Part shown: positions 1 through 64,000 of the stretch, one piece after another | How the letters are laid out: every line of letters begins with the position of its first letter | How positions within the stretch are numbered: the stretch's first letter is position 1 | DNA from: Olivibacter sitiensis DSM 17696 | GTDB taxonomy: Bacteria; Bacteroidota; Bacteroidia; Sphingobacteriales; Sphingobacteriaceae | Length of the DNA stretch: 64,000 bases | Assembly (NCBI RefSeq): GCF_000427965.1 | Contig: NZ_ATZA01000032.1 | Location: 1-64,000 of the forward strand | Direction: 5' to 3' | Position numbers and translations under genes: made by a program | The notes under the pieces: generated by a model | Databases searched by the model: none | Told to the model about the DNA's origin: nothing | Seen by the model: only the letters and a program-made list of their open reading frames with translations

Positions 1-14
1 CCGTCAAACCCTAT

Positions 15-127
15 TTCAGGTGCCTATATCGGCGGGGTCCACCTCTTCCCATCCCGAACAGAGAAGTTAAGCCCGCCAGAGCCGATGGTACTGCAGTAAC
101 ATGTGGGAGAGTAGGTCGGCGCCAAAC
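15..127 (+). rRNA. rrf: 5S ribosomal RNA
   Basis: The stretch shows the conserved 5S core: a CCxxxCCGAACAGAGAAGTTAAG-like loop followed by the GCCGATGGTACTG and GTGGGAGAGTAGGTCG blocks. Helix I closes between GGTGCC at 19-24 and GGCGCC at 118-123, which fixes both ends to within a few bases. It is the last gene of an rRNA operon whose 23S lies left of the window. Bases 1-14 are the end of the 23S-5S spacer. Confidence 0.97.
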
Positions 128-150
128 CTTATTGTAATAAATTGGAGAAA

Positions 151-178
151 GTCCAGATGCGATGCGTCTGGGCTTTCC
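151..178 (+). terminator. rRNA operon terminator
   Basis: An 8-bp stem, CCAGATGC (153-160) with GCGTCTGG (164-171, one G-T pair), closes a 3-nt loop. It is followed by a T-rich run (CTTTCCTTGTTTT). It lies about 25 nt after the 5S gene and ends the rRNA transcript. No gene is visible from here to 392. Confidence 0.8.
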
Positions 179-392
179 TTGTTTTGGATCATTCCTATCC
201 GATAAATCTGTAAGTAGTTTAGAATAAGGAATAGCTATTGCTTTTTGCTCGAATATGTGTGCTGCCTGTTTTAAAAATGAACGGACAATTGAGCTTTATT
301 CCAATCCTCCTAGGAGAACTATGGGGAGCTACCTGCCAGAAATTGGGTGAAATAAACTTAGAGCAATATAGTATCTCTGTTTTCTCCGTGGG

Positions 393-3635
<3,243 letters not shown>

Positions 3636-3718
3636 TCAATGGTGTCGATGCCATTGCATTAGTCCGATGGCTAATTATTTTCTAGAATAAGAACGAAATA
3701 ATTATACAATACGTATCC

Positions 3719-4564
3719 CTATTCGGTGTGACTAGGTGTTTGATGTTTTATATGTTCTTGCAGTAGTGTAAAAAGCATATCCGTTACTGATCCACACTGC
3801 CCGTTGCCGATTACTTTATCATCAATGTGGCTGATAGGCATAATGTTCTTTGTGGTACTGCTTATAAAAGCTTCTTCGGCTTCATACACCTCCTGAATCG
3901 AAATAGGACCAATTTCTACAGGCATTAGCGGTTTGGCCAATTGGATGATATGCTTACGTGTGATTCCGGATAAAATTTGATCTTTGGCGGTTTTTAATAC
4001 CTTGTCTTTTGTTACTATGAAAAAATTAGCCCTGGGACACTCGGTGATACTGTGTTCATTATAATAGAGGATATCATCCACATCTTTGTATTCACCTGAA
4101 GACAACGTCTTGATAGCCATGAGGTAATCAATCGTTTTGACCTGAGGTAATTGCCTCTGGTGGGCAAAAGTTTTTATTTTAAGACCCGTTTTATCAATCG
4201 TATCTTGAAGCTTCAATGCTTGCTGAATGATGATGAAGTTGGGTTCGCTAATCGTATAGGCGTCTTTTGAATAACCTCCTGTGAGTTCAAAACGCATACC
4301 GGAATAAGGCAGATCATTCTTTTCAATGATCCCATAAATAATGTGCTTTAATTCATCTCGCTCATATTTTACGGGAATGAATAGCTCTTTTGCTGAACGG
4401 TAGAAACGATCAAGATAGTCGTCCAAAAAGACCGGCTGATTTTCTATGATCTTAAAATAATCGAAAATACCGTATCCTCGCTGAATGGCAAGGTCCGAGA
4501 CATGAATTTTCGCTTCATCACTGGGGATGAACTCGCCGTTTATCCAGCTATATTTGGTAGTCAT
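3719..4564 (-). CDS. Class IV PLP-dependent aminotransferase (BCAT/D-amino acid aminotransferase/ADC lyase family)
   Basis: A 281-residue cytoplasmic fold-type IV PLP enzyme. It begins with WINGEFIPSDEAKIHVSDLAIQRG-like residues typical of the family. The likely PLP lysine is Lys143 in PQVKTIDYL, followed by the family Glu175 in SITECPRANFF and LSGITRKHI near 199. The family includes branched-chain aminotransferase, D-amino acid aminotransferase and aminodeoxychorismate lyase (PabC), and sequence alone does not separate them. The length and the divergent active-site loop fit D-amino-acid aminotransferase or PabC-like members better than IlvE. The start lies 4 nt after the stop of the P1 peptidase, so the two are co-transcribed. 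A link to peptide or D-amino acid breakdown is inference. Confidence 0.85.
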   Translation of the reverse strand: MTTKYSWINGEFIPSDEAKIHVSDLAIQRGYGIFDYFKIIENQPVFLDDYLDRFYRSAKELFIPVKYERDELKHIIYGIIEKNDLPYSGMRFELTGGYSKDAYTISEPNFIIIQQALKLQDTIDKTGLKIKTFAHQRQLPQVKTIDYLMAIKTLSSGEYKDVDDILYYNEHSITECPRANFFIVTKDKVLKTAKDQILSGITRKHIIQLAKPLMPVEIGPISIQEVYEAEEAFISSTTKNIMPISHIDDKVIGNGQCGSVTDMLFTLLQEHIKHQTPSHTE

Positions 4565-4568
4565 GATG

Positions 4569-5717
4569 TTATTGTTGTATTTTTTGTTGATGTTGATTTG
4601 CTATTTTGATGACCTGGTCTATGGGTATGGCTTTTATTTCATGTCCATTGAAGCCAGTCATGTCCTGCGCCATAAAAAGCGAATTGATAATCGCCTCTTC
4701 CGTGGCTTCGATAGCCGCCATAAATAGGGGAGAGGTATAGTCATTATGCAATAGCTCTAGCGGCAGTGTTTTTTGTTCCGTGTTGTGTGGTATTCTGAGA
4801 TTTGGAGCAGTGGAGAAGGCAATTACATAATCTCCGCTGCCATTGCTGGCGATGCCACCAGTCTTCGCCAGGCCCATAAAAGCTCGCTTTGCCAATCGCT
4901 CTAGGTTTCGGGCATCGAGCGGGGCATCGGTTGCCACAATAATCATGCATGAACCGTCTACATTGTTGAGTAAATTGTTGCTAAAAGAGAATTTCTCAAG
5001 CTCCTTCCCAACTGGATGTCCATCTACTTGAAGTACACCTCCGAAATTACTTTGCACCAGTACTCCTACCGTATATGCCCCTAGGCTTGTTGGTAATTTC
5101 CTGGATGAGGTACCTATTCCTCCTTTGAAGCCAAAGCATACCGTTCCAGTGCCTGCACCAACATTTCCTTCGGGAACAGGGCCGTCGTGCGCTTGGTCAA
5201 TGGCATTGAGCACGTCATTAATGCCGACATGCTGACCTCTAATGTCATTGAGATAGCCATCGTTTGTTTCGCCTACTACGGCATTGACCGATTGAACGCT
5301 TTCATTGCCCTTTTGGGATAAGGTGTATTTTACTACGGCATCTATCGCAGTGCCAACATTAAGCGTATTGGTTAGTATGATAGGACTTTCTATATTGCCC
5401 AATTCCATTACCTGCGTGCTGCCAGCGAGCTTTCCAAATCCGTTTCCGATAAAAATAGCGGCAGGAATTTTCTGTTGGAACAGGTTGCCTTGATGTGGAA
5501 GTATAGCCGTGACGCCAGAACGTATAGATGTTCCATCCACGAGGGTGGTATGTCCAACCCTCACTCCAGTTATGTCTGTGATGGCATTGAGTGGACCAGG
5601 TTGCATGACCCCAAATGTGAAACCGTAAGCTCTGGCACGTTTTCTTTCTTGTGCGTTGGATATGACACTGAAATGCAGGAGCGTGATAGTTAAGCACAAG
5701 AAGTTTAAGTATTTCAT
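4569..5717 (-). CDS. P1-family (DmpA/BapA-like) aminopeptidase, exported
   Basis: An autoprocessing Ntn-type hydrolase of family S58 (L-aminopeptidase D-esterase, DmpA). I take the ATG at 5717 because it begins a clear signal peptide (MKYLNFLCLTI... ending SNAQ). The longer frame to 5765 only adds residues before it. Seen motifs are ITDITGVRVGHTTL, GVTAILP near the N-terminus, a NDGYLNDIRG block, and GIGTSSRKL near residue 200. The serine of that last block is the expected self-cleavage nucleophile. Members release N-terminal L- or beta-amino acids from peptides, and D-esterase activity is known for DmpA. It is coupled to the downstream aminotransferase (4-nt gap), and is separated by a hairpin from the DUF1080 gene upstream. 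Confidence 0.88.
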   Translation of the reverse strand: MKYLNFLCLTITLLHFSVISNAQERKRARAYGFTFGVMQPGPLNAITDITGVRVGHTTLVDGTSIRSGVTAILPHQGNLFQQKIPAAIFIGNGFGKLAGSTQVMELGNIESPIILTNTLNVGTAIDAVVKYTLSQKGNESVQSVNAVVGETNDGYLNDIRGQHVGINDVLNAIDQAHDGPVPEGNVGAGTGTVCFGFKGGIGTSSRKLPTSLGAYTVGVLVQSNFGGVLQVDGHPVGKELEKFSFSNNLLNNVDGSCMIIVATDAPLDARNLERLAKRAFMGLAKTGGIASNGSGDYVIAFSTAPNLRIPHNTEQKTLPLELLHNDYTSPLFMAAIEATEEAIINSLFMAQDMTGFNGHEIKAIPIDQVIKIANQHQQKIQQ

Positions 5718-5748
5718 GGCTTGAATGAGCATAGTGAACAGGTAAAAA

Positions 5749-5783
5749 TAGAAAAAGCTATTCAAAAGGAATAGCTTTTTCTA
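5749..5783 (-). terminator. Terminator after the DUF1080 gene
   Basis: A perfect 15-bp inverted repeat (5749-5763 and 5769-5783) closes a 5-nt loop. Read leftward, the descending arm ends in a run of T. It lies just after the DUF1080 stop at 5792 and before the P1 peptidase start at 5717, so those genes are separate transcripts. Confidence 0.8.
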
Positions 5784-5791
5784 CATTACTT

Positions 5792-6574
5792 TTACTTATT
5801 CAGCTCTCGAACCCATATATTGCGGAAGCTGATGGGCTTGCTGGGATCACCATGTGACTGTAGTTTAATGGGAGAGGGGCCATGGGCCTTATATACCGGA
5901 TGGCCAATGTAGAACGTTTCACCCTTCAATTCCACATTATTGTGTACTAAGACATTGTTTATAAAAGCGGTAATCTTTGCAGGAGAGATCAATGAGCCAT
6001 CTGTGCCAAATTTCGGCGCCGTCCATACCAGATCAATGCTTTGCCACTCTCCAGGTTTTCTGGCTGGATTGGCAAGAGGGATGAATTGTTTGTAAATGGA
6101 ACCCAATTGTCCATTGCTATAGGTCCTGTTCTCGTACGAATCTAGTATTTGGAACTCATAACCTTCGTCGTTTGGTCCTGTTGAAGCCAAAAATAAGCCG
6201 CTATTTCCCCTGCCTTGCTCTTCACCATCAATATCCTTCGGGATATAGTATTCCAAGTGCAGTTGGTAGTCTTCAAATCGCTGCTTTGTTTGTATGTTTC
6301 CAGCGGGTTTATTGACCGTAAATGTTCCCCCGCCTACAATCCACTCGGCTTTTTCGCCAGGTCTCTTGGCTGGTTCCCAAGCATCTAAGTTGGTGCCGTC
6401 AAACAAAACAATGGCATCCGAAGGTGCTTGATCTTTGGGTGTAGCAACTACTGGAGGAACAGGCTCCCATACTTCTGTGTCTTTTGGTGTCATCTTTTCG
6501 TTCTTTTGCTGTGAAAATACAGGGGCAATAGAAGCCATTAAAAATACAGGTAAAATGAAATGTTTATAAGTCAT
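5792..6574 (-). CDS. Exported DUF1080 (3-keto-disaccharide hydrolase domain) protein
   Basis: About 260 residues with a signal peptide (MTYKHFILPVFLMAS...VFSQ) and a single DUF1080 concanavalin-like domain. Family landmarks are VLFDGTNLDAWEP, NSGLFLAS, GYEFQILDSYEN, GEWQSIDLVW and a closing ISFRNIWVREL. Many Bacteroidota encode such proteins beside sugar oxidoreductases. Members have been linked to hydrolysis of 3-keto-glycosides, but this copy stands without an oxidoreductase partner. The ATG at 6574 gives the better signal peptide. The alternative ATG at 6592 adds six residues (MNKYAH). Function beyond family membership is inferred. Confidence 0.85.
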   Translation of the reverse strand: MTYKHFILPVFLMASIAPVFSQQKNEKMTPKDTEVWEPVPPVVATPKDQAPSDAIVLFDGTNLDAWEPAKRPGEKAEWIVGGGTFTVNKPAGNIQTKQRFEDYQLHLEYYIPKDIDGEEQGRGNSGLFLASTGPNDEGYEFQILDSYENRTYSNGQLGSIYKQFIPLANPARKPGEWQSIDLVWTAPKFGTDGSLISPAKITAFINNVLVHNNVELKGETFYIGHPVYKAHGPSPIKLQSHGDPSKPISFRNIWVRELNK

Positions 6575-6870
6575 ATGTGCATATTTATTCATTATGTTTG
6601 GTTTTTAAGGGCATTCATGAGATACCTCGTTTGACTATCTGTTTGTTTACCAATGGGGTCTAATATCCGACCTCACTCTCATTGGTACTTGCCCCTTCGG
6701 CACTCATGGATGTTTCCCGTCATTAATTGGTTTATAAAGCTATTAATATACATTAATAAAGGCAAACATATAAAAATAGCTGTAAATATCGAATCAAAAA
6801 ATGCAGTTCATATGTCGGTCTATGGAAGAATGGTTATTAAGGGTGCCTTTTTTGTGGACAGGAAAATGTG
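6575..6870. other. Intergenic region, DUF1080 to folB
   Basis: About 300 nt between divergent genes. It is AT-rich in its centre (6730-6800). A reading frame continues leftwards of folB to 6653, but its codons before 6884 match nothing of the FolB family and the folB promoter lies inside it. I see no RNA gene or strong hairpin here. Confidence 0.5.
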
Positions 6871-6878
6871 TAGGTTTG
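6871..6878 (+). promoter_or_regulatory. folB promoter -7 box, leaderless arrangement
   Basis: TAGGTTTG fits the Bacteroidota -7 consensus TAnnTTTG exactly. It ends 5 nt before the folB ATG at 6884, so transcription is expected to start at or next to the A of the start codon. It also argues against the longer frame starting at 6653. The -33 element is weak. Confidence 0.55.
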
Positions 6879-6883
6879 CGATT

Positions 6884-7252
6884 ATGGAATCTTACAAGCA
6901 AGTGATTGCTTTACAAAATCTTAGGTTTTATTCCTTTCACGGCTTTTATCCCGAAGAGCAGATTTTGGGCAATGAGTTTTTTGTTGATGTTTATTGTTAT
7001 GTAAATAAGGTGCTTGGCGGTGGAGATGAGTTGAAAGAAACCGTAAATTACGAAACATTGTATGCCATTGTGCGTGAGGAGATGAACATGAGCAGAAAGC
7101 TATTGGAGACAGTAGTTGATGCTATAGTGAGAAGAGTGAAGGAGCGGTACTCGTTCTTGGAATATATAAAGGTTAGTATCAGGAAAATGAATCCTCCATT
7201 TGGTGCCGATACTGCCGAAGCTTTGGTTTCTCTTGAGTGGGTGAAAAATTGA
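6884..7252 (+). CDS. folB: Dihydroneopterin aldolase
   Basis: A 122-residue FolB. It converts 7,8-dihydroneopterin to 6-hydroxymethyl-dihydropterin and glycolaldehyde in folate synthesis. The start MESYKQVIALQNLRFYSFHG matches the family N-terminus, with the FHGFYPEEQ block carrying the residues of the pterin pocket. LETVVDAIVRRV and KVSIRKMNPPFGADTAEALVSLEW close the protein as in other FolB sequences. The start at 6884 is chosen over the upstream frame because the family begins here and because a promoter box precedes it by 5 nt. folP lies 13 kb away on the same strand, and the GlcD gene follows after 49 nt. Confidence is high. Confidence 0.9.
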   Translation: MESYKQVIALQNLRFYSFHGFYPEEQILGNEFFVDVYCYVNKVLGGGDELKETVNYETLYAIVREEMNMSRKLLETVVDAIVRRVKERYSFLEYIKVSIRKMNPPFGADTAEALVSLEWVKN

Positions 7253-7301
7253 GAAAAAGCTAATATATTTGAAATGACCAATTAGTATTAAACCAAATAG
7301 T

Positions 7302-8741
7302 ATGATAGAAGATGAATTGATATCACCCGCTGAAGAGGGCCATTTGGGATATTCCAAAATAGATGTAGACCTATTAAATGAAATTCAAGAGATTATCCCG
7401 GCAGGCAGGTTATTATATAAACGGGAAGATATAGAGCGATATAGCCATGACGAGACGGAAGATCTGAGGTTTTATCCAGAATTGGTGGTGCTTCCCGAAA
7501 GCGTAGAGGAGATATCCAGGCTGCTCAGCTTCTGCACGCAATACCATATTCCTGTCACGGCTAGGGGCGCAGGTACTGGTTTGGCTGGCGGTGCCCTGCC
7601 TGTTTTTGGAGGAATAGTATTGTCTTTGGAGCGGCTAGATAGGGTGTTGGAAATAGATGAACGCAATTTGCAAGCCACCGTAGAATCGGGGATAATTACG
7701 CAAAAGCTAATGGATGCCGCTGCAGAAAAGGGCTTGCTTTATCCCATTGATCCTGCTAGCAAAGGTTCCTGTTTTATTGGGGGCAATATCGCCAATGGCA
7801 GTGGCGGGCCACGTGTTGTCAAATACGGCACTATTCGCGACTATGTACTCAACCTGGAAGTTGTATTGCCTTCTGGGGAAGTGATATGGACAGGTGCAAA
7901 CACCTTAAAGAACTCGTCTGGCTATAGTCTTACGCAGCTTTTTATAGGCTCGGAAGGTATGCTGGGTATCGTGACGAAGGCGGTTTTGAAGCTAGTTCCC
8001 AAACCAAAACACGACATGCTCATGATGGCTTCCTTTCCATCCAATGAATTGGCATGCGAAGCTGTGGGGCATGTTTTTAGAAACGGAATAGTCCCATCTG
8101 CACTCGAATTTATGGAAAGAACGGGAATAGAATGGGTGATGCGCTATGATGATGTGCATTTTGATTTAAAGGAGGGGGCCCAGGCATTTCTACTTATCGA
8201 GTTGGACGGTAATAATACAGAGATATTGATGGAGGAGGCCGAGGCGATTTTTAAAGTATTGGACGCTCACCAGGCAATGGACGTACTTTTGGCAGATACC
8301 GTAGCCCAAAAAGAAGCGCTTTGGAATATGAGAAGAAGAATGGGCGTATCGGTCAAATCCAATTCGGTTTATAAAGAGGAAGATACGGTAGTGCCGAGAG
8401 CTGAACTGCCCAAGTTGATTTCCGGGGTAAAGGTATTGGGTAAAAAATATGGTTTTGGATCGATATGTTATGGGCATGCCGGTGATGGCAATTTGCATAT
8501 CAATATCATTAAGGGAGCAATGAGTGATGCAGATTGGGCGACAAAATTGAAGGAAGGTATTAAGGAATTGTTCGAGCTTACGGTAGCTCTCGGAGGAACG
8601 ATTTCCGGAGAGCATGGAATTGGCTTGGTGCAACGACAGTACATGCCCATAAAGTACAGTCATATACATCTGGCACTACTCAAAGGGATAAAGCAACTAT
8701 TTGACCCCAAGAATATATTGAACCCGGGAAAAATATATTAA
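7302..8741 (+). CDS. FAD-linked oxidase, GlcD type (glycolate/D-lactate dehydrogenase)
   Basis: A 479-residue flavoprotein of the FAD_binding_4 plus FAD-oxidase_C class. The PP-loop TARGAGTGLAGGALP (about 87-101) binds FAD. GSCFIGGNIANGSGG and GSEGMLGIVTKAVLKLVPKP follow. The C-terminal half has YGHAGDGNLHINII and SGEHGIGLVQRQYM, which are the substrate and metal side motifs of GlcD and bacterial D-lactate dehydrogenases. Either glycolate or D-lactate could be the substrate, since no GlcE/GlcF genes are adjacent. A TATATTTG box at 7264-7271 suggests its own promoter inside the folB-glcD gap. Its stop overlaps the end of the convergent gene at 8738 by 4 nt. Confidence 0.88.
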   Translation: MIEDELISPAEEGHLGYSKIDVDLLNEIQEIIPAGRLLYKREDIERYSHDETEDLRFYPELVVLPESVEEISRLLSFCTQYHIPVTARGAGTGLAGGALPVFGGIVLSLERLDRVLEIDERNLQATVESGIITQKLMDAAAEKGLLYPIDPASKGSCFIGGNIANGSGGPRVVKYGTIRDYVLNLEVVLPSGEVIWTGANTLKNSSGYSLTQLFIGSEGMLGIVTKAVLKLVPKPKHDMLMMASFPSNELACEAVGHVFRNGIVPSALEFMERTGIEWVMRYDDVHFDLKEGAQAFLLIELDGNNTEILMEEAEAIFKVLDAHQAMDVLLADTVAQKEALWNMRRRMGVSVKSNSVYKEEDTVVPRAELPKLISGVKVLGKKYGFGSICYGHAGDGNLHINIIKGAMSDADWATKLKEGIKELFELTVALGGTISGEHGIGLVQRQYMPIKYSHIHLALLKGIKQLFDPKNILNPGKIY

Positions 8742-9175
8742 CTTTTATTGATAGCCATCGCTATCAATCTGTCTATTAAAGTAGGCAAGTCCTTTGCGTC
8801 GATGTCCTTTAGCTCATTGGTTTTCCCGATGATTTGCTTTTGTAAGTTGTCGGTGCGAATGACAGTTTGACCAAATCTGATCGTATCTGAATCAAGCCCA
8901 AATTCGTTTATCCGACTTTCATCCATATCTATGACAACCCCCTTTTCGTTACTCCCCTTTCCGCTATAGGCTATTTCTATTCCTAGTTCGACAAAAATAG
9001 ATCTTATAGCTTCCCTAGTGGTGGTTTGATCCATATTGATAGGCTGTATCTCTTTGTCGAGATCATCCACGATGAGGATTTGTTCATTTCCCCTGACTAT
9101 TTTGACTACAGAGACAACAAGTCCATATAGTATGTGGATTGCCTCCTGATCATTTTCATCTAGTAGTTCCACCAC
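8738..9175 (-). pseudogene. Gmd-like C-terminal fragment or small unknown protein after rfbA
   Basis: A 145-residue frame that opens with GTG, 6 nt after the rfbA stop. The stretch REAIRSIFVELGIEIAYSG followed by NEKGVV resembles the substrate-side region of GDP-mannose 4,6-dehydratase (TTTVREFVR.AF.E.GIE...GEG..EKG), and KDLPTLIDRLI resembles its last helix. The N-terminal Rossmann half, the catalytic YxxxK and the usual FRPxEVD segment are missing. So it is either a decayed remnant of a gmd gene that once followed rfbA, or a diverged small protein derived from it. An upstream ATG at 9180 leads to a stop after six codons, which also suggests decay. It still forms an open frame of 145 codons, so I cannot exclude translation. 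Confidence 0.45.
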
Positions 9176-9181
9176 TGCATG

Positions 9182-10060
9182 TTAGTCTTCCAGGTCCTCT
9201 TTCAGTACCGATTTGATGAGGTATTTGCCATATCCACTTTTTATGAGTGGTTCGGCTATCTTTCTCAGCTGATCGGCATTGATAAAGCCCATACGATACG
9301 CTACTTCTTCAATACATCCCACCTTGAGCCCTTGCCGTTCCTCGATGACCTGCACAAATTGGCCAGCTTGCATCAGCGATTTAATGGTCCCTGTGTCGAG
9401 CCACGCCGTTCCTCTGCTGAAGACACCTACTTTCAGTTTTCCTTGTTTCAGGTATTCTTTGTTGACATCGGTTATTTCATATTCGCCCCTGGCAGATGGC
9501 TTGATCGTTTTCGCTATTTCGACCACACTATTGTCATAGAAATAAATACCTGGAACAGCATAGTTTGATTTGGGTTTTGCAGGTTTTTCTTCTATGGAGA
9601 GCACGTTGTTGTTTTCGTCAAATTCTACTACACCATAACGCTCGGGGTCGGACACAGGATAGGCAAAGACCACACCGCCTTCGGGATCGGCACTCGATTG
9701 CAAGAGCTTCGATAATCCCTCGCTGTAGAATATATTATCTCCCAATATCAGGGCCACCTTGTCCTTCCCGATAAAGTCCTCTCCCAATACGAATGCCTGC
9801 GCCAGTCCATTTGGCTCTTCTTGTACCTTATAGCTGAAACGGCAACCGATGGCAGACCCATCTCCAAGCAGTTTCTCGAAATTGGGCAGGTCGTGTGGGG
9901 TAGATATGATGAGTATGTCCCTTATCCCTGCCAACATCAATGTGGACAAGGGATAGTAGACCATCGGTTTGTCGTATACGGGCATCAGTTGCTTGCTCAC
10001 CGCCAGGGTAATGGGGTGTAAGCGTGTTCCAGAACCTCCAGCTAAGATTATTCCTTTCAT
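9182..10060 (-). CDS. rfbA: Glucose-1-phosphate thymidylyltransferase
   Basis: A 292-residue nucleotidyltransferase that makes dTDP-glucose from dTTP and glucose-1-phosphate, the first step of dTDP-L-rhamnose synthesis. The N-terminal signature [18 protein letters not shown] binds the nucleotide. Further landmarks are [68 protein letters not shown] and GTAWLDTGT. Length and all blocks agree with RfbA/RmlA. The rfbBCD genes are not in the window, and the gene downstream looks like a gmd remnant, so this may be a leftover end of a polysaccharide locus that continued elsewhere. Confidence 0.96.
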
Positions 10061-10370
10061 CTGTTTATGATATGTTTTTTAGTGGTCAGATGGAGCCCTT
10101 GATGATTAATCCGCCAAAGGCGGAGCCCTGTGGGTAATTAATGATTATTTTAATCATGTCGGGTTCATAGTTTCAATTATTGAGGTAAAAATATAAAAAA
10201 AATGACGAAGTAGTTAGTTGTAATGGGATTTTAGTTGCCTTATTGGATAGTTGGACTGCTATTCAACTACATTAGTTCGACGAATAAGTAGTACATCAAA
10301 AAAGATAAAAAAAAATGAAATGTTTCGGTTGGTTGTTCGTCTACGTTATTAATAGGTAATAATAGGGGGC
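10061..10370. other. Intergenic region, rfbA to ECF sigma factor
   Basis: 310 nt between divergent genes. A short hairpin TCCGCC-AAA-GGCGGA lies at 10110-10124. A perfect palindrome with 7-bp arms and a TTT loop lies at 10141-10157 (ATGATTATTTTAATCAT), and could be an operator for either gene. The motif GGAGCCCT occurs twice around the first hairpin (near 10093 and 10122). No coding sequence or RNA gene is recognisable. Confidence 0.45.
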
Positions 10371-10937
10371 ATGTCTGATTTGTACGTCATGGTAGAAGAG
10401 CAGCGAAGTAAAGTAACCAAGTCCATACAACATTATGGAAAAGAGTTGCTGGGCTTCATACGTAAGCGGGTAAGGAGCGATGCGGATGCAGAGGACATTT
10501 TACAGGATGTATGGTATCAATTGAGTGCGGTGGTCAATGCGCAACCAGTAGAACAAATGGGCGCATGGCTCTATAAAGTAGCTAGAAACAAGATTATTGA
10601 TAAACACCGCAAAAAAACGGAGACTGTTTGGGAACCTAAAAAGATGGGGTCGGAGGAAGACTTGGAAATAGAAGATCTGTATTTAATATCCAATAATACG
10701 CCTGAGACAGCCTACGAGAGCAATGAAGTGTGGAAGCAGTTGTTCCTCGCTTTGGAAGAGTTGCCACCGAAACAGCGAGATGTTTTTGTCTGGCACGAGC
10801 TGGACCAAATACCCTTTGCGCAGATTGCAGACATTACGGGTGAGCCTGTGGGCAAGCTAATCTCTAGGAAGAGATACGCCGTCCTTCACCTGAGAAAGCG
10901 GCTGAAATTATTGTATAGTGAAATTGTAAGTAAATAA
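10371..10937 (+). CDS. ECF-type RNA polymerase sigma factor
   Basis: A 188-residue sigma-70 family factor of the extracytoplasmic-function group. Region 2 spans about 20-95, with DADAEDILQDVWYQL (region 2.2) and WLYKVARNKIIDKHRK (region 2.3-2.4). Region 4 spans about 122-180, with LEELPPKQRDVFVWHELDQ and a helix-turn-helix LISRKRYAVLHLRKRL. No region 3 or C-terminal extension is present. Two small genes follow at 12 and 30 nt, and none looks like a FecR-type anti-sigma factor. The first is a membrane protein and could play that role, which is inference. An acidic linker between the regions (GSEEDLEIEDLY) is long for the group. Confidence 0.9.
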   Translation: MSDLYVMVEEQRSKVTKSIQHYGKELLGFIRKRVRSDADAEDILQDVWYQLSAVVNAQPVEQMGAWLYKVARNKIIDKHRKKTETVWEPKKMGSEEDLEIEDLYLISNNTPETAYESNEVWKQLFLALEELPPKQRDVFVWHELDQIPFAQIADITGEPVGKLISRKRYAVLHLRKRLKLLYSEIVSK

Positions 10938-10949
10938 ACATTAGAGCAT

Positions 10950-11303
10950 ATGAAAAGATTGTTTAAAAGTAGGGTGCGGTTTGTCGCTATCCCCTTGTTG
11001 GCACTGGCCTGTGTCGGTTTGGTAAGTTTTGTCGTAATGCAATTATGGAATTATGTGGTTCCGTCTATTTCTGGCCTTAGCAGCATTACATTTTGGCAGG
11101 CAATGGCTTTATTCCTCCTGTGCAAGCTATTATTCGGTTTTGGAGGTGGCAAGAAAGGTGGTGGACCTTGGACACGGAGAGCAGGGTGGAAGCGATTTGA
11201 CCAAATGAACGAAAAAGAGCAGGAAGGCTTCAAAGCATCGATGCGCTATCGTATGTGTCACTGGGACAAAGAGACACCTATCCAAAATGAAGATAAGGCG
11301 TAA
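10950..11303 (+). CDS. Small two-segment membrane protein downstream of the sigma factor
   Basis: A 117-residue protein not assigned to a named family. It has two hydrophobic segments (about 10-33 and 45-65), a Gly/Lys-rich hinge (FGFGGGKKGGGPW), and a basic then acidic soluble tail that ends QNEDKA. The tail contains WKRFDQMNEKEQEGFKASMR, a predicted helix. It starts 12 nt after the sigma factor stop, so the two are co-transcribed. By position it could sequester the sigma factor at the membrane, but no known anti-sigma motif (for example ZAS HxxxCxxC) is seen. Confidence 0.75.
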   Translation: MKRLFKSRVRFVAIPLLALACVGLVSFVVMQLWNYVVPSISGLSSITFWQAMALFLLCKLLFGFGGGKKGGGPWTRRAGWKRFDQMNEKEQEGFKASMRYRMCHWDKETPIQNEDKA

Positions 11304-11333
11304 CAAAGAACTCCTGATTTAATCTAAGATGTA

Positions 11334-11561
11334 ATGGAACAAGTATTTATCTTTAAAACTAGTGTAGACACCAGAAGAAAGGTAAAGAAGGTGTCGACGT
11401 TGTTGGAGTCAATGAGGTCTGTTCAGCAATGGAATTTCAATTTGGATGACTGCGACAAGATAATGAGAGTGGTCACCGATGAAGATGTGAAACCGCAGAT
11501 GATAGAAGAAATGTTGAGGATGGAGAATATTTTTTGTGAGAATTTGGAATATGAGTTATAA
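11334..11561 (+). CDS. Small ferredoxin-fold-like protein, unknown function
   Basis: A 75-residue soluble protein, third gene of the sigma factor unit (30-nt gap). Its pattern, a strand (QVFIFKTSV), a helix, a strand (QQWNFNLDDCDKIMRVVT) and a second helix, recalls the beta-alpha-beta layout of heavy-metal-associated domains. The CxxC metal motif is absent. A single Cys sits at DDCDK and another at NIFCEN. Proteins of this kind are seen in Bacteroidota without a known role. A strong bidirectional hairpin follows. The fold is inferred from the pattern only. Confidence 0.7.
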   Translation: MEQVFIFKTSVDTRRKVKKVSTLLESMRSVQQWNFNLDDCDKIMRVVTDEDVKPQMIEEMLRMENIFCENLEYEL

Positions 11562-11566
11562 ATAAA

Positions 11567-11607
11567 AACACGTCATGGTGGCTATCTTGGTGACACCATG
11601 ACGTGTT
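11567..11607. terminator. Bidirectional terminator, sigma unit / DJ-1 gene
   Basis: A perfect 14-bp inverted repeat (AACACGTCATGGTG at 11567-11580, its complement at 11594-11607) with a 13-nt loop. It is placed between the ends of convergent genes at 11561 and 11628, with A-rich and T-containing flanks on both sides. Confidence 0.8.
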
Positions 11608-11627
11608 GAGAAATACTTCATAAAACC

Positions 11628-12209
11628 TTAGGAAAACGAGATTTCCACTCCCAGCAATTTGTAAAATCCCTTTAATATCGCTGCGTTTCCAGGCCATGCA
11701 GGGGAAGTGGTCAAATTGCCATCGGTGATGGCCTGATCTGCCGGTATCTCCTTGAAATTGCCACCCGCGAGCGTCACTTCAGGACCCACGGCGACATAAG
11801 CAGTCAAGGTACGCCCTTTGACCACGCCTGCCGCAGTTAGTATTTGAATGCCGTGGCAGATAGCGGCAACGGGTTTATTCGTTTCAAAAAAATGGCGGGT
11901 ATACTCCAATACTTTTTCGTTCAGGCGGATATATTCCGGTGCACGACCTCCTGTAACATATAGGCCATCATATTCTGCAGGATTTACTTTGTCAAAATCT
12001 TTATTGAGCACAAAATTGTGCCCCCTTAATTCCAGGTATGTCTGAAATTCGGTAAAATCATGTATGGCTGTGGCCACCTTATCACCTGCTTTTTTATCTG
12101 GACAAATGACATCTACGTCAAAACCCACGGACAATAAGGCCTGATAGGGAACCATAATTTCATAGTCTTCTACAAAATCGCCTGCAAGCATTAATATTTT
12201 CTTTCCCAT
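11628..12209 (-). CDS. DJ-1/PfpI family protein
   Basis: A 193-residue class I glutamine-amidotransferase-like protein. It has the family opening [19 protein letters not shown] with the conserved Glu, [14 protein letters not shown] in the middle, and the nucleophile elbow [10 protein letters not shown] with Cys118 followed by His119. This arrangement is that of PfpI/YhbO-type proteins, variously reported as proteases, chaperones or glyoxalase/deglycase enzymes acting on stress-damaged molecules. The exact activity cannot be read from sequence. It lies 98 nt after lipA on the same strand, and its transcript ends at the hairpin at 11567-11607. Confidence 0.88.
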
Positions 12210-12307
12210 AATAGCTAAATCAATTGTTCGGTTAAAGTTACAAATAGCTATGGGTTTTGCAAAATACCTACCTTAAATAGAATTGAAAAGATGCTTTGGG
12301 CTCCCGA

Positions 12308-13186
12308 TTACATATCGAATAAATGCTTTTCTGCATGATAGGAAGAGCGGACAAGTGGGCCGCTTTCCACGTACTTGAACCCCATTTGGATACCTATTTC
12401 TCGGTATCTGTCAAATTGTTGGGGAGTAACCCATTCTATGACGGGGTGATGGGCTTTTGTGGGTTGTAAGTATTGGCCCAACGTGAGTATATGTACGCCA
12501 GCGTCATATAGATCCTGCATGGCCTCTATCACATCCTCTTCCGACTCTCCAAAGCCGAGCATAATGCCCGATTTGGTACGAAGTCCGGCAGCAGATATCC
12601 TGCGAAGACATTCCAAACTACGGTCGTATTTGGCTTGAATACGCACCTCTCTAGTAAGCCTTCGCACAGTTTCCAAATTGTGCGACACGACTTCAGGACG
12701 CACGGCCAGTACACGATCCAGGTTTTCCCAATTACCTTTGAAATCGGGAATAAGGGTTTCCAACGTGGTTTCGGGACTTTCCCTGCGAATAGCGAGAACA
12801 GTTTCTGCCCAAATGGTGGAACCGCCGTCCTTTAGATCGTCTCGATCTACTGAGGTTATAACACAATGCTTTACCTGCATTAATTTTACCGACGTAGCCA
12901 CACGTTGTGGTTCATCCAGTTCAACCGCTTTTGGTCTGCCGGTGGCTACCGCGCAAAAGGAGCAAGAACGGGTACATATATTACCCAAAATCATGAAGGT
13001 GGCTGTACCTGCTCCCCAGCATTCCCCCATGTTCGGGCAATTGCCGCTTTCGCATATCGTGTGCAGCTTGTGTTCGTCCACCAGACCGCGCACATGCTTG
13101 TATTCTTTGCCCACAGGTAACTTTACGCGAAGCCAGTCGGGTTTACGTTGGGTTTGAGATACGGGGATAACAGGTAGTTCTATCAT
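12308..13186 (-). CDS. lipA: Lipoyl synthase
   Basis: A 292-residue radical SAM enzyme that inserts two sulfurs into protein-bound octanoyl groups to make lipoate. The auxiliary-cluster cysteines are Cys45, Cys50 and Cys56 ([12 protein letters not shown]). The radical SAM cysteines are Cys71, Cys75 and Cys78 in the CxxxCxxC motif CTRSCSFC. The closing SSYHAEK motif supplies the conserved serine ligand. Length and motifs are fully typical. lipB is not adjacent. The upstream TATTTTTG box 4 nt before the ATG predicts a leaderless transcript. Confidence 0.97.
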
Positions 13187-13198
13187 AGTACAAAAATA
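13187..13198 (-). promoter_or_regulatory. lipA promoter -7 box, leaderless arrangement
   Basis: On the minus strand TATTTTTG (13198-13191) matches TAnnTTTG and ends 4 nt before the lipA ATG (13186). The transcription start should fall on or beside the start codon. No clear -33 element is seen. Confidence 0.5.
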
Positions 13199-13293
13199 GA
13201 GATAATAATTGTATTTTTAGCGCTCAAAAATAGTGTATGCATATGTTCTTTCTATAGAACATGTGTGATTATTACATCTTTATTATATTTGGA

Positions 13294-13701
13294 ATGGCAA
13301 CTATAGAAACTGTTTATTTGGGTGAATTGCGGACCTCTGCCAAGCATGTTCAATCTGGAAAGGAACTTATTACCGATGCCCCGGTGGATAATCAAGGAAA
13401 AGGGGAGGCGTTTTCACCCACCGACCTTTTGTCTGCTGCATTGACCAGCTGTATGCTCACTATCATGGGAATTGCAGCTCGTACGCATGGCATTGCGTTG
13501 GAAGGGACTCGGGTAGAAACAACCAAGATTATGCAGGCAAATCCTCGTAAGGTAGCGGAAATTGTCGTAGATTTTCACTTTCCGGCCAGTTTACAACTTG
13601 AGGAAAAACAGCGAAAACTATTGAGTAAGGCGGCAGAGACATGCCCTGTTTATTTGAGTTTGGACCCTGCCATAAAGAAGACTATCCATTACAACTGGTA
13701 A
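13294..13701 (+). CDS. OsmC/Ohr family peroxiredoxin-like protein
   Basis: A 135-residue thiol-dependent peroxidase-fold protein. I use the ATG at 13294 (MATIETVYLGELRTSAKH), since the preceding in-frame codons from 13261 are hydrophobic and unlike the family. The two redox cysteines are Cys53 in ALTSCMLTIMG and Cys117 in AETCPVYLSL, as in OsmC/YhfA-type proteins. PTDLLSAAL before the first Cys is the family helix. Members reduce organic hydroperoxides in the cytoplasm. A TATATTTG box ends at 13291, only 2 nt before this ATG, so the actual transcription start deserves testing. Confidence 0.88.
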   Translation: MATIETVYLGELRTSAKHVQSGKELITDAPVDNQGKGEAFSPTDLLSAALTSCMLTIMGIAARTHGIALEGTRVETTKIMQANPRKVAEIVVDFHFPASLQLEEKQRKLLSKAAETCPVYLSLDPAIKKTIHYNW

Positions 13702-13709
13702 TCTATATT

Positions 13710-13731
13710 AGGCTGCCAGTTTCGGCAGCCT
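13710..13731. terminator. Bidirectional terminator, OsmC / YtxJ
   Basis: An 8-bp stem (AGGCTGCC at 13710-13717 with GGCAGCCT at 13724-13731) and a 6-nt loop lie in the 39-nt gap between two convergent genes. Confidence 0.75.
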
Positions 13732-13740
13732 ATCCTATGT

Positions 13741-14070
13741 TTATTGAAGTTGCTTGCGCGTTTCTTGCGCGTCTATTCCGCTGTGTGATTCATTGTACAC
13801 ACATTTGTTGCCATAAATAAGTAGCAACTGTGGAGATTCATGCTGGACATCCCATTTTTGGGCAACGGCATTAGAAATATCTCTGTGTGCAATCAAATCC
13901 AAAAAGTAGCAGGGAAGATCTGCGGGCAGTAGGTCTCTTTCCATTTCAAACTGCCTTTTGGCCATGCTGCTGACAGGACACCGGGTACTATGCTTGAAAA
14001 TCAAGCTATATCCCTCTTGTTGTCCGATTTCTTCCAATTGTTTTAAATCATTGAGCTTTATCCATTCCAT
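13741..14070 (-). CDS. ytxJ: Bacillithiol system redox-active protein YtxJ
   Basis: A 109-residue thioredoxin-fold protein with a single-cysteine active site, Cys31 in HSTRCPVSSMAKRQF. This TRCP(I/V)SSMA motif is the mark of YtxJ (DUF2847), a monothiol bacilliredoxin candidate that would reduce bacillithiol-mixed disulfides. SPQLLLIYGNKCVYNESHSGI is the cis-Pro and following strand region. Bacillithiol occurs in several Bacteroidota. Synthesis genes (bshABC) are not in the window. It is co-directional with the secreted protein at 14146, with a repeat-bearing 75-nt gap. Confidence 0.85.
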   Translation of the reverse strand: MEWIKLNDLKQLEEIGQQEGYSLIFKHSTRCPVSSMAKRQFEMERDLLPADLPCYFLDLIAHRDISNAVAQKWDVQHESPQLLLIYGNKCVYNESHSGIDAQETRKQLQ

Positions 14071-14077
14071 GGTATTA

Positions 14078-14142
14078 TTTACGATTTACGATTTTTAGAT
14101 TGGCACAATTCCATATGCCAAATGTCTTATGTCTGATGTCCA
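14078..14142. repeat. Slipped short-phrase repeat patch
   Basis: Two back-to-back degenerate arrays fill the gap between two genes. One is built on ACGATTT (14081-14096), the other on ATGTCTT/ATGTCTG/ATGTCC (14122-14141). Similar patches occur at 21513-21612, 32343-32376, 49262-49290 and 55612-55650. Confidence 0.55.
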
Positions 14143-14145
14143 ACA

Positions 14146-14886
14146 TTATGGACTGGAGAATTTTTGTGGTTCTACGTTGACGAGCGCCGATACTATTGGA
14201 TAGCTGATGCTTTGGTTTCTTTCAGGATCGTTCAGAAAGGTGGCCAATTGGATGCCCCCGCCAATATCCTTGTAGCGCATGCATAGAAACCTGTTTTCCA
14301 GTACGCCGCTGCTATTATACGATTCCCATTGGAATATCTGCCCATTGTTTACGTCGATATATAGCTTGCTTGTGACGGTCGTTTGTATCTCTAGGGTGAA
14401 ATATTTTTTGTTGCCTATCAATTCTTGATCACTTACCTCAATATGTTGGCTGCCTTCCAAAAGTAATGGAGGGAAGAGCCAATATGCGTCATTTTGGAAA
14501 GAATTAAGTGCATAACTGAGCCACTCGCGTGCTTCTTTTTTCTCTGTCAGCCTTTTGTTGTTGACGTAGACCTGCCCGCTTTTGTTTTTACTGTTGAATA
14601 AAACTACAAGTTTTTCGTTTTTTTCGGGCAATATCCCTTCAAAACGGCAACGACCACTTTTGCTGTCCCAGATATAAGTGTGGCTACCCTTGGTGAGGTT
14701 TTTGGTCGATGGATTGCAGGTAAACATAAAAAAGTGCGCTTCATCCCATGCTTCTTTTCCTCCAAGTCCAGTCCATATTAGGTTGAGTACGGTTTCCTTA
14801 GTTTGAGAAATGGCCTTGTTAAAACATAAGAACAACAAAAAGCATATGCTCGTCAACTGCTTTATATTATATGAATTAATCTTCAT
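14146..14886 (-). CDS. Secreted protein of unknown function (LolA-like pattern)
   Basis: A 246-residue protein with a signal peptide (ending NKAISQ) and no membrane anchor. Blocks such as TYIWDSKSGRCRFEG, NDAYWLFPPLLLEGS and KLYIDVNNGQIFQWESY follow a pattern of long antiparallel strands. This resembles LolA-like lipid-binding beta-sheet proteins found in Bacteroidota (DUF6503-type). The match is by pattern only and weak. It sits in front of ytxJ on the same strand. About 200 nt upstream carry no recognisable element except AT-rich sequence. No function is assigned. Confidence 0.7.
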   Translation of the reverse strand: MKINSYNIKQLTSICFLLFLCFNKAISQTKETVLNLIWTGLGGKEAWDEAHFFMFTCNPSTKNLTKGSHTYIWDSKSGRCRFEGILPEKNEKLVVLFNSKNKSGQVYVNNKRLTEKKEAREWLSYALNSFQNDAYWLFPPLLLEGSQHIEVSDQELIGNKKYFTLEIQTTVTSKLYIDVNNGQIFQWESYNSSGVLENRFLCMRYKDIGGGIQLATFLNDPERNQSISYPIVSALVNVEPQKFSSP

Positions 14887-15086
14887 TTCTATATTTTTAA
14901 AAGCAAGTAGGTAACAATATACTACCCTTATAGTTTGATATTTTTTAATCTAAAGCCGTTATCACAAGTCGATATTCGGGGTTGATAATATAGAAGTCTA
15001 ACTAAAGGGAGAGCAATCAATATTCTAACCCTTTAGTTAGTATTAAACTGCTTTTATCTGAAAATATTGCTTAAAGACGTATATAT

Positions 15087-15575
15087 TTAGAAACTACGGC
15101 TCAATTGGGCCATCTGTATAGCTGTGACGGCCGCTTCCTCCCCTTTATTTCCGTGCTTGCCGCCTGCTCGTTCCAAAGCTTGTTCTAAGGTATTGGTAGT
15201 GAGCACTCCGAAAATGACTGGTTTTCCATGCTTGATAGATACATCGGCAAGTCCGTTGGCCACTGCATTACATATAAAGGTGAAGTGTGGGGTGTCTCCT
15301 TGTATAACGCAACCTAAGCAAATTACCGCGTTGATATCCGCATTGCGCAACAATATATCAGCACCACTTATTAATTCGTAGCTTCCCGGAACTTGCACCA
15401 CGGTAATGTCTTGCCCTTTAGCTCCTTGTTTTATCAAGAGTTGGTACGCACCGTCAAAAAGCGCTCCAGTGACCTGTGCATTCCATTGAGCAACAACGAT
15501 AGCAATCTTGAGATCACTAGCGCTCGCTACATCTATATGGGAGAAATCAGAGAGGTTTTTGAGTGTGGTAGCCAT
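15087..15575 (-). CDS. ribH: 6,7-dimethyl-8-ribityllumazine synthase
   Basis: A 162-residue RibH. It joins 5-amino-6-ribitylaminouracil to dihydroxybutanone phosphate in riboflavin synthesis, normally as an icosahedral or pentameric assembly. VAQWN (29-33) is the substrate loop, VPGSYELISGA (62-72) the second. His97 in GDTPHFTFICNAVANGL is the catalytic histidine. PVIFGVLTTNTLEQALERAG and NKGEEAAVTAI complete the site. It follows the TPR gene by 23 nt, a pairing that recurs in Bacteroidota, and opens away from recF. Confidence 0.96.
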   Translation of the reverse strand: MATTLKNLSDFSHIDVASASDLKIAIVVAQWNAQVTGALFDGAYQLLIKQGAKGQDITVVQVPGSYELISGADILLRNADINAVICLGCVIQGDTPHFTFICNAVANGLADVSIKHGKPVIFGVLTTNTLEQALERAGGKHGNKGEEAAVTAIQMAQLSRSF

Positions 15576-15598
15576 ATCTTGAATTAATTACAGCATAA

Positions 15599-16258
15599 CT
15601 ACTGTTGCTTTGCCTCACTTCTTGCTATATAGCTGTCAACGATAGAGGCCTCATAGCTTTCAGGATAGTCGGACTTTATCTTCTTATATGCAGCAAGAGC
15701 GTTTTTGTAATCGTTTTGAGCTTCATTCACCAATCCCAGTTTCTTTAGAAATAGAGGTGTGGTAAAGTTGTTGTCGCTTTTCTCAGCCGCTTCTTTATAA
15801 TTCTGAGCTGCTTTTTTATAGTCTTTTAACTCCGAGTAGGCATCACCCAATAAACCGACTACTAGTGGGTCTATAATGGGGCTTCCGCTATCGCTATATT
15901 TTTCGAGTGCGTTTGCTGCTTCTTGATACTTTCCTTGACGTAAGTATAGACCTCCCAGATAAGCATTGGCAATATTGGCCGACTTGGTATTGGAATATTC
16001 ATCCGCTATTTCCTTAAATCCTAGATAGGAGCCATCACCATCTATTGCTTTATTATGCAAAGAATCAATCAAAGCATACTGTTCAGCACGAAACATTTCA
16101 TTGGAAGCTTTTTCGGCTCTAGGTGCTAAATAGAAATATTGGTAACCAAAAAATAATATAACCAATACGACGACACCTATTGCAATGAAAGCAAGGCTTT
16201 TTTGGTTGTCACGGACAAAACTACCCGTTCCGTTGTTTTTAGTGTTATTGACGCTCAC
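15599..16258 (-). CDS. TPR protein with N-terminal membrane anchor
   Basis: A 219-residue protein with one membrane segment (about 22-45, LAFIAIGVVVLVILFFGYQYF) and three or four tetratricopeptide repeats after it (for example YLGGLYLRQGKYQEAANAL, LLGDAYSELKDYKKAAQNY, LGLVNEAQNDYKNALAAY). The layout, a short cytoplasmic head, one TM and periplasmic TPRs, matches the YfgM/TPR_21 type linked in E. coli to the Sec translocon and periplasmic chaperones. That role is not proven in this phylum. It is the first gene of the ribH unit. A good promoter (CTTG, 19 nt, TATTTTTG) stands 45 nt upstream. Confidence 0.85.
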   Translation of the reverse strand: MSVNNTKNNGTGSFVRDNQKSLAFIAIGVVVLVILFFGYQYFYLAPRAEKASNEMFRAEQYALIDSLHNKAIDGDGSYLGFKEIADEYSNTKSANIANAYLGGLYLRQGKYQEAANALEKYSDSGSPIIDPLVVGLLGDAYSELKDYKKAAQNYKEAAEKSDNNFTTPLFLKKLGLVNEAQNDYKNALAAYKKIKSDYPESYEASIVDSYIARSEAKQQ

Positions 16259-16303
16259 TGTTATTTGTTAATGTTTGCTTCTATTAATGAATTTTAAAGA
16301 TTG

Positions 16304-16334
16304 CAAAAATACATTTTTAGTAGGTACTTACAAG
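16304..16334 (-). promoter_or_regulatory. Promoter of the TPR-ribH unit
   Basis: On the minus strand CTTG (16334-16331), a 19-nt spacer and TATTTTTG (16311-16304) form a good Bacteroidota promoter. It lies about 45 nt before the ATG at 16258. Confidence 0.55.
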
Positions 16335-16452
16335 TTTATTTGTGCTTAAAATTTTTGTCAATTGAAGGGATGCGAATTGTCCTTTGCCGTGCCTGTGCCT
16401 ATCTTTTATTTCACGTTCGGCGTTTTGCATCCCATATCTCATTTCTCCGCTT

Positions 16453-16488
16453 ATTGCGTCTTGTCTCTATTTGCCTATCTTTGTGCCC
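16453..16488 (+). promoter_or_regulatory. recF promoter, leaderless arrangement
   Basis: ATTG (16453-16456), a 19-nt spacer and a perfect TATCTTTG (16476-16483), ending 5 nt before the recF ATG (16489). This selects 16489 over the in-frame upstream ATG at 16384, which would precede the promoter. Confidence 0.6.
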
Positions 16489-17604
16489 ATGTGGTTGCAA
16501 ACTTTGTCCCTCCTTCACTTCAAAAATTATGACGAGGCCAACCTGAGTTTTTTACCTGGCGTAAATGCCTTTACAGGAGCAAATGGAGCTGGGAAGACCA
16601 ATCTTTTGGATGCCATACATTATCTTTCTCTTTGTAAGAGCTATTTCAATCCCGTCGATTCTCAGCAGATTAAGAAGGGAGCGGATTTCTTTATGGTGCA
16701 GGGTACTTTTGAGAAAGACGGATTGCAGGATGTCATCGCCTGCAGCCTCAAAAAAAATCAAAAGAAGCAATTCAAGCGCAATAAAAAGGATTACCAACGT
16801 TTGGCAGATCACATAGGTTTGTATCCTTTGGTGATGGTCACGCCAAACGATTCGGTCATCATCACCGAGGGGAGTGAGGAGAGACGCAGGTTTGTGGACA
16901 ACGTTATTTCCCAAACCGACTCCCGTTACCTCGACGACTTGATTACATATAACAAGTATTTGCAAAATAGGAATAGCCTACTAAAGCAACAAGTACGCGA
17001 TGAACGCTTGGTGAGAGTATATGACGAGCTGCTGGCGGGCGTGGGAAATAAGATATTTGCCAAGAGGCGTGCCTTTATGGAAGTGTTCGTGCCAATGTTC
17101 GACAAGCATTATCATTTCATTTCCGATGGGATCGAAAATGTACAGCTCAGCTATGAGTCGCAGTTATTGGATTTGCCTTTTGATCAACTGCTGCAGGAAG
17201 CCTGGCCAAAAGATGTAGCCATGGAGCGCACTACGGTGGGTGTTCACAAAGACGACTTGTCGTTTTTGATAGAAGGGATGTCCATGAAGAAATTCGGCTC
17301 GCAGGGGCAGCAAAAATCTTTTCTCATCGCGCTGAAGCTGGCACAATATAGCTTTCTTCAGCAGAGCAAAGGCTACAAGCCACTCTTACTATTGGATGAT
17401 ATATTTGACAAGTTAGATGATATGCGCACGAGAAAGTTGATGCAGATGGTTTCGAACGATGATTTTGGCCAAATATTCCTTACTGATACCAGCGCAAAAC
17501 GTGTGGAAAACACGTTTGACGGAATTGATACCGAAGTACGTATCTTTGACGTGAACAAAGGACAGGTAACACAGCTATCGCAACATGAAAAGAACGAACG
17601 ATAA
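16489..17604 (+). CDS. recF: DNA replication and repair protein RecF
   Basis: A 371-residue SMC-like ATPase that helps RecOR load RecA at single-strand gaps. The Walker A is GANGAGKTN (30-38). The ABC-type signature is FGSQGQQKSFLIALKLAQ, and the Walker B is PLLLLDDIFDKLD. The family opening MWLQTLSLLHFKNYDEANLSF starts at 16489. The upstream 35 codons of the frame have no family match and contain the promoter. It overlaps the next gene by 20 nt, giving translational coupling, and diverges from the TPR-ribH unit. This recF/DUF721/ribH arrangement recurs in Bacteroidota. Confidence 0.95.
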   Translation: MWLQTLSLLHFKNYDEANLSFLPGVNAFTGANGAGKTNLLDAIHYLSLCKSYFNPVDSQQIKKGADFFMVQGTFEKDGLQDVIACSLKKNQKKQFKRNKKDYQRLADHIGLYPLVMVTPNDSVIITEGSEERRRFVDNVISQTDSRYLDDLITYNKYLQNRNSLLKQQVRDERLVRVYDELLAGVGNKIFAKRRAFMEVFVPMFDKHYHFISDGIENVQLSYESQLLDLPFDQLLQEAWPKDVAMERTTVGVHKDDLSFLIEGMSMKKFGSQGQQKSFLIALKLAQYSFLQQSKGYKPLLLLDDIFDKLDDMRTRKLMQMVSNDDFGQIFLTDTSAKRVENTFDGIDTEVRIFDVNKGQVTQLSQHEKNER

Positions 17605-17875
17605 GACATTGAAGGAAGCGATCATGCAGTACCTGGACGTACGGAAGATGCGCCGCAAATTTGACGAGACGGCACTCATAGCCGCTTGGCCCGAGCTGAT
17701 GGGGCAAGCCATCGCCAACAGGACTACTAAGCTTTATATTCGCGACAAGCGCTTGTACATAGGGGTAGAATCGGCCGTCATCAAGCAGGAATTGATGATG
17801 ATGCGCCAGCAGATCATCGGCAAGCTCAACGAGCACGTGGGAGCCGTGGTGGTAGAAGCCTTGGTTATTCTTTAA
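17585..17875 (+). CDS. DUF721 (DciA-like) protein
   Basis: A 96-residue small basic protein of the DUF721 family, which includes DciA, a loader of the replicative helicase DnaB in bacteria lacking DnaC. Family pattern visible: LKEAIMQYLDVRKMRRKFDETALIAAWPELMGQAIANRTTKL, then RLYIGVESAVIKQELMMMRQQIIGKLNE. Its start lies inside the 3-prime end of recF (20-nt overlap), and its stop overlaps the convergent aroK by 11 nt. A helicase-loading role is inferred from the family, and dnaB is 26 kb away in this window. Confidence 0.85.
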   Translation: MKRTNDKTLKEAIMQYLDVRKMRRKFDETALIAAWPELMGQAIANRTTKLYIRDKRLYIGVESAVIKQELMMMRQQIIGKLNEHVGAVVVEALVIL

Positions 17876-18398
17876 GACCTAAATTTTTCGCCAATTCTTC
17901 CAAATCCAGATCTAACGCTGGGATGTGATGCTGCGCCTGGCTGTAGAATGGTTCGCGCTGTTGCATCCGTTCTTCTATGAGCTGGAGTATTTCCTCCTCG
18001 CTCAAATCCTTTATCAAGGGTCTTTTGTGGCGCTTGCTGTTGGCCAGCCGATTGGCCAGCGCCGTATGAGGCATGGTGAGGTAGATAGTAGTACCTTGTT
18101 GGTTCATCCAATCCATATTGTCAAAATAGCAAGGTGCTCCGCCGCCCGTGGAGATTACGCTGGTAGGTCTATTAACAACTGCTCGCAGGATTTCCCTTTC
18201 TTTTTCCCTGAATGCGGCCTCGCCGTGCAGGGCGAAGAAATCGCTGATGGGCATCCCTTCCTGCTCCACAAAGACCTCATCGAGATCCACAAACGGATAG
18301 TTCAACAGGGCTGCCAGCTTTTTGCCATTCGTTGTTTTGCCCACTCCCATAAAGCCTATGAGAAAAAGGTGCCGTGTATTGCCTAAGCTTGCGTTCAT
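17865..18398 (-). CDS. aroK: Shikimate kinase
   Basis: A 177-residue P-loop kinase that phosphorylates shikimate in aromatic amino acid synthesis. The Walker A is GFMGVGKTT (15-23). The shikimate-binding DLDE motif follows in FVDLDEVFVEQEG, with FREKERE and the glycine loop STGGGAPCY. The lid region carries RPLIKDLSEEEI. It is the last gene of the DUF1599-DoxX-aroK unit, 6 nt after the DoxX gene. Its final 11 nt overlap the convergent DUF721 gene. All motifs are intact. Confidence 0.95.
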   Translation of the reverse strand: MNASLGNTRHLFLIGFMGVGKTTNGKKLAALLNYPFVDLDEVFVEQEGMPISDFFALHGEAAFREKEREILRAVVNRPTSVISTGGGAPCYFDNMDWMNQQGTTIYLTMPHTALANRLANSKRHKRPLIKDLSEEEILQLIEERMQQREPFYSQAQHHIPALDLDLEELAKNLGLKE

Positions 18399-18404
18399 GA
18401 CGGA

Positions 18405-19595
18405 TTAATTTTCCTTGGAAAAATAGTCTTTTGCCAAATTTTCAAATTGTGGGAAAGTGTGGTAGTGCCATTTTTTGACAACTGTTCCGTCTTTCATCAG
18501 CAGCACGCCGGGGTTGCTTCTTACCGTGCTCTTCAAAGGAATGGCGTCGGCATAGAAAGGCTCCATAAACAGCTTGAGGTGTTTGTCCAATTCATCTACC
18601 TGTGTGGCGGAACTGGCCGTTAATAAAACGGTACGTACATTATACTGCTCGGAAGCGTTGAGCGCAGTTGCATTGATCTTTGCGAGGGCATCGAGGTTTG
18701 TCTCGGTAAGGTCGTAAGCTACCACCAGCAGGTTATAGTAGGGGTTGGCCAATATTTCATCATTGAAATCAGTTTCGCCACCGGCATCGGTGATGCGTAG
18801 ATCTTGGATGGGAGCACTGAATCCTTTTTTGATGAGCTTGCTTTCGGGTTCTCCAATGATTTCCCACTGGTCGTCTTCCCAGATCTTTTCGTCCATATAG
18901 ACCTTGTCCGTTACTGTCTTCTCTTCACCGCTTTGCTTGTGCTTCAGGTCGTACTGTATTTGGTATTCGTCTGCAGGAGCCCCTTCGGGCACGTGCATTT
19001 GCTCGGGCAGGTTGTTTCCTTCTTTGTAAGGTAAGAAATCAATGACCGGAAGATAGTTGTAGGTATATATACCCGCGCCAAAAGAAACGATAACGATCAG
19101 GGAACCCAATACCATTTGGACAGCCAAACTGTTTGTGATGGGCTTTATCTGTTTCCTGTAAATAAAAATAACCAATATAAGGATGAATAGGAAAACATCT
19201 TTCCCAAACGACTGCCACGGGGTGAGGGGAATGGCATCGCCAAAGCATCCGCAGGATTTTACCACCTCAAAATAGGCCGAATAAAAGGTGAGGAAGGAGA
19301 AAAAGAATATGAGCAGCAATAGCCCCCAGGCAACCAATCTGCCGGCAAAGCCCAAGAGCAGGAATGCCCCAAGGATAATTTCCAAGGCGCATAGGAGGAT
19401 AGCAATGGCCACGGCATAGTCGCTGAATACGGTCAAGTGAAACACCTCGAAATATTCTTCCAGCTTGTAGCCGAAACCGACGGGGTCATTGGCCTTGATG
19501 AGGCCGGAAAATATGAACAGTAGGCCTACCAGTAGTCGGCAAACAAGCAGTGGGTAATTGGGACGTCGAGCGGTAGCGTATGTATGTGCGTTCAT
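18405..19595 (-). CDS. DoxX-like membrane protein with thioredoxin-like C-terminus (BT_3928 type)
   Basis: A 396-residue protein. The N-terminal part (about 10-175) is a four- to five-helix DoxX module that opens with CRLLVGLLFIFSGLIKANDPVGFGYKLEEYFEVF. A Cys pair sits at KSCGCFGD. After a hydrophilic linker, residues about 270-395 (NPYYNLLVVAYDLTET...NPGVLLMKDGTVVKKWHYHTFP) resemble a thioredoxin fold without an obvious CxxC. This fusion is common in Bacteroidota and its role is unknown. A membrane redox or quinone-linked function is conceivable because other DoxX proteins act in thiosulfate or sulfhydryl oxidation. It is flanked tightly by the DUF1599 gene and aroK. Confidence 0.85.
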   Translation of the reverse strand: MNAHTYATARRPNYPLLVCRLLVGLLFIFSGLIKANDPVGFGYKLEEYFEVFHLTVFSDYAVAIAILLCALEIILGAFLLLGFAGRLVAWGLLLLIFFFSFLTFYSAYFEVVKSCGCFGDAIPLTPWQSFGKDVFLFILILVIFIYRKQIKPITNSLAVQMVLGSLIVIVSFGAGIYTYNYLPVIDFLPYKEGNNLPEQMHVPEGAPADEYQIQYDLKHKQSGEEKTVTDKVYMDEKIWEDDQWEIIGEPESKLIKKGFSAPIQDLRITDAGGETDFNDEILANPYYNLLVVAYDLTETNLDALAKINATALNASEQYNVRTVLLTASSATQVDELDKHLKLFMEPFYADAIPLKSTVRSNPGVLLMKDGTVVKKWHYHTFPQFENLAKDYFSKEN

Positions 19596-19621
19596 AGTAA
19601 GAGCGAAAAGATAAAACTTTT

Positions 19622-20197
19622 TTATACCAAGGTGCCTGTGCTAGCCTCTTTGGCAAAGTCTAAGCGAATCAATGCAAAAACGGCATAGTTAAGCATATCC
19701 TGATAGTTGGCCTTGATGCCTTCGGAAGCCAGGGTTTGACCCTCGTTGTCCTCGATTTGCTTCACGCGGAATATCTTCATCAAGATGAGGTCGGTGAGCG
19801 AGCTGATGCGCATATCGCGCCAGGCTTCTCCATAGTCATGGTTCTTGGCAGACATCAGCTGCTTGGTCTCGGTGACGGCCTGTTGGTACAAGCGGCTTAC
19901 TTCTTCCAAAGGTAGCTTTTCCGGTGCATCGGCATCCAGTTGCAACTGGATGATGCCAATGATGCAGTAATTGACAATGGCCACATACTCGTTGGGAATA
20001 TCTTCACCCACCTTGGAGACCTTCTTTTCCTCCAAGGTGCGGATACGCTGTGCCTTGATGAAGATCTGATCGGTAATGGAAGGCAAGCGCATAATGCGCC
20101 AGGCGGTACCATAGTCTGCAGCCTTTTTCAGAAAAAGGTTTCTACAGTGACCTATAACGGCATCAAATTCGGTAGACGTGCTATTCGTAATCTCCAT
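19622..20197 (-). CDS. DUF1599 domain protein
   Basis: A 191-residue cytoplasmic protein made of two similar halves. Each contains K(x)3DYG(x)AWR(x)MR followed by S(I/L)TD(x)I. The first copy is KKAADYGTAWRIMRLPSITDQIFIK, shown here only as its key residues DYG, AWR, SITD. The second is NHDYGEAWRDMRISSLTDLILMK. The duplicated domain is annotated elsewhere as a nucleotide-modification-associated domain, and no reaction is established. It is first in the leftward unit with the DoxX gene (26-nt gap) and aroK. Conserved acidic and basic residues in both halves suggest a paired active site. Confidence 0.85.
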   Translation of the reverse strand: MEITNSTSTEFDAVIGHCRNLFLKKAADYGTAWRIMRLPSITDQIFIKAQRIRTLEEKKVSKVGEDIPNEYVAIVNYCIIGIIQLQLDADAPEKLPLEEVSRLYQQAVTETKQLMSAKNHDYGEAWRDMRISSLTDLILMKIFRVKQIEDNEGQTLASEGIKANYQDMLNYAVFALIRLDFAKEASTGTLV

Positions 20198-20232
20198 CTT
20201 GTTCGTTTCTCAGCGGTAAAATTTGAATAGTA

Positions 20233-20265
20233 CAAACCTAAACAAAGCCTGTTTAAAAAGCCAAT
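20233..20265 (-). promoter_or_regulatory. Promoter of the DUF1599-DoxX-aroK unit
   Basis: On the minus strand ATTG (20265-20262), a 21-nt spacer and a perfect TAGGTTTG (20240-20233), about 35 nt before the ATG at 20197. Confidence 0.5.
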
Positions 20266-20606
20266 TTTAAGGGACTATTTTTTACAGATGCTAATGCGCA
20301 TCGGAGTATGTTGCGGTGCAGTGGCAACCTAGACATTGCATTCGCATCGTTGTCTAAAAACGAGTAATTTTGGACTAAGGAAACAAAGCTTTGTCCGTTA
20401 TCCCTAAGCTTGACAAAGGTTCACACTCGCAATACTTTAAAAATATTCATAAAAATTGTTAGAATCCGTCCAAGTCCCTTCAAATCCGTTGACTACTCGG
20501 TGTTCAGTCAGCTTTCCTTTAGCATTCATAGTACTGCTACCTTATTATTAGCGATAGGCAAGGGAGCCGGTAGGGATGGAATGTTAACTATGAGAAGCCA
20601 AATTTA
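20266..20606. other. Long intergenic region before folP
   Basis: Part of the 483-nt divergent gap between the DUF1599 and folP genes. It contains a 12-bp palindrome ACAAAGCTTTGT at 20383-20394. A hairpin AAGCCAAAT-TT-ATTTGGCTT at 20595-20614 is followed by a T-rich stretch. It also has a G-rich stretch at 20555-20580 that could fold with flanking pyrimidines. A 70-codon frame at 20410-20622 is not protein-like. I recognise no known RNA family, but a small transcript ending at the 20595-20614 hairpin is possible. Confidence 0.35.
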
Positions 20607-20638
20607 TTTGGCTTTGTTGTGACATTGTTACAACTTTG
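20607..20638 (+). promoter_or_regulatory. Probable folP promoter
   Basis: TTTG (20607-20610), a 20-nt spacer and CAACTTTG (20631-20638, one mismatch to TAnnTTTG), 42 nt before the folP ATG. The -33 element lies in the descending arm of a hairpin. Confidence 0.4.
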
Positions 20639-20680
20639 TGCTATGGAAAGCAAAAAGGTAGTACGTAACACATAGTACTT

Positions 20681-21550
20681 ATGTTAGAAGAACAAACGCT
20701 GATACGTACGGGGAAGAACCTGATGGACCTATCGAGGCCCAGGGTAATGGGCATACTCAACCTCACGCCCGATTCCTTCTATGACGGTGGACAGTATCTG
20801 GATACCGGGCATGCCCTGGAGCATGCAGAACAGCTGTTGGCAGCAGGTGCAGACATACTGGATCTGGGTGGCTATTCCTCCAGGCCGGGTGCCGCCGATG
20901 TATCGGAGGGAGAGGAGATAGATCGTTTACTGCCTATGGTGGAGCTATTGGTTAAAAAGTACCCGCAAGCTGTCCTGTCCATTGATACCTTTCGGGCAAG
21001 CGTAGCTGAGGCCTGCCTTCGTGCCGGTGCGCATATGATTAACGACATTGGTGGCGGCAATCTGGACGATAACCTATTTGATACGGTAGCCAAGTACCGC
21101 GTGCCCTATGTCTTGATGCACAGCCGGGGAACGCCAAACACGATGCAACGACTCACCCAATACGATGATCTGGTCATCGACATGATCCGTGAACTGCTGC
21201 CCAAGATAGCGCGTCTACGCGAGCTGGGCTTGCGTGATATCATCGTCGATCCGGGCTTTGGCTTCGCCAAGACCTTGGATCAGAATTACGAGTTATTGGC
21301 CAGAATGGACGAATTAAAGGTGCTGGGGTTGCCTATTCTCGGGGCCTTGTCGAGAAAATCGATGGTTTATAAATTACTGAACAATACTGCGGCGGAGGCA
21401 TTAACGGGGACTACGGTACTCCATACCTTGTTGTTGGAAAAAGGGGTCAACATAATCCGTGTACATGACGTGAAGGAGGCCGTGGAGGCGATTAAGGTAT
21501 GGGAGAAATATAAGTCTAAAGCTCAAAGACTAGAGACTAAAGCATCCTAG
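20681..21550 (+). CDS. folP: Dihydropteroate synthase
   Basis: A 289-residue TIM-barrel enzyme. It condenses hydroxymethyl-dihydropterin pyrophosphate with p-aminobenzoate, the sulfonamide target of folate synthesis. Motifs: RPRVMGILNLTPDSFYDGG (pyrophosphate loop), ADILDLGGYSSRPGA, SIDTFRASVAEACLRAGAHMINDIGGG, LMHSRGTPNTMQ, IIVDPGFGFAKTLDQNYELLARM and GALSRKSMVYKLL. The C-terminal IRVHDVKEAVEAIKVWEKY ends the family core. The remaining residues KSKAQRLETKAS are encoded by a degenerate repeat (see 21513-21612), so the tail is probably an accidental extension. It pairs functionally with folB at 6884. Confidence 0.95.
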   Translation: MLEEQTLIRTGKNLMDLSRPRVMGILNLTPDSFYDGGQYLDTGHALEHAEQLLAAGADILDLGGYSSRPGAADVSEGEEIDRLLPMVELLVKKYPQAVLSIDTFRASVAEACLRAGAHMINDIGGGNLDDNLFDTVAKYRVPYVLMHSRGTPNTMQRLTQYDDLVIDMIRELLPKIARLRELGLRDIIVDPGFGFAKTLDQNYELLARMDELKVLGLPILGALSRKSMVYKLLNNTAAEALTGTTVLHTLLLEKGVNIIRVHDVKEAVEAIKVWEKYKSKAQRLETKAS

Positions 21551-21612
21551 CAAACTGACAATCAGCCTTGATACTTATGTCTTGATACTTGATACTTAAA
21601 TCTTGATACTAT
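21513..21612. repeat. Slipped short-phrase repeats spanning the folP 3-prime end and gap
   Basis: First array: imperfect units of GTCTAAAG, CTCAAAG, ACTAGAG and ACTAAAG (21513-21544), lying inside the folP frame. Second array: CTTGATACTTATGT, CTTGATACTTGATACTTAAAT and CTTGATACT (21562-21610), just before the next start codon at 21618. The second array resembles, in reverse complement, the patch at 55612-55650. Confidence 0.6.
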
Positions 21613-21617
21613 TAAAA

Positions 21618-22643
21618 ATGAAAAGAACACATAATTTATTCACGGCCCTGCTCATGCAGGTGATTTGCGTTGCTGGTCTCCATGCACAGCAACTGGAAAA
21701 GCTGCACGAAGGAAACCAGGTCAGCATCAGGGGTATGGCGCTGCCAAATGATTCGGTCGCCTGGGTGAGCGGAAGCAAAGGCAGCGTAGCCTTGAGCGTC
21801 GACAGTGGCAAGACATGGCAATGGCAGACGATTGAGGGGGACGAAAAATTGGATTTCAGGTCTATAGCTGCCTTCTCTGACAGCGTGGCCGTGGTAGTGA
21901 GTGCGGGAAGTCCGGCGGTGATACTCCGCACTGTTGACAGGGGAGCGAGCTGGACAAAGGTGTACGAAGACGATCGTGATTCCATTTTCTTTGACGGCAT
22001 ATCTTTCTGGGATGATAGCACGGGCTTGGCATTTGGCGATCCCATTGGTGGTTTGATGCAGCTGCTGACCACATCGGATGGCGGCCAAACTTGGAGCAAC
22101 ATCAGTGAAGAGGCGGCCGTGAAACTGCTGAAAGGAGAGGCTGGATTTGCCGCTAGCGGCACGGGTATCAGAACACTGGGAGATGGTTCGGTATGGATCG
22201 GTACGGGTGGGAGCAAGGCGCGGCTTTGGTACAGCTATAATTACGGACGATCTTGGACACCTTATAATGTACCTATTGAGCAGGGGGGCAATAGTCAGGG
22301 GATTTTTTCCATAGCCGTTACTACCGATAAAAAAGTCATTGCGGTAGGCGGAGATTATGTCAACGACAGAAACAATAACAATGTAATTCAGCTTTCTGCC
22401 AATGGTTCTGTTTGGAAAGCCCCACGAAGCAGGCTTTCTGGCTACAAATCTGGCGTGGAAGTGATTGGCGAGACGCAACAAGTAATTGCTACTGGCACTT
22501 CAGGTACAGATTTTTCGACAGATGATGGCGAGACCTGGAAAAATATTTCCGATATCAGCCTTAATGTGGTGCGTTCTTCTCCCAGTGGAAATTTGGTGTT
22601 GCTCGCTGGAGGAGATGGAAAGGTATATCGTTTAATCTTTTAA
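21618..22643 (+). CDS. Exported YCF48/BNR-repeat beta-propeller protein
   Basis: A 341-residue protein with a signal peptide (MKRTHNLFTALLMQVICVAGLHAQ). It has repeated units of the type AWVSGSKGSVALSVDSGKTW, VILRTVDRGASWTKV, LTTSDGGQTWSN and STDDGETWKNIS. These (S/T)xDxGxTW Asp-box signatures mark YCF48/sortilin-like beta-propellers, with about six blades visible. Members in Bacteroidota are exported, and YCF48 in phototrophs helps assemble photosystem II, which is irrelevant here. The start is taken at 21618, because the five upstream codons belong to the repeat patch. It follows folP by 67 nt and precedes the five-gene cluster. Confidence 0.82.
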   Translation: MKRTHNLFTALLMQVICVAGLHAQQLEKLHEGNQVSIRGMALPNDSVAWVSGSKGSVALSVDSGKTWQWQTIEGDEKLDFRSIAAFSDSVAVVVSAGSPAVILRTVDRGASWTKVYEDDRDSIFFDGISFWDDSTGLAFGDPIGGLMQLLTTSDGGQTWSNISEEAAVKLLKGEAGFAASGTGIRTLGDGSVWIGTGGSKARLWYSYNYGRSWTPYNVPIEQGGNSQGIFSIAVTTDKKVIAVGGDYVNDRNNNNVIQLSANGSVWKAPRSRLSGYKSGVEVIGETQQVIATGTSGTDFSTDDGETWKNISDISLNVVRSSPSGNLVLLAGGDGKVYRLIF

Positions 22644-22730
22644 TTCCCTGTTTTCAGCTATAGGGGCTATTTCATATTTTTTTCAATTTTGCAAGGTTAC
22701 ATAGGGGAAGTGTCTATAAAATCGTTGCAT

Positions 22731-24218
22731 GTGAGGAAATTTGCGTTCATTCTTTTGCTTTGTTGTTGCCGGTACGGCGCCGTATTTTCTCAATACAGTG
22801 TGCGTACCGTGCCCAATCCCAAGCAATATGGTCAATCGCAATATGTAAGCAATCCCGATAGGGTATTATCCAGTTGGGCTGTCGATTCGCTCAACCGCTT
22901 GGCCCGGGAAGTGGAGGAAAAGAGCGGGGTGGAAATCGCGGTGGTTGCCGTAGACGATTACGTGGGTTCGGACGACTTCGAGTTTGCCTTGGAGCTGTAT
23001 AACTATTGGGGCATTGGCCGTATGGAAAACAATGCGGGCTTGCTGCTTTTCATTGCCAGGGATAAGCGGGCCTATCGCTTCATTACGGGCTATGGGCTGG
23101 AATCCGTTTTGCCAGATGCGTTGCTGAAACAACTGGGCGAGCAGGGCTTGGTACCCCATTTTCGGAAAGGCAAATATGATGAAGGCACAGTAGCGGTCAT
23201 GAAGGCCGTTCAACACGCCTTGACCAGCGAGAGCGGACGGGCAGAACTGCATGGGGATTTGTCCAGAAAGGAAAGCCTATGGCACCGATATGGTGACCCG
23301 CTATTGAACAGCGCTTTTTGGTTGCTTTTGTACATCATGGCGTGGAGACGGGCCGACAGTGCCATAGACAAAGCGATGTACCGCAAGAAGAAGAGAAAGT
23401 CGAGAAAGCGAGGGATTGACTATTATCCGCTCATGGTAGCTGGCATGCTCTTGTTGGTTATGCTTTTCCTTTCTATGTTTGTCATGCTGCTGTTTTCCCA
23501 GCATCCATTGACGCTCTTTCGCCTAGATTATTTTCCATATTACATCATCGTATTGGGTACCATAGCCTTGAATGTCAAGTATGGGGACGGTGTGCGGGTC
23601 ATCGAACAGCTGTATAAGGATGAGGAAAATAAAAAACGGGAATTATCGGCATTTAATAAAAGTATGCTATTCTCCATTGTGTTATCGCCATTGGTACTCA
23701 TAAAGGTACTGAAGCAATGGAAGTATTGGAAAAAGCAAAGGGTCAGATTTATTGCTCCCGATGCGCAGGGAACGTGGAAACGCTTGAACAGGGACGAGCT
23801 AACCAAACTCTCGCTGTATCTGGACAAAGGGCAACAGGAGGAGGAACGACTGGGATCCAAGAGTTACGAACTATGGCGAGATACCGATTCGGAAAACACA
23901 AAAGCGGTGGCTTGGACAGGAAGCAAAGCCCACCTGTTCAGCACTTGTCCTGCATGCCATTACGAAACCTTAAGTGCGCCGCATGTCAAAACCCTGAAAG
24001 CAGCTACTTTCAAAAACACGGGAAAGGGGCAGGAGTTGCAAAAGTGCGCATTCTGCAAGCATGAAGTGCTATTGGGAATGGTTGTTTTGCCCGTGAAAGT
24101 ACGGGATTCCGGTTCCGCATCTGGAGGCGGTTATTCTGGAAGTAGCAGTAGCGGTTCAAGCGGTGGCAGTTGGGGCGGTGGCAGCAGCGGTGGTGGCGGT
24201 GCGGGGGGAAACTGGTAA
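22731..24218 (+). CDS. TPM-domain (YgcG-like) membrane protein with zinc-ribbon and Gly/Ser tail
   Basis: A 495-residue protein. I place the start at the GTG at 22731, which begins a signal peptide (VRKFAFILLLCCCRYGAVFSQ). The longer TTG start at 22689 falls within a promoter-like CAATTTTG. The TPM domain spans about 35-165, with LNRLAREVEEKSGVEIAVV, NNAGLLLFIARDKRAYRFITGYGLE and PDALLKQLGEQGLVPHFRKG. Hydrophobic segments lie near 190, 230-256 and 265-282. Cys pairs CPAC (about 405) and CAFC (about 438) form a likely zinc ribbon. The C-terminus is almost purely Gly and Ser, ending GAGGNW. TPM domains are reported as acid phosphatase-like or as assembly factors. First gene of a five-gene cluster. 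Confidence 0.85.
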   Translation: MRKFAFILLLCCCRYGAVFSQYSVRTVPNPKQYGQSQYVSNPDRVLSSWAVDSLNRLAREVEEKSGVEIAVVAVDDYVGSDDFEFALELYNYWGIGRMENNAGLLLFIARDKRAYRFITGYGLESVLPDALLKQLGEQGLVPHFRKGKYDEGTVAVMKAVQHALTSESGRAELHGDLSRKESLWHRYGDPLLNSAFWLLLYIMAWRRADSAIDKAMYRKKKRKSRKRGIDYYPLMVAGMLLLVMLFLSMFVMLLFSQHPLTLFRLDYFPYYIIVLGTIALNVKYGDGVRVIEQLYKDEENKKRELSAFNKSMLFSIVLSPLVLIKVLKQWKYWKKQRVRFIAPDAQGTWKRLNRDELTKLSLYLDKGQQEEERLGSKSYELWRDTDSENTKAVAWTGSKAHLFSTCPACHYETLSAPHVKTLKAATFKNTGKGQELQKCAFCKHEVLLGMVVLPVKVRDSGSASGGGYSGSSSSGSSGGSWGGGSSGGGGAGGNW

Positions 24219-24225
24219 TAGCACT

Positions 24226-26409
24226 ATGGAAAGACGTCCTATTCAACTGGAATTGAAATCGCTGAAAGCGAGATTATGGGCCTTTTATTGGGCACTTACC
24301 CTTTTTATGGCCTTGCCTTGGCTGCTGATCTGCTGGTTGTTGTCATGGCCTTGGTCTATCTGTTTGTGGGCATGGGGCATTTTTGCGCTGAGGGCATTCG
24401 TAAGGCATAGATGGGCCCTGTACAGGTTGCGGAAAGATTTTCGGTATGGCGTTTCCATGCGGCAACGGGCACGCATAGTGCGCGCAGATCTCGTACAGCA
24501 ACGACGGTGGTGGGGCAGGCGAGTGAAACAGGTAGCGGTCTTTTTGGAGAAAACTTTGGACGGTTCCAAGGACGAGAGAGACCACTTTGTCTTATGGGAA
24601 AACAGGGATAAGCCTTTTCCAAAGCAGGATAAGTCGCTGCGATACCGTTACCGCGAGCTGGTCAGTACCGTTTTGGAGATAGACTACCTGCCGCATAGCG
24701 GTATCATCATATCGTATCGCATCTTGGATGAAAAAGACAATGAACTGGAGTACATGGGAGACCTGAAGCTATATGTGAGGCAAAGGGACATTACGCTTTT
24801 TAAGGCAGAGGCAAGGAGCATGATCTTACCGACGGAAAAGATAGACTTTATTACCTTTGAAAGAAAGCGCAAGGGTGCCCATTATACATTGACCTTAAGC
24901 TCGGAAAGTGTGCCGGATATCTTGCCCGTTCCGTCCCTGATACCTCGATTTCATGAGCTGGAGCAATGGATGAAAGACTTGTCCGCCTTTGACTGGCATG
25001 CCTATGAACTGGCCAAGGAGGATGAAGACATCCGTGAGCCCTTTATCCTTTGGGAGCGCGAGTTTAAGGTGGGAATACCGATTGGGTCGCCTTTTTCGGG
25101 TATGCGCGTCACGCATTCGGGTGGACGGTTTGTGGTGACCTGTTCCAATGGATATAGCGAGTCCATTGATGAAAGCGCCATAGAGATGGTTACCATAAAG
25201 AGTTATTCGACAGTGAAACCCAATACGGACTTCGATATTAATCTGGCTGGATTTGCTCGCTCCAGCGTAAACGTAAAATCGCATGCCGAAGGTTTTTCCG
25301 ATGTACTGAACTGGCTCTGTGCATTGCCCCGTTTTGATAGGATAGGATTTGAGCGCCTGACCCGTGAGGTAGGGGAGCAGCCAGCGATTGTCTGGAAAAA
25401 AGAACCCACAGCAGAGGCTGCCATAATCCCCCAGACCGAAGAGAACGGCATGGACATGGGGCAACTGGAAAAGGGGATCTTACTGGAGGATAGCAATCTG
25501 TTTATCGCCTGGTCAAACTTTTCTTACCTGGAAAAGATAAAACAAGTGAGGCGTGAGCAGGTAAACCTACCCAATACCAACTACAGGCAGTACAGGTACA
25601 CCATCAAAGCTCCAGTGGTGTTGAATGGCATTCAATTAAAGGAACTGACTTTTCTCTCCCCCGCTTGGCAGATAGGCAAAGGGTTTAATAGGGCCTGGCC
25701 CATGGTCAATGCCAGTGCGAACATTTCTTTGGGCAATGGCGGCGAGCGGGATTATCGGCTATTGAAACAGCACTTGACAGCGGGCCTTGGTGCTCCGAAG
25801 ACAAATGAAAGCCAAGACTTTTTGGAATCCCAATGGAGTGGCAGGACAAGCTTGTCCATACGTGCCTGGAAACCTAATAATATCGCTCAATTTTATGACT
25901 ATTGTGGCCTTTACCTGGACTATGATCCGGATGTTTCTGCTTTTTTCAGGGATAGCTATGTGGATTCGTTCATTCTGGACGACGCCATCAGCTATCAGGT
26001 TTTCTCGGGCTCATTGCAAGTGAAAGCCGATTACCTGACCAATATCGCCACTAGGCTGATGCCGGAAGCTTTGTCCGCCCTGTTGTCGGATGATGGACAG
26101 TTCCTCGTCTGGTTGGACAGTGAGCATAGCTTAATAGGTATCGGCAATCGTCACTTTGCGCATATCATGCCCCTGTCGCGCATTGGCGAGTGGGTTTTTG
26201 TGGGATATTATTGGCGGGATGCACCAAGAGACCTGAGCCTGTATTTTCAAAAAGGAAGTGACACACAGCCGACGATCTCTACCGGACAGGACAATTTTAT
26301 TGGAGATTTTAAAATGGCGGATGAAGGGAGATGGGCCAGTTTGTTGGAAGAAATAGAGAACTTTGTTTCTTTTCCCTGCCGATTTATAGAAGATAGGCAG
26401 TATTATTAA
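24226..26409 (+). CDS. Large membrane-anchored protein of unknown function
   Basis: A 727-residue protein, ATG at 24226, 7 nt after the TPM gene stop. The first 60 residues hold two hydrophobic segments rich in Trp (LTLFMALPWLLICWLLSWPW, then CLWAWGIFALRAF). The rest (about 90-727) is soluble. I see two consecutive units of similar layout. Each has strands, then an amphipathic helix closing with a Trp and the motif FD: ELEQWMKDLSAFD near 260 and SDVLNWLCALPRFD near 365. This suggests tandem PH-like domains. The C-terminal 230 residues contain further strand-rich units. I do not recognise the family. The context, between a TPM protein and a kinase-regulator pair, suggests an envelope role. Confidence 0.8.
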   Translation: MERRPIQLELKSLKARLWAFYWALTLFMALPWLLICWLLSWPWSICLWAWGIFALRAFVRHRWALYRLRKDFRYGVSMRQRARIVRADLVQQRRWWGRRVKQVAVFLEKTLDGSKDERDHFVLWENRDKPFPKQDKSLRYRYRELVSTVLEIDYLPHSGIIISYRILDEKDNELEYMGDLKLYVRQRDITLFKAEARSMILPTEKIDFITFERKRKGAHYTLTLSSESVPDILPVPSLIPRFHELEQWMKDLSAFDWHAYELAKEDEDIREPFILWEREFKVGIPIGSPFSGMRVTHSGGRFVVTCSNGYSESIDESAIEMVTIKSYSTVKPNTDFDINLAGFARSSVNVKSHAEGFSDVLNWLCALPRFDRIGFERLTREVGEQPAIVWKKEPTAEAAIIPQTEENGMDMGQLEKGILLEDSNLFIAWSNFSYLEKIKQVRREQVNLPNTNYRQYRYTIKAPVVLNGIQLKELTFLSPAWQIGKGFNRAWPMVNASANISLGNGGERDYRLLKQHLTAGLGAPKTNESQDFLESQWSGRTSLSIRAWKPNNIAQFYDYCGLYLDYDPDVSAFFRDSYVDSFILDDAISYQVFSGSLQVKADYLTNIATRLMPEALSALLSDDGQFLVWLDSEHSLIGIGNRHFAHIMPLSRIGEWVFVGYYWRDAPRDLSLYFQKGSDTQPTISTGQDNFIGDFKMADEGRWASLLEEIENFVSFPCRFIEDRQYY

Positions 26410-26445
26410 AACAGGTTTGCAACAACAAATAGAAATTAAGCTAAA

Positions 26446-27150
26446 ATGAAAATAGGGGGTCAAAGGAAACTTTTCAGTGTTTTGATGCTCATCAGTGGGT
26501 GTCTATTTATCAAAGGACCCGCCATGGCGCAAGATTCCTTGGAAGTTTGGAAAGTGGATTTTAAATATATCGAAAAGGACAGCGTTTCGGGTTCCGATTT
26601 CGCTTATGCTGTATTTGCGGATTATGGACTAGTAAGCTTATACTACCGCGACGGAGCCTTTAAATGGGTATATACGGATTCGCTCTATGAGCTAGGCAAT
26701 GCAAAGGGAAAAATACATTACATGGTTAATGGTACGCGTGCAGAAGAGCTTTTATGGCCTAGCGGCGTGATGCCGGACAACTGGATGATGCAGGATAGCT
26801 TTTTCTATCTGTGGCCCAAGGACTATAAAGGCCAGTGGCTGAACAAATCGGGCGAGGTAGCCGGACTGACCATTTATCCCAAGATTTTCTCTTCCAGCCA
26901 TTTGGTGGATGAGCAGGTTTTGGTTTATTTTACGGATGATTTGCCGGAAGCGGCATGGAAACCCTATTCTTTTTTACATCACGAAGGACACGGTATACTG
27001 GGTATATTTCTTACCGATGGGCAAGGGGAAATACGGAAGGGTATTGAGGCCACTGGGGTTTCCAAGGTAAAAGTTGGTGCCGATTTTTTTCTATTGCCAG
27101 AGTCGCTCCATATAGTGGAAATAATAAAGCCGCCCAAATTGAATGAATAA
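26446..27150 (+). CDS. Secreted protein of unknown function
   Basis: A 234-residue protein with a signal peptide (ending GPAMAQ) and no other hydrophobic helix. The mature part is strand-rich and unusually high in Trp and Tyr, for example FKWVYTDSLYEL, FYLWPKDYKGQW. It ends HIVEIIKPPKLNE. No family is recognised. Its stop codon overlaps the kinase start (TAATG, 1-nt overlap), which implies translational coupling with the sensor. A soluble periplasmic partner or ligand-binding protein for that sensor is an inference from position only. Confidence 0.75.
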   Translation: MKIGGQRKLFSVLMLISGCLFIKGPAMAQDSLEVWKVDFKYIEKDSVSGSDFAYAVFADYGLVSLYYRDGAFKWVYTDSLYELGNAKGKIHYMVNGTRAEELLWPSGVMPDNWMMQDSFFYLWPKDYKGQWLNKSGEVAGLTIYPKIFSSSHLVDEQVLVYFTDDLPEAAWKPYSFLHHEGHGILGIFLTDGQGEIRKGIEATGVSKVKVGADFFLLPESLHIVEIIKPPKLNE

Positions 27151-29393
27151 TGATAGAAAGATATAGGAATTTATTGTTAGTATGCGTATTATACAGCCTG
27201 TTTGTGCTGTTGCCATTCTTGGCGTCGGCACAGGGAAGTTTAGACTCCTTGGCTCATCTATATGCATCAAAGAACATAACAAAGGAAGAGAAATGGTTGT
27301 TGGCTGGAAAGTATAGCACAGCACTGTTCTTCAACCAGCAGGAAGGTGAGGGGATGCAGCTGCTGGCACAAAATATAGCCCTGTGCAGGAAGGCCAAAGA
27401 CGGCCGCTATGCCGCATACCTATATGCTATTCAAGCGATGAACTACAAGATTCTGGATGAGGATGACTTGTCACAAAACGCGCTTGATAGTGCCTTATAC
27501 TACAAGCAATACACGACAGACAACCGAATACGCGGTTATGTGAGTTATTGTGAAGGTTGGCTTAAGTATAGGGATAATAAGCCTGTGGAGGCCGTTAATA
27601 GTTTTGTGGAAGCACTGAAAACGCTGGACCTGGCAAAAACTAACGACTATAAATCGGCCATATACAAAGAACTCTATAGCATATATGCCGAATGGGGCGA
27701 CTATGGCCTACAGAAAAAATATGCGGAGCTTACCTTGGATCTGGCTCAATCCATCAAGGATATTTCCCTCGCTTTTGATGCCAACCGGATGTTGGGAGGG
27801 GTATATGAAAACCTATATCGGGAAAAAGAGGGAGAAGTAGCTCTTCGCGACTCGGCACATTACTACTACCAAAGGGCTATATCCATTTATGAGGCTAACG
27901 AGGGGAGAATGCTCGTGCCATCCAATTTGCCACATGTGGCACTCAATCTCGCCAATTTATTCATGGAATTTTATCCGGAAAGCTCCAAGCCAGAGGCCAT
28001 AAAATATGCCCATATGGCTATAGAATTGGGAAAAAAGACACATCAGTATACTTTTGTGGCTTCCGCATATGGCATCCTCTCCGAATATGAAATGCAAGAT
28101 GGCAATATTGAAGGGACAAAACGCTATTTATTGCAAGCTATGAACGAGATTATGCAGGACTCTATGGCAGATAGGATTATCCTTTCACGTATTTATCAAG
28201 GTTTGGCCAATGTCTATGAACAGGAAGGCGACACTGAACAGTCCCTGCATTACTACAAGCAGTACCAGCAAATATACAAAGACATATATGATGCTGATAA
28301 GATGGAGATTGGCCGGAGGTTGGAAGCCCAGTTTGAGAAAGAGAAGCAAATGCAGCAGCTAGCTTACCTGAAATTGGAGGACGAGAAAAAAGAGCAACAA
28401 TTGGCTTTGATGCGTTCGGTAGCAAAGCAGAGCGAACAGCAATTGGCAAATATGGCCTTGAAAGAAGAAAACCAACGACAAGAGATTGTTATGTTCAAGC
28501 TTCAGTCCGAAAAAAATGAGCAGGCACTTTCGCTCGCACGACTGCGATCGGAACAACACGGACAGGAAAAGGCCTTGATGCGGCAAGAGATTGAAAGCAA
28601 TAAAAAGCTCAATCGCGTCTATTTTTTGTTGATGCTGGTGTTTTTGCTCATTCTCGTGTTGGTATATTATGTGTACAAGCAGCGATCGACCAGCCTTAAA
28701 CAGCAGGCCGAAGTACACTTGCTGGCCCTGCAAAAAGTGAAACAGGAGCAGGAGATTTCCAATTTGACGGCTATGCTGGAAGGTCAGGAGAAGGAGCGTG
28801 CGCGCTTGGCAAGGGATCTGCATGACGGGTTGGGAGGGCTTCTATCCGGAACTAAAATAGAGCTTTCGGAACTAGGATTGGCAAAAGAAGTTGCACCTTT
28901 TAAGTCCTTGCTGAATAGGTCGCTGGGGCATATCGACGCTGCGGTGGATGAGCTGAGAAGAGTAGCCCATAATCTCATGCCAGAATTGGTGCTGAAATAT
29001 GGCTTGAAGGAGGCTATCAAGGAGTTTTGCTCTAGGGTGAGCAAGAAAGTGAGGGTAGAAGCTCAAATCATCAATTATAAACAGCAGCTGAATGCGCATG
29101 ATGAGGTCATGGTGTACCGAATTATTCAGGAACTGGTGAATAATGGATTGAAACATGGCCGTGCAACCCATATTTTGGTACAGTACCAAGTGAGTGGCGA
29201 CCGCGCTTTCCTTACGGTGGAGGACGATGGGATTGGATTTGACCAGAATGGGCAGCAGCAAAAAGGAATGGGAGCCGGATTGCTCAATATACATTCAAGA
29301 TTACAGTATTTGCAAGGCGAGATGCATGTCGATTCACGCTTAGGTCAAGGTACAACGATAGAAATTGAATTTCCAATAAGTAAGAATATATGA
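27150..29393 (+). CDS. TPR-containing sensor histidine kinase (HisKA_3, NarL-pathway type)
   Basis: A 747-residue kinase. Signal peptide or first membrane segment at about 8-25. A periplasmic TPR array covers about 30-400. A long coiled coil of repeated QQLAxMxLKEE-like heptads covers about 395-480. One TM segment (VYFLLMLVFLLILVLVYYVYK) lies near 490-510. The HisKA_3 domain has phospho-acceptor His558 in ARDLHDGLGG. The HATPase domain has IIQELVNNGLKHG (N box), VEDDGIGF (G1) and GMGAGLLNIHSRLQYLQG (G2). It overlaps the regulator by 4 nt. Such TPR kinases in Bacteroidota sense unknown envelope signals. Confidence 0.92.
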   Translation: MIERYRNLLLVCVLYSLFVLLPFLASAQGSLDSLAHLYASKNITKEEKWLLAGKYSTALFFNQQEGEGMQLLAQNIALCRKAKDGRYAAYLYAIQAMNYKILDEDDLSQNALDSALYYKQYTTDNRIRGYVSYCEGWLKYRDNKPVEAVNSFVEALKTLDLAKTNDYKSAIYKELYSIYAEWGDYGLQKKYAELTLDLAQSIKDISLAFDANRMLGGVYENLYREKEGEVALRDSAHYYYQRAISIYEANEGRMLVPSNLPHVALNLANLFMEFYPESSKPEAIKYAHMAIELGKKTHQYTFVASAYGILSEYEMQDGNIEGTKRYLLQAMNEIMQDSMADRIILSRIYQGLANVYEQEGDTEQSLHYYKQYQQIYKDIYDADKMEIGRRLEAQFEKEKQMQQLAYLKLEDEKKEQQLALMRSVAKQSEQQLANMALKEENQRQEIVMFKLQSEKNEQALSLARLRSEQHGQEKALMRQEIESNKKLNRVYFLLMLVFLLILVLVYYVYKQRSTSLKQQAEVHLLALQKVKQEQEISNLTAMLEGQEKERARLARDLHDGLGGLLSGTKIELSELGLAKEVAPFKSLLNRSLGHIDAAVDELRRVAHNLMPELVLKYGLKEAIKEFCSRVSKKVRVEAQIINYKQQLNAHDEVMVYRIIQELVNNGLKHGRATHILVQYQVSGDRAFLTVEDDGIGFDQNGQQQKGMGAGLLNIHSRLQYLQGEMHVDSRLGQGTTIEIEFPISKNI

Positions 29394-30016
29394 TTAATAT
29401 TGCCATAGCTGACGACCATCCTATCGTACTGGATGGATTGAAGAATCTGTTGGATAAGCAGGAAGGGTTTTACGTACAGGACGTATTTTCGAATGGTGAA
29501 ACGCTGCTTGATAGCTTGAAGGGAAATCGTCCTGACGTCTTATTGCTGGACATCAATCTGCCAGACATGAGCGGTTTGGACCTAGCGCCTAAAATCAAGA
29601 CGCGGTATACGGATATGAAGGTTATCATCCTCAGCGTTCATAATGAATTTGCGGTTATAAACAGCATGCTCATCAAGGGGGCGGACGGCTACATTCAAAA
29701 AAATGTGGTTAGTACGGAGATTGTAGATGGCATTCGCACGGTGATGGCAGGCAAGAGGTTTTTGTGCTCGCAGACGAAGCAGATCGTAACAAAAAAAGAG
29801 AACGAAGGCTTGCAAGTGGTGCCCAAGATCACGCGTAGGGAGAGGGAGATATTGCAATGCGTAGCCGAAGGACTCACGACCGTTCAAATAGGAGATAAGC
29901 TTTTCATCAGCCCACATACCGTGGAGAGTCATAGAAAGAACCTCATGGAGAAATTCGATGTAAAGAACCTTTCATCGGTCATTAAGTTGGCTACCGAGTA
30001 TGGGCTGTTGCATTAG
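29390..30016 (+). CDS. NarL/FixJ-family response regulator
   Basis: A 208-residue regulator. The receiver domain (1-120) has the acidic pair at residues 8-9 (ADDH), phospho-acceptor Asp54 in LLLDINLPDMSG, the Ser/Thr switch in ILSVHNE, and Lys in GADGYIQKN. The LuxR-type DNA-binding domain (about 143-206) reads ITRREREILQCVAEGLTTVQIG then ISPHTVESHRKNLMEKF. It is translated in coupling with the kinase (4-nt overlap) and is the last gene of the cluster, followed by a 24-bp hairpin. Its targets are unknown, and the cluster itself is a reasonable guess. Confidence 0.94.
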   Translation: MINIAIADDHPIVLDGLKNLLDKQEGFYVQDVFSNGETLLDSLKGNRPDVLLLDINLPDMSGLDLAPKIKTRYTDMKVIILSVHNEFAVINSMLIKGADGYIQKNVVSTEIVDGIRTVMAGKRFLCSQTKQIVTKKENEGLQVVPKITRREREILQCVAEGLTTVQIGDKLFISPHTVESHRKNLMEKFDVKNLSSVIKLATEYGLLH

Positions 30017-30095
30017 AGTGAGATTATGCGCTTCTACTTGCGTAAGCGCACCTTGGCTGTTATGGCGTAGATATAAATTACTGCCAAAGGGGAGA

Positions 30096-30147
30096 ATTAA
30101 AGCCAAAAAGCCATTTCTAATGCTAGAAATGGCTTTTTGGCTTTAAT
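30096..30147. terminator. Bidirectional terminator with a perfect 24-bp stem
   Basis: Arms 30096-30119 and 30124-30147 are perfect reverse complements around a 4-nt loop (ATGC). Both sides carry A- or T-rich ends. It separates the regulator gene (end 30016) from the convergent ABC ATPase gene (end 30167). Confidence 0.85.
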
Positions 30148-30166
30148 GATTTGTGGCTTGGAGAAA

Positions 30167-30832
30167 CTACTTAACCACCTGTCCATCCAGAAGTTCAATA
30201 ATCCTAGAGCCATATTCGGCATTTTTTTCCGAGTGTGTTACCTGAATAATGGTGACGCCGTCTTCGTCGTTCAATTGCTTGAACAATTGCATAATCTCAT
30301 CCCCTTGCTTGGAGTTGAGGTTCCCCGTAGGCTCATCGGCCAAAAGCAACTTGGGTTTGGTAGCCAATGCCCTGGCAATACCTACGAGTTGCTGCTGTCC
30401 ACCGGAAAGCTGGGTAGGGAAAAGGTCTTTTTTGCCCACGATGCCAAACCTGTCCAGGAGATCGGCCACAATGGCTTTACGTTCGCTTCCTTTTAAGTTT
30501 TTGTAGATCAAGGGGGTTTCGATGTTTTCATAAACTGTCAGCTCGTCTATGAGGTGGTATGCTTGGAATACAAAACCTACATGTTCCTTATATATAGTTG
30601 ATCGTTGCTTTTCTTTCAGTCGCAGTACATCTTCTCCAAGGAAGTGGTAGCTGCCTTCATCCGGCTCGTCCAAGAGGCCCAAAATATGCAGAAGGGTAGA
30701 TTTGCCAGAGCCCGAAGGCCCCATGATGGAGACAAATTCACCTTCATTGATGGTGAGGTTAATGTCTTTCAATACAAAATTGCGAATGCCCCCCGTATTG
30801 TACCATTTAAAGATATGCTCTAGTTCTATCAT
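30167..30832 (-). CDS. ABC transporter ATP-binding protein (MacB/LolD type), orphan
   Basis: A 221-residue ATPase subunit. I use the ATG at 30832 (MIELEHIFKWYNTGG), since the frame further upstream has no family match. Walker A GPSGSGKST (38-46), Q-loop VFQAYHLIDELT, signature LSGGQ, Walker B LLLADEPTGNL and H-loop VTHSEKNAEYGSRII are all present. The residues after the signature read QQLVGIARAL, where the usual form is QQRVAIARAL. No permease gene is adjacent, so its partner must be elsewhere. The type moves lipoproteins, peptides or drugs by MacB/FtsX-like permeases. An inverted repeat at 30887-30909 could control it. Confidence 0.88.
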   Translation of the reverse strand: MIELEHIFKWYNTGGIRNFVLKDINLTINEGEFVSIMGPSGSGKSTLLHILGLLDEPDEGSYHFLGEDVLRLKEKQRSTIYKEHVGFVFQAYHLIDELTVYENIETPLIYKNLKGSERKAIVADLLDRFGIVGKKDLFPTQLSGGQQQLVGIARALATKPKLLLADEPTGNLNSKQGDEIMQLFKQLNDEDGVTIIQVTHSEKNAEYGSRIIELLDGQVVK

Positions 30833-30886
30833 TTTTATATTTGTATAATTGACGTTCTCTTTCCAAGACCACAAACCCGACCAAAA

Positions 30887-30909
30887 AAATAACTACTTGA
30901 TAGTTATTT
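30887..30909. promoter_or_regulatory. Inverted repeat upstream of the ABC ATPase gene
   Basis: Perfect 9-bp arms AAATAACTA and TAGTTATTT around a 5-nt centre, 55 nt before the ATPase ATG. It could be an operator. It could also be a weak terminator for anything read rightward, although no rightward gene precedes it. Confidence 0.4.
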
Positions 30910-30985
30910 GGTTAATGGGATATGTGTCATGATCCGTTGTTCGTTATCGGACACCTCTTGCCCATTTGCGTACAGTAGGTTCGAG

Positions 30986-32062
30986 CTAAGTGTCCAACAC
31001 TTCCAAGAGATGATCAAGATCATCTGCTGTATTATATATGTGAAAGGCTACCCGTATACCCTCTCCACGAGGTAGGCAGACTATTTTTGCCATTTGTAGC
31101 TGCTGGTACTTTTCCGTTGAAATATGTAAGCTAAATATATTGGAGTGTGCATATCTCCGTTGCGCTACCTTTTCGCTGAGAAGGCCTCGCTGGATAAAAC
31201 CCTCTTTGGCTTTCTCCGCCAACTGCTGCAATTGCTGGGTCAATAATGGGAAGTCAAATTGCTCGAAGAGCTGTAGGCTGTGCTGCAAAGTGCCATAGGA
31301 CAACGTATCCTGATGTCCTGGTTCGAAGAAGAAGGACAGATGGTCCTTGTCTTGCAAAAATGGTTCTTGAGGTTTTCTCATTTCTTTGGTAACGGCAAAT
31401 AGCTGCTCGGCAGCATCTTCCTTTAGGCAGACAAAGCCATTGCCATAGCCGGCCAATAGCCATTTGTAGCCACTGCAGATAAGTATATCTATTGCCGATT
31501 TTTCGAAATCAAATGGCCTCGCGCCACAATATTGGGTAGCGTCGGCAACTAGCAGCAAGTGTGAATAGCGTTGCTTTAGGTCTTTCAGAAAATCAAGGTC
31601 TATTTGTAGGCCATCCAAATATTGCGTCATGCTAAAGGCAAAAACCGTTGGCCCATGCTCTTGTACGGCCTGCAGGATATCCTCTTCCATGTTTTTCCCC
31701 AAGGGAATACTTATGGACTCTATGGCATGTTTTTGGACGGCGTAATTGATGGAAGGGTAGTCGTTCTCCAGTAGCAAGATACGCTGTTTGGGTGCCAAGC
31801 CGTTGAGTACGGTATTGAAACCGAAGGAAAAATTGGGTATTAGGTAAGTTCGGCTCGGATTTGCGTGGATAAAGCGAGCTATACTTGCCTTTACCTCGCA
31901 CAAAAAATCAGCCTGATGGATGCGGAAATAACTTCCCTGTTCTAGATAGGCAGTGTCGTGCTGGCGACGCCACTGGTAGTGAGAAGAAGACAGCAATCCC
32001 GTACTTGCCGTATTGAGATAGGTACAGGAAGAAAGTATAGGGAAAAGCTCTCTGATATACAT
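30986..32062 (-). CDS. Class V aminotransferase-like PLP enzyme
   Basis: A 358-residue fold-type I PLP protein. The start is the ATG at 32062 ([20 protein letters not shown]); codons upstream to 32272 overlap the divergent VF530 gene and are not family-like. Core blocks: [51 protein letters not shown] with the PLP-ring Asp, and the Schiff-base lysine in [16 protein letters not shown]. Class V includes cysteine desulfurases, kynureninase-like and isopenicillin-epimerase-like proteins. No cysteine-desulfurase loop Cys is evident, so I do not assign a reaction. A TATATTCG box sits 5 nt before the ATG. Confidence 0.82.
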
Positions 32063-32116
32063 GGCAACGAATATAATGATATTTTTTATCTTCGTTGCGT
32101 TAGAAAAAACTGGAAT

Positions 32117-32338
32117 ATGGAAAACAATACACAGCCCAATAATCCTTTGCACGGGGTGAAGCTGGAAACGATAGTGACGAAATTGCAGGAGCATTACGGA
32201 TGGGATGAGCTGGCCCGATTGGTGCGTATCAACTGTTTTGCGAATAATCCGACTGTTAAGTCCAGCCTTCATTTTCTAAGAAGAACGCCTTGGGCAAGGA
32301 AGAAAGTGGAAGATCTTTATTTAGATACCTTTCATTAG
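32117..32338 (+). CDS. VF530 family (DUF2132) DNA-binding-like protein
   Basis: A 73-residue helical protein. The start [23 protein letters not shown] at 32117 fits the family; the open frame from 31958 is only an extension. Blocks [23 protein letters not shown]-like (here [19 protein letters not shown]), [25 protein letters not shown] match VF530 proteins. The VF530 structure suggested a nucleic-acid-binding fold, but no role is established. It diverges from the PLP enzyme gene with 54 nt between, where TATCTTCG-like promoter boxes occur. Confidence in the family is high, in the function low. Confidence 0.88.
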
Positions 32339-32342
32339 TGTT

Positions 32343-32376
32343 AAGTAAAAACTAAAAAGGCAAAAGTAAAAAAGGC
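32343..32376. repeat. Slipped short-phrase repeat patch
   Basis: Imperfect iterations of AAGTAAAAA, CTAAAAAGGC, AAAAGTAAAAAAGGC fill the 41-nt gap between two convergent genes. It belongs to the same class of patches as 14078-14142 and 21513-21612. Confidence 0.45.
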
Positions 32377-32379
32377 AAT

Positions 32380-33660
32380 TCAAAATACTTCATCCAGACC
32401 GATCTGAAATCCGCTGAAGTCTTTGCTTTTCCCAAAATCTATGGCGATGTTGGTTCCGGCTCCTTTGTTGAATTTTATTCTTAGGCCCGTGCCTATAGCC
32501 GCGTGCCAGTCTCGCATCAATCTACTTTTTGGTCCACTTACGGTATTGGTGTTGGCAAAAACTACAAAGCCCAACAATCCGTTTGCCGTGATATCCTTTC
32601 TGTATTCGGATTCGAAGTATAGGAGATGGCGCCCGCGATGCCGGTTTTGGTCAAAGCCCCTCCCTGAGCGGTTATATACGTCCCAGCCAATGCTGGGAAG
32701 ATCCAGATAGGGTACGGCAGTATCCAATACCCCCCAATAGTACATCCATAAACCCAGCATATTTTGCTTGTTGACGTCTTGGGTGAACCGAAAGTACTTC
32801 CTTAGGTCCAAATAAGTAGAGCGCCACAAGTGATCGCTCCCCAATAATGTTGGATTGACCCGATATTGAAAATAGGCATAACAGCCATCCAAAGGGTTAA
32901 TGGAGTTGGTTCGCGTATCATACAACAGATTGAGGCTTACTCCCGATGACAGGCTATTAGAGCCATCTCCCGTGCCATAGTCATAGTTTACGTATTCGGC
33001 AAAATTGCCGTTTTCGGCATCGGCCCTGATATTCATTCGGCTGTCCATGTTATAGCCTAGCCCGACATAGAAATGGTTGCTGAGCCGCCGCAGGGCATGT
33101 TGGTAAAATCTAATATAGGTGTAGTTGATCAAAAATTTGTCTTCTTCGCCATATTGATTGCCCAGGCCCCATGTGTATTGCGGATAACGCAAGAAACGTG
33201 TGTCGCCCATGATCACCCATTCGTTGTTTTTGAACCATACATAAGATCGAATGGGCAAACCGAAGCGTTTACCGAAATTCCAGTAAGGCGTGAACGTAAT
33301 CCTGGACATGTTGGTGGTATTTCTGTCACCTTTATAAAAACCGGCAGTGGTACTGGTAATCAAGGCTGTTCCACCACCTGGCACCTCGGAAGAGAATGGA
33401 AGAAAGGAAAAATAAAATTGCTTGCCTTCTGTGCTGTCTGGGCCTTTAGGCGGTGAGATTTTCAATAGATTTTTAGCGATGTCGATAAGGTCCACTTGGC
33501 GTGTCGTATCGGCATGTGAGCGTGAGGGCTCCAGTTCGTTTCCTGGTCTTTGTGCGTAGGCTGTCGAAACCAAGGTCAACAATAAACCGATACATCGAGC
33601 GGCCGCTTTGAGATAAAAATGTTGAGCGTATTTTTTTAATAGCTTCGGCATATGTTCCAT
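32380..33660 (-). CDS. Outer-membrane barrel protein (BamA/Omp85 surface-antigen-like)
   Basis: A 426-residue protein with a long signal region (KAAARCIGLLLTLVSTAYAQ), then a 16-strand-like pattern of alternating aromatic strands ending in a C-terminal Phe (QIGLDEVF), typical of outer-membrane barrels. It resembles the bacterial surface antigen half of Omp85 proteins without POTRA domains. Motifs include LLYDTRTNSINPLDGCYAYFQYRVNP and GTNIAIDFGKSKD. The frame runs back to 33915 into prfC, but a full promoter at 33690-33721 sets the start downstream, at 33660 (MEHMPKLL) or 33651. The substrate or partner is unknown. Confidence 0.85.
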   Translation of the reverse strand: MEHMPKLLKKYAQHFYLKAAARCIGLLLTLVSTAYAQRPGNELEPSRSHADTTRQVDLIDIAKNLLKISPPKGPDSTEGKQFYFSFLPFSSEVPGGGTALITSTTAGFYKGDRNTTNMSRITFTPYWNFGKRFGLPIRSYVWFKNNEWVIMGDTRFLRYPQYTWGLGNQYGEEDKFLINYTYIRFYQHALRRLSNHFYVGLGYNMDSRMNIRADAENGNFAEYVNYDYGTGDGSNSLSSGVSLNLLYDTRTNSINPLDGCYAYFQYRVNPTLLGSDHLWRSTYLDLRKYFRFTQDVNKQNMLGLWMYYWGVLDTAVPYLDLPSIGWDVYNRSGRGFDQNRHRGRHLLYFESEYRKDITANGLLGFVVFANTNTVSGPKSRLMRDWHAAIGTGLRIKFNKGAGTNIAIDFGKSKDFSGFQIGLDEVF

Positions 33661-33689
33661 TCGTCCAAACATCAAACTCAACTTCATGT

Positions 33690-33721
33690 CAAATTTAGTT
33701 CTTTTCCTTTGTGAGGACAAA
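33690..33721 (-). promoter_or_regulatory. Promoter of the outer-membrane barrel gene
   Basis: On the minus strand TTTG (33721-33718), exactly 20 nt, then TAAATTTG (33697-33690): a perfect match to the Bacteroidota consensus. The in-frame ATG at 33687 lies only 2 nt beyond the box and would be at or before the transcription start, so the start codon is 33660 or 33651. Confidence 0.7.
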
Positions 33722-33790
33722 TAATTTGAGCGGTAATTATTTAAAAAGGTCAAGCTGTTGTGGTATAGATCATTCCACGCTAGCTTTCTG

Positions 33791-35371
33791 CTACCACTCG
33801 GAGGTTTCATGGAAAACCACATCGGGAAAATTGCGCTTCTCCGTGTCGATATCCCATTGCGAATGCGAGAAATAGACAGGCTTCCCTTCCTTATCGGCGC
33901 CAACACGGCTGGCATTTGAACGCAAGAACTGCTGTAAACTCTGATCGTTATCGCTGCTTACCCAACTGGCTTTTTGGAAACCGATGGAACGGAAGTTACA
34001 GGAAGCACCGTATTCGTGCAGCATCCTGAATTTGATGACCTCAAATTGCAGTTCACCCACAGTGCCTACAAATTTTCGGCTTTTTTGGTTTTGATAGAAA
34101 AGCTGTGCCACTCCTTCATCGACCAGCTGGCTGATGCCTTTTTCAAATTGCTTGCTTTTCATTGGATCGGCATTCTCCACTTCCCGGAATATTTCGGGGG
34201 AGAAGCTGGGTATACCCATGAATTTCAGATCCTCGCCTTCCGTCAGGGTGTCGCCAATCTTGAAATTACCGGCATCATAAAGGCCCACTACGTCGCCCGG
34301 CCAGGCCTCTTCCACCAAGCTCTTGGCATCGGCCATGAAACTGGTGGGGGAGGCAAATTTCAGTTTTTTGCCCAGTCGCGTATGCGTATAGAACTTATTG
34401 CGTTCGAACTTGCCGGAGCATATGCGGCAGAATGCGATTCGGTCGCGGTGATTGGGGTCTAGATTGGCATGTATCTTAAAGATAAATCCCGTGAACTTGT
34501 TTTCGTTGGGACTTATAGTCCGCACATTGGTTTCCCTCGCTTGTGGCGGCGGGGCTATTTCAATGAACGTATCGAGCAATTCCTCCACGCCAAAGTTATT
34601 AATGGCACTCCCGAAAAATACCGGTGCCAAGTATCCAGCGCGATAGAGCGATAGGTCGAAAGGTTCGTAGACGCCCTCTACCAGCTCCACTTCCTCGCGC
34701 AGGGTTTGTGCAGGCTTTTCGCCTATCTGTTTGTCCAGCTCGGGGTCCTCCAGGTTGTCGAGCTGCACCACGTCTTCGGCTCTTTGTTTTTTGATAAGGC
34801 CACTAAAAAGTTTCAGCTTCTTTTGGTAAAGCTGATATACACCCTTGAAGGTGCTTCCTATACCTATGGGCCAGCTGAGGGGCCGAGTGGAAATATTGAG
34901 TTCCTTTTCCAGTTCTTCCAATAGGTCAAAAGGAACCTTTCCCTCGCGGTCCATCTTGTTGATGAAGATGATAACGGGAATGTGGCGCATACGGCATACC
35001 TTCATCAGCTTGCGAGTCTGCTCTTCCACGCCTTTCACGCAGTCTACGACGAGAATGACCGAATCCACCGCGGTTAAGGTTCTGTATGTGTCCTCTGCAA
35101 AATCCTTGTGCCCGGGGGTATCCAAGATATTGATCTTGCAGCCTTTGTATTCAAAGCCCATCACGGAGGTGGCTACCGAGATGCCCCGTTGCTTTTCTAT
35201 CTCCATGAAATCGGAAGTGGCTGCACGGTCGGCCTTATTGCTCTTGACAGCTCCAGCCTTTTGTATAGCACCGCCAAATAAAAGTAACTTTTCCGTCAAG
35301 GTAGTTTTTCCGGCATCGGGGTGACTGATGATACCGAAGATTCTCCTTTTGGCAATTTCTTTCTCTAGCAT
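33791..35371 (-). CDS. prfC: Peptide chain release factor 3
   Basis: A 526-residue translational GTPase that recycles RF1/RF2 after termination. G1 is SHPDAGKTT (17-25), G2 [13 protein letters not shown]3 [16 protein letters not shown]4 NKMDRE. The RF3-specific segments [38 protein letters not shown] and [22 protein letters not shown] are present. Length is standard. The 34-bp promoter module 29-63 nt upstream is shared with the next gene upstream (SLC13). Downstream, 130 nt separate it from the barrel gene start. Confidence 0.97.
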
Positions 35372-35399
35372 GATGAAAATGGCTTTGAATATAAGTGCG

Positions 35400-35434
35400 C
35401 AAACTTAGCCAAAATGCTTTGATATGCCAAGTTT
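35400..35434 (-). promoter_or_regulatory. prfC promoter module (copy A of a 34-bp repeat)
   Basis: On the minus strand CTTG (35431-35428), 20 nt, then TAAGTTTG (35407-35400), a perfect -7 box 28 nt before the prfC ATG. The block 35401-35434 recurs with 32 of 34 bases identical, in the same orientation, at 37488-37521. Confidence 0.7.
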
Positions 35435-35553
35435 GGGCCGTTGAATTTATATGGCTCACACAAACTTACCCGCCCAAAGCTAAGAACGTAAGGACGCAAA
35501 GAAAAGTTAGCGTCTTTGAGAGTGCGATTTGGACAACAAAAAGCCATCGTGCT

Positions 35554-37410
35554 TCAAAATGGAAAGAGCAATGGCAGTACAAAAGCCATCACGATAGCAA
35601 AAAGAAGCTGTAATGGTAGCCCTACCTTCACGTAGTCCATGAAGGTGTATCGCCCGGCAGACATGACCAAGGCATTTGGGGGAGTGGAAAAAGGACTGGC
35701 AAAGCACATGCTTGCTGCTACCGCCACGGCAAATAGGAAGGGCAGGGGATGAACTCCCAATTCAGTGGCCGACTGTATGGCGATGGGAGCGAATAACACC
35801 GCGGAAGCCGTATTGTTGATAAATAGGGTCAGAAACGAGGTAGCTAGGTAAATGCCCACAAGCATAAATAGGGGGCCGATATTACCTAAGCTATTTACCA
35901 AAAAATTGGATATAGCGGCAGAAGCACCTGTTTTTTCCAATGCTAGAGACATCGGCAACATAGCACCGATGAGCAATATGCTTTCCCAGTTGATGGTCTG
36001 ATAGGCAGCTTCTATATTGCGCAGGCAACCGGTAAATATCATGGCCACGGCAGCCAACATTACCGCCGTTACGGCAGGTAAGAGGTCAAAAGCCAAAACC
36101 AGTACCATGGATAGCATGATCAGTGCTGCCAATGGTGCCTTATAATCGAGCGTTATCTTGGAAGCTTCAGACATGGGCTGGCCTACCACCACCCATTCAG
36201 TCGTGTCCTCCTCAAGTCGGGAGATATCCTTCCATTCACCTTGTACCAAGAGTGCATCACCTGCCAATATCTTTTCATTTTTCAGGTCTTGCAGTATATA
36301 ACGGCTATTTCTATGGATACCCAATATGTTGATGTTGTATTTTTCCCGGAACCCTGAGTTCCGTACTTGCTGATTGACCAGGCGCGAGTTGGAAAGGATT
36401 ACGACTTCTGCCAGACCTATGTCGTCAAAGGCAATGTTTCCCGGAAAAGTCCTAGGCTTAGTATCGTCGGCGTTATTGTCTGCCCATGCCAAATGGTTTT
36501 TTTCCACAAAAGCCTTTACGTCCTCGAATTGGCCTGCAACGTACAATTTGTCTTTAGGGGCGATGACGGTTGACCGAGTAGGGAACTTGCGATTGAAAGC
36601 TTTTGTAAATGGCTTTGCTTTCTCGATCTTTTTTGAGATGCCCAAGATGGTGATATTGTACTGCTCGGCAATGTTCATCTCGTGTACTTTCTTGTTGCAG
36701 AGCGGCGAAATGGGCCTCACATGTAGGCGGTAGAGATTGTTGGAAAGTTGATATTCTTGGGCCAAGTTCTCGAGGGATTTGCCCCTCGCTTGTTTTCTTT
36801 CCGGACTTCCTTTTTCCGAAAGGAACTTACGGCTCAAAGGCCAAAGTGCGGCAATGCCTACCGCCACAACAACAAGCCCAATGGGGCTAAAGGAAAAAAA
36901 TGCCAGGGCAGGGTAACCTGCCTTTACCAGTTCGTTGCTGATGACCAGGTTGGGCGGGGTACCGATAAGTGTCAACATGCCTCCCATGCTGCTGGCAAAG
37001 GCCATGGGCATCAGCAAGCGGCTGGAACTGATGTTGGTAGAAGCGGCTAGGCTCACTACGATGGGCAGCATCAAGGCAACTGTTCCGGTATTGCTCACGA
37101 AGGCACCAATGGCGGAAGTGGTCAACATGACTAATAGGTAAACGAGAAAAGGCCTGGAACCAGCCAAAAGCATGATGCGATTACTGATTTTCTTGGCCAA
37201 TCCCGTTTGTATGACCGCACCCCCCACCACGAAGAGGCCGACCATCATCACAACGATGGGATGCGAAAAGCCAGACAAGGCCTCTTCAGGGCTAAGGATA
37301 TTGAACAACATGAGGGATACCAGCGCACAGACGGCTACCATGTCTGACCGTACTTTCCCGATGGCGAAAAACACAACGGATACCCCAAGCACTATCAATG
37401 TGATTAACAT
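35554..37410 (-). CDS. SLC13/DASS-type permease with two TrkA-C domains
   Basis: A 618-residue inner-membrane transporter. N-terminal helices (about 1-180) include GVSVVFFAIGKVRSDMVAVCALVSLM and the hairpin region SNTGTVALMLPIVVSLA. A central cytoplasmic part (about 205-385) carries two RCK_C/TrkA-C modules (KKVHEMNIAEQYNITILGI and NQQVRNSGFREKYNINILGI). The C-terminal helices carry the second INNTASAVLFAPIAIQSA motif and end with SAGRYTFMDYVKVGLPL. Family members carry sodium with sulfate, dicarboxylates or other anions. The substrate is not deducible. It has its own copy of the promoter module used by prfC. Confidence 0.9.
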   Translation of the reverse strand: MLITLIVLGVSVVFFAIGKVRSDMVAVCALVSLMLFNILSPEEALSGFSHPIVVMMVGLFVVGGAVIQTGLAKKISNRIMLLAGSRPFLVYLLVMLTTSAIGAFVSNTGTVALMLPIVVSLAASTNISSSRLLMPMAFASSMGGMLTLIGTPPNLVISNELVKAGYPALAFFSFSPIGLVVVAVGIAALWPLSRKFLSEKGSPERKQARGKSLENLAQEYQLSNNLYRLHVRPISPLCNKKVHEMNIAEQYNITILGISKKIEKAKPFTKAFNRKFPTRSTVIAPKDKLYVAGQFEDVKAFVEKNHLAWADNNADDTKPRTFPGNIAFDDIGLAEVVILSNSRLVNQQVRNSGFREKYNINILGIHRNSRYILQDLKNEKILAGDALLVQGEWKDISRLEEDTTEWVVVGQPMSEASKITLDYKAPLAALIMLSMVLVLAFDLLPAVTAVMLAAVAMIFTGCLRNIEAAYQTINWESILLIGAMLPMSLALEKTGASAAISNFLVNSLGNIGPLFMLVGIYLATSFLTLFINNTASAVLFAPIAIQSATELGVHPLPFLFAVAVAASMCFASPFSTPPNALVMSAGRYTFMDYVKVGLPLQLLFAIVMAFVLPLLFPF

Positions 37411-37486
37411 GAATGGTTTTTCTGATTTATCTTCTCTATGCGCTTATGCCTTAGTGCCATTTTCGCGGTTTATAAAAAAGAATGGG

Positions 37487-37521
37487 TAAACTTAGCCAAA
37501 ATGCCTCGATATGCCAAGTTT
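37487..37521 (-). promoter_or_regulatory. SLC13 gene promoter module (copy B of the 34-bp repeat)
   Basis: On the minus strand CTTG (37518-37515), 20 nt, then TAAGTTTA (37494-37487, one mismatch), 76 nt before the ATG at 37410. It differs from copy A at two spacer positions within the shared 34 bp. Confidence 0.6.
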
Positions 37522-37655
37522 TTTGGTGTTTTTGAGTTCAGACTTATGTAGGCGCTTCGTCAATAATATAATTTCTGGCCTATATCCATCTTGGTATAAT
37601 AACCACCGTCATTTTTAATCATAGCCGGCGGCAGTTTTCACAGAGAGTTATTTGT

Positions 37656-37663
37656 TATCTTTG
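37656..37663 (+). promoter_or_regulatory. -7 box of the TerB-like gene
   Basis: TATCTTTG fits TAnnTTTG exactly, 28 nt before the ATG at 37692. The -33 region (GTTTTC near 37634) is weak. Confidence 0.45.
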
Positions 37664-37691
37664 ACCATATAAACCATTAAACTTGACTGCT

Positions 37692-38096
37692 ATGGAACGA
37701 CCTCATTCACTGTGGGTGAAATTTTATGAAAACCTGGCCCATCTATTTTATAGCATAGCCTCGTGCGACGACCGTATCGACGACAAAGAAGTGGCTTCTG
37801 TGAAGTACTTATTAAACAATGTATGGCTCGACTTAGAACCCTCTTTCGATGAATATGGGTACGATGCTGCTTATCAGATAGAAGCGGTATTCGATTGGCT
37901 TGTGGATACAAAGCCCAGCTCGGAAAAGGCATTTCAACGGTTTTGCAAATTTGTGCAGGAGCATCCAGGCTTTGTGGACAAGAAGCTCACAACGTTAATT
38001 ATCGATTCTGCTAACAAGATTGCCTATGCTTTTCGAGGTAGGAATAAATCTGAACTGGGACTGATCTTCCGTTTGGAGCAAGAACTGACCAAATAG
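37692..38096 (+). CDS. TerB-like helical protein, function unknown
   Basis: A 134-residue all-helical acidic protein. The N-terminal helix and loop FYENLAHLFYSIASCDDRIDDKEVASVKYLL have the form of TerB/DjlA tellurite-resistance-like domains, where the loop between helices carries acidic metal-binding residues (here DDRIDDKE). The rest is less similar. I take the ATG at 37692 (MERPHSLW), three codons inside the TTG-opened frame. It stands alone, with its own promoter, between the SLC13 and CBM9-like genes. Family assignment is moderate, role unknown. Confidence 0.7.
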   Translation: MERPHSLWVKFYENLAHLFYSIASCDDRIDDKEVASVKYLLNNVWLDLEPSFDEYGYDAAYQIEAVFDWLVDTKPSSEKAFQRFCKFVQEHPGFVDKKLTTLIIDSANKIAYAFRGRNKSELGLIFRLEQELTK

Positions 38097-38241
38097 TATA
38101 TTGGATACTTATCCTTATAGATAAGCACTTGTAAATATCGGTTCCGCTTTCGCGTTGCGTGACTTTGGGAATGGCTAATGTCTGAAAATTTTGTATTAGA
38201 GTCTTTATTGCTGTTGTTTTTTTGAATATCTTCGCAATCAA

Positions 38242-39087
38242 ATGCTTCACAAATCAATCTTCCGTCGGTCAAAAAAGAATTTTCGAGTTATTTTGATGGT
38301 CTTCTGCATTATGTATTGCCATCAATTTTACACTGTCGCTCAGTCAATTGTTCCAAAGAAATACAACTGCTATCGTGTGCGTGATAAGGTAAAAATAGAT
38401 GGCAAATTGGATGAGAAATCTTGGGAAAAGGCAGAGTGGACAGATTATTTTGTGGATATAGAAGGTGATAAACAAGCTAAACCAATACAATCTACACGTG
38501 CCAAAATGCTGTGGGACGACGAATATCTCTACATAGCTGCCTTGCTGGAGGAGGAACATATTTGGGCATACCAATCGGTGAAAGATCAGATCGTATTTCA
38601 TGAAAATGATTTTGAAGTATTCATTGATCCGGATGGAGATACAAACAATTACTTTGAGCTAGAGATCAACGCGATCAATAATACATTTGATTTATTTATA
38701 CCTACGCCGTATAGGCATGGTGGCCAACCGGATCATGACTGGAACGTGGAGGGATTGAAATCGGCTATTTCCATAGATGGGACGCTTAATGATGCGAGCG
38801 ATAAGGATAAGCATTGGATAGTGGAGCTCGCTATTCCCTTTAAGGCGCTGAAATATGATGATCTGTTAACTCCTGTACCCAGAGAGGGCACGGAATGGCG
38901 ATTGAATTTCTCTAGGGTCAATTGGAAAACAGAGATAGTGGAGGGAAAGTATCAAAGGAAAAAAGATCCCGACACGGGTAAGTTGCTGCCCGAATACAAT
39001 TGGGTATGGAGTCCTCAAGGGATCATCGACATGCACTGGCCGGAATATTGGGGGTACCTCATCTTTAAAGGATCAAAAGTAAAGTGA
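38242..39087 (+). CDS. Exported carbohydrate-binding family 9-like protein
   Basis: A 281-residue protein with a signal peptide (about 1-35, ending YTVAQS), then one CBM9-like domain. Landmarks are VKIDGKLDEKSWEKAEWTDYF, KMLWDDEYLYIAALLEEEHIWA, DFEVFIDPDGDTNNYFELEINA, WIVELAIPFKAL, WRLNFSRV and WSPQGIIDMHWPEYWGYLIF. Such stand-alone domains (cd09620 type) are common in Bacteroidota beside polysaccharide enzymes, and bind sugars or act as enzymes of unknown reaction. No partner glycosidase is next to it. A TATCTTCG box lies 7 nt before the ATG, in line with other near-leaderless genes here. Confidence 0.85.
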   Translation: MLHKSIFRRSKKNFRVILMVFCIMYCHQFYTVAQSIVPKKYNCYRVRDKVKIDGKLDEKSWEKAEWTDYFVDIEGDKQAKPIQSTRAKMLWDDEYLYIAALLEEEHIWAYQSVKDQIVFHENDFEVFIDPDGDTNNYFELEINAINNTFDLFIPTPYRHGGQPDHDWNVEGLKSAISIDGTLNDASDKDKHWIVELAIPFKALKYDDLLTPVPREGTEWRLNFSRVNWKTEIVEGKYQRKKDPDTGKLLPEYNWVWSPQGIIDMHWPEYWGYLIFKGSKVK

Positions 39088-39140
39088 TAGAGGGAAAATG
39101 TGTAATCTCATAGACACTTAGCGGATTTTTGCACCCCTCT

Positions 39141-40790
39141 TCATCTTTCGTCAACATTTACTATATTAAACAATTCTGTTGTAGATATTTCCCTCATCTC
39201 TTTCTTTCTGATTTTGCCAGTTATGGTGGTAGGGAAGCTATCTACAAATTTCCAATACTTGGGTATCTTATAGTGTGCTATCTGGTCAATGCATTTGTCT
39301 CTAAGCTGTTGTTCATTGGCTTGGTGACCGTTTCGCAATTTCACCCATGCCATGATCTCTTCGCCATACTTCTCACTGGGTACACCTATAACTTGTACAT
39401 CTTCTATTTCTTCCAATCCGTAAAGGAATTCTTCAATCTCCTTTGGAGATATGTTTTCACCGCCGCGGATAATGACGTCTTTTATTCTACCAGTGATACT
39501 GATGAAGCCTTCTTCGTCCATTGAACCTTCGTCGCCGGTATGCAGCCATCCATTCTTATCAAGAACGGTCTCCGTAGCAATAGGGTCGTTCCAGTAGCCC
39601 AGCATCACTGAATAACCTCGAGTACAGACTTCTCCTTTTACACCTCGTTTAACGATTTTACCAGTTTGAGTATCGATGATTTTTATCTCCAGGTGGTCGT
39701 GTACTGTGCCTACGGTGCTTACTTGTTTGACAAGTGCTACGCCTACTTCTGTCTGTGTAGAAACCGGGGAGGTCTCCGTCATGCCGTAGCATACCCCCAC
39801 TTCGTTCATATGCATCTTCGTTTTTACCTGTTTCATGATTTCAGTAGGGCAAGGCGATCCGGCCATAATGCCCGTTCGCAAAGAGCTAAGATCGTAGCTG
39901 TCAAAATCAACTAGGTTCAATTCGGTAATAAACATGGTAGGTACGCCATAAAGTGACGTACACCGTTCGTCCTGCACCGTTTTCAGTGTACTGGCAGGTG
40001 AGAATGAGGCAGCGGGTATTATCATCGTTGCACCATGTGAGGTGCAGCATAGGTTGCCAATGACCATGCCGAAGCAATGATAAAAGGGAACAGGTATGCA
40101 CACCCTGTCGGCGGCGGTATATTTCAAGCGTTTACCGATGAAATAGCCATTGTTCAAGATGTTGTGATGGCTTAGGGTTACACCTTTTGGGAAGCCAGTC
40201 GTTCCGGAGGTATATTGAATGTTTATCGGGTCGTCAAATTGCAGACCTTCTTCTATCGTATCGATTTCGTTATCCGATATGGGGGATCCGCTTTTACAGA
40301 AGCTATCCCAGTCTTTGTCCAAGTATATTACTTCGCGAAGTGAAGGGCACTGATGCCATATTTGAGCTATTAGCGAAGCATAGTCGCTGGTTTTGAAATG
40401 GAGTGCGGAGATCAACAGGCTTACTTCCGCCTTTTGCAGTACAAAGGCCAATTCCGTGGCCCTGTAGGCAGGGTTGATGTTGACAAGGATGGCTCCTATA
40501 CGTGCGGTGGCATATTGTACCAACACCCATTCAAACCTATTGGGTGCCCAAATGCCCACACGGTCGCCCTGTTTTACGCCTGCAGCCACAAAAGCTTTGG
40601 CTACTTCTGTTACCTGTTCCCAAAATGAACGGTAGGTGGCTCTATATCCTTGTTCGGTGCATACCAATGCTTCATTGTCCGGGTACTGCTCAACAGTCGC
40701 CCTTAAGTTTTCGCCAATGGTTTGTCCCAATAGCGGATTAGCGGACGCACCGCTTACATAGGAGTCTCTACGATTTTGGTTAGTATTCAT
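39141..40790 (-). CDS. Acyl-CoA synthetase, AMP-binding (fatty-acid/medium-chain type)
   Basis: A 549-residue member of the ANL family. It activates a carboxylic acid as acyl-AMP and transfers it to CoA. The P-loop is YTSGTTGFPKGVTLSH (193-208). The A5 motif reads YGMTETSPVSTQ, A8 GWLHTGDEGSMDEEGFISITGRIKDVIIRGGENISPKE (key residues TGD and GRIKD), and the catalytic Lys stands in TTITGKIRKKEMRE. Overall similarity is to FadD-like and AcsF2/medium-chain synthetases. The etfBA genes elsewhere in the window would serve beta-oxidation. It follows hom by 115 nt on the same strand, and a TATACTTG-like box suggests its own promoter. Confidence 0.9.
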   Translation of the reverse strand: MNTNQNRRDSYVSGASANPLLGQTIGENLRATVEQYPDNEALVCTEQGYRATYRSFWEQVTEVAKAFVAAGVKQGDRVGIWAPNRFEWVLVQYATARIGAILVNINPAYRATELAFVLQKAEVSLLISALHFKTSDYASLIAQIWHQCPSLREVIYLDKDWDSFCKSGSPISDNEIDTIEEGLQFDDPINIQYTSGTTGFPKGVTLSHHNILNNGYFIGKRLKYTAADRVCIPVPFYHCFGMVIGNLCCTSHGATMIIPAASFSPASTLKTVQDERCTSLYGVPTMFITELNLVDFDSYDLSSLRTGIMAGSPCPTEIMKQVKTKMHMNEVGVCYGMTETSPVSTQTEVGVALVKQVSTVGTVHDHLEIKIIDTQTGKIVKRGVKGEVCTRGYSVMLGYWNDPIATETVLDKNGWLHTGDEGSMDEEGFISITGRIKDVIIRGGENISPKEIEEFLYGLEEIEDVQVIGVPSEKYGEEIMAWVKLRNGHQANEQQLRDKCIDQIAHYKIPKYWKFVDSFPTTITGKIRKKEMREISTTELFNIVNVDER

Positions 40791-40905
40791 AGTCGTGGCA
40801 TCTTATTTCAGATGCAAGTATAAATACTATTTTGTTATTTGGTATAAAAATATTGAATAAATTGTTTAAAATGTGCTTTTTTTGAAATATTGATGTGAAG
40901 ATTGA

Positions 40906-42087
40906 TCAATCTATTTCAGCAATGAAGACACCGTCTTGCGCGATCTTTCCCCTATGAGTTATTAATTGTTTCAAATTGATCTCGCCGATTACATACTTGT
41001 ATCCGTTAGCATAATAACGTTCGTCAATGCGATTAAAATGCAATAATTCTATAATGGATTCATCTTCGTAGCGCAAATAGATGCGAAGGTTGTAGTCTGT
41101 GCTATAGACTGAATTGTTTGAGGTGAGGTGCTTTTTGTACTCGTACCTGTAATCGTAACGCAGGGCGGTAATATCGGAGAGCACGGCCGAACCCGTAGGG
41201 TGTCCACCCGCTCCCTTGCCGTAAAAAAACTGCTGGTCGGCAAAGGCTGCCTGTACCACTACACCATTATATTCGTTTTCTACGGTGTAGAGTATACTCG
41301 TGCTATCAACTAGTTTTGGGAGGACGTAAAGAACCACCTGATTATTTGCTATTTCCTTGGCCGTAGGCACGAGCTTTATTTTGAAGTTTTTTTCACGGGC
41401 ATATTGTATGTCTCTATGAGATAGTTTGTCTATGCCAATATTAAGGATATCATCGGGGTTTTCGTATAGCCCATACGCATGTGAGGCAACAATAGTAAGC
41501 TTGTATTTGGCATCATAGCCGCCTACGTCCAGTGTAGGGTCTGTCTCTGCATAGCCCAGGTCTTGAGCCTGTTTCAATGCTTCATTATAGTCCATGTCTT
41601 CGTTGAAAATCTTGGACAAGATATAGTTTGACGAGCCATTGAAGATGCCAGTCACAGCATGCAGCAGTTCGTTATCGTAATATTCTTCCAGGTTGCGAAT
41701 GATGGGAATGGAGCCACAAACGGCACCTTCGTATAATAGGCTTGTTCCGTATTGCTGTTGTATCTCCGTGAGCTCCCTAATATGAGTGGCGATCATTTTC
41801 TTATTGGCAGATACTACATTCTTGCCATTTTTCAGTGCGGTAGTTACGATATGGTAAGCAGCTTCTGCATCATCGATTAGCTCTACTACGGTGTTTATTT
41901 CGGGATCGTCCAATATGATGGAAGCATCCGTGTGGAACAATTCTGCTGGTAAGCTTCTTTTTTTGTTTGGGTTCTTTATGACAAAGTGTTTGATAGACAG
42001 GTTGAGATTTTTGGTTTTGATAATATCATAAAGCCCTTGCCCCACTACACCAAAACCAAAAATACCTATAGTCAATTTTTTACTCAT
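40906..42087 (-). CDS. hom: Homoserine dehydrogenase
   Basis: A 393-residue NAD(P)-dependent enzyme that reduces aspartate semialdehyde to homoserine. The Rossmann motif GFGVVGQG lies at 11-18. VVSANKKMIA and LLYEGAVCGSIPIIRNLEEYY with GIFNGSSNYILSKI mark the catalytic domain, including the ETDPTLDVGGYDAKYKL block. It has a short C-terminal domain (about 315-393) instead of a clear ACT domain, so threonine feedback may be reduced or different. It starts 32 nt after metX in the SAM-riboswitch-led unit, so homoserine and its acetylation are co-regulated by methionine status. Confidence 0.95.
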   Translation of the reverse strand: MSKKLTIGIFGFGVVGQGLYDIIKTKNLNLSIKHFVIKNPNKKRSLPAELFHTDASIILDDPEINTVVELIDDAEAAYHIVTTALKNGKNVVSANKKMIATHIRELTEIQQQYGTSLLYEGAVCGSIPIIRNLEEYYDNELLHAVTGIFNGSSNYILSKIFNEDMDYNEALKQAQDLGYAETDPTLDVGGYDAKYKLTIVASHAYGLYENPDDILNIGIDKLSHRDIQYAREKNFKIKLVPTAKEIANNQVVLYVLPKLVDSTSILYTVENEYNGVVVQAAFADQQFFYGKGAGGHPTGSAVLSDITALRYDYRYEYKKHLTSNNSVYSTDYNLRIYLRYEDESIIELLHFNRIDERYYANGYKYVIGEINLKQLITHRGKIAQDGVFIAEID

Positions 42088-42119
42088 ATGTTCTGATCGT
42101 CTTGCGAAATTTAAATGTG

Positions 42120-43178
42120 TTAATGTTGTGTCTGCAGCGGTTGATGAATATATGCCGGTCTGTTTTTTTTCAGGAAATCGGCAATCTCTTTGCTGATTAG
42201 CTTGGTCTCTATCAAGAAGCCATCATGTCCATAAAATGAATCTATGGGCACAAATTTTGCCAATGGGATATGCTGGGCAAGGTATTGCTGTTCTTCCAAT
42301 GGAAACAACAGGTCGGTAGTGATGCCAATGACGAGGGTTTTTGCATTGATTTTTGACAAGGCAATGGCGGTACTTTTTCTGTTACGCCCTACATGGTGCG
42401 AGTCCATCGCCTTGCTGAGGTACCAATAGCTGTATGCGTTGTAACGATTTACCAGCTTATCTCCTTGGTAGTTTTGATAAGAGGAAGCTTTATAATGATC
42501 TAATTTGTCATCATCGACTTCCATCTGTGTGGTGCCGTAGGTTACGTAAGTCCGGTAGGATAGGAGGGCTATGCTCCTTGCTGCTTTCAATCCCTTTTTG
42601 CCGCCATCGGGATGGTTGGCGTAAAAGGTTCTGTCACTGCTAATGGCCAGACGCTGGCTTTCGTTGAAGGCTATACCCCATGGCGAATGCTGGGCATTGG
42701 TAGCCATCAAGATAAGGTGCTTGATCCTTTGAGGTTCGTCAATAGCCCATTCCACGGCCTGCTGACCACCTAAAGAGCCGCCTATGAGTACTTCGATGTC
42801 TTTTATTCCCAGGTGACTTGCCAGCAGCTGATGTGCACTTACCATGTCCCTTATGGTGATTTGCGGAAAAGATAAGTAGTAGGACAGACCCGTTTTGGGG
42901 TTTTCGCTCAGTGGACTGGTTGTGCCGTAATGTGAACCTAGAATATTCGCGCAAACGATAAAGTAATCTTCGGGATTGAAAAAGTCGTGGTTGCCAAATA
43001 GGCCAGGCCACCAGTCCATCACATTGGAATTGGCCGTTAGTGCATGACAAACCCACACCACATTGTTTCTATTGGCATTGAGCTTGCCAAAAGTATGATA
43101 TGCTATTTTCAGTTTTTCCAGTTTTTCCCCGTTTTTTAGGGTAAACGCTGCGTTATGTTGATATATATGAAGTCCCAT
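42120..43178 (-). CDS. metX: Homoserine O-acetyltransferase
   Basis: An alpha/beta hydrolase of about 352 residues that acetylates homoserine for methionine synthesis. The nucleophile Ser lies in IGGSLGGQQAVEWA (about residue 134). The catalytic Asp is in GITTDLLFPLEEQ, and the His in FYGHDGFLIET. Also typical are VWVCHALTANSN and NILGSHYGTTSPLS. I choose the ATG at 43178 (MGLHIYQHNAAF), since the family begins about there. ATG at 43205 and GTG at 43274 are in-frame alternatives. A SAM-I riboswitch lies 140 nt upstream and hom follows, so the unit is switched off by SAM. Confidence 0.93.
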   Translation of the reverse strand: MGLHIYQHNAAFTLKNGEKLEKLKIAYHTFGKLNANRNNVVWVCHALTANSNVMDWWPGLFGNHDFFNPEDYFIVCANILGSHYGTTSPLSENPKTGLSYYLSFPQITIRDMVSAHQLLASHLGIKDIEVLIGGSLGGQQAVEWAIDEPQRIKHLILMATNAQHSPWGIAFNESQRLAISSDRTFYANHPDGGKKGLKAARSIALLSYRTYVTYGTTQMEVDDDKLDHYKASSYQNYQGDKLVNRYNAYSYWYLSKAMDSHHVGRNRKSTAIALSKINAKTLVIGITTDLLFPLEEQQYLAQHIPLAKFVPIDSFYGHDGFLIETKLISKEIADFLKKNRPAYIHQPLQTQH

Positions 43179-43317
43179 GTTTTTTAATTGTGTTGTATTA
43201 AGCATTGATGTATGTGGCCAAAATGATAGTCGATTGCCTGTAAATGGCATTAGGACTATTGCATACACATGCACATGGGAATTCGATGGAATGTTGTTTT
43301 GTTCATGTCTTCTTCAC

Positions 43318-43432
43318 TATTTATATTCCCCAGTTTGTCTGGGACAGGATTTGGCACCTTATCCATGTCTGCTTTGGATGGTTGCCAGTGGGTCATAGAG
43401 CCGGTCTCTCGCCACTTCTTTATAAATCAAGA
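43318..43432 (-). ncRNA. SAM-I (S-box) riboswitch controlling metX-hom
   Basis: On the minus strand P1 forms between TATAAATC-complement at 43421-43428 and TATTTATA at 43318-43325. The core reads GTGGCGAGAGACCGGCTC, ATGACCCACTGGCAACC and AAGGTGCCAAATCC in order, the conserved S-box junctions. P4 is the CCCAGAC-AAACTGGGG stem near 43327-43345. Between it and metX there is no hairpin with a T-run, so control may be at translation or through a Rho-type mechanism rather than a simple terminator. Confidence 0.92.
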
Positions 43433-43460
43433 CTCCACAATAGAGATGTTGATCAGCAGT

Positions 43461-43515
43461 GTATACATATATTGTATACGGCTGCAAATATACATTTATT
43501 TTTTATTTTAGGAAA
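43461..43515 (-). promoter_or_regulatory. metX unit promoter and palindrome at its transcription start
   Basis: On the minus strand TTTC (43515-43512), 19 nt, then TATATTTG (43492-43485). The palindrome with 7-bp arms GTATACA/TGTATAC lies at 43461-43479, from about the transcription start onward and ahead of the riboswitch. It could be an operator for a second regulator or a 5-prime mRNA hairpin. Confidence 0.55.
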
Positions 43516-43545
43516 TCAGGAGCATTTCTTTGGCCTTAGCCTAAA

Positions 43546-45135
43546 TTAAAACGGCGCATCCTCATCCATGTCGTTCATGCGAGATGGGCGCGTGATGCTT
43601 CCACTATCTCCCATCATGCCGCCAAATTCGGATGAAGGCATGATGCTACTTCCAAACGGATTGGCATCGTTGGCATCGGCAGACCCACCAAATGGTGCGC
43701 CATAGTCTTCATCCAGGTCTTGAAACTTGACGAACTTGCCCACAAATTTTAGGGGGACAATTCCAGTCTCACCGTTTCTGTGTTTAGCGATAATAACTTC
43801 GCCTACGCCAGCCGTTGGACGACCTTCTTCATCTTCTGTTAATCCGTAATATTCGGGACGATATAGGAATAAAACCATATCGGCATCTTGCTCGATGGAA
43901 CCCGACTCACGAAGGTCGGAAAGCATCGGCCTTTTTGAGGCTCCTGGGCGACTTTCTACCGCACGGCTCAGTTGCGATAGCGCAAGTACGGGAATATTCA
44001 GCTCTTTTGCTACCGATTTCAAGGCCCTGGAAATGCTACCTATCTCTTGTTCACGGTTTCCACCGCCTTTGCCTTCTGGTTTTCCATGCATCAACTGCAG
44101 GTAATCGACTATGACCATTTGGATATCGTATTGGGCTTTGAGTCTCCTGCATTTGGCCCGAAACTCGAATACATTTAGCGCTGGCGTATCGTCTATTAAG
44201 AGAGGTGCATCCGTTAGCTTGCCAATTCTGGAGTGAAGTTGTGTCCACTCATGATCGGCCAGGGTTCCTTTGCGGAGTTTTTCCTGTTCTATTTCTGTTT
44301 CGCCGGAGATTAAGCGGTTTACGAGTTGTACGGACGACATTTCCAGCGAAAAAACAGCTACGGGTTTATCGTGCAATACCGCCGCATTTCGGGCGCAGGT
44401 GAGTACAAATGCCGTCTTACCCATAGCTGGACGTGCCGCTATGATGACAAGGTCGGAAGGTTGCCACCCCGAGGTTACGCGGTCTAGTGCCGTAAAGCCC
44501 GAAGGCACTCCCGTGAGCGAATCCGTACGGTTTCGTAACAGCTCCAAGTTGGTGACGGCCTCGCGCATAATATCATCCATTTTGCGCGTATCTCGCCGAA
44601 GGTTGTTTTGTGCAATATCGAAAAGGCTTTTTTCTGCCGTATCTAGCAGATCAAATATATCAGTTGTTTCTTCGTATGCGTTATTGATGATTTCCGTCGA
44701 TATTTTTATCAGCTCCCTTTGTATATACTTTTGGGAGATGATACGGGCATGGTACTCGATATTTGCGGCAGATACCACGCGATCTGTCAGTTGCGTGATA
44801 TAATACGCTCCGCCAACCATCTCCAAGCTTCCCATTTGCCGTAGCTCTGCGGTGACCGTAAGCAAATCGATGGGGGAGGATTTCTGAAATAAGCTATAGA
44901 TGGCCTGAAAGATCTGTTGATGGGCATCCTTATAGAAACTTTCGGGCTTGAGAATATCGATCACGGTAGAAAGGGCGTCTTTTTCGAGCATGAGCGCCCC
45001 CAAAACAGCTTCCTCCAGGTCTACTGCTTGCGGAGGTAGTTTGCCCAAACCGCTAACGAGATTGTTCAGTTTCGTCCTTCTTTCAGCAAATGTACCTTTG
45101 TTTTTATTGGAAAAGTCTTGGTTATCCGAATTCAT
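43546..45135 (-). CDS. dnaB: Replicative DNA helicase
   Basis: A 529-residue hexameric fork helicase. I use the ATG at 45135 (MNSDNQDF), six codons inside the longer frame. The N-terminal DnaB domain (about 35-140) opens LPPQAVDLEEAVLGALMLEKDAL. The RecA-like domain has Walker A ARPAMGKT (234-241), then FSLEMSSVQLVNRLISGE, IVDYLQLM (Walker B), ALSQLSRAVESRPGASKRPMLSDLRESGSIEQDAD and the Arg finger region. No intein interrupts it. The acidic C-terminal tail after about 470 (rich in Asp, Gly, Ser) ends MDEDAPF. A leaderless promoter precedes it, and DnaA-box-like sites lie 280 nt upstream. Confidence 0.96.
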   Translation of the reverse strand: MNSDNQDFSNKNKGTFAERRTKLNNLVSGLGKLPPQAVDLEEAVLGALMLEKDALSTVIDILKPESFYKDAHQQIFQAIYSLFQKSSPIDLLTVTAELRQMGSLEMVGGAYYITQLTDRVVSAANIEYHARIISQKYIQRELIKISTEIINNAYEETTDIFDLLDTAEKSLFDIAQNNLRRDTRKMDDIMREAVTNLELLRNRTDSLTGVPSGFTALDRVTSGWQPSDLVIIAARPAMGKTAFVLTCARNAAVLHDKPVAVFSLEMSSVQLVNRLISGETEIEQEKLRKGTLADHEWTQLHSRIGKLTDAPLLIDDTPALNVFEFRAKCRRLKAQYDIQMVIVDYLQLMHGKPEGKGGGNREQEIGSISRALKSVAKELNIPVLALSQLSRAVESRPGASKRPMLSDLRESGSIEQDADMVLFLYRPEYYGLTEDEEGRPTAGVGEVIIAKHRNGETGIVPLKFVGKFVKFQDLDEDYGAPFGGSADANDANPFGSSIMPSSEFGGMMGDSGSITRPSRMNDMDEDAPF

Positions 45136-45148
45136 AAATGCAAAGGTA
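45136..45148 (-). promoter_or_regulatory. dnaB promoter -7 box, leaderless arrangement
   Basis: On the minus strand TACCTTTG (45148-45141) matches TAnnTTTG and ends 5 nt before the ATG at 45135. This selects that ATG over the one at 45153, which would lie upstream of the box. No clear -33 element. Confidence 0.55.
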
Positions 45149-45514
45149 GTCAAAAAAGCCTATCCCGTTTTCACAACTTCTTCACAGACCAAAATAGGAA
45201 AAGGGCGGAGAAGGAAACTAGCCAAATCGGCCGGGGGAAAGAAAGCTGCACCTCCAGAAGTCAAGCTGCTCAAAATCAATAAATCTAAAATAATTATTAA
45301 TGGTTTCGAGCGATGATTTAGAGACAAAAGAATATTTCACTTTTTCCACTCCCGTCTGTTGGCAATATGTTGGTATGTTTCAATTGATATTGCTTTTCAG
45401 CTAGTTATATTGGTGTGGATAAGTGTTGCCCCTGTTGATAAGCTGATGGGCCAATTTGCTTAATAGGAAAAATTGATGGCAGATTATACGTAACTTGCGC
45501 CCGAATTATTTGAT
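45149..45514. other. dnaB-rlmB intergenic region with DnaA-box-like sites
   Basis: About 370 nt. A perfect DnaA box TGTGGATAA (45414-45422) and a one-mismatch box TGTTGATAA (45433-45441) lie 19 nt apart in the same orientation. An A/T-only-like stretch is at 45278-45302. An open lysine-rich frame crosses 45154-45316 without a start codon. No RNA gene recognised. Confidence 0.45.
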
Positions 45515-46288
45515 ATGGAACACTACACAAAACAAGCACCCAGGGATTATAACAAAATGGTATTTGGCATTCGCCCAGTGCTAGAGGCAATAGAGAATGG
45601 CAATGAGCTCGAATCCTTGTTTATACAACGTGGATTGAGTGGCGAATTGATTTCCGAGCTCAAAAACGTATTGCGTGAAAGAGCTATACCTTACAGCCAA
45701 GTTCCAGTTGAAAAGCTGAATCGGATTACGCGGAAGAATCACCAAGGGGTGATAGGGGTGATTTCGCCTATAAGCTATTACAAGATTGAAGACGTGATCC
45801 CCATGGTATACGAAAAGGGGGAGACGCCTTTTGTCCTTATTTTGGATGGAATTACCGATGTGCGCAATATGGGGGCTATAGCACGTACTGCGGCTTGTGC
45901 TGGGGTCCATGCTATCGTAGTTCCTACCAAAGGATCGGCAGAGATCAATCCAGATGCCATTAAGACCTCTGCCGGGGCATTGTATACCATTCCCGTCTGT
46001 AGACATGAGAGCTTAAATCAGGTCATGCATTTCTTACAGGCATCGGGCCTGCAAGTGGTGGCCTGTACGGAGAAAACGGACAAACTGATATACGAGCCAG
46101 ATTATACTTTGCCTACGGCTATTGTAATGGGGGCAGAGGACAAGGGTATATCCAATGATATCATTCGTTCAGCAGACCATCTTGCCAAGATCCCTATGTA
46201 TGGCGAGATAGCATCTTTGAATGTGTCGGTGAGCGCCGGGGTCATTATCTATGAAGCCATCAGGCAGAGAAACACATCTGCCAGTTAA
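45515..46288 (+). CDS. rlmB: TrmH-family RNA 2-prime-O-methyltransferase (RlmB type)
   Basis: A 257-residue SPOUT methyltransferase. The N-terminal substrate-binding part (about 12-85) begins MVFGIRPVLEAIENGNELESLFIQRG. The SPOUT domain has motif 1 DGITDVRNMGAIARTAACAGVHAIVVP, motif 2 IVMGAEDKGIS and motif 3 IPMYGEIASLNVSVSAGVIIYEAIRQR, which form the SAM-binding knot. RlmB methylates G2251 of 23S rRNA. Related TrmH-family enzymes methylate other sites, so the exact nucleotide is by homology. It diverges from dnaB and faces the nucleoside permease gene, 9 nt away. Confidence 0.9.
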   Translation: MEHYTKQAPRDYNKMVFGIRPVLEAIENGNELESLFIQRGLSGELISELKNVLRERAIPYSQVPVEKLNRITRKNHQGVIGVISPISYYKIEDVIPMVYEKGETPFVLILDGITDVRNMGAIARTAACAGVHAIVVPTKGSAEINPDAIKTSAGALYTIPVCRHESLNQVMHFLQASGLQVVACTEKTDKLIYEPDYTLPTAIVMGAEDKGISNDIIRSADHLAKIPMYGEIASLNVSVSAGVIIYEAIRQRNTSAS

Positions 46289-46297
46289 GGGCAGGTA

Positions 46298-47563
46298 CTA
46301 ACCCTTTGCTGTCGCTGGTTCGTCCGAGGTTGCCGGCTCATGTCTATGCTTGAATAGAAAAGAAAACAAAAACGCTATCACCAAGGCGTAGGCCGCAAAG
46401 CTGATCCATATTTCCTGCCACATCATGCGTCCGCTATCTTCGGTGAAATATCGTTCGATGAGAAAGCCGCTCATGAAGCTACCCAGTATAGCTCCGAACC
46501 CATTGGTCATCATCATGAACAGTCCCTGTGCAGACGAGCGGATACTCGGATGGGTGCTGGTCTCCACAAATAACGAGCCCGATATGTTGAAAAAATCAAA
46601 GGCCATGCCATATACGATGCAGGACAAAATAATCATCCAAACGCCGTCTATTGGGTTGGCATAGGCCAGAAGACCAAATCGCAGTACCCAGGCCAACATG
46701 CTGATCAGCATGACCTGCTTAATGCCAAAGCGTCGTAAAAAGAACGGTATAGCGAGGATGAAAACGGTTTCCGATATTTGGGAAATAGAAAGGATGATAG
46801 TAGAATGCCTTACCACAAAGGAATCGGCATATGCCGGGATATTGCCAAAATCGGAAAGGTAGGCATCGCCGTACATGTTAGTTAATTGAAGCGCTCCCCC
46901 AAGGAACATGGAGAATATGAAAAATAAGGCCATCTTCGGGATTCGGAACAAGCGGAAGGCGTTCAATCCCAAACGGCCACTTAGCGAAGCGTTTTCCGTA
47001 TTCGACCTCAACGGAGGGCAGGCGGGAAGGGTAAAAGCATAAATCCCCAGCCCGATGGCTGCGACGGCCGAAATATAGAATTGACCTGTCAATGCCTTGT
47101 TGCCGGTTAAGTCTGTCACCCACATAGCAACAACGAAACCTACCGTTCCCCAAACACGGATAGGGGGGAAGTCTTTAATGACGTCATATCCTTTCTTTTT
47201 CAATAAAGAATAGGCTATTGAATTGGACAGGGCAATGGTAGGCATATAAAAGATCATTGCCAACAGGATAACCCAAAAAAACGTTTGCGGATCATCTACA
47301 TAAGGTAGGTAGAGGAAAGTACAACCGAAAAGGATGTGCAGTATACCGTAAAGAAATTCAACGTTGATCCATTTATCGGCAATGATACCGGTCAACGCGG
47401 GCATAAACAAGGAGGAAATGCCCAGGGTGGAAAAGATGGCACCAAATTCACTGCCCGACCATTGCTTGTTTTGAAACCAATATACGCCAATGGTAATCAT
47501 CCAGGCTCCCCAGACAAAAAACTGCAGGAAGCTCATGAGCGTCAATCTAATTTTTATAGACAT
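46298..47563 (-). CDS. Nucleoside:H+ symporter (NupG/XapB-type MFS permease)
   Basis: A 421-residue permease with twelve predicted membrane helices. The opening IRLTLMSFLQFFVWGAWMITIGVYWF is the NHS-family signature. Other blocks are GIIADKWINVEFLYGILHILF, FPPIRVWGTVGFVVAMW and GMAFDFFNISGSLFVE. Homologues import nucleosides with protons. In Bacteroidota they often neighbour nuclease and etfBA genes, as here. A near-consensus TACCTTCG box stands 5 nt before the ATG, so it may be transcribed separately and leaderless. The exact nucleoside is unknown. Confidence 0.9.
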   Translation of the reverse strand: MSIKIRLTLMSFLQFFVWGAWMITIGVYWFQNKQWSGSEFGAIFSTLGISSLFMPALTGIIADKWINVEFLYGILHILFGCTFLYLPYVDDPQTFFWVILLAMIFYMPTIALSNSIAYSLLKKKGYDVIKDFPPIRVWGTVGFVVAMWVTDLTGNKALTGQFYISAVAAIGLGIYAFTLPACPPLRSNTENASLSGRLGLNAFRLFRIPKMALFFIFSMFLGGALQLTNMYGDAYLSDFGNIPAYADSFVVRHSTIILSISQISETVFILAIPFFLRRFGIKQVMLISMLAWVLRFGLLAYANPIDGVWMIILSCIVYGMAFDFFNISGSLFVETSTHPSIRSSAQGLFMMMTNGFGAILGSFMSGFLIERYFTEDSGRMMWQEIWISFAAYALVIAFLFSFLFKHRHEPATSDEPATAKG

Positions 47564-47601
47564 ATATGCGAAGGTATATTTGTTACATACTTCAGTGAAG
47601 A

Positions 47602-48207
47602 TTAAGATGACTTTCTTCTTGATATTTCATCCCTTATTTGGGCTGCCTTCTCGTAAGCTTCGTCTTCTAGTGCCTTTTGGAGCATTTCCATTAAGGCGTC
47701 ATCGGAAAGATCGGAGAAATCACGTTTACTAGCGGTTTGTTTAGTCTCGCTGGTGCTTGTAGAAGTCTGGATGTTTTCCAAAAATGCATAGTCATTGCTA
47801 TCTATAACAATGCCTGCGGAGGCCAGAATGAATTCATAGGTATAGATGGGGCAGCCAAAACGTATAGCAAGGGCGATGGCATCTGAAGAACGGGCATCTA
47901 TCTCCACTTTGCGATTTCCGTTGGAACAAAGCAATTTAGCATAGAATACGCCGTCTACCAAGTTGTATATGATTACCTCAGTGATAGCAATTTGAAAGGT
48001 ATTGGCAAATGTTTTGAACAGATCATGGGTGAGGGGTCGACTTAAAGGTACTTTCTCCATCTCCACGGCGATGGCTTGTGCTTCGCTGCCCCCTATAATG
48101 ATGGGCAGCCTCCTTTGGCCACCTACTTCACCGAGTACCAAGGCATAAGCACCAGATTGAGTTTGGCTGAACGATAGGCCAACGATATCTAACTTGATCT
48201 TATTCAT
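47602..48207 (-). CDS. Bifunctional nuclease family (DUF151) protein with UvrB/C-type tail
   Basis: A 201-residue protein. The DUF151/BFN domain (1-135) reads KLDIVGLSFSQTQSGAYALVLGE, RLPIIIGGSEAQAIAVEME, RPLTHDLFKTF, and RKVEIDARSSDAIALAIRFGCPIYT. In plants BFN proteins show DNase and RNase activity. In bacteria the role is unsettled. After a Ser/Thr-rich linker, residues about 165-198 (LMEMLQKALEDEAYEKAAQIRDEIS) form a UVR motif, a short helical hairpin that mediates protein contact in UvrB, UvrC and ClpC. A CATATTTG box lies 5 nt before the ATG. The etfA terminator lies just upstream. Confidence 0.9.
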   Translation of the reverse strand: MNKIKLDIVGLSFSQTQSGAYALVLGEVGGQRRLPIIIGGSEAQAIAVEMEKVPLSRPLTHDLFKTFANTFQIAITEVIIYNLVDGVFYAKLLCSNGNRKVEIDARSSDAIALAIRFGCPIYTYEFILASAGIVIDSNDYAFLENIQTSTSTSETKQTASKRDFSDLSDDALMEMLQKALEDEAYEKAAQIRDEISRRKSS

Positions 48208-48225
48208 TAAGGCAAATATGCAAAA

Positions 48226-48277
48226 ATGCTTTCAAAGCACTACAATCAATTTGAAGATAGTAGTGCTTTGAAAGCAT
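48226..48277 (-). terminator. Terminator after etfA
   Basis: Perfect 18-bp arms (48226-48243 and 48260-48277) around a 16-nt loop, 4 nt after the etfA stop, in leftward direction. It isolates etfBA from the nuclease gene. Confidence 0.8.
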
Positions 48278-48280
48278 AAT

Positions 48281-49252
48281 CTAGCCTTTGTATGCCTTAA
48301 TGGCTTGCGTGATTTTTGGTACTACTTCAAAGGCATCACCCACGATACCGTAGTCAGCCACTTTAAAAAACGGCGCTTCGGGGTCCTTGTTGATGACCAC
48401 AATAGTCTTCGACGAGCTTACACCTGCCAAATGCTGTATAGCACCGGAAATGCCAATGGCAACGTATAAATTGGGGCTAATGACGATGCCCGTTTGCCCC
48501 ACGTGCTCCGAATGGGGGCGCCATCCGGCGTCCGAAACGGGCTTGGAGCAAGCGGTGGCAGCACCTAGAACCTCTGCCAGATCCTCTATTATGCCCCAGT
48601 TTTCGGGACCTTTTAACCCCCTTCCTGCCGAAACTACGATTTCAGCATCAGGCAAGGTGATTTTGTCACTTGCACGCACAATTTCCTTAATTATTGTGTC
48701 GAAATCGTGTTCTTCGTTTTCTGGAGCGAAATCTTCTATCGAGCTATCTGTGGGATTTTCCTTTACGTCATAAGAGTTGGGCGTTAAGGCAATAACTTTG
48801 ATGGCAGAGGTCAGCTCGGTAATGGCATAGGCCTTTCCTGAAAAGGCTGTTTTTCTTATGCTGAGGGTATTTCCATCGATGGTTGGCAGATCAATAGCCC
48901 CATCGGCCAAGCCTGCGCCCAGCTTTGCCGCAACTCGCGGAGCCAGCCCCTTGCCACTAAAGGAATTGGATATGACAACGGTATTGGCATTTGTGTGTTT
49001 TGCGGCCGAAGCAATGACGGAAGCATAGGCCTGATTGACAAAGGACTTAAATTGTTCTGAATCTACCCGGAGTATCTTGGAAACACCGTACCGGCCAAGA
49101 CTTTTGAGCTCGTCATCAGCTACATGCCCTATGGAAAGAGCCGTTAGCTGGCTGCCATACAAATCAGCGATAGACTTGGCATAACTTATCAGCTCATAGA
49201 CTGTTTTTTTGAACTTTCCTTCCGTATTTTCTACATATACTAACACTGACAT
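48281..49252 (-). CDS. etfA: Electron transfer flavoprotein, alpha subunit
   Basis: A 323-residue FAD-binding subunit. It accepts electrons from acyl-CoA and other dehydrogenases. The C-terminal FAD domain carries IVSAGRGLKGPENWGIIEDLAEVLGAA, SKPVSDAGWRPHSEHVGQTG, LYVAIGISGAIQHLAGV and VINKDPEAPFFKVADYGIVGD, all standard. The N-terminal domain (about 1-190) starts MSVLVYVENTEGKFKK. It follows etfB by 112 nt, a gap holding a slipped repeat patch and a small GC hairpin. The two subunits are nonetheless presumably one transcript. The acyl-CoA synthetase at 39141 could supply the pathway. Confidence 0.95.
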   Translation of the reverse strand: MSVLVYVENTEGKFKKTVYELISYAKSIADLYGSQLTALSIGHVADDELKSLGRYGVSKILRVDSEQFKSFVNQAYASVIASAAKHTNANTVVISNSFSGKGLAPRVAAKLGAGLADGAIDLPTIDGNTLSIRKTAFSGKAYAITELTSAIKVIALTPNSYDVKENPTDSSIEDFAPENEEHDFDTIIKEIVRASDKITLPDAEIVVSAGRGLKGPENWGIIEDLAEVLGAATACSKPVSDAGWRPHSEHVGQTGIVISPNLYVAIGISGAIQHLAGVSSSKTIVVINKDPEAPFFKVADYGIVGDAFEVVPKITQAIKAYKG

Positions 49253-49261
49253 CTCTTTTTG

Positions 49262-49333
49262 AATTTAAAACTTAGAACTTAAAACTTTATAACTCATCCC
49301 AAAACCAGTTCGGGACCTCCTGCGTGCGGCAGG
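49262..49333. repeat. Slipped short-phrase repeat and hairpin in the etfB-etfA gap
   Basis: TTTAAAACTTAGAACTTAAAACTTT repeats the phrase AACTTA about three times (49263-49288). A hairpin CCTGC-GTGCG-GCAGG follows at 49319-49333. The patch is like those at 14078 and 21513. Confidence 0.4.
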
Positions 49334-49364
49334 CATTTCGTTCAGCAACTCATGATTTAGTAGC

Positions 49365-50102
49365 TTAGATTACTTTTGCCTTGCTGTGCAACAATTCCAC
49401 CAGCTTTTCGGGCTCCGACGCATCGACGAACGTAATGGCTCCTCTGGGTGCTGGCGTTTCGTAGCGCACAATATGCGCCAGCTCTTCTACCGCTATCGGT
49501 TCCACTACGGTGAGAGGCTTCGTTCTGGCAGACATGATGCCTCGCATGTTTGGAATTCGTGGTTCGGCCACTCCTTCCGATGTGCCAAGTACCGCTGGAA
49601 GTGGGAGAGAAAGCAACTCTTTGCCACCTTCGATCTCGCGCTCTACAACGACGCGTTCGCCCTCAATATCGAGTTTCTTTACGGCAGAAACCGAAGGTAT
49701 TCCCAGTAGTTCGCCAAGCATACCGGCTACTTGAGACCCGTTATAGTCGATGGATTCGCGGCCCAGTAAGATCAGGTCGTATGATTTGTCCTTTGCGTAG
49801 TGGGCTATCTGATTGGCTACAAACCAGGCACTGTGGGGCACAGCATTTATCCTCACAGCTTCATCGGCTCCCGTAGCCAGCGCCTTGCGAATAGTAGGGT
49901 CGGCACTTGGCTCGCCCACATGAATTACGGTTATACTTCCCTTGCCCGCTTCGGTGAGGGCAATGGCTTTCGATAGGGCTATTTCATCATAGGGATTGAC
50001 GATAAACTGTACTCCACTTGCGTTGAACTCCGTGTTGTCGTTCGTGAAGGTTATCTTCGTGGTGGTGTCTGGCACATTACTGATACACACTAAAACTTTC
50101 AT
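49365..50102 (-). CDS. etfB: Electron transfer flavoprotein, beta subunit
   Basis: A 245-residue subunit that binds AMP and pairs with EtfA. It opens KVLVCISNVPDTTTKI and continues FIVNPYDEIALSKAIALTEAGKGSITVIHVGEPSADPTIRKALATGADEAVRI, then LILLGRESIDYNGSQVAGMLGELLGIPSVS, all typical of EtfB. The C-terminal part RIPNMRGIMSARTKPLTVVEP is the usual partner-docking segment with the conserved Arg. First gene of the etfBA unit, with a TATCTTTG box at 50205-50198, about 95 nt upstream. Confidence 0.95.
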   Translation of the reverse strand: MKVLVCISNVPDTTTKITFTNDNTEFNASGVQFIVNPYDEIALSKAIALTEAGKGSITVIHVGEPSADPTIRKALATGADEAVRINAVPHSAWFVANQIAHYAKDKSYDLILLGRESIDYNGSQVAGMLGELLGIPSVSAVKKLDIEGERVVVEREIEGGKELLSLPLPAVLGTSEGVAEPRIPNMRGIMSARTKPLTVVEPIAVEELAHIVRYETPAPRGAITFVDASEPEKLVELLHSKAKVI

Positions 50103-50340
50103 AAAGTAACAGATTGATATAAATTAATAGTTCAATAAATGGTCAAAAGCAAAGGGGGCAAGCAATACAACGCTCTTACCTCAATTCCATGCTCACACAA
50201 AGATAGGAAAATTATTATGCTTGCATAGTATTTTTTGTAAAAAATATTTTGTTTGTCCACCAGTTGAGATACCTGGTGGCAATATGCCTATTTCTTTGCA
50301 CATGGTTTGCGTGGATGTCGTCATTATGCCAAAATATCTT

Positions 50341-50348
50341 TAAGTTTG
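50341..50348 (+). promoter_or_regulatory. Promoter -7 box of the TPR-mutS unit, near-leaderless
   Basis: TAAGTTTG, identical to the prfC -7 box, ends 6 nt before the ATG at 50355. It indicates that the frame upstream to 50307 is not translated from this transcript. Confidence 0.5.
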
Positions 50349-50354
50349 CGCATC

Positions 50355-50702
50355 ATGAGCAGGACGCGATTAGCACAATTATTGACATTTAAGCAACAGC
50401 AGCCCGACGACCCATTTATTCTATATGCGCTGGCATCCGAGTATTTGAAGCTCAATGAGGTGGAGCCTGCTTTGTTTTATTATAATGAATTGTTGATAGG
50501 CCATCCGGACTATGTGGGCACATATTATCATTTAGCCAAGCTTTATGAAGCGCTGGACAGGAAAGAGGAAGCCATAGCAGTTTATGAAAAAGGCTTAGCC
50601 GTGGCTCAACGTGCGGGTGACGGGCACGCTTATTCTGAGCTACTGGCGGCTTATAAAGGAGCCAAGGGGGAGTCTATAGTCGATGAAGACGAAGATGAAT
50701 GA
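50355..50702 (+). CDS. Small TPR protein upstream of mutS
   Basis: A 115-residue soluble protein with about two and a half tetratricopeptide repeats (PFILYALASEYLKLNEVEPALFYYNELL, GTYYHLAKLYEALDRKEEAIAVYEKGLAVA) and a very acidic end (IVDEDEDE). Such small TPR proteins precede mutS in several Sphingobacteriaceae as far as I recall; I cannot confirm it here. It is 31 nt from mutS and presumably co-transcribed. The start at 50355 is set by a -7 box 6 nt upstream. A scaffold role is suggested by the fold alone. Confidence 0.8.
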   Translation: MSRTRLAQLLTFKQQQPDDPFILYALASEYLKLNEVEPALFYYNELLIGHPDYVGTYYHLAKLYEALDRKEEAIAVYEKGLAVAQRAGDGHAYSELLAAYKGAKGESIVDEDEDE

Positions 50703-50733
50703 TTTAAGGTAAAACCGAAACTAGAAGAATATT

Positions 50734-53343
50734 TTGGCAAAAGCGGCTAAAAAAGAAACGCCATTGATGCACCAATACAATGCTATCAAGGTTAAATATC
50801 CAGGGGCCTTACTGTTGTTCAGGGTGGGCGATTTCTATGAGACCTTTGGTTCTGATGCGGTAAAGGCAGCGGAGATATTAGGCATCGTACTGACAAAACG
50901 GGGCAGTGGCAGTGCCTCCGAAACGGAATTGGCAGGTTTTCCACACCATTCGCTGGAAACCTATTTGCCTAAGTTGGTGCGTGCTGGGCAAAGAGTGGCC
51001 ATATGCGACCAGTTGGAAGACCCCAAAACGACGAAGACCATTGTGAAACGTGGTGTTACAGAGTTGGTGACGCCGGGGGTATCTTACAATGATAATATTG
51101 TGCAACAAAAGTCCAATAATTATTTGGCATCGCTTTACTTTGAAAAGAATCAATTAGGTATATCCCTATTGGATATTTCTACCGGCGAGTTTTTGGTCGC
51201 GCAGGGAGGAGCAGCCTATATCGACAAGCTTTTGCAGGGATTTAAACCCAGTGAAGTTATCTTCAGCCGCAAGAACAAAAAGGAGTTTCTAGAGTGTTTT
51301 GGAGATCGGTTTTATACTTATCAGTTGGAAGATTGGGTGTATTCGGGAGACTATGCGAAGGAAACGCTGCTGAAACATTTCGAGGTACAGTCGCTGAAAG
51401 GTTTCGGCATTGAACGCATGGGGCTGGCCATTGTGGCTGCTGGCGTTGCCTTGCACTATCTTAATGAAACAGAGCATCGCCACCTACAGCATATCTCCAA
51501 TATTTCCCGCATAGAGGAAGACGGTTATATGTGGCTGGACCGTTTTACCATCCGTAACCTGGAGTTGATCGGTTCGTCAAACGAAAATGCTAAGACCTTG
51601 TCTGACGTGTTGGACCATACTTCGTCTCCCATGGGAGCACGTCTACTCAAGCGCTGGATGGTAATGCCTTTAAAGGAAATAAAGCCTATCCAAGAGCGAC
51701 TGGATGTGGTGGAATACCTGCTTAATGACCCTTCTCTCAGTAGTGCCCTTATCAAGGAAATAAAGCAGGTTGGGGACATGGAGCGGCTCATCAGCAAAAT
51801 AGGTCTTTTGAAGGCCCAACCTCGAGAGGTGGTGCAATTGAAAAGAGCCTTGTACGCCGTACAACAGCTAAAGGAATGGACATCACAGTCAGAGGTGGCT
51901 GCCCTGCAAGTCATCTCCGAACAGCTCAATCCCTGTTTGTTCATTCGCGATAAAATAGAAAAGGAGGTTCAGTCCGACCCGCCGGTGCTACTGGCCAAGG
52001 GCAATGTGATTGCCGACGGTGTAGACGCTGAGTTGGACAGACTGCGCAAGATCGCATTCGGTGGAAAGGATTTCCTATTGGAGATACAGAAACGCGAGGC
52101 CGAGGCTACGGGTATCCCTTCCTTGAAAATATCCTTCAACAACGTATTTGGTTATTATCTGGAAGTCACAAATGCGCACAAGGATAAAGTGCCTGCCGAT
52201 TGGGTACGCAAGCAAACTTTGGTCAATGCCGAGCGCTATATCACGAGCGAGCTAAAGGAGTACGAGGAGCAAATCTTGGGAGCGGAGGAGAAAATTCAGC
52301 AGATTGAGAATAGGTTGTTCGCAGAGTTGCTGTCTATATTGAGTGAGTACATTAAACCTATTCAGCTCAATGCACAGCTTATTGCCAAACTGGACGTATT
52401 GTTGAACTTTGCGGATATCGCCAAGAAGAATTACTACGTAAAACCAATGATGTCCGACAGCAAGGTCATCGATATCAAAGGTGGACGGCATCCTGTAATA
52501 GAAAAGACATTGCCGATAGGTGAAAGTTATATTACAAATGACGTGTATCTGGACAGTGACTCTCAGCAGATCATCATCATCACGGGGCCAAATATGGCGG
52601 GTAAATCAGCTTTGCTCCGGCAAACGGGACTCATCGTGTTGATGGCGCAAATGGGCTGTTATGTTCCTGCCAAGGATGCCCACATAGGTTTAGTGGATAA
52701 GATATTCACGCGTGTGGGAGCATCGGATAACCTTTCCTCGGGCGAGTCGACCTTTATGGTGGAAATGAATGAAACGGCCAGCATCCTCAACAACCTATCT
52801 GATCGCAGCCTCGTTTTGTTAGATGAAATAGGAAGGGGAACAAGTACTTACGATGGCATTTCCATTGCTTGGGCCATTGCCGAATTTATTCACAACCATC
52901 CCACCGCTAGGGCGAAGACACTCTTTGCTACGCACTATCATGAATTGAATGAATTGAGCAATTCGTTTAACCGGATCAAGAATTTTAACGTTTCGGTAAA
53001 GGAGGTCGGAAACAAAGTGATTTTCCTGAGAAAGCTGGTGCCCGGAGGGAGTGAGCATAGTTTTGGGATACATGTTGCCAAGATGGCCGGTATGCCTGTC
53101 AAACTGATTGCCAGGGCTGGAGAGATACTGAAGCGCTTGGAACAAGAGCGTACCGGGGGCGAGCATATCAAGGATAGCATGAAGAAAATACAGAAGCAAG
53201 CTTACCAGTTGCAGATGTTTTCAATTGACGATCCGGTATTGGTAAAGATCAGAGATGTACTTAACAACCTGGACGTAAATACGCTTACACCTGTTGAGGC
53301 ACTGATGAAATTGGACGAAATACAGCGTTTGCTGAAGACTTAA
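50734..53343 (+). CDS. mutS: DNA mismatch repair protein MutS
   Basis: An 869-residue MutS. It recognises mismatches and recruits MutL. The mismatch-reading motif GDFYETFG lies near 31-38 (Phe-x-Glu wedge). The core and lever domains follow. The ATPase has Walker A GPNMAGKS (about 617-624), then [44 protein letters not shown] with Walker B LLDEIGRG and the TFATHYHEL helix. The start is a TTG at 50734, giving [19 protein letters not shown]. The next ATG would remove the conserved N-terminus, so the rare start is probably real. A short AGAAGAAT purine stretch precedes it. Confidence 0.97.
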
Positions 53344-53389
53344 TACAAAGATCGTCTTTTTGAAGGTATAGTAGCCATGGTAATATAAA

Positions 53390-53452
53390 GGGGGCTAAAA
53401 AATATCAACTATGCTCTGGCATGCAGAGCATAGTTGATATTTTTTAGCCCCC
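53390..53452. terminator. Bidirectional terminator with a perfect 29-bp stem
   Basis: Arms 53390-53418 and 53424-53452 are exact reverse complements around a 5-nt loop (GCATG). They start with GGGGG and contain a six-A/six-T stretch. It lies between the convergent mutS (end 53343) and M13 peptidase (end 53479) genes. Confidence 0.85.
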
Positions 53453-53478
53453 CAAAGAAATTAAAGGGAATCAACCTT

Positions 53479-55515
53479 TTACCAGATCCTAATCCGCTCG
53501 CTTTCCGGCTTGTAAAGCTTATCGCCCGGTTTGATGTCAAAAGCCTGGTACCAAGCGTCCATGTTGACCAGTGGGCCCAATGTCCTTGCCGTAGAAGGTG
53601 CATGCGGATCTGTCAATATGAGTTGTGCTGCAGTTTCGGGCAAGGTGTTCATGCGCCAAACCTGTGCCCAGGACAAGAAGAAGCGCTGGTCGGGTGTAAA
53701 ACCGTCAATCAGCTCGTTCGACTGGCCCTGAGGTGTTTTCTTGAATGCAGCGTAGGCCATGGCCAGCCCACCCAGATCTGCGAGGTTCTCGCCCAAGGTA
53801 AGCTTACCATTCACATGTACCGTATCCAATACGGTATAGGCGTTATATTGTTCCACTACCTTGTCTGCCAAAGCCTTAAATTTGTCGGCATCTTCCTTGG
53901 TCCACCAGTCTTTCAGGTTTCCATCTGCACCATATTGCCTGCCTTGGTCGTCGAAACCGTGTGTCATTTCATGGCCTATGACCGCTCCGATTCCGCCATA
54001 GTTGACTGCATCATCTGCATCGAAATCGAAGAAAGGAAATTGTAAGATGCCTGCAGGGAACGCGATCTCATTGTTCACCGGACTATAATAGGCATTTACG
54101 GTAGGTGGGGTCATTCCCCAACGCGTCTTGTCTACGGGCTTGCCCAGTTGGGCTATCATGTATTGGTAAGACCATTGGCTAGCTCTTCTCAGATTGCCGA
54201 AATAGTCGTTTCTGTTGATGACCAAGCCCTCATAATCTTTCCATTTGTCGGGATAGCCAATTTTTGGAGTGAAGGCATGCAGTTTTTCCAATGCCCGTTG
54301 CTTGGTCTCATCACTCATCCAATCCAATGTCTTTATGCGCTCTTCGAACGTATCGGATAGGTTTTTTACCAATTGTACCATCCGCTCTTTCGCCTCGGGC
54401 TTGAAATATTTGGCTACATACAACTGGCCTAGTAAATCGCCGATATTGCGATCTATCGTGGAGAAGGTACGTTGCCATCTCGGCGTCATCACCTTTTGGC
54501 CGGTCAATACCTGATTGAAGGCAAAACTGGCGTCAACAAACGGCGTACTTAGGCTGCCGGAGGCATTTTTCAATAGATTCCATTTCAGGTACACTTTCCA
54601 GTCTTGCAAGCTTTTGGTGCTCAACAGCTCGGAAGCGGCGGCCATAAAATCAGGATTATTGACCAATACGCTGTCTGGCGCATCAATGCCAAGATCTCCA
54701 AAGGTAGTAGCCCAATGGAGATTGGGCGTTTTTTTTTCTAGTTGGGCTAGGGAAAACTTATTGTATGTGCGGTATGGATCACGCATTTCTACCCTGCTCC
54801 ATTGTGCCTTGGCCAAAATGGATTCCATCTCCCATACAATGCCGAAGTATGCTTTGGCCTGTGCAGGTTTGATGCCGGATAAAGTGAAAAGTGTTTCGAC
54901 ATACTTTTCATAGGCAGCCTTGATCTGCTCGTTTCGTTTATTGTCTACTAGGTAATAATCGCGATCGGGAAGCGTGGTGCCCCCTTGGCTTAGGTTCACC
55001 ACATTTTCGGTGACGTTCTTGCGGTCTTGTCCTACAGAAAATCCGTATAGGGCACTAGCCAGTCCTTGCGTACGTAGGTAGGCCATTTCGCTCACAAGAC
55101 CTTTTGTGTCCTTTATTTGATCAATACGTTTCAAATCGGCTTGGATAGGGGTACTGCCCAACTTCTCTATGGTAACGGTATCCATGGCGCTGGCAAAAAA
55201 ATCGCCTACTCGTTGCTCGGCGCTTCCAGACTGTAGGCCCTTGCGTGAAGAGACATCTTCCAAGATGCTCTTAACGGCTTCCGCATTAAAATCGCGCAAC
55301 TGATTGAAACTTCCCCAACGTGTTTCCTTTGCCGGAACGGGATTATTCTTGAGCCAATTGCCACTGGCATAATTATAAAAGTCGTCCCCAGGACTAAAGC
55401 TTTTGTCCATATTGGCAGGGTCGATGAATTTGTCTGGCCGGATACTTACTTTCTCTTGTGATAAGCCCGTCAATGACATTAGGCTTATTCCAATTGCTGG
55501 AATATAGTATTTCAT
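53479..55515 (-). CDS. M13 family (neprilysin/PepO-like) zinc metallopeptidase, exported
   Basis: A 678-residue peptidase with a signal peptide (MKYYIPAIGISLMSLTGLSQ). The zinc motif is HEMTH in VIGHEMTHGFDDQGRQYG (about 515-519), the third ligand Glu in LGENLADLGGLAMAY. The substrate-binding NAYYSPVNNEIAFPAGIL is conserved. N-terminal part starts with DPANMDKSFSPGDDFYNYASGNWLKNNPVPA, typical for the family. The C-terminus ends ESERIRIW; the eukaryotic CxxW end is replaced here, as usual in bacterial members without that disulfide. It digests oligopeptides in the periplasm. Stands alone and convergent to mutS. Confidence 0.94.
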   Translation of the reverse strand: MKYYIPAIGISLMSLTGLSQEKVSIRPDKFIDPANMDKSFSPGDDFYNYASGNWLKNNPVPAKETRWGSFNQLRDFNAEAVKSILEDVSSRKGLQSGSAEQRVGDFFASAMDTVTIEKLGSTPIQADLKRIDQIKDTKGLVSEMAYLRTQGLASALYGFSVGQDRKNVTENVVNLSQGGTTLPDRDYYLVDNKRNEQIKAAYEKYVETLFTLSGIKPAQAKAYFGIVWEMESILAKAQWSRVEMRDPYRTYNKFSLAQLEKKTPNLHWATTFGDLGIDAPDSVLVNNPDFMAAASELLSTKSLQDWKVYLKWNLLKNASGSLSTPFVDASFAFNQVLTGQKVMTPRWQRTFSTIDRNIGDLLGQLYVAKYFKPEAKERMVQLVKNLSDTFEERIKTLDWMSDETKQRALEKLHAFTPKIGYPDKWKDYEGLVINRNDYFGNLRRASQWSYQYMIAQLGKPVDKTRWGMTPPTVNAYYSPVNNEIAFPAGILQFPFFDFDADDAVNYGGIGAVIGHEMTHGFDDQGRQYGADGNLKDWWTKEDADKFKALADKVVEQYNAYTVLDTVHVNGKLTLGENLADLGGLAMAYAAFKKTPQGQSNELIDGFTPDQRFFLSWAQVWRMNTLPETAAQLILTDPHAPSTARTLGPLVNMDAWYQAFDIKPGDKLYKPESERIRIW

Positions 55516-55611
55516 TTATCGATGTGTTTTGGTTATAGGGTGCGAATTTAGTGTCCTTTTTTGTTTTCGAGCCAAATGTATGAAAGATATTACGTTTTGT
55601 TTCTGATGATC

Positions 55612-55650
55612 AGACGCAAGTATCAAGATATAAGGCATCAAGCAAGACCA
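55612..55650. repeat. Slipped short-phrase repeat patch
   Basis: Reading leftward, CTTGCTTGATGCCTTATAT and CTTGATACTTGCGTCTGAT repeat the phrase CTTGATxxCTTxxxTCTT-like units. This is close to the array at 21562-21610. Confidence 0.4.
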
Positions 55651-55708
55651 GTTTGAGGTGAATATTTTACACTGTTTACCCCGTATCTGGCTAAAATAAA
55701 AAAATAAA

Positions 55709-55739
55709 TTTGTAATATTAACAGTGTTAATTATATTTG
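55709..55739 (+). promoter_or_regulatory. tetR promoter with operator in its spacer
   Basis: TTTG (55709-55712), 19 nt, then TATATTTG (55732-55739): a perfect promoter 20 nt before the ATG. The palindrome ATTAACAGTGTTAAT (55717-55731) fills the spacer, so a repressor bound there would block RNA polymerase. Confidence 0.75.
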
Positions 55740-55759
55740 TCCCGTAAAGTTTAACGTAA

Positions 55760-56410
55760 ATGGGGATCAAGGAAAGAAAGAATAGGCACAAGGAAGATTT
55801 GCGGCAGCGCATTTTGGATGCGGCAAAGAAATTATTTTTGAAAGAAGGCTATGGAGCGACATCCATCCGTAAGATAGCTGCTGAGATAGAATTTAGTCCT
55901 ACTACTATCTATTTGTATTATGATGATAAAGCGGCGATAGCCTATGCTTTACATCAAGAGGGATTTCGGCTGATGAGAGTAGGATTTGAAGCATTGCACA
56001 ACGTGGATAATCCTTTTGAACGGCTTAAGGCAATGGGACGCGCCTACCTGAAGTTCTCTTTAGAAAATCCTGATTTTTATGAACTTATGTTTGTGATGAA
56101 AGAGCCGATGGATTTTATCGAAAACTTTACTGATGGAAAAGAGGATGGCGAATGGGAAGAGGGAATGGGGGTTTTTGATATGCTTGTGCAGACCGTGGAA
56201 GAATGTCAGCGTATTGGTTATTTCGTTGATCAGGAAACCCGGGTTTTCTCCTTTTTGATATGGTCTACTGTGCACGGCATCTGTACACTGAGCTTGCATG
56301 GGCATTTGGAACATGCTTGCATGCATAAAATGATAGGTAAAGGATCCAGCGAAATTATTGATGCTGCGCTTGAAAACTTTATTGCACTTTTAAATAGGAT
56401 GAAGGATTAA
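55760..56410 (+). CDS. TetR/AcrR family transcriptional regulator
   Basis: A 216-residue repressor. The N-terminal DNA-binding part (about 12-60) reads LRQRILDAAKKLFLKEGYGATSIRKIAAEIEFSPTTIYLYYDDKAAIAYAL, the standard TetR helix-turn-helix. The C-terminal ligand domain resembles the TetR_C_33-like type, with FERLKAMGRAYLKFSLENPDFYELMF. It is first in the rightward unit with tolC-like, adaptor and RND genes. The inverted repeat TAACAGTGTTA occurs in its promoter spacer and again just before the next gene, so it probably represses itself and the pump until a toxic ligand binds. The ligand is unknown. Confidence 0.92.
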   Translation: MGIKERKNRHKEDLRQRILDAAKKLFLKEGYGATSIRKIAAEIEFSPTTIYLYYDDKAAIAYALHQEGFRLMRVGFEALHNVDNPFERLKAMGRAYLKFSLENPDFYELMFVMKEPMDFIENFTDGKEDGEWEEGMGVFDMLVQTVEECQRIGYFVDQETRVFSFLIWSTVHGICTLSLHGHLEHACMHKMIGKGSSEIIDAALENFIALLNRMKD

Positions 56411-56426
56411 ATTTTTTTTGTTCGGA

Positions 56427-56443
56427 TAATAACACTGTTAATA
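56427..56443 (+). promoter_or_regulatory. Second TetR operator copy before the tolC-like gene
   Basis: TAACACTGTTA (56430-56440), the reverse complement of the core at 55719-55729, lies 3 nt before the ATG at 56444. It may regulate an internal promoter (TTTG at 56417-56420 upstream). Confidence 0.65.
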
Positions 56444-57802
56444 ATGAGAACTACGTTATTTTTTGCTTTCTTGTTTGCTCTTGCCACTCACCAGGGATAT
56501 GCGCAGACCAATGCATTAAACCAGTATATAGAAGAGGGGCTAAGGAATAATTTGGTGCTCAGGCAAAAAAATATTTCGCTGGACAAAGCTTTATTGGCCT
56601 TAAAAAGTGCCAAAAGTAACTATCTGCCTTCCGTCAACTTTCAAACTACCTATAGTACGGCTACCGGTGGGCGTAGCATCGAGTTGCCCTTGGGCGACCT
56701 GATGAATCCCGTGTATGCCACCTTGAATCAGCTGACCAACTCGCAGGCATTTCCTATGTTGGATAACGAGTCTATCAATTTCCTACCCCGCAATTATTAC
56801 GATGCACGCATCAGGACAACCGTCCCTCTTATCAATACGGATATCGGCTATAACAAAAAAATCAATGAGCAGCAGGTGGTGCTTAGTGAGTTGGATCTCG
56901 ATACCTACCAACGTGAGTTGGTCAAGGAAATCAAGTTAGCTTACTACCAATACTTAAGCGCTCAACAAGCCGTATCCGTTTATCGCTCTTCGCTGGAGCT
57001 TGCGGAAGAGTCGAACCGCGTGAACGAACGTCTGCTGGAAAGCGGCAAAGGCTTGCCGGCCTATGTGCTACGTTCGCAAAGCGAAATGGAGCAAGTAAAA
57101 GCACAGATCAGCCAAGCGGAGCAGCAGCAGCATAGCGCGCAGCTTTATTTCAATTCCTTGCTCAATAAGGGTGGGGATGACTTGATAGATACCGCCGTGG
57201 ACATCGACGGTGAGCTCTTGAAATCTACTGCGTTGATAAATGAAAGGCTAGACACCGCCAAAAGGGAGGAAATCCAGTCTTTGAAACAATTGGTGGAAAT
57301 CAACAATACCGTATTGCAGATGAACAAAGGTTTTTACATACCTAAGTTAAGCGGTTTTTTGGATATAGGAACTCAAGCTGAGCAAATGCGTTTTAATGGT
57401 CAGTCGCGCTATATGATGGTCGGTCTGCAATTTGATTTGCCCATTTACAATGGCAATCGAAATAGGCTAAAGATCAGGCAGGCGGCATTGGACGTGGACA
57501 ATGCCTTGCTGCGCAAGGATGAGGTGGAGCAGCAGCTGTCCATGAGCCATAAGATAGCGAGAGATCACTTACAAACAAGTTGGCAAGTGTATCAATCGTC
57601 CTTGAAGCAATTGGAGGCGGCTTCTTCCTACCAACGGTTGATAGAGAGAGGTTATAAGGCAGGCAGCAATACATATATCGAAACCATAGACGCACGCAAT
57701 CAGCTCACCATGGCCCGTCTCTCTGCTCAGATCAATAAATACAATGTATTACAGGCCGCGGCGAGCTTGGAGCGCGAGATGGCCTCTTACCCACTCAAAT
57801 AA
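56444..57802 (+). CDS. TolC-family outer-membrane efflux protein
   Basis: A 452-residue trimeric channel protein with a signal peptide (MRTTLFFAFLFALATHQGYAQ). Two OEP repeats are recognisable, with long coiled helices such as ELDLDTYQRELVKEIKLAYYQYLSAQQAVSVY and LLRKDEVEQQLSMSHKIARDHLQTSWQVY, and the closing ERGYKAGSNTYIETIDARNQLTMARL. It provides the outer-membrane exit for the RND pump encoded by the next two genes. It follows tetR by 33 nt and precedes the adaptor by 11 nt. Confidence 0.93.
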   Translation: MRTTLFFAFLFALATHQGYAQTNALNQYIEEGLRNNLVLRQKNISLDKALLALKSAKSNYLPSVNFQTTYSTATGGRSIELPLGDLMNPVYATLNQLTNSQAFPMLDNESINFLPRNYYDARIRTTVPLINTDIGYNKKINEQQVVLSELDLDTYQRELVKEIKLAYYQYLSAQQAVSVYRSSLELAEESNRVNERLLESGKGLPAYVLRSQSEMEQVKAQISQAEQQQHSAQLYFNSLLNKGGDDLIDTAVDIDGELLKSTALINERLDTAKREEIQSLKQLVEINNTVLQMNKGFYIPKLSGFLDIGTQAEQMRFNGQSRYMMVGLQFDLPIYNGNRNRLKIRQAALDVDNALLRKDEVEQQLSMSHKIARDHLQTSWQVYQSSLKQLEAASSYQRLIERGYKAGSNTYIETIDARNQLTMARLSAQINKYNVLQAAASLEREMASYPLK

Positions 57803-57813
57803 CAGATTGTCTT

Positions 57814-58884
57814 ATGAATAGGAATTATTTTCTTTTGCCCTTATTGTCTTTGTGTGTGTTCCTCGCCCGATGCGGTCACTCGGGTGGTGATGGGGCGACT
57901 TTAGCAAAAAGCGATACCATCCCCGTACGTCTGCTGCCATTGCAACAGGGCCAGGTGGGCAGTCGCATCGAGAGTTCAGGGCTTTTCACCAGTGATGATG
58001 AGACGGTTCTTTCTTTCAAGAACGGCGGTGTCGTCAGCAAGATTTATGTAAAGGAAGGAGATGCCGTGAAAAAAGGGCAGCTATTGGCCTCGCTCAATCC
58101 CACGGAAATAGATGCCGCATATGGCCAGGCCAAACTTTCCGAAGAGAAAGCAGAGCGTGACTATAAGCGGGCCTTGCAGCTATATAAGGACAGTGTGGCC
58201 ACCTTGGAGCAATTGCAGAATGCCGAAACTGCCTTTAAGGTGGCACAGCAACAGCTTAGTTCGGCCAGCTTCAATAGGAACCAAACCGAAATCAGGGCCT
58301 TTAGTTCGGGGTATGTGATGAGGAAATTGGCCAATGAAGGTCAAGTGGTGGGGGCGGGTACACCGATATTGCAGGTCAATGGCGCTGCCCAGCATAGCTG
58401 GCAATTGCGGGTGGGACTCAGCGATAGGGAATGGGCGTCCATTGCGGTAGGGGATAAAGCATATATTACTTTCGAAGCACTCAATGGAGACAGTATTCCT
58501 GCACGGGTGCACAAAAAATCCGAAAGCATAGACCCCTCTTCGGGCACTTTTAATGCCATGCTGATGGTGGATGGGGAAAGTAAATACCCCATCGGCTCGG
58601 GCATGTTTGCCAAGGCCACGATATGGCCGAAGAATGAACGTCAAGTTTGGCATATTCCCTTTGAGGCCATATTGGATGCAGATGCCGGTAAGGCCTACGT
58701 CTTTGCCAGCAACGATGGAAAGACGGCAAGGCGCGTACCGGTGCGTATTGCCGATATTCAGGACAAAGGCGTGTTGGTGACCGATGGCTTGGAGGGGGTG
58801 CAGCATATCATTATCTCGGGCAGTGCCTACCTCAACGATGGTTCGCCCATCAAAGTAATCCACACAGGTCTGAACAAAAAATAG
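57814..58884 (+). CDS. RND efflux periplasmic adaptor
   Basis: A 356-residue membrane fusion protein. The N-terminus (MNRNYFLLPLLSLCVFLARC) looks like a lipoprotein signal, although Arg before Cys20 is unusual for a lipobox. The lipoyl/barrel-sandwich halves are GGVVSKIYVKEGDAVKKGQLLASLNPTEI and EIRAFSSGYVMRKLANEGQVVGAG, separated by a short coiled-coil hairpin (about 110-155). The beta-barrel and membrane-proximal domains follow to VLVTDGLEGVQHIIISGSAYLNDGSPIKV. It bridges the inner-membrane pump (next gene, 11 nt away) and the TolC-like channel. Confidence 0.93.
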   Translation: MNRNYFLLPLLSLCVFLARCGHSGGDGATLAKSDTIPVRLLPLQQGQVGSRIESSGLFTSDDETVLSFKNGGVVSKIYVKEGDAVKKGQLLASLNPTEIDAAYGQAKLSEEKAERDYKRALQLYKDSVATLEQLQNAETAFKVAQQQLSSASFNRNQTEIRAFSSGYVMRKLANEGQVVGAGTPILQVNGAAQHSWQLRVGLSDREWASIAVGDKAYITFEALNGDSIPARVHKKSESIDPSSGTFNAMLMVDGESKYPIGSGMFAKATIWPKNERQVWHIPFEAILDADAGKAYVFASNDGKTARRVPVRIADIQDKGVLVTDGLEGVQHIIISGSAYLNDGSPIKVIHTGLNKK

Positions 58885-58895
58885 AAGGGAACGAC

Positions 58896-61800
58896 ATGAT
58901 GAACTTATCATCCTATTCAATAAAGAACTATCAGTTCACCCTCATCATGGTATTGATGGTGCTGGTGGTAGGCATCAGCACGATGTTGACCATGCCACGG
59001 GCCGAAGATCCGGAGATGAAAACCCCATCCTTTCCCATTGCCGTGGTGTACCCGGGGACTAGTCCCAAGGATATGGAAGAGCTGGTGGTGAAGCCCATGG
59101 AAGCGCAAATCTATGGACTGGACGACATCAAACGTATCAAGACGACCATATACAATGGCCTGGCGCTGCTCTTTGTGGAATACAACTATAATACGAATGT
59201 AGACGACAAGTATCAGGAGCTGATCAGGGAGACGGCTGGCCTGCGGGATAAATTGCCGCAGGATATCTATAGCATAGAGGTGATGCAGGTGCAGCCAAGC
59301 GATGTCAATATCGTGCAGCTGGCACTCATTTCGGAAAATGCCTCGCGCAAGCAGATGAAAAAAGCGGCAGAAGACCTGAAAGAGGAATTGGAAAAGGTGA
59401 AGGCATTGAAAAATGTGGTCATCAGCGGACTGCCCGAGCAATTGGTACGTATAGATGTGGTCCCAGATAAGCTGGCCAGCATGAAAATCCCCTTGAACAA
59501 TGTGGTGCAGGCCATACAGAGCGAGGCTAGCAATATCCCCGGTGGCAGCATCGTGGTTGGGTCAAATGCCTATAGTCTCAAGACAAGTGGCAATTACCAG
59601 AGCCTGGACGAGATCAGACAAACAATCATATCCAGCAGCGAGGGCAAGAATGTCTTGCTGGAAGATGTGGCCCAGGTCTATCCCGATTTTGCTCCGGAGG
59701 ACGATATCACCCGATTGAACGGGTATCGTTGTCTCTTTGTCAATGCGGCCATGAAGAGCGGTCAAAATATCAGTGCCGTGCAAGAAGAATATTTGCAGGT
59801 GTTGGAGCAGTACAAAAGCGCTTTGCCGTCCAATATGGATTTGGTGCTGCATTTTGACCAGGCCGAGAATGTGAACCATAGATTGAGTGGGCTGGGAGTC
59901 GATTTTATTATCGCCGTCAGCTTGGTGCTCATCACGCTGTTGCCTTTGGGCACGCGTGCCTCTGCCGTGGTGATGATTGCCATACCTTTGTCCCTATCTA
60001 TGGGCATAGTAGCCCTTAACGCTTTTGGCTATAGCCTCAATCAATTGAGTATCGTAGGTTTTGTGGTCGCCTTGGGCTTATTGGTGGATGACAGCATTGT
60101 AGTAGTAGAAAATATTGAGCGATGGATGCGTGACGGCTATGACCGCGTGACGGCGGCTATCAAGGGCACGCAACAAATTACCTTGGCTATTATTGGCTGT
60201 ACGGCCACTCTGGTCATTGCTTTCAGCCCATTAATGTTCATGCCCGAGGCATCCGGCGATTTTATAAGAAGCTTGCCCGTTGCTGTCATCTGTAGTGTGC
60301 TGGCTTCCATGATCGTGGCACTTACGGTGGTGCCTTTTCTGGCGAGCAGAATCCTCAAACCGCATGAAAACCCAGAGGGTAATGTCGTTTTGCGTACTTT
60401 TCAACGGGTTATCCATGGTACCTATGCCGTTTTGCTCGATAAGGCACTGAAAAAACCGCGCTTTACCTTGCTCATTGCTTTGTTGGTTTTTGGCGGAGCG
60501 CTTGCCCTGTTTCCCGTTGTCGGTTTCAGCTTGTTCCCCTCATCGGAGAAACCACAGTTTTTGATCAATATTACCGCTCCGCAGCAGTCTAGCCTGGCCT
60601 ATACCGATAGTCTTACGAAAGACATAGAACATGAATTGGCACAGATTCCCGAAGTCATCTACTATGCTTCCAACGTGGGCAAGGGCAATCCCCGTATCTA
60701 CTATAACGTGCAGCAGCAAAACCAGCGGAACGATTTCTCGGAGATTTTCGTACAGCTGAAACCGGATGTCAATGCCAAAAAGAAATCGGAGCTGATAGAT
60801 CACCTACGAAGCAAATGGACTCCCTACCTGGGTGCCAAGGTGGAGGTGAAGGATTTTGAGCAGGGGGTTCCCATTATCTCACCGGTGGAGGTACGCTTGA
60901 CGGGCGAGAATCTCGATACCCTACGCAAGCTGGCAGCAGGGGTGGAGCAGCTATTGTTAGAGACGGAAGGAACTATTTATGTGAACAACCCCGTGAAAAA
61001 TAATCTGATGGACCTTAGGCTAACGGTGGACAAGCAGAAGGCGATGAGCTTGGGGGTGCCGTCCACATCCATAGATCGAACGGTGCGCATGGCCGTGGCA
61101 GGGCTCGACGTGGCCAGCTATAGCAATCCGCAGGAAGATGGAGACGACTATACTTTGCGCTTGAGCGTGCCTAGGGCATCCTACCCAGATATGCAGGTGT
61201 TCAACGGGCTGTATGTAAACAATGTGCAAGGTGCGCCCATCCCTTTAAAGCAATTGGCCAAATTGGAATTTGAATCCTCGCCCATCAGCATTTTCCATTT
61301 GAATAAGACCCGTTCCGTATCGGTCAATTCGTTTGTAGCCAAGGGCTATCAGAACGATAGGGTCATCAATGCCGTAGATGCCAAGATGAAAGATGTCGAT
61401 CTTCCAAGTGGCTACCGCTATGAAATGGCCGGCGAGGTGGAGAGCCGCGAGCAGTCGTTCGGCGGATTCGGTACCATCATCATGGTCACGGTATTTCTAT
61501 TCGTAGCTGTGCTGGTATTGGAATTCAAGACTTTCAAGAGTACTTTAATCGTACTATCTGTCATTCCATTGGGCATGGTGGGCGCTGTACTTGCCCTGTT
61601 GATAACCGGCAACTCCTTATCTTTTGTAGCCACTATAGGTATTGTAGCCTTGGCCGGTATCGAGGTGAAGAATACCATTTTGCTGGTAGACTTTACCAAT
61701 CAGTTGCGGAGGGAAGGCATGGAGTTGAATGAGGCCATAGAGAAGGCGGGAGAAATTAGGTTCTTACCCATTATATTGACCACGCTTACGGCTATAGGAG

Positions 61801-61967
61801 GCTTGATGCCTATTGCATGGTCTAGCAATCCGCTCATATCGCCTTTGGCTATTGTGATGATCGGAGGGCTTATTAGCTCGACTTTATTATCACGCATTGT
61901 CACACCAGTTGTATATAAGTTGATACCACCGAAAATTGAACCTGATCTTCTTTCTGCAGAAGCCTAA
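58896..61967 (+). CDS. RND multidrug efflux pump, inner-membrane subunit (HAE1 type)
   Basis: A 1023-residue AcrB-like proton antiporter with twelve helices and two large periplasmic loops. It opens SIKNYQFTLIMVLMVLVVGISTMLTMPRAEDPEMKTPSFPIAVVYPGTSP. The proton-relay Asp pair lies in GLLVDDSIVVVENIERW. The second half has GIVALAGIEVKNTILLVDFTNQLRREG in place of the usual GxxxKNAILIVEFA. The family is closest to the MdtB/MexF-like and Bacteroidota bidirectional groups. Substrates are not readable. Two adjacent ATGs (58896 and 58899) could both start translation. A long hairpin at 61992-62035 ends the operon. Confidence 0.95.
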   Translation: MMNLSSYSIKNYQFTLIMVLMVLVVGISTMLTMPRAEDPEMKTPSFPIAVVYPGTSPKDMEELVVKPMEAQIYGLDDIKRIKTTIYNGLALLFVEYNYNTNVDDKYQELIRETAGLRDKLPQDIYSIEVMQVQPSDVNIVQLALISENASRKQMKKAAEDLKEELEKVKALKNVVISGLPEQLVRIDVVPDKLASMKIPLNNVVQAIQSEASNIPGGSIVVGSNAYSLKTSGNYQSLDEIRQTIISSSEGKNVLLEDVAQVYPDFAPEDDITRLNGYRCLFVNAAMKSGQNISAVQEEYLQVLEQYKSALPSNMDLVLHFDQAENVNHRLSGLGVDFIIAVSLVLITLLPLGTRASAVVMIAIPLSLSMGIVALNAFGYSLNQLSIVGFVVALGLLVDDSIVVVENIERWMRDGYDRVTAAIKGTQQITLAIIGCTATLVIAFSPLMFMPEASGDFIRSLPVAVICSVLASMIVALTVVPFLASRILKPHENPEGNVVLRTFQRVIHGTYAVLLDKALKKPRFTLLIALLVFGGALALFPVVGFSLFPSSEKPQFLINITAPQQSSLAYTDSLTKDIEHELAQIPEVIYYASNVGKGNPRIYYNVQQQNQRNDFSEIFVQLKPDVNAKKKSELIDHLRSKWTPYLGAKVEVKDFEQGVPIISPVEVRLTGENLDTLRKLAAGVEQLLLETEGTIYVNNPVKNNLMDLRLTVDKQKAMSLGVPSTSIDRTVRMAVAGLDVASYSNPQEDGDDYTLRLSVPRASYPDMQVFNGLYVNNVQGAPIPLKQLAKLEFESSPISIFHLNKTRSVSVNSFVAKGYQNDRVINAVDAKMKDVDLPSGYRYEMAGEVESREQSFGGFGTIIMVTVFLFVAVLVLEFKTFKSTLIVLSVIPLGMVGAVLALLITGNSLSFVATIGIVALAGIEVKNTILLVDFTNQLRREGMELNEAIEKAGEIRFLPIILTTLTAIGGLMPIAWSSNPLISPLAIVMIGGLISSTLLSRIVTPVVYKLIPPKIEPDLLSAEA

Positions 61968-61991
61968 TGGGGGCGATTGCTTGATGTTGCA

Positions 61992-62035
61992 GGGAAATTG
62001 GTTATTCCGTATCTTGCCGGAATAACCAATTTCCC
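61992..62035 (+). terminator. Hairpin ending the efflux operon, close to the next start
   Basis: Perfect 18-bp arms (61992-62009 and 62018-62035) around an 8-nt loop, 24 nt after the RND stop. No T-run follows. The ATG of the GntP gene lies only 7 nt beyond the stem, so the hairpin could also affect its translation. Confidence 0.7.
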
Positions 62036-62042
62036 AACATTC

Positions 62043-63383
62043 ATGGCACATGAAGTTTCTTTTTGGCAAAGTATCCTCGCACTGCTCACAGGCATTTCGT
62101 TGATCATACTGCTGACTGTTCGTTACAGAATTCACGCCTTTTTTGCTTTATTAGTTGCATGTTTGTGGGTAGGTACTTTCATTCAATTGCCGTTAGTGGA
62201 GAGTATCCGTATTGCCAAGGAAGGTTTTGGACACATCATGGGGTCATTGGCATTGCTCATCGTACTGGGTACTACGCTCGGGATGTTATTGGAATATACA
62301 CATAGTACAAGGGTTATTGCCAATTTTATTTTGTCCAAAGTGGGGGCAGCAAGATCTGCCTTGGCAATGAATTTGAGCGGTTATATAGTGGGGATGCCCA
62401 TATTCTGCGATTCGGGTTTCATTGTATTGAACGGCTTGAACAAAGAATTGGCTTTTCGTTCCAGGACATCTTTATTGGTAATGGCCTCATCACTGGCTAC
62501 CGGCCTGTATGCGGTACATTGCCTAATGCCTCCGCATCCAGGCATGGCCGCGGCCGTTGGTACATTGGAAGCTGATTTTGGTGCCGTGATACTCTACGGT
62601 TTGCTGATCGCTATCCCAACCTCATACTGTGGATATTTATGGTCGCACTATGCGGGACGGAAAGTGCCCTTGCCAAAAATTACTGTTGAATCAGCTACCG
62701 AGCAACCTATGCAAGCTCATCCTTCTTTACTGGCTGCGGTATTACCTATATTGGTGCCTATTGTATTAATCGCATTGCGTTCATTTTCTGTGGGCCTGGT
62801 TGCTTCGGGAAGTATTTATGAGTTGCTCTTGCTTACTCTGGGGATGCCGGAGTTCGCCTTATTAGTGGGAATAGTACTCGTATTCATGGGAAATCGCCAC
62901 ATGGCGAGAAAAGCAATTACAAAACTGTTGTATGAAGGCGTAGAGAAAGCGGCGGGGATATTAGTTATTATAGGTGCTGGCGGAGCTTTTGGCGCTATTT
63001 TGTCTAAAGCCGATTTGGGGAGGCATTTTTCCGAAAATATACCGATTGCCAGTTTGGGGCTGTTTTTTCCGTTTTTGGTAGCCGCGGTATTGAAAACAGC
63101 TCAGGGATCATCCACTGTGGCCGTTATTACTGCTGCATCCATCGTTGCACCACTATTGGCAAGTTTGGGACTTGAAAGCGAATCGGGAAAAATCATCTGT
63201 GTACTTTCCTTGGGAGCGGGTTCCATGATGATTTCACATGCCAATGATGCTTATTTTTGGGTGATTGCGAAATTTTCCGGCTTGCCTATGCAAGCGATGT
63301 TGAAAGTTTATAGTGTTGCAACCTTTTTTATGGGAATGGTTGCGATCGTTTTTGTTTACTTATTGGCGCTAATTATTCTGTAA
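62043..63383 (+). CDS. GntP-family permease (gluconate/glycerate type)
   Basis: A 446-residue inner-membrane permease with about twelve helices. I choose the ATG at 62043 (MAHEVSFWQSILALL). The TTG-opened extension to 61977 would translate straight through the hairpin. Family blocks are EGFGHIMGSLALLIVLGTTLGMLLE, SGYIVGMPIFCDSGFIVLNGL, CLMPPHPGMAAAVGTLEADFGAVI, IIGAGGAFGAILSKA and the C-terminal AQGSSTVAVITAASI with SMMISHANDAYFWV. GntP members carry gluconate, glycerate or related acids. The glycerate kinase that follows by 42 nt makes glycerate the likely substrate. Confidence 0.9.
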   Translation: MAHEVSFWQSILALLTGISLIILLTVRYRIHAFFALLVACLWVGTFIQLPLVESIRIAKEGFGHIMGSLALLIVLGTTLGMLLEYTHSTRVIANFILSKVGAARSALAMNLSGYIVGMPIFCDSGFIVLNGLNKELAFRSRTSLLVMASSLATGLYAVHCLMPPHPGMAAAVGTLEADFGAVILYGLLIAIPTSYCGYLWSHYAGRKVPLPKITVESATEQPMQAHPSLLAAVLPILVPIVLIALRSFSVGLVASGSIYELLLLTLGMPEFALLVGIVLVFMGNRHMARKAITKLLYEGVEKAAGILVIIGAGGAFGAILSKADLGRHFSENIPIASLGLFFPFLVAAVLKTAQGSSTVAVITAASIVAPLLASLGLESESGKIICVLSLGAGSMMISHANDAYFWVIAKFSGLPMQAMLKVYSVATFFMGMVAIVFVYLLALIIL

Positions 63384-63425
63384 AATTCAGGTTTAGATAC
63401 CTTGTGTACATAAATATATAAATCA

Positions 63426-64000
63426 ATGCCTACTAAAATATCATCCATATTAGTGGCTCCCAATGCCTTTAAACACAGTTTGGACGCCTTAGCGGCAGCA
63501 AGGGCCATTGGAGAAGGGTTAGAATTGGGAGGGTACCGGGGAGAACTTTCTTACTGTCCCATAGGTGATGGAGGAGATGGAACGGTTGCATTGCTTCTGC
63601 GCCAATTGGGAGCAGAACAAGTGCCGAAAACCGTAACTGGACCCTTGGCAGAACCGGTGCGAGCGAGTTACGGTTTAGTCCGACAGAAAAAGATTGCGCT
63701 TATCGAAATGTCGGATGCTTCGGGAATAAAACTTTTAAAGGATGAAGACCGAGATCCGATGAAGGCTACTTCCTATGGTACAGGTGAGTTGATTTTGGAG
63801 GCACTGGATCAAGGTGTCGAAGAGATTATCATCGGCATGGGAGGCTCTGCTACGGTTGATGGCGGCTGTGGCATCTTGGCTGCATTAGGTGCGCGTTTTT
63901 ACGATAAGCAAGGGAACCTTTTAGACGCTTGCCCCGCGAGTTTGCAGTTGCTTGCCAAAGTTGATTTATATGGGTTGGACAAACGTTTGCAAAACGTGAG
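63426..64000 (+). CDS. glxK: Glycerate kinase (GlxK/GarK type), cut by window end
   Basis: The first 191 residues of a glycerate 2-kinase, which phosphorylates D-glycerate for entry into glycolysis. The N-terminus reads ILVAPNAFKHSLDALAAARAIGEGL with the GDGGDGTVALLL loop. Further on are TSYGTGELILEALDQGVEEIIIGMGGSATVDGGCGILAALGARF, all typical of the family. The rest lies beyond the window. It follows the GntP permease by 42 nt, probably one transcript for uptake and use of glycerate. Confidence 0.92.
   Translation, partial: MPTKISSILVAPNAFKHSLDALAAARAIGEGLELGGYRGELSYCPIGDGGDGTVALLLRQLGAEQVPKTVTGPLAEPVRASYGLVRQKKIALIEMSDASGIKLLKDEDRDPMKATSYGTGELILEALDQGVEEIIIGMGGSATVDGGCGILAALGARFYDKQGNLLDACPASLQLLAKVDLYGLDKRLQNV

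Follow-up and report, generated by a model that had tools for sequence, protein, structure and literature searches.

Do five closely packed genes in Olivibacter sitiensis DSM 17696 form one envelope system, as a first-pass annotation of the sequence had claimed, or is only part of the block a unit? The genes are found in a window of 64,000 nucleotides (contig NZ_ATZA01000032.1), this being the whole stretch of DNA that was analyzed, and all are on the plus strand. The first, with a GTG start, encodes a 495-aa TPM-domain envelope protein (22731..24218). It is followed by the genes for a 727-aa near-orphan with N-terminal membrane helices and a large soluble part (24226..26409), a secreted 234-aa protein which profile and fold-model evidence identifies as a stand-alone GLPGLI-domain protein (26446..27150), a 747-aa TPR sensor histidine kinase (27150..29393) and a 208-aa NarL-type response regulator (29390..30016). 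The spacing from first to last gene is 7, 36, -1 and -4 nt, and the annotated packing, i.e. five rightward genes with two short gaps and two overlaps, is thus all seen in the open reading frames. Also present is the hairpin said to close the block, a perfect 24-bp inverted repeat with a 4-nt loop (30096-30119/30124-30147) that starts 79 nt 3' of the regulator gene, ahead of a convergent gene. Given this position, it is probably a bidirectional terminator, stopping transcription from both sides. No convincing promoter was found at the gene gaps, neither by searching for the Bacteroidota-type -7 motif TANNTTTG nor by a sigma-70-type scan.

The last two genes encode a two-component system, as judged from HisKA_3 with its His, HATPase_c and an adjoining receiver-LuxR HTH regulator. 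After its signal peptide, the kinase has periplasmic TPRs and a coiled-coil-like stretch, then a single membrane span at about residues 490-515 and finally the HisKA_3 and HATPase_c domains, while the regulator combines a receiver (Response_reg, E 1.2e-26) with a LuxR-type HTH (GerE, E 2.5e-19). Translations of the two genes show the phospho-acceptor His in ARDLHDGLGG and the Asp in LLLDINLPD, respectively. The annotation of the pair as a TPR histidine kinase and a NarL-type regulator is thereby confirmed at the level of Pfam domains.

By scanning the sensor region of the kinase over 84,980 species, we obtained 38 loci that aligned across nearly the whole region. In 35 of these, the regulator gene immediately follows the kinase gene, and the kinase-regulator pair spans the Sphingobacteriaceae, Weeksellaceae, Flavobacteriaceae and Chitinophagaceae. 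Parapedobacter provides some of the loci in which no regulator follows the kinase (L142, L143 and L133), with L133 having its regulator upstream on the other strand. Neither a TPM gene nor a 727-aa gene was found at any of the 38 kinase loci. In genomes with both a long TPM gene and the kinase, the two are on different contigs or hundreds of kb apart, the distance being 480-930 kb in single-contig genomes.

These distributions bear on the reading in which all five genes are one functional envelope-stress system, assembled recently in the window lineage. Tight packing on one strand in front of a single terminator-like hairpin speaks for it, as does the association of TPM domains with PspA envelope-stress operons elsewhere (PMC11237479), but the lack of both front genes at every kinase locus, the distant long TPM gene, and the position of the block at a synteny break, with no copy found in four genus mates, make it unlikely. 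The original claim of a single five-gene system was not borne out by the same loci. Of the unknown genes held to travel with the kinase-regulator pair, the GLPGLI gene does so, being directly upstream in 18 of the 38 loci, and the TPM and 727-aa genes do not. We consider the chances about even that the block is instead made up of two unrelated parts, namely a three-component envelope sensor at 26446-30016, working in the way proposed below, and a TPM and 727-aa pair at 22731-26409.

The left flank of the block, with dihydropteroate synthase and a BNR protein, is syntenic in four genus mates, where different genes come next. The right flank, with an aminotransferase and Omp85, is located elsewhere in the three genus mates examined. 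In the four genus mates, searches gave no close relative of the TPM gene, the 727-aa gene or the full-length kinase gene, and the block is thus lineage-specific and located at a synteny junction. Its edges, at 22643-22731 and 30016-30167 of the window, fall at the points where synteny with the examined genus mates breaks off. Horizontal transfer was also considered from composition; the TPM (0.50) and 727-aa (0.48) genes have a GC content a little higher than the mean of the ORFs (0.458, sd 0.032), which is not decisive.

As annotated, the first gene encodes a TPM membrane protein with a zinc ribbon and a Gly/Ser tail. The TPM domain comprises residues 39-161 (PF04536, E 2.8e-31, 108.6 bits against a Pfam cut-off of 22.1) and is preceded by a signal peptide and followed by membrane helices, a CxxC zinc ribbon, with the CxxC pairs visible, and the Gly/Ser tail. 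Full-length relatives (about 30-46%) of this family of some 500 aa were identified in 77 other genomes, with 251 family genomes sampled, and their gene neighbors differ among genomes. The TPM protein is a member of a widespread family and is outside the sensor module. Elsewhere, TPM domains have also been tied to membrane-complex assembly (PMC12419801).

The 727-aa protein had no match in Pfam, NCBIfam, PHROGs, PADLOC or PDB sequences. Searches of sampled whole genomes (251 from the family and 395 each from the class and the phylum) yielded partial relatives in two genomes, of 454 aa (G052) and 169 aa (G199), as well as one marginal match (E 0.004), and nothing further was found in the class and phylum genome samples, genome contigs, plasmids or phages. 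By these searches, the protein is a near-orphan. The tandem PH-like units proposed for it were not recovered, as segment profile comparison gave no convincing internal similarity, the best non-trivial pair reaching a probability of 7% over 32 columns. A single-sequence AlphaFold model (pLDDT 35) was unusable except for the N-terminal helices, which are consistent with two membrane spans. The database and genome searches gave no support for a role in defence.

The secreted 234-aa protein was originally listed as being of unknown kind. On its own, it matched nothing in Pfam or NCBIfam and scored below the cut-offs of TIGR01200 (50 bits) and PF22252. Its two weak relatives, both from other genomes of the Sphingobacteriaceae, lean towards TIGR01200 (E 6e-9 and E 0.03), and the relative in genome G071 reached 36 bits against the curated cut-off of 50 bits. 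A profile built from the weak relatives and the GLPGLI domains upstream of related kinases, with the window protein left out, recovered the 234-aa protein with E 7.5e-15, and hhalign against canonical members of the family from the same genome gave a probability of 96.8%. AlphaFold, run on an 18-sequence alignment that included GLPGLI-WG domains, produced a model with a pLDDT of 65 and a pTM of 0.63. The best fold match of this model was the N-terminal domain of PNGF-II (Z 12.6, 169 residues, 3.3 A), followed lower down by RseB/MucB (Z 8-9) and then by LolA (Z about 7), and on the basis of these matches the fold is predicted to be of the LolA/RseB type.

Taken together, profiles and the fold model make the protein a diverged member of the GLPGLI family. 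Its place in the GLPGLI superfamily is solid, whereas its orthology with the kinase-linked members is not secure, since a profile made solely from the kinase-linked GLPGLI-WG domains scores it (E 1.3e-4) much as it scores canonical GLPGLI proteins. The GLPGLI motif itself is degenerate and no WG repeats are found (no PF14903 match). The closest relative in a genus mate (27%) is unlinked, with no kinase beside the gene.

Upstream of the kinase, a GLPGLI-domain gene on the same strand and at a distance of 26-169 nt was found in the 18 loci referred to above, all in Sphingobacterium and with the kinase near position 9000 (L124, L127, L129, L132, L134, L136-L139, L141, L145, L147, L148, L150, L153-L155 and L159). 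All 19 GLPGLI-profile matches among those listed occupy this spot, one locus (L154) having a tandem pair. In the kinase-linked proteins of Sphingobacterium, the GLPGLI domain is N-terminal, and all six that were scanned have WG repeats (PF14903) at the C-terminus. A GLPGLI gene, a TPR kinase and a regulator are consequently a recurring arrangement, and this recurrence supports a model with a periplasmic co-sensor. That the GLPGLI gene also precedes the related kinase in many Sphingobacterium species suggests that the secreted protein helps the kinase to sense the periplasm, and the earlier idea that it is a ligand or co-sensor gains support from genomic context.

The remaining 20 of the 38 kinases are without a GLPGLI neighbor. 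In the kinase tree, which has long branches and is not firm, the window kinase groups with Chitinophaga and Parapedobacter kinases that have no GLPGLI neighbor and falls outside the GLPGLI-linked kinases of Sphingobacterium; the presence of a GLPGLI neighbor requires at least five changes on the tree. From this placement, the pairing is either ancestral and often lost or arose more than once. A further reading is that the GLPGLI gene is beside the window kinase by coincidence, unrelated to the Sphingobacterium arrangement. Neither the tree nor the GLPGLI profile scores support simple orthology, which is in its favor, but as the 5-Mb genome has about 9 GLPGLI matches, a random neighbor would be a GLPGLI gene an estimated 0.2% of the time, and we regard coincidence as very improbable.

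In five loci of Empedobacter and Algoriella, the slot upstream of the kinase is filled by an unrelated protein of 196-215 aa with an apparent signal peptide (L130:8253-8846, L144:8253-8846, L146:8196-8786, L149:4126-4773 and L160:8258-8851); the one scanned had no Pfam match. Other features of the loci were seen in passing. Sphingobacterium sp. B16 (L125) and Chryseobacterium balustinum (L126), which belong to different families, have closely similar kinases near 8977 and a downstream gene of the same size, which looks like horizontal transfer, and the kinase of Pedobacter sp. BAL39 (L131) is close to these two. In a Sphingobacteriaceae genome, an 840-aa ORF with 14 WG-repeat stretches (L112:3536-6058) stops within the called kinase ORF, suggesting that the link between WG proteins and the kinase is not confined to the GLPGLI fusion. 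No relevant report of WG-repeat proteins with kinases was found in the literature searched.

A mechanism can be proposed for the three-gene part of the block. The 234-aa protein would be exported to the periplasm as a GLPGLI domain of the LolA/RseB fold and there bind some component of the envelope or an envelope protein that has misfolded. Whether the 234-aa protein is bound or free would be read by the kinase through its periplasmic TPR domain, after which the kinase would phosphorylate the NarL-type regulator. As with RseB, a membrane sensor would be informed by a protein of the LolA fold; RseB is a periplasmic regulator with a LolA fold, and LolA-type members bind hydrophobic ligands (PMC6363788). 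That the 234-aa gene overlaps the kinase gene stop to start is consistent with coupled expression. We infer co-transcription of the block genes, and likewise the regulon. The TPM and 727-aa pair, which precedes the sensor in the window lineage alone, may be controlled by the sensor and would not be needed for signaling.

The main rival explanation makes the GLPGLI protein an output, the regulator controlling its own operon and the GLPGLI protein doing work in the envelope. GLPGLI genes are found in the regulons of Riemerella anatipestifer PhoP (PMC9603813) and of a P. gingivalis response regulator (PMC8757827), and the GLPGLI and kinase genes of Sphingobacterium are separated by 26-169 nt rather than overlapping as in the window. 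On the other hand, the spot directly upstream of the kinase recurs, the two genes share a stop-start overlap in the window, and the small Empedobacter and Algoriella protein in the same spot hints at a partner slot, and the output explanation seems less likely than not. We put forward the partner interpretation in its general form with similar caution, as a tentative idea: Bacteroidota TPR kinases may read the periplasm via dedicated exported partners encoded just upstream, these being LolA/RseB-fold GLPGLI domains in two lineages of the kinase and, in Empedobacter and Algoriella, a small unrelated protein, i.e. an RseB-like input with a swappable partner.

Every recognizable part of the recurring GLPGLI-kinase-regulator arrangement belongs to a known family, while the arrangement itself appears undescribed in the literature searched. 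It offers a testable candidate for a periplasmic partner of a TPR kinase, as well as a role for the GLPGLI domain. The pair matters since GLPGLI proteins, although common in Bacteroidota, are little described in the literature searched, and since the ligand of TPR kinases such as FimS is given as unknown in PMC11053733, where a polypeptide is suggested.

Among characterized proteins, Psb32, BA41/BA42 and YdjH share the TPM domain with the first protein of the block (PDB relatives 2kw7, 7tbr and 5anp), which is longer and adds extra membrane helices, the zinc ribbon and the Gly/Ser tail. The 234-aa protein has its profile match and best fold match in common with TIGR01200 and PNGase_F-II_N (PF22252), but has a degenerate GLPGLI motif and no enzyme domain. 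The nearest studied kinase of the same plan found in the literature searched is FimS of Porphyromonas gingivalis, in which the TPR domain is likewise periplasmic. FimS-FimR resembles the window pair in having a periplasmic TPR sensor region and a kinase together with a response regulator, whereas its sequence is only weakly related overall (E 0.012 for the kinase N-terminus against the FimS model) and a GLPGLI partner is not mentioned in the passages of PMC11053733 consulted. RseB/MucB and the 234-aa protein, lastly, are alike in the predicted LolA-type fold, in secretion and in the proposed passing of periplasmic state to a membrane sensor. While RseB/MucB has two domains and acts on an anti-sigma factor, the 234-aa protein has a single domain and a kinase as its neighbor, so that the two would be kin by fold only.
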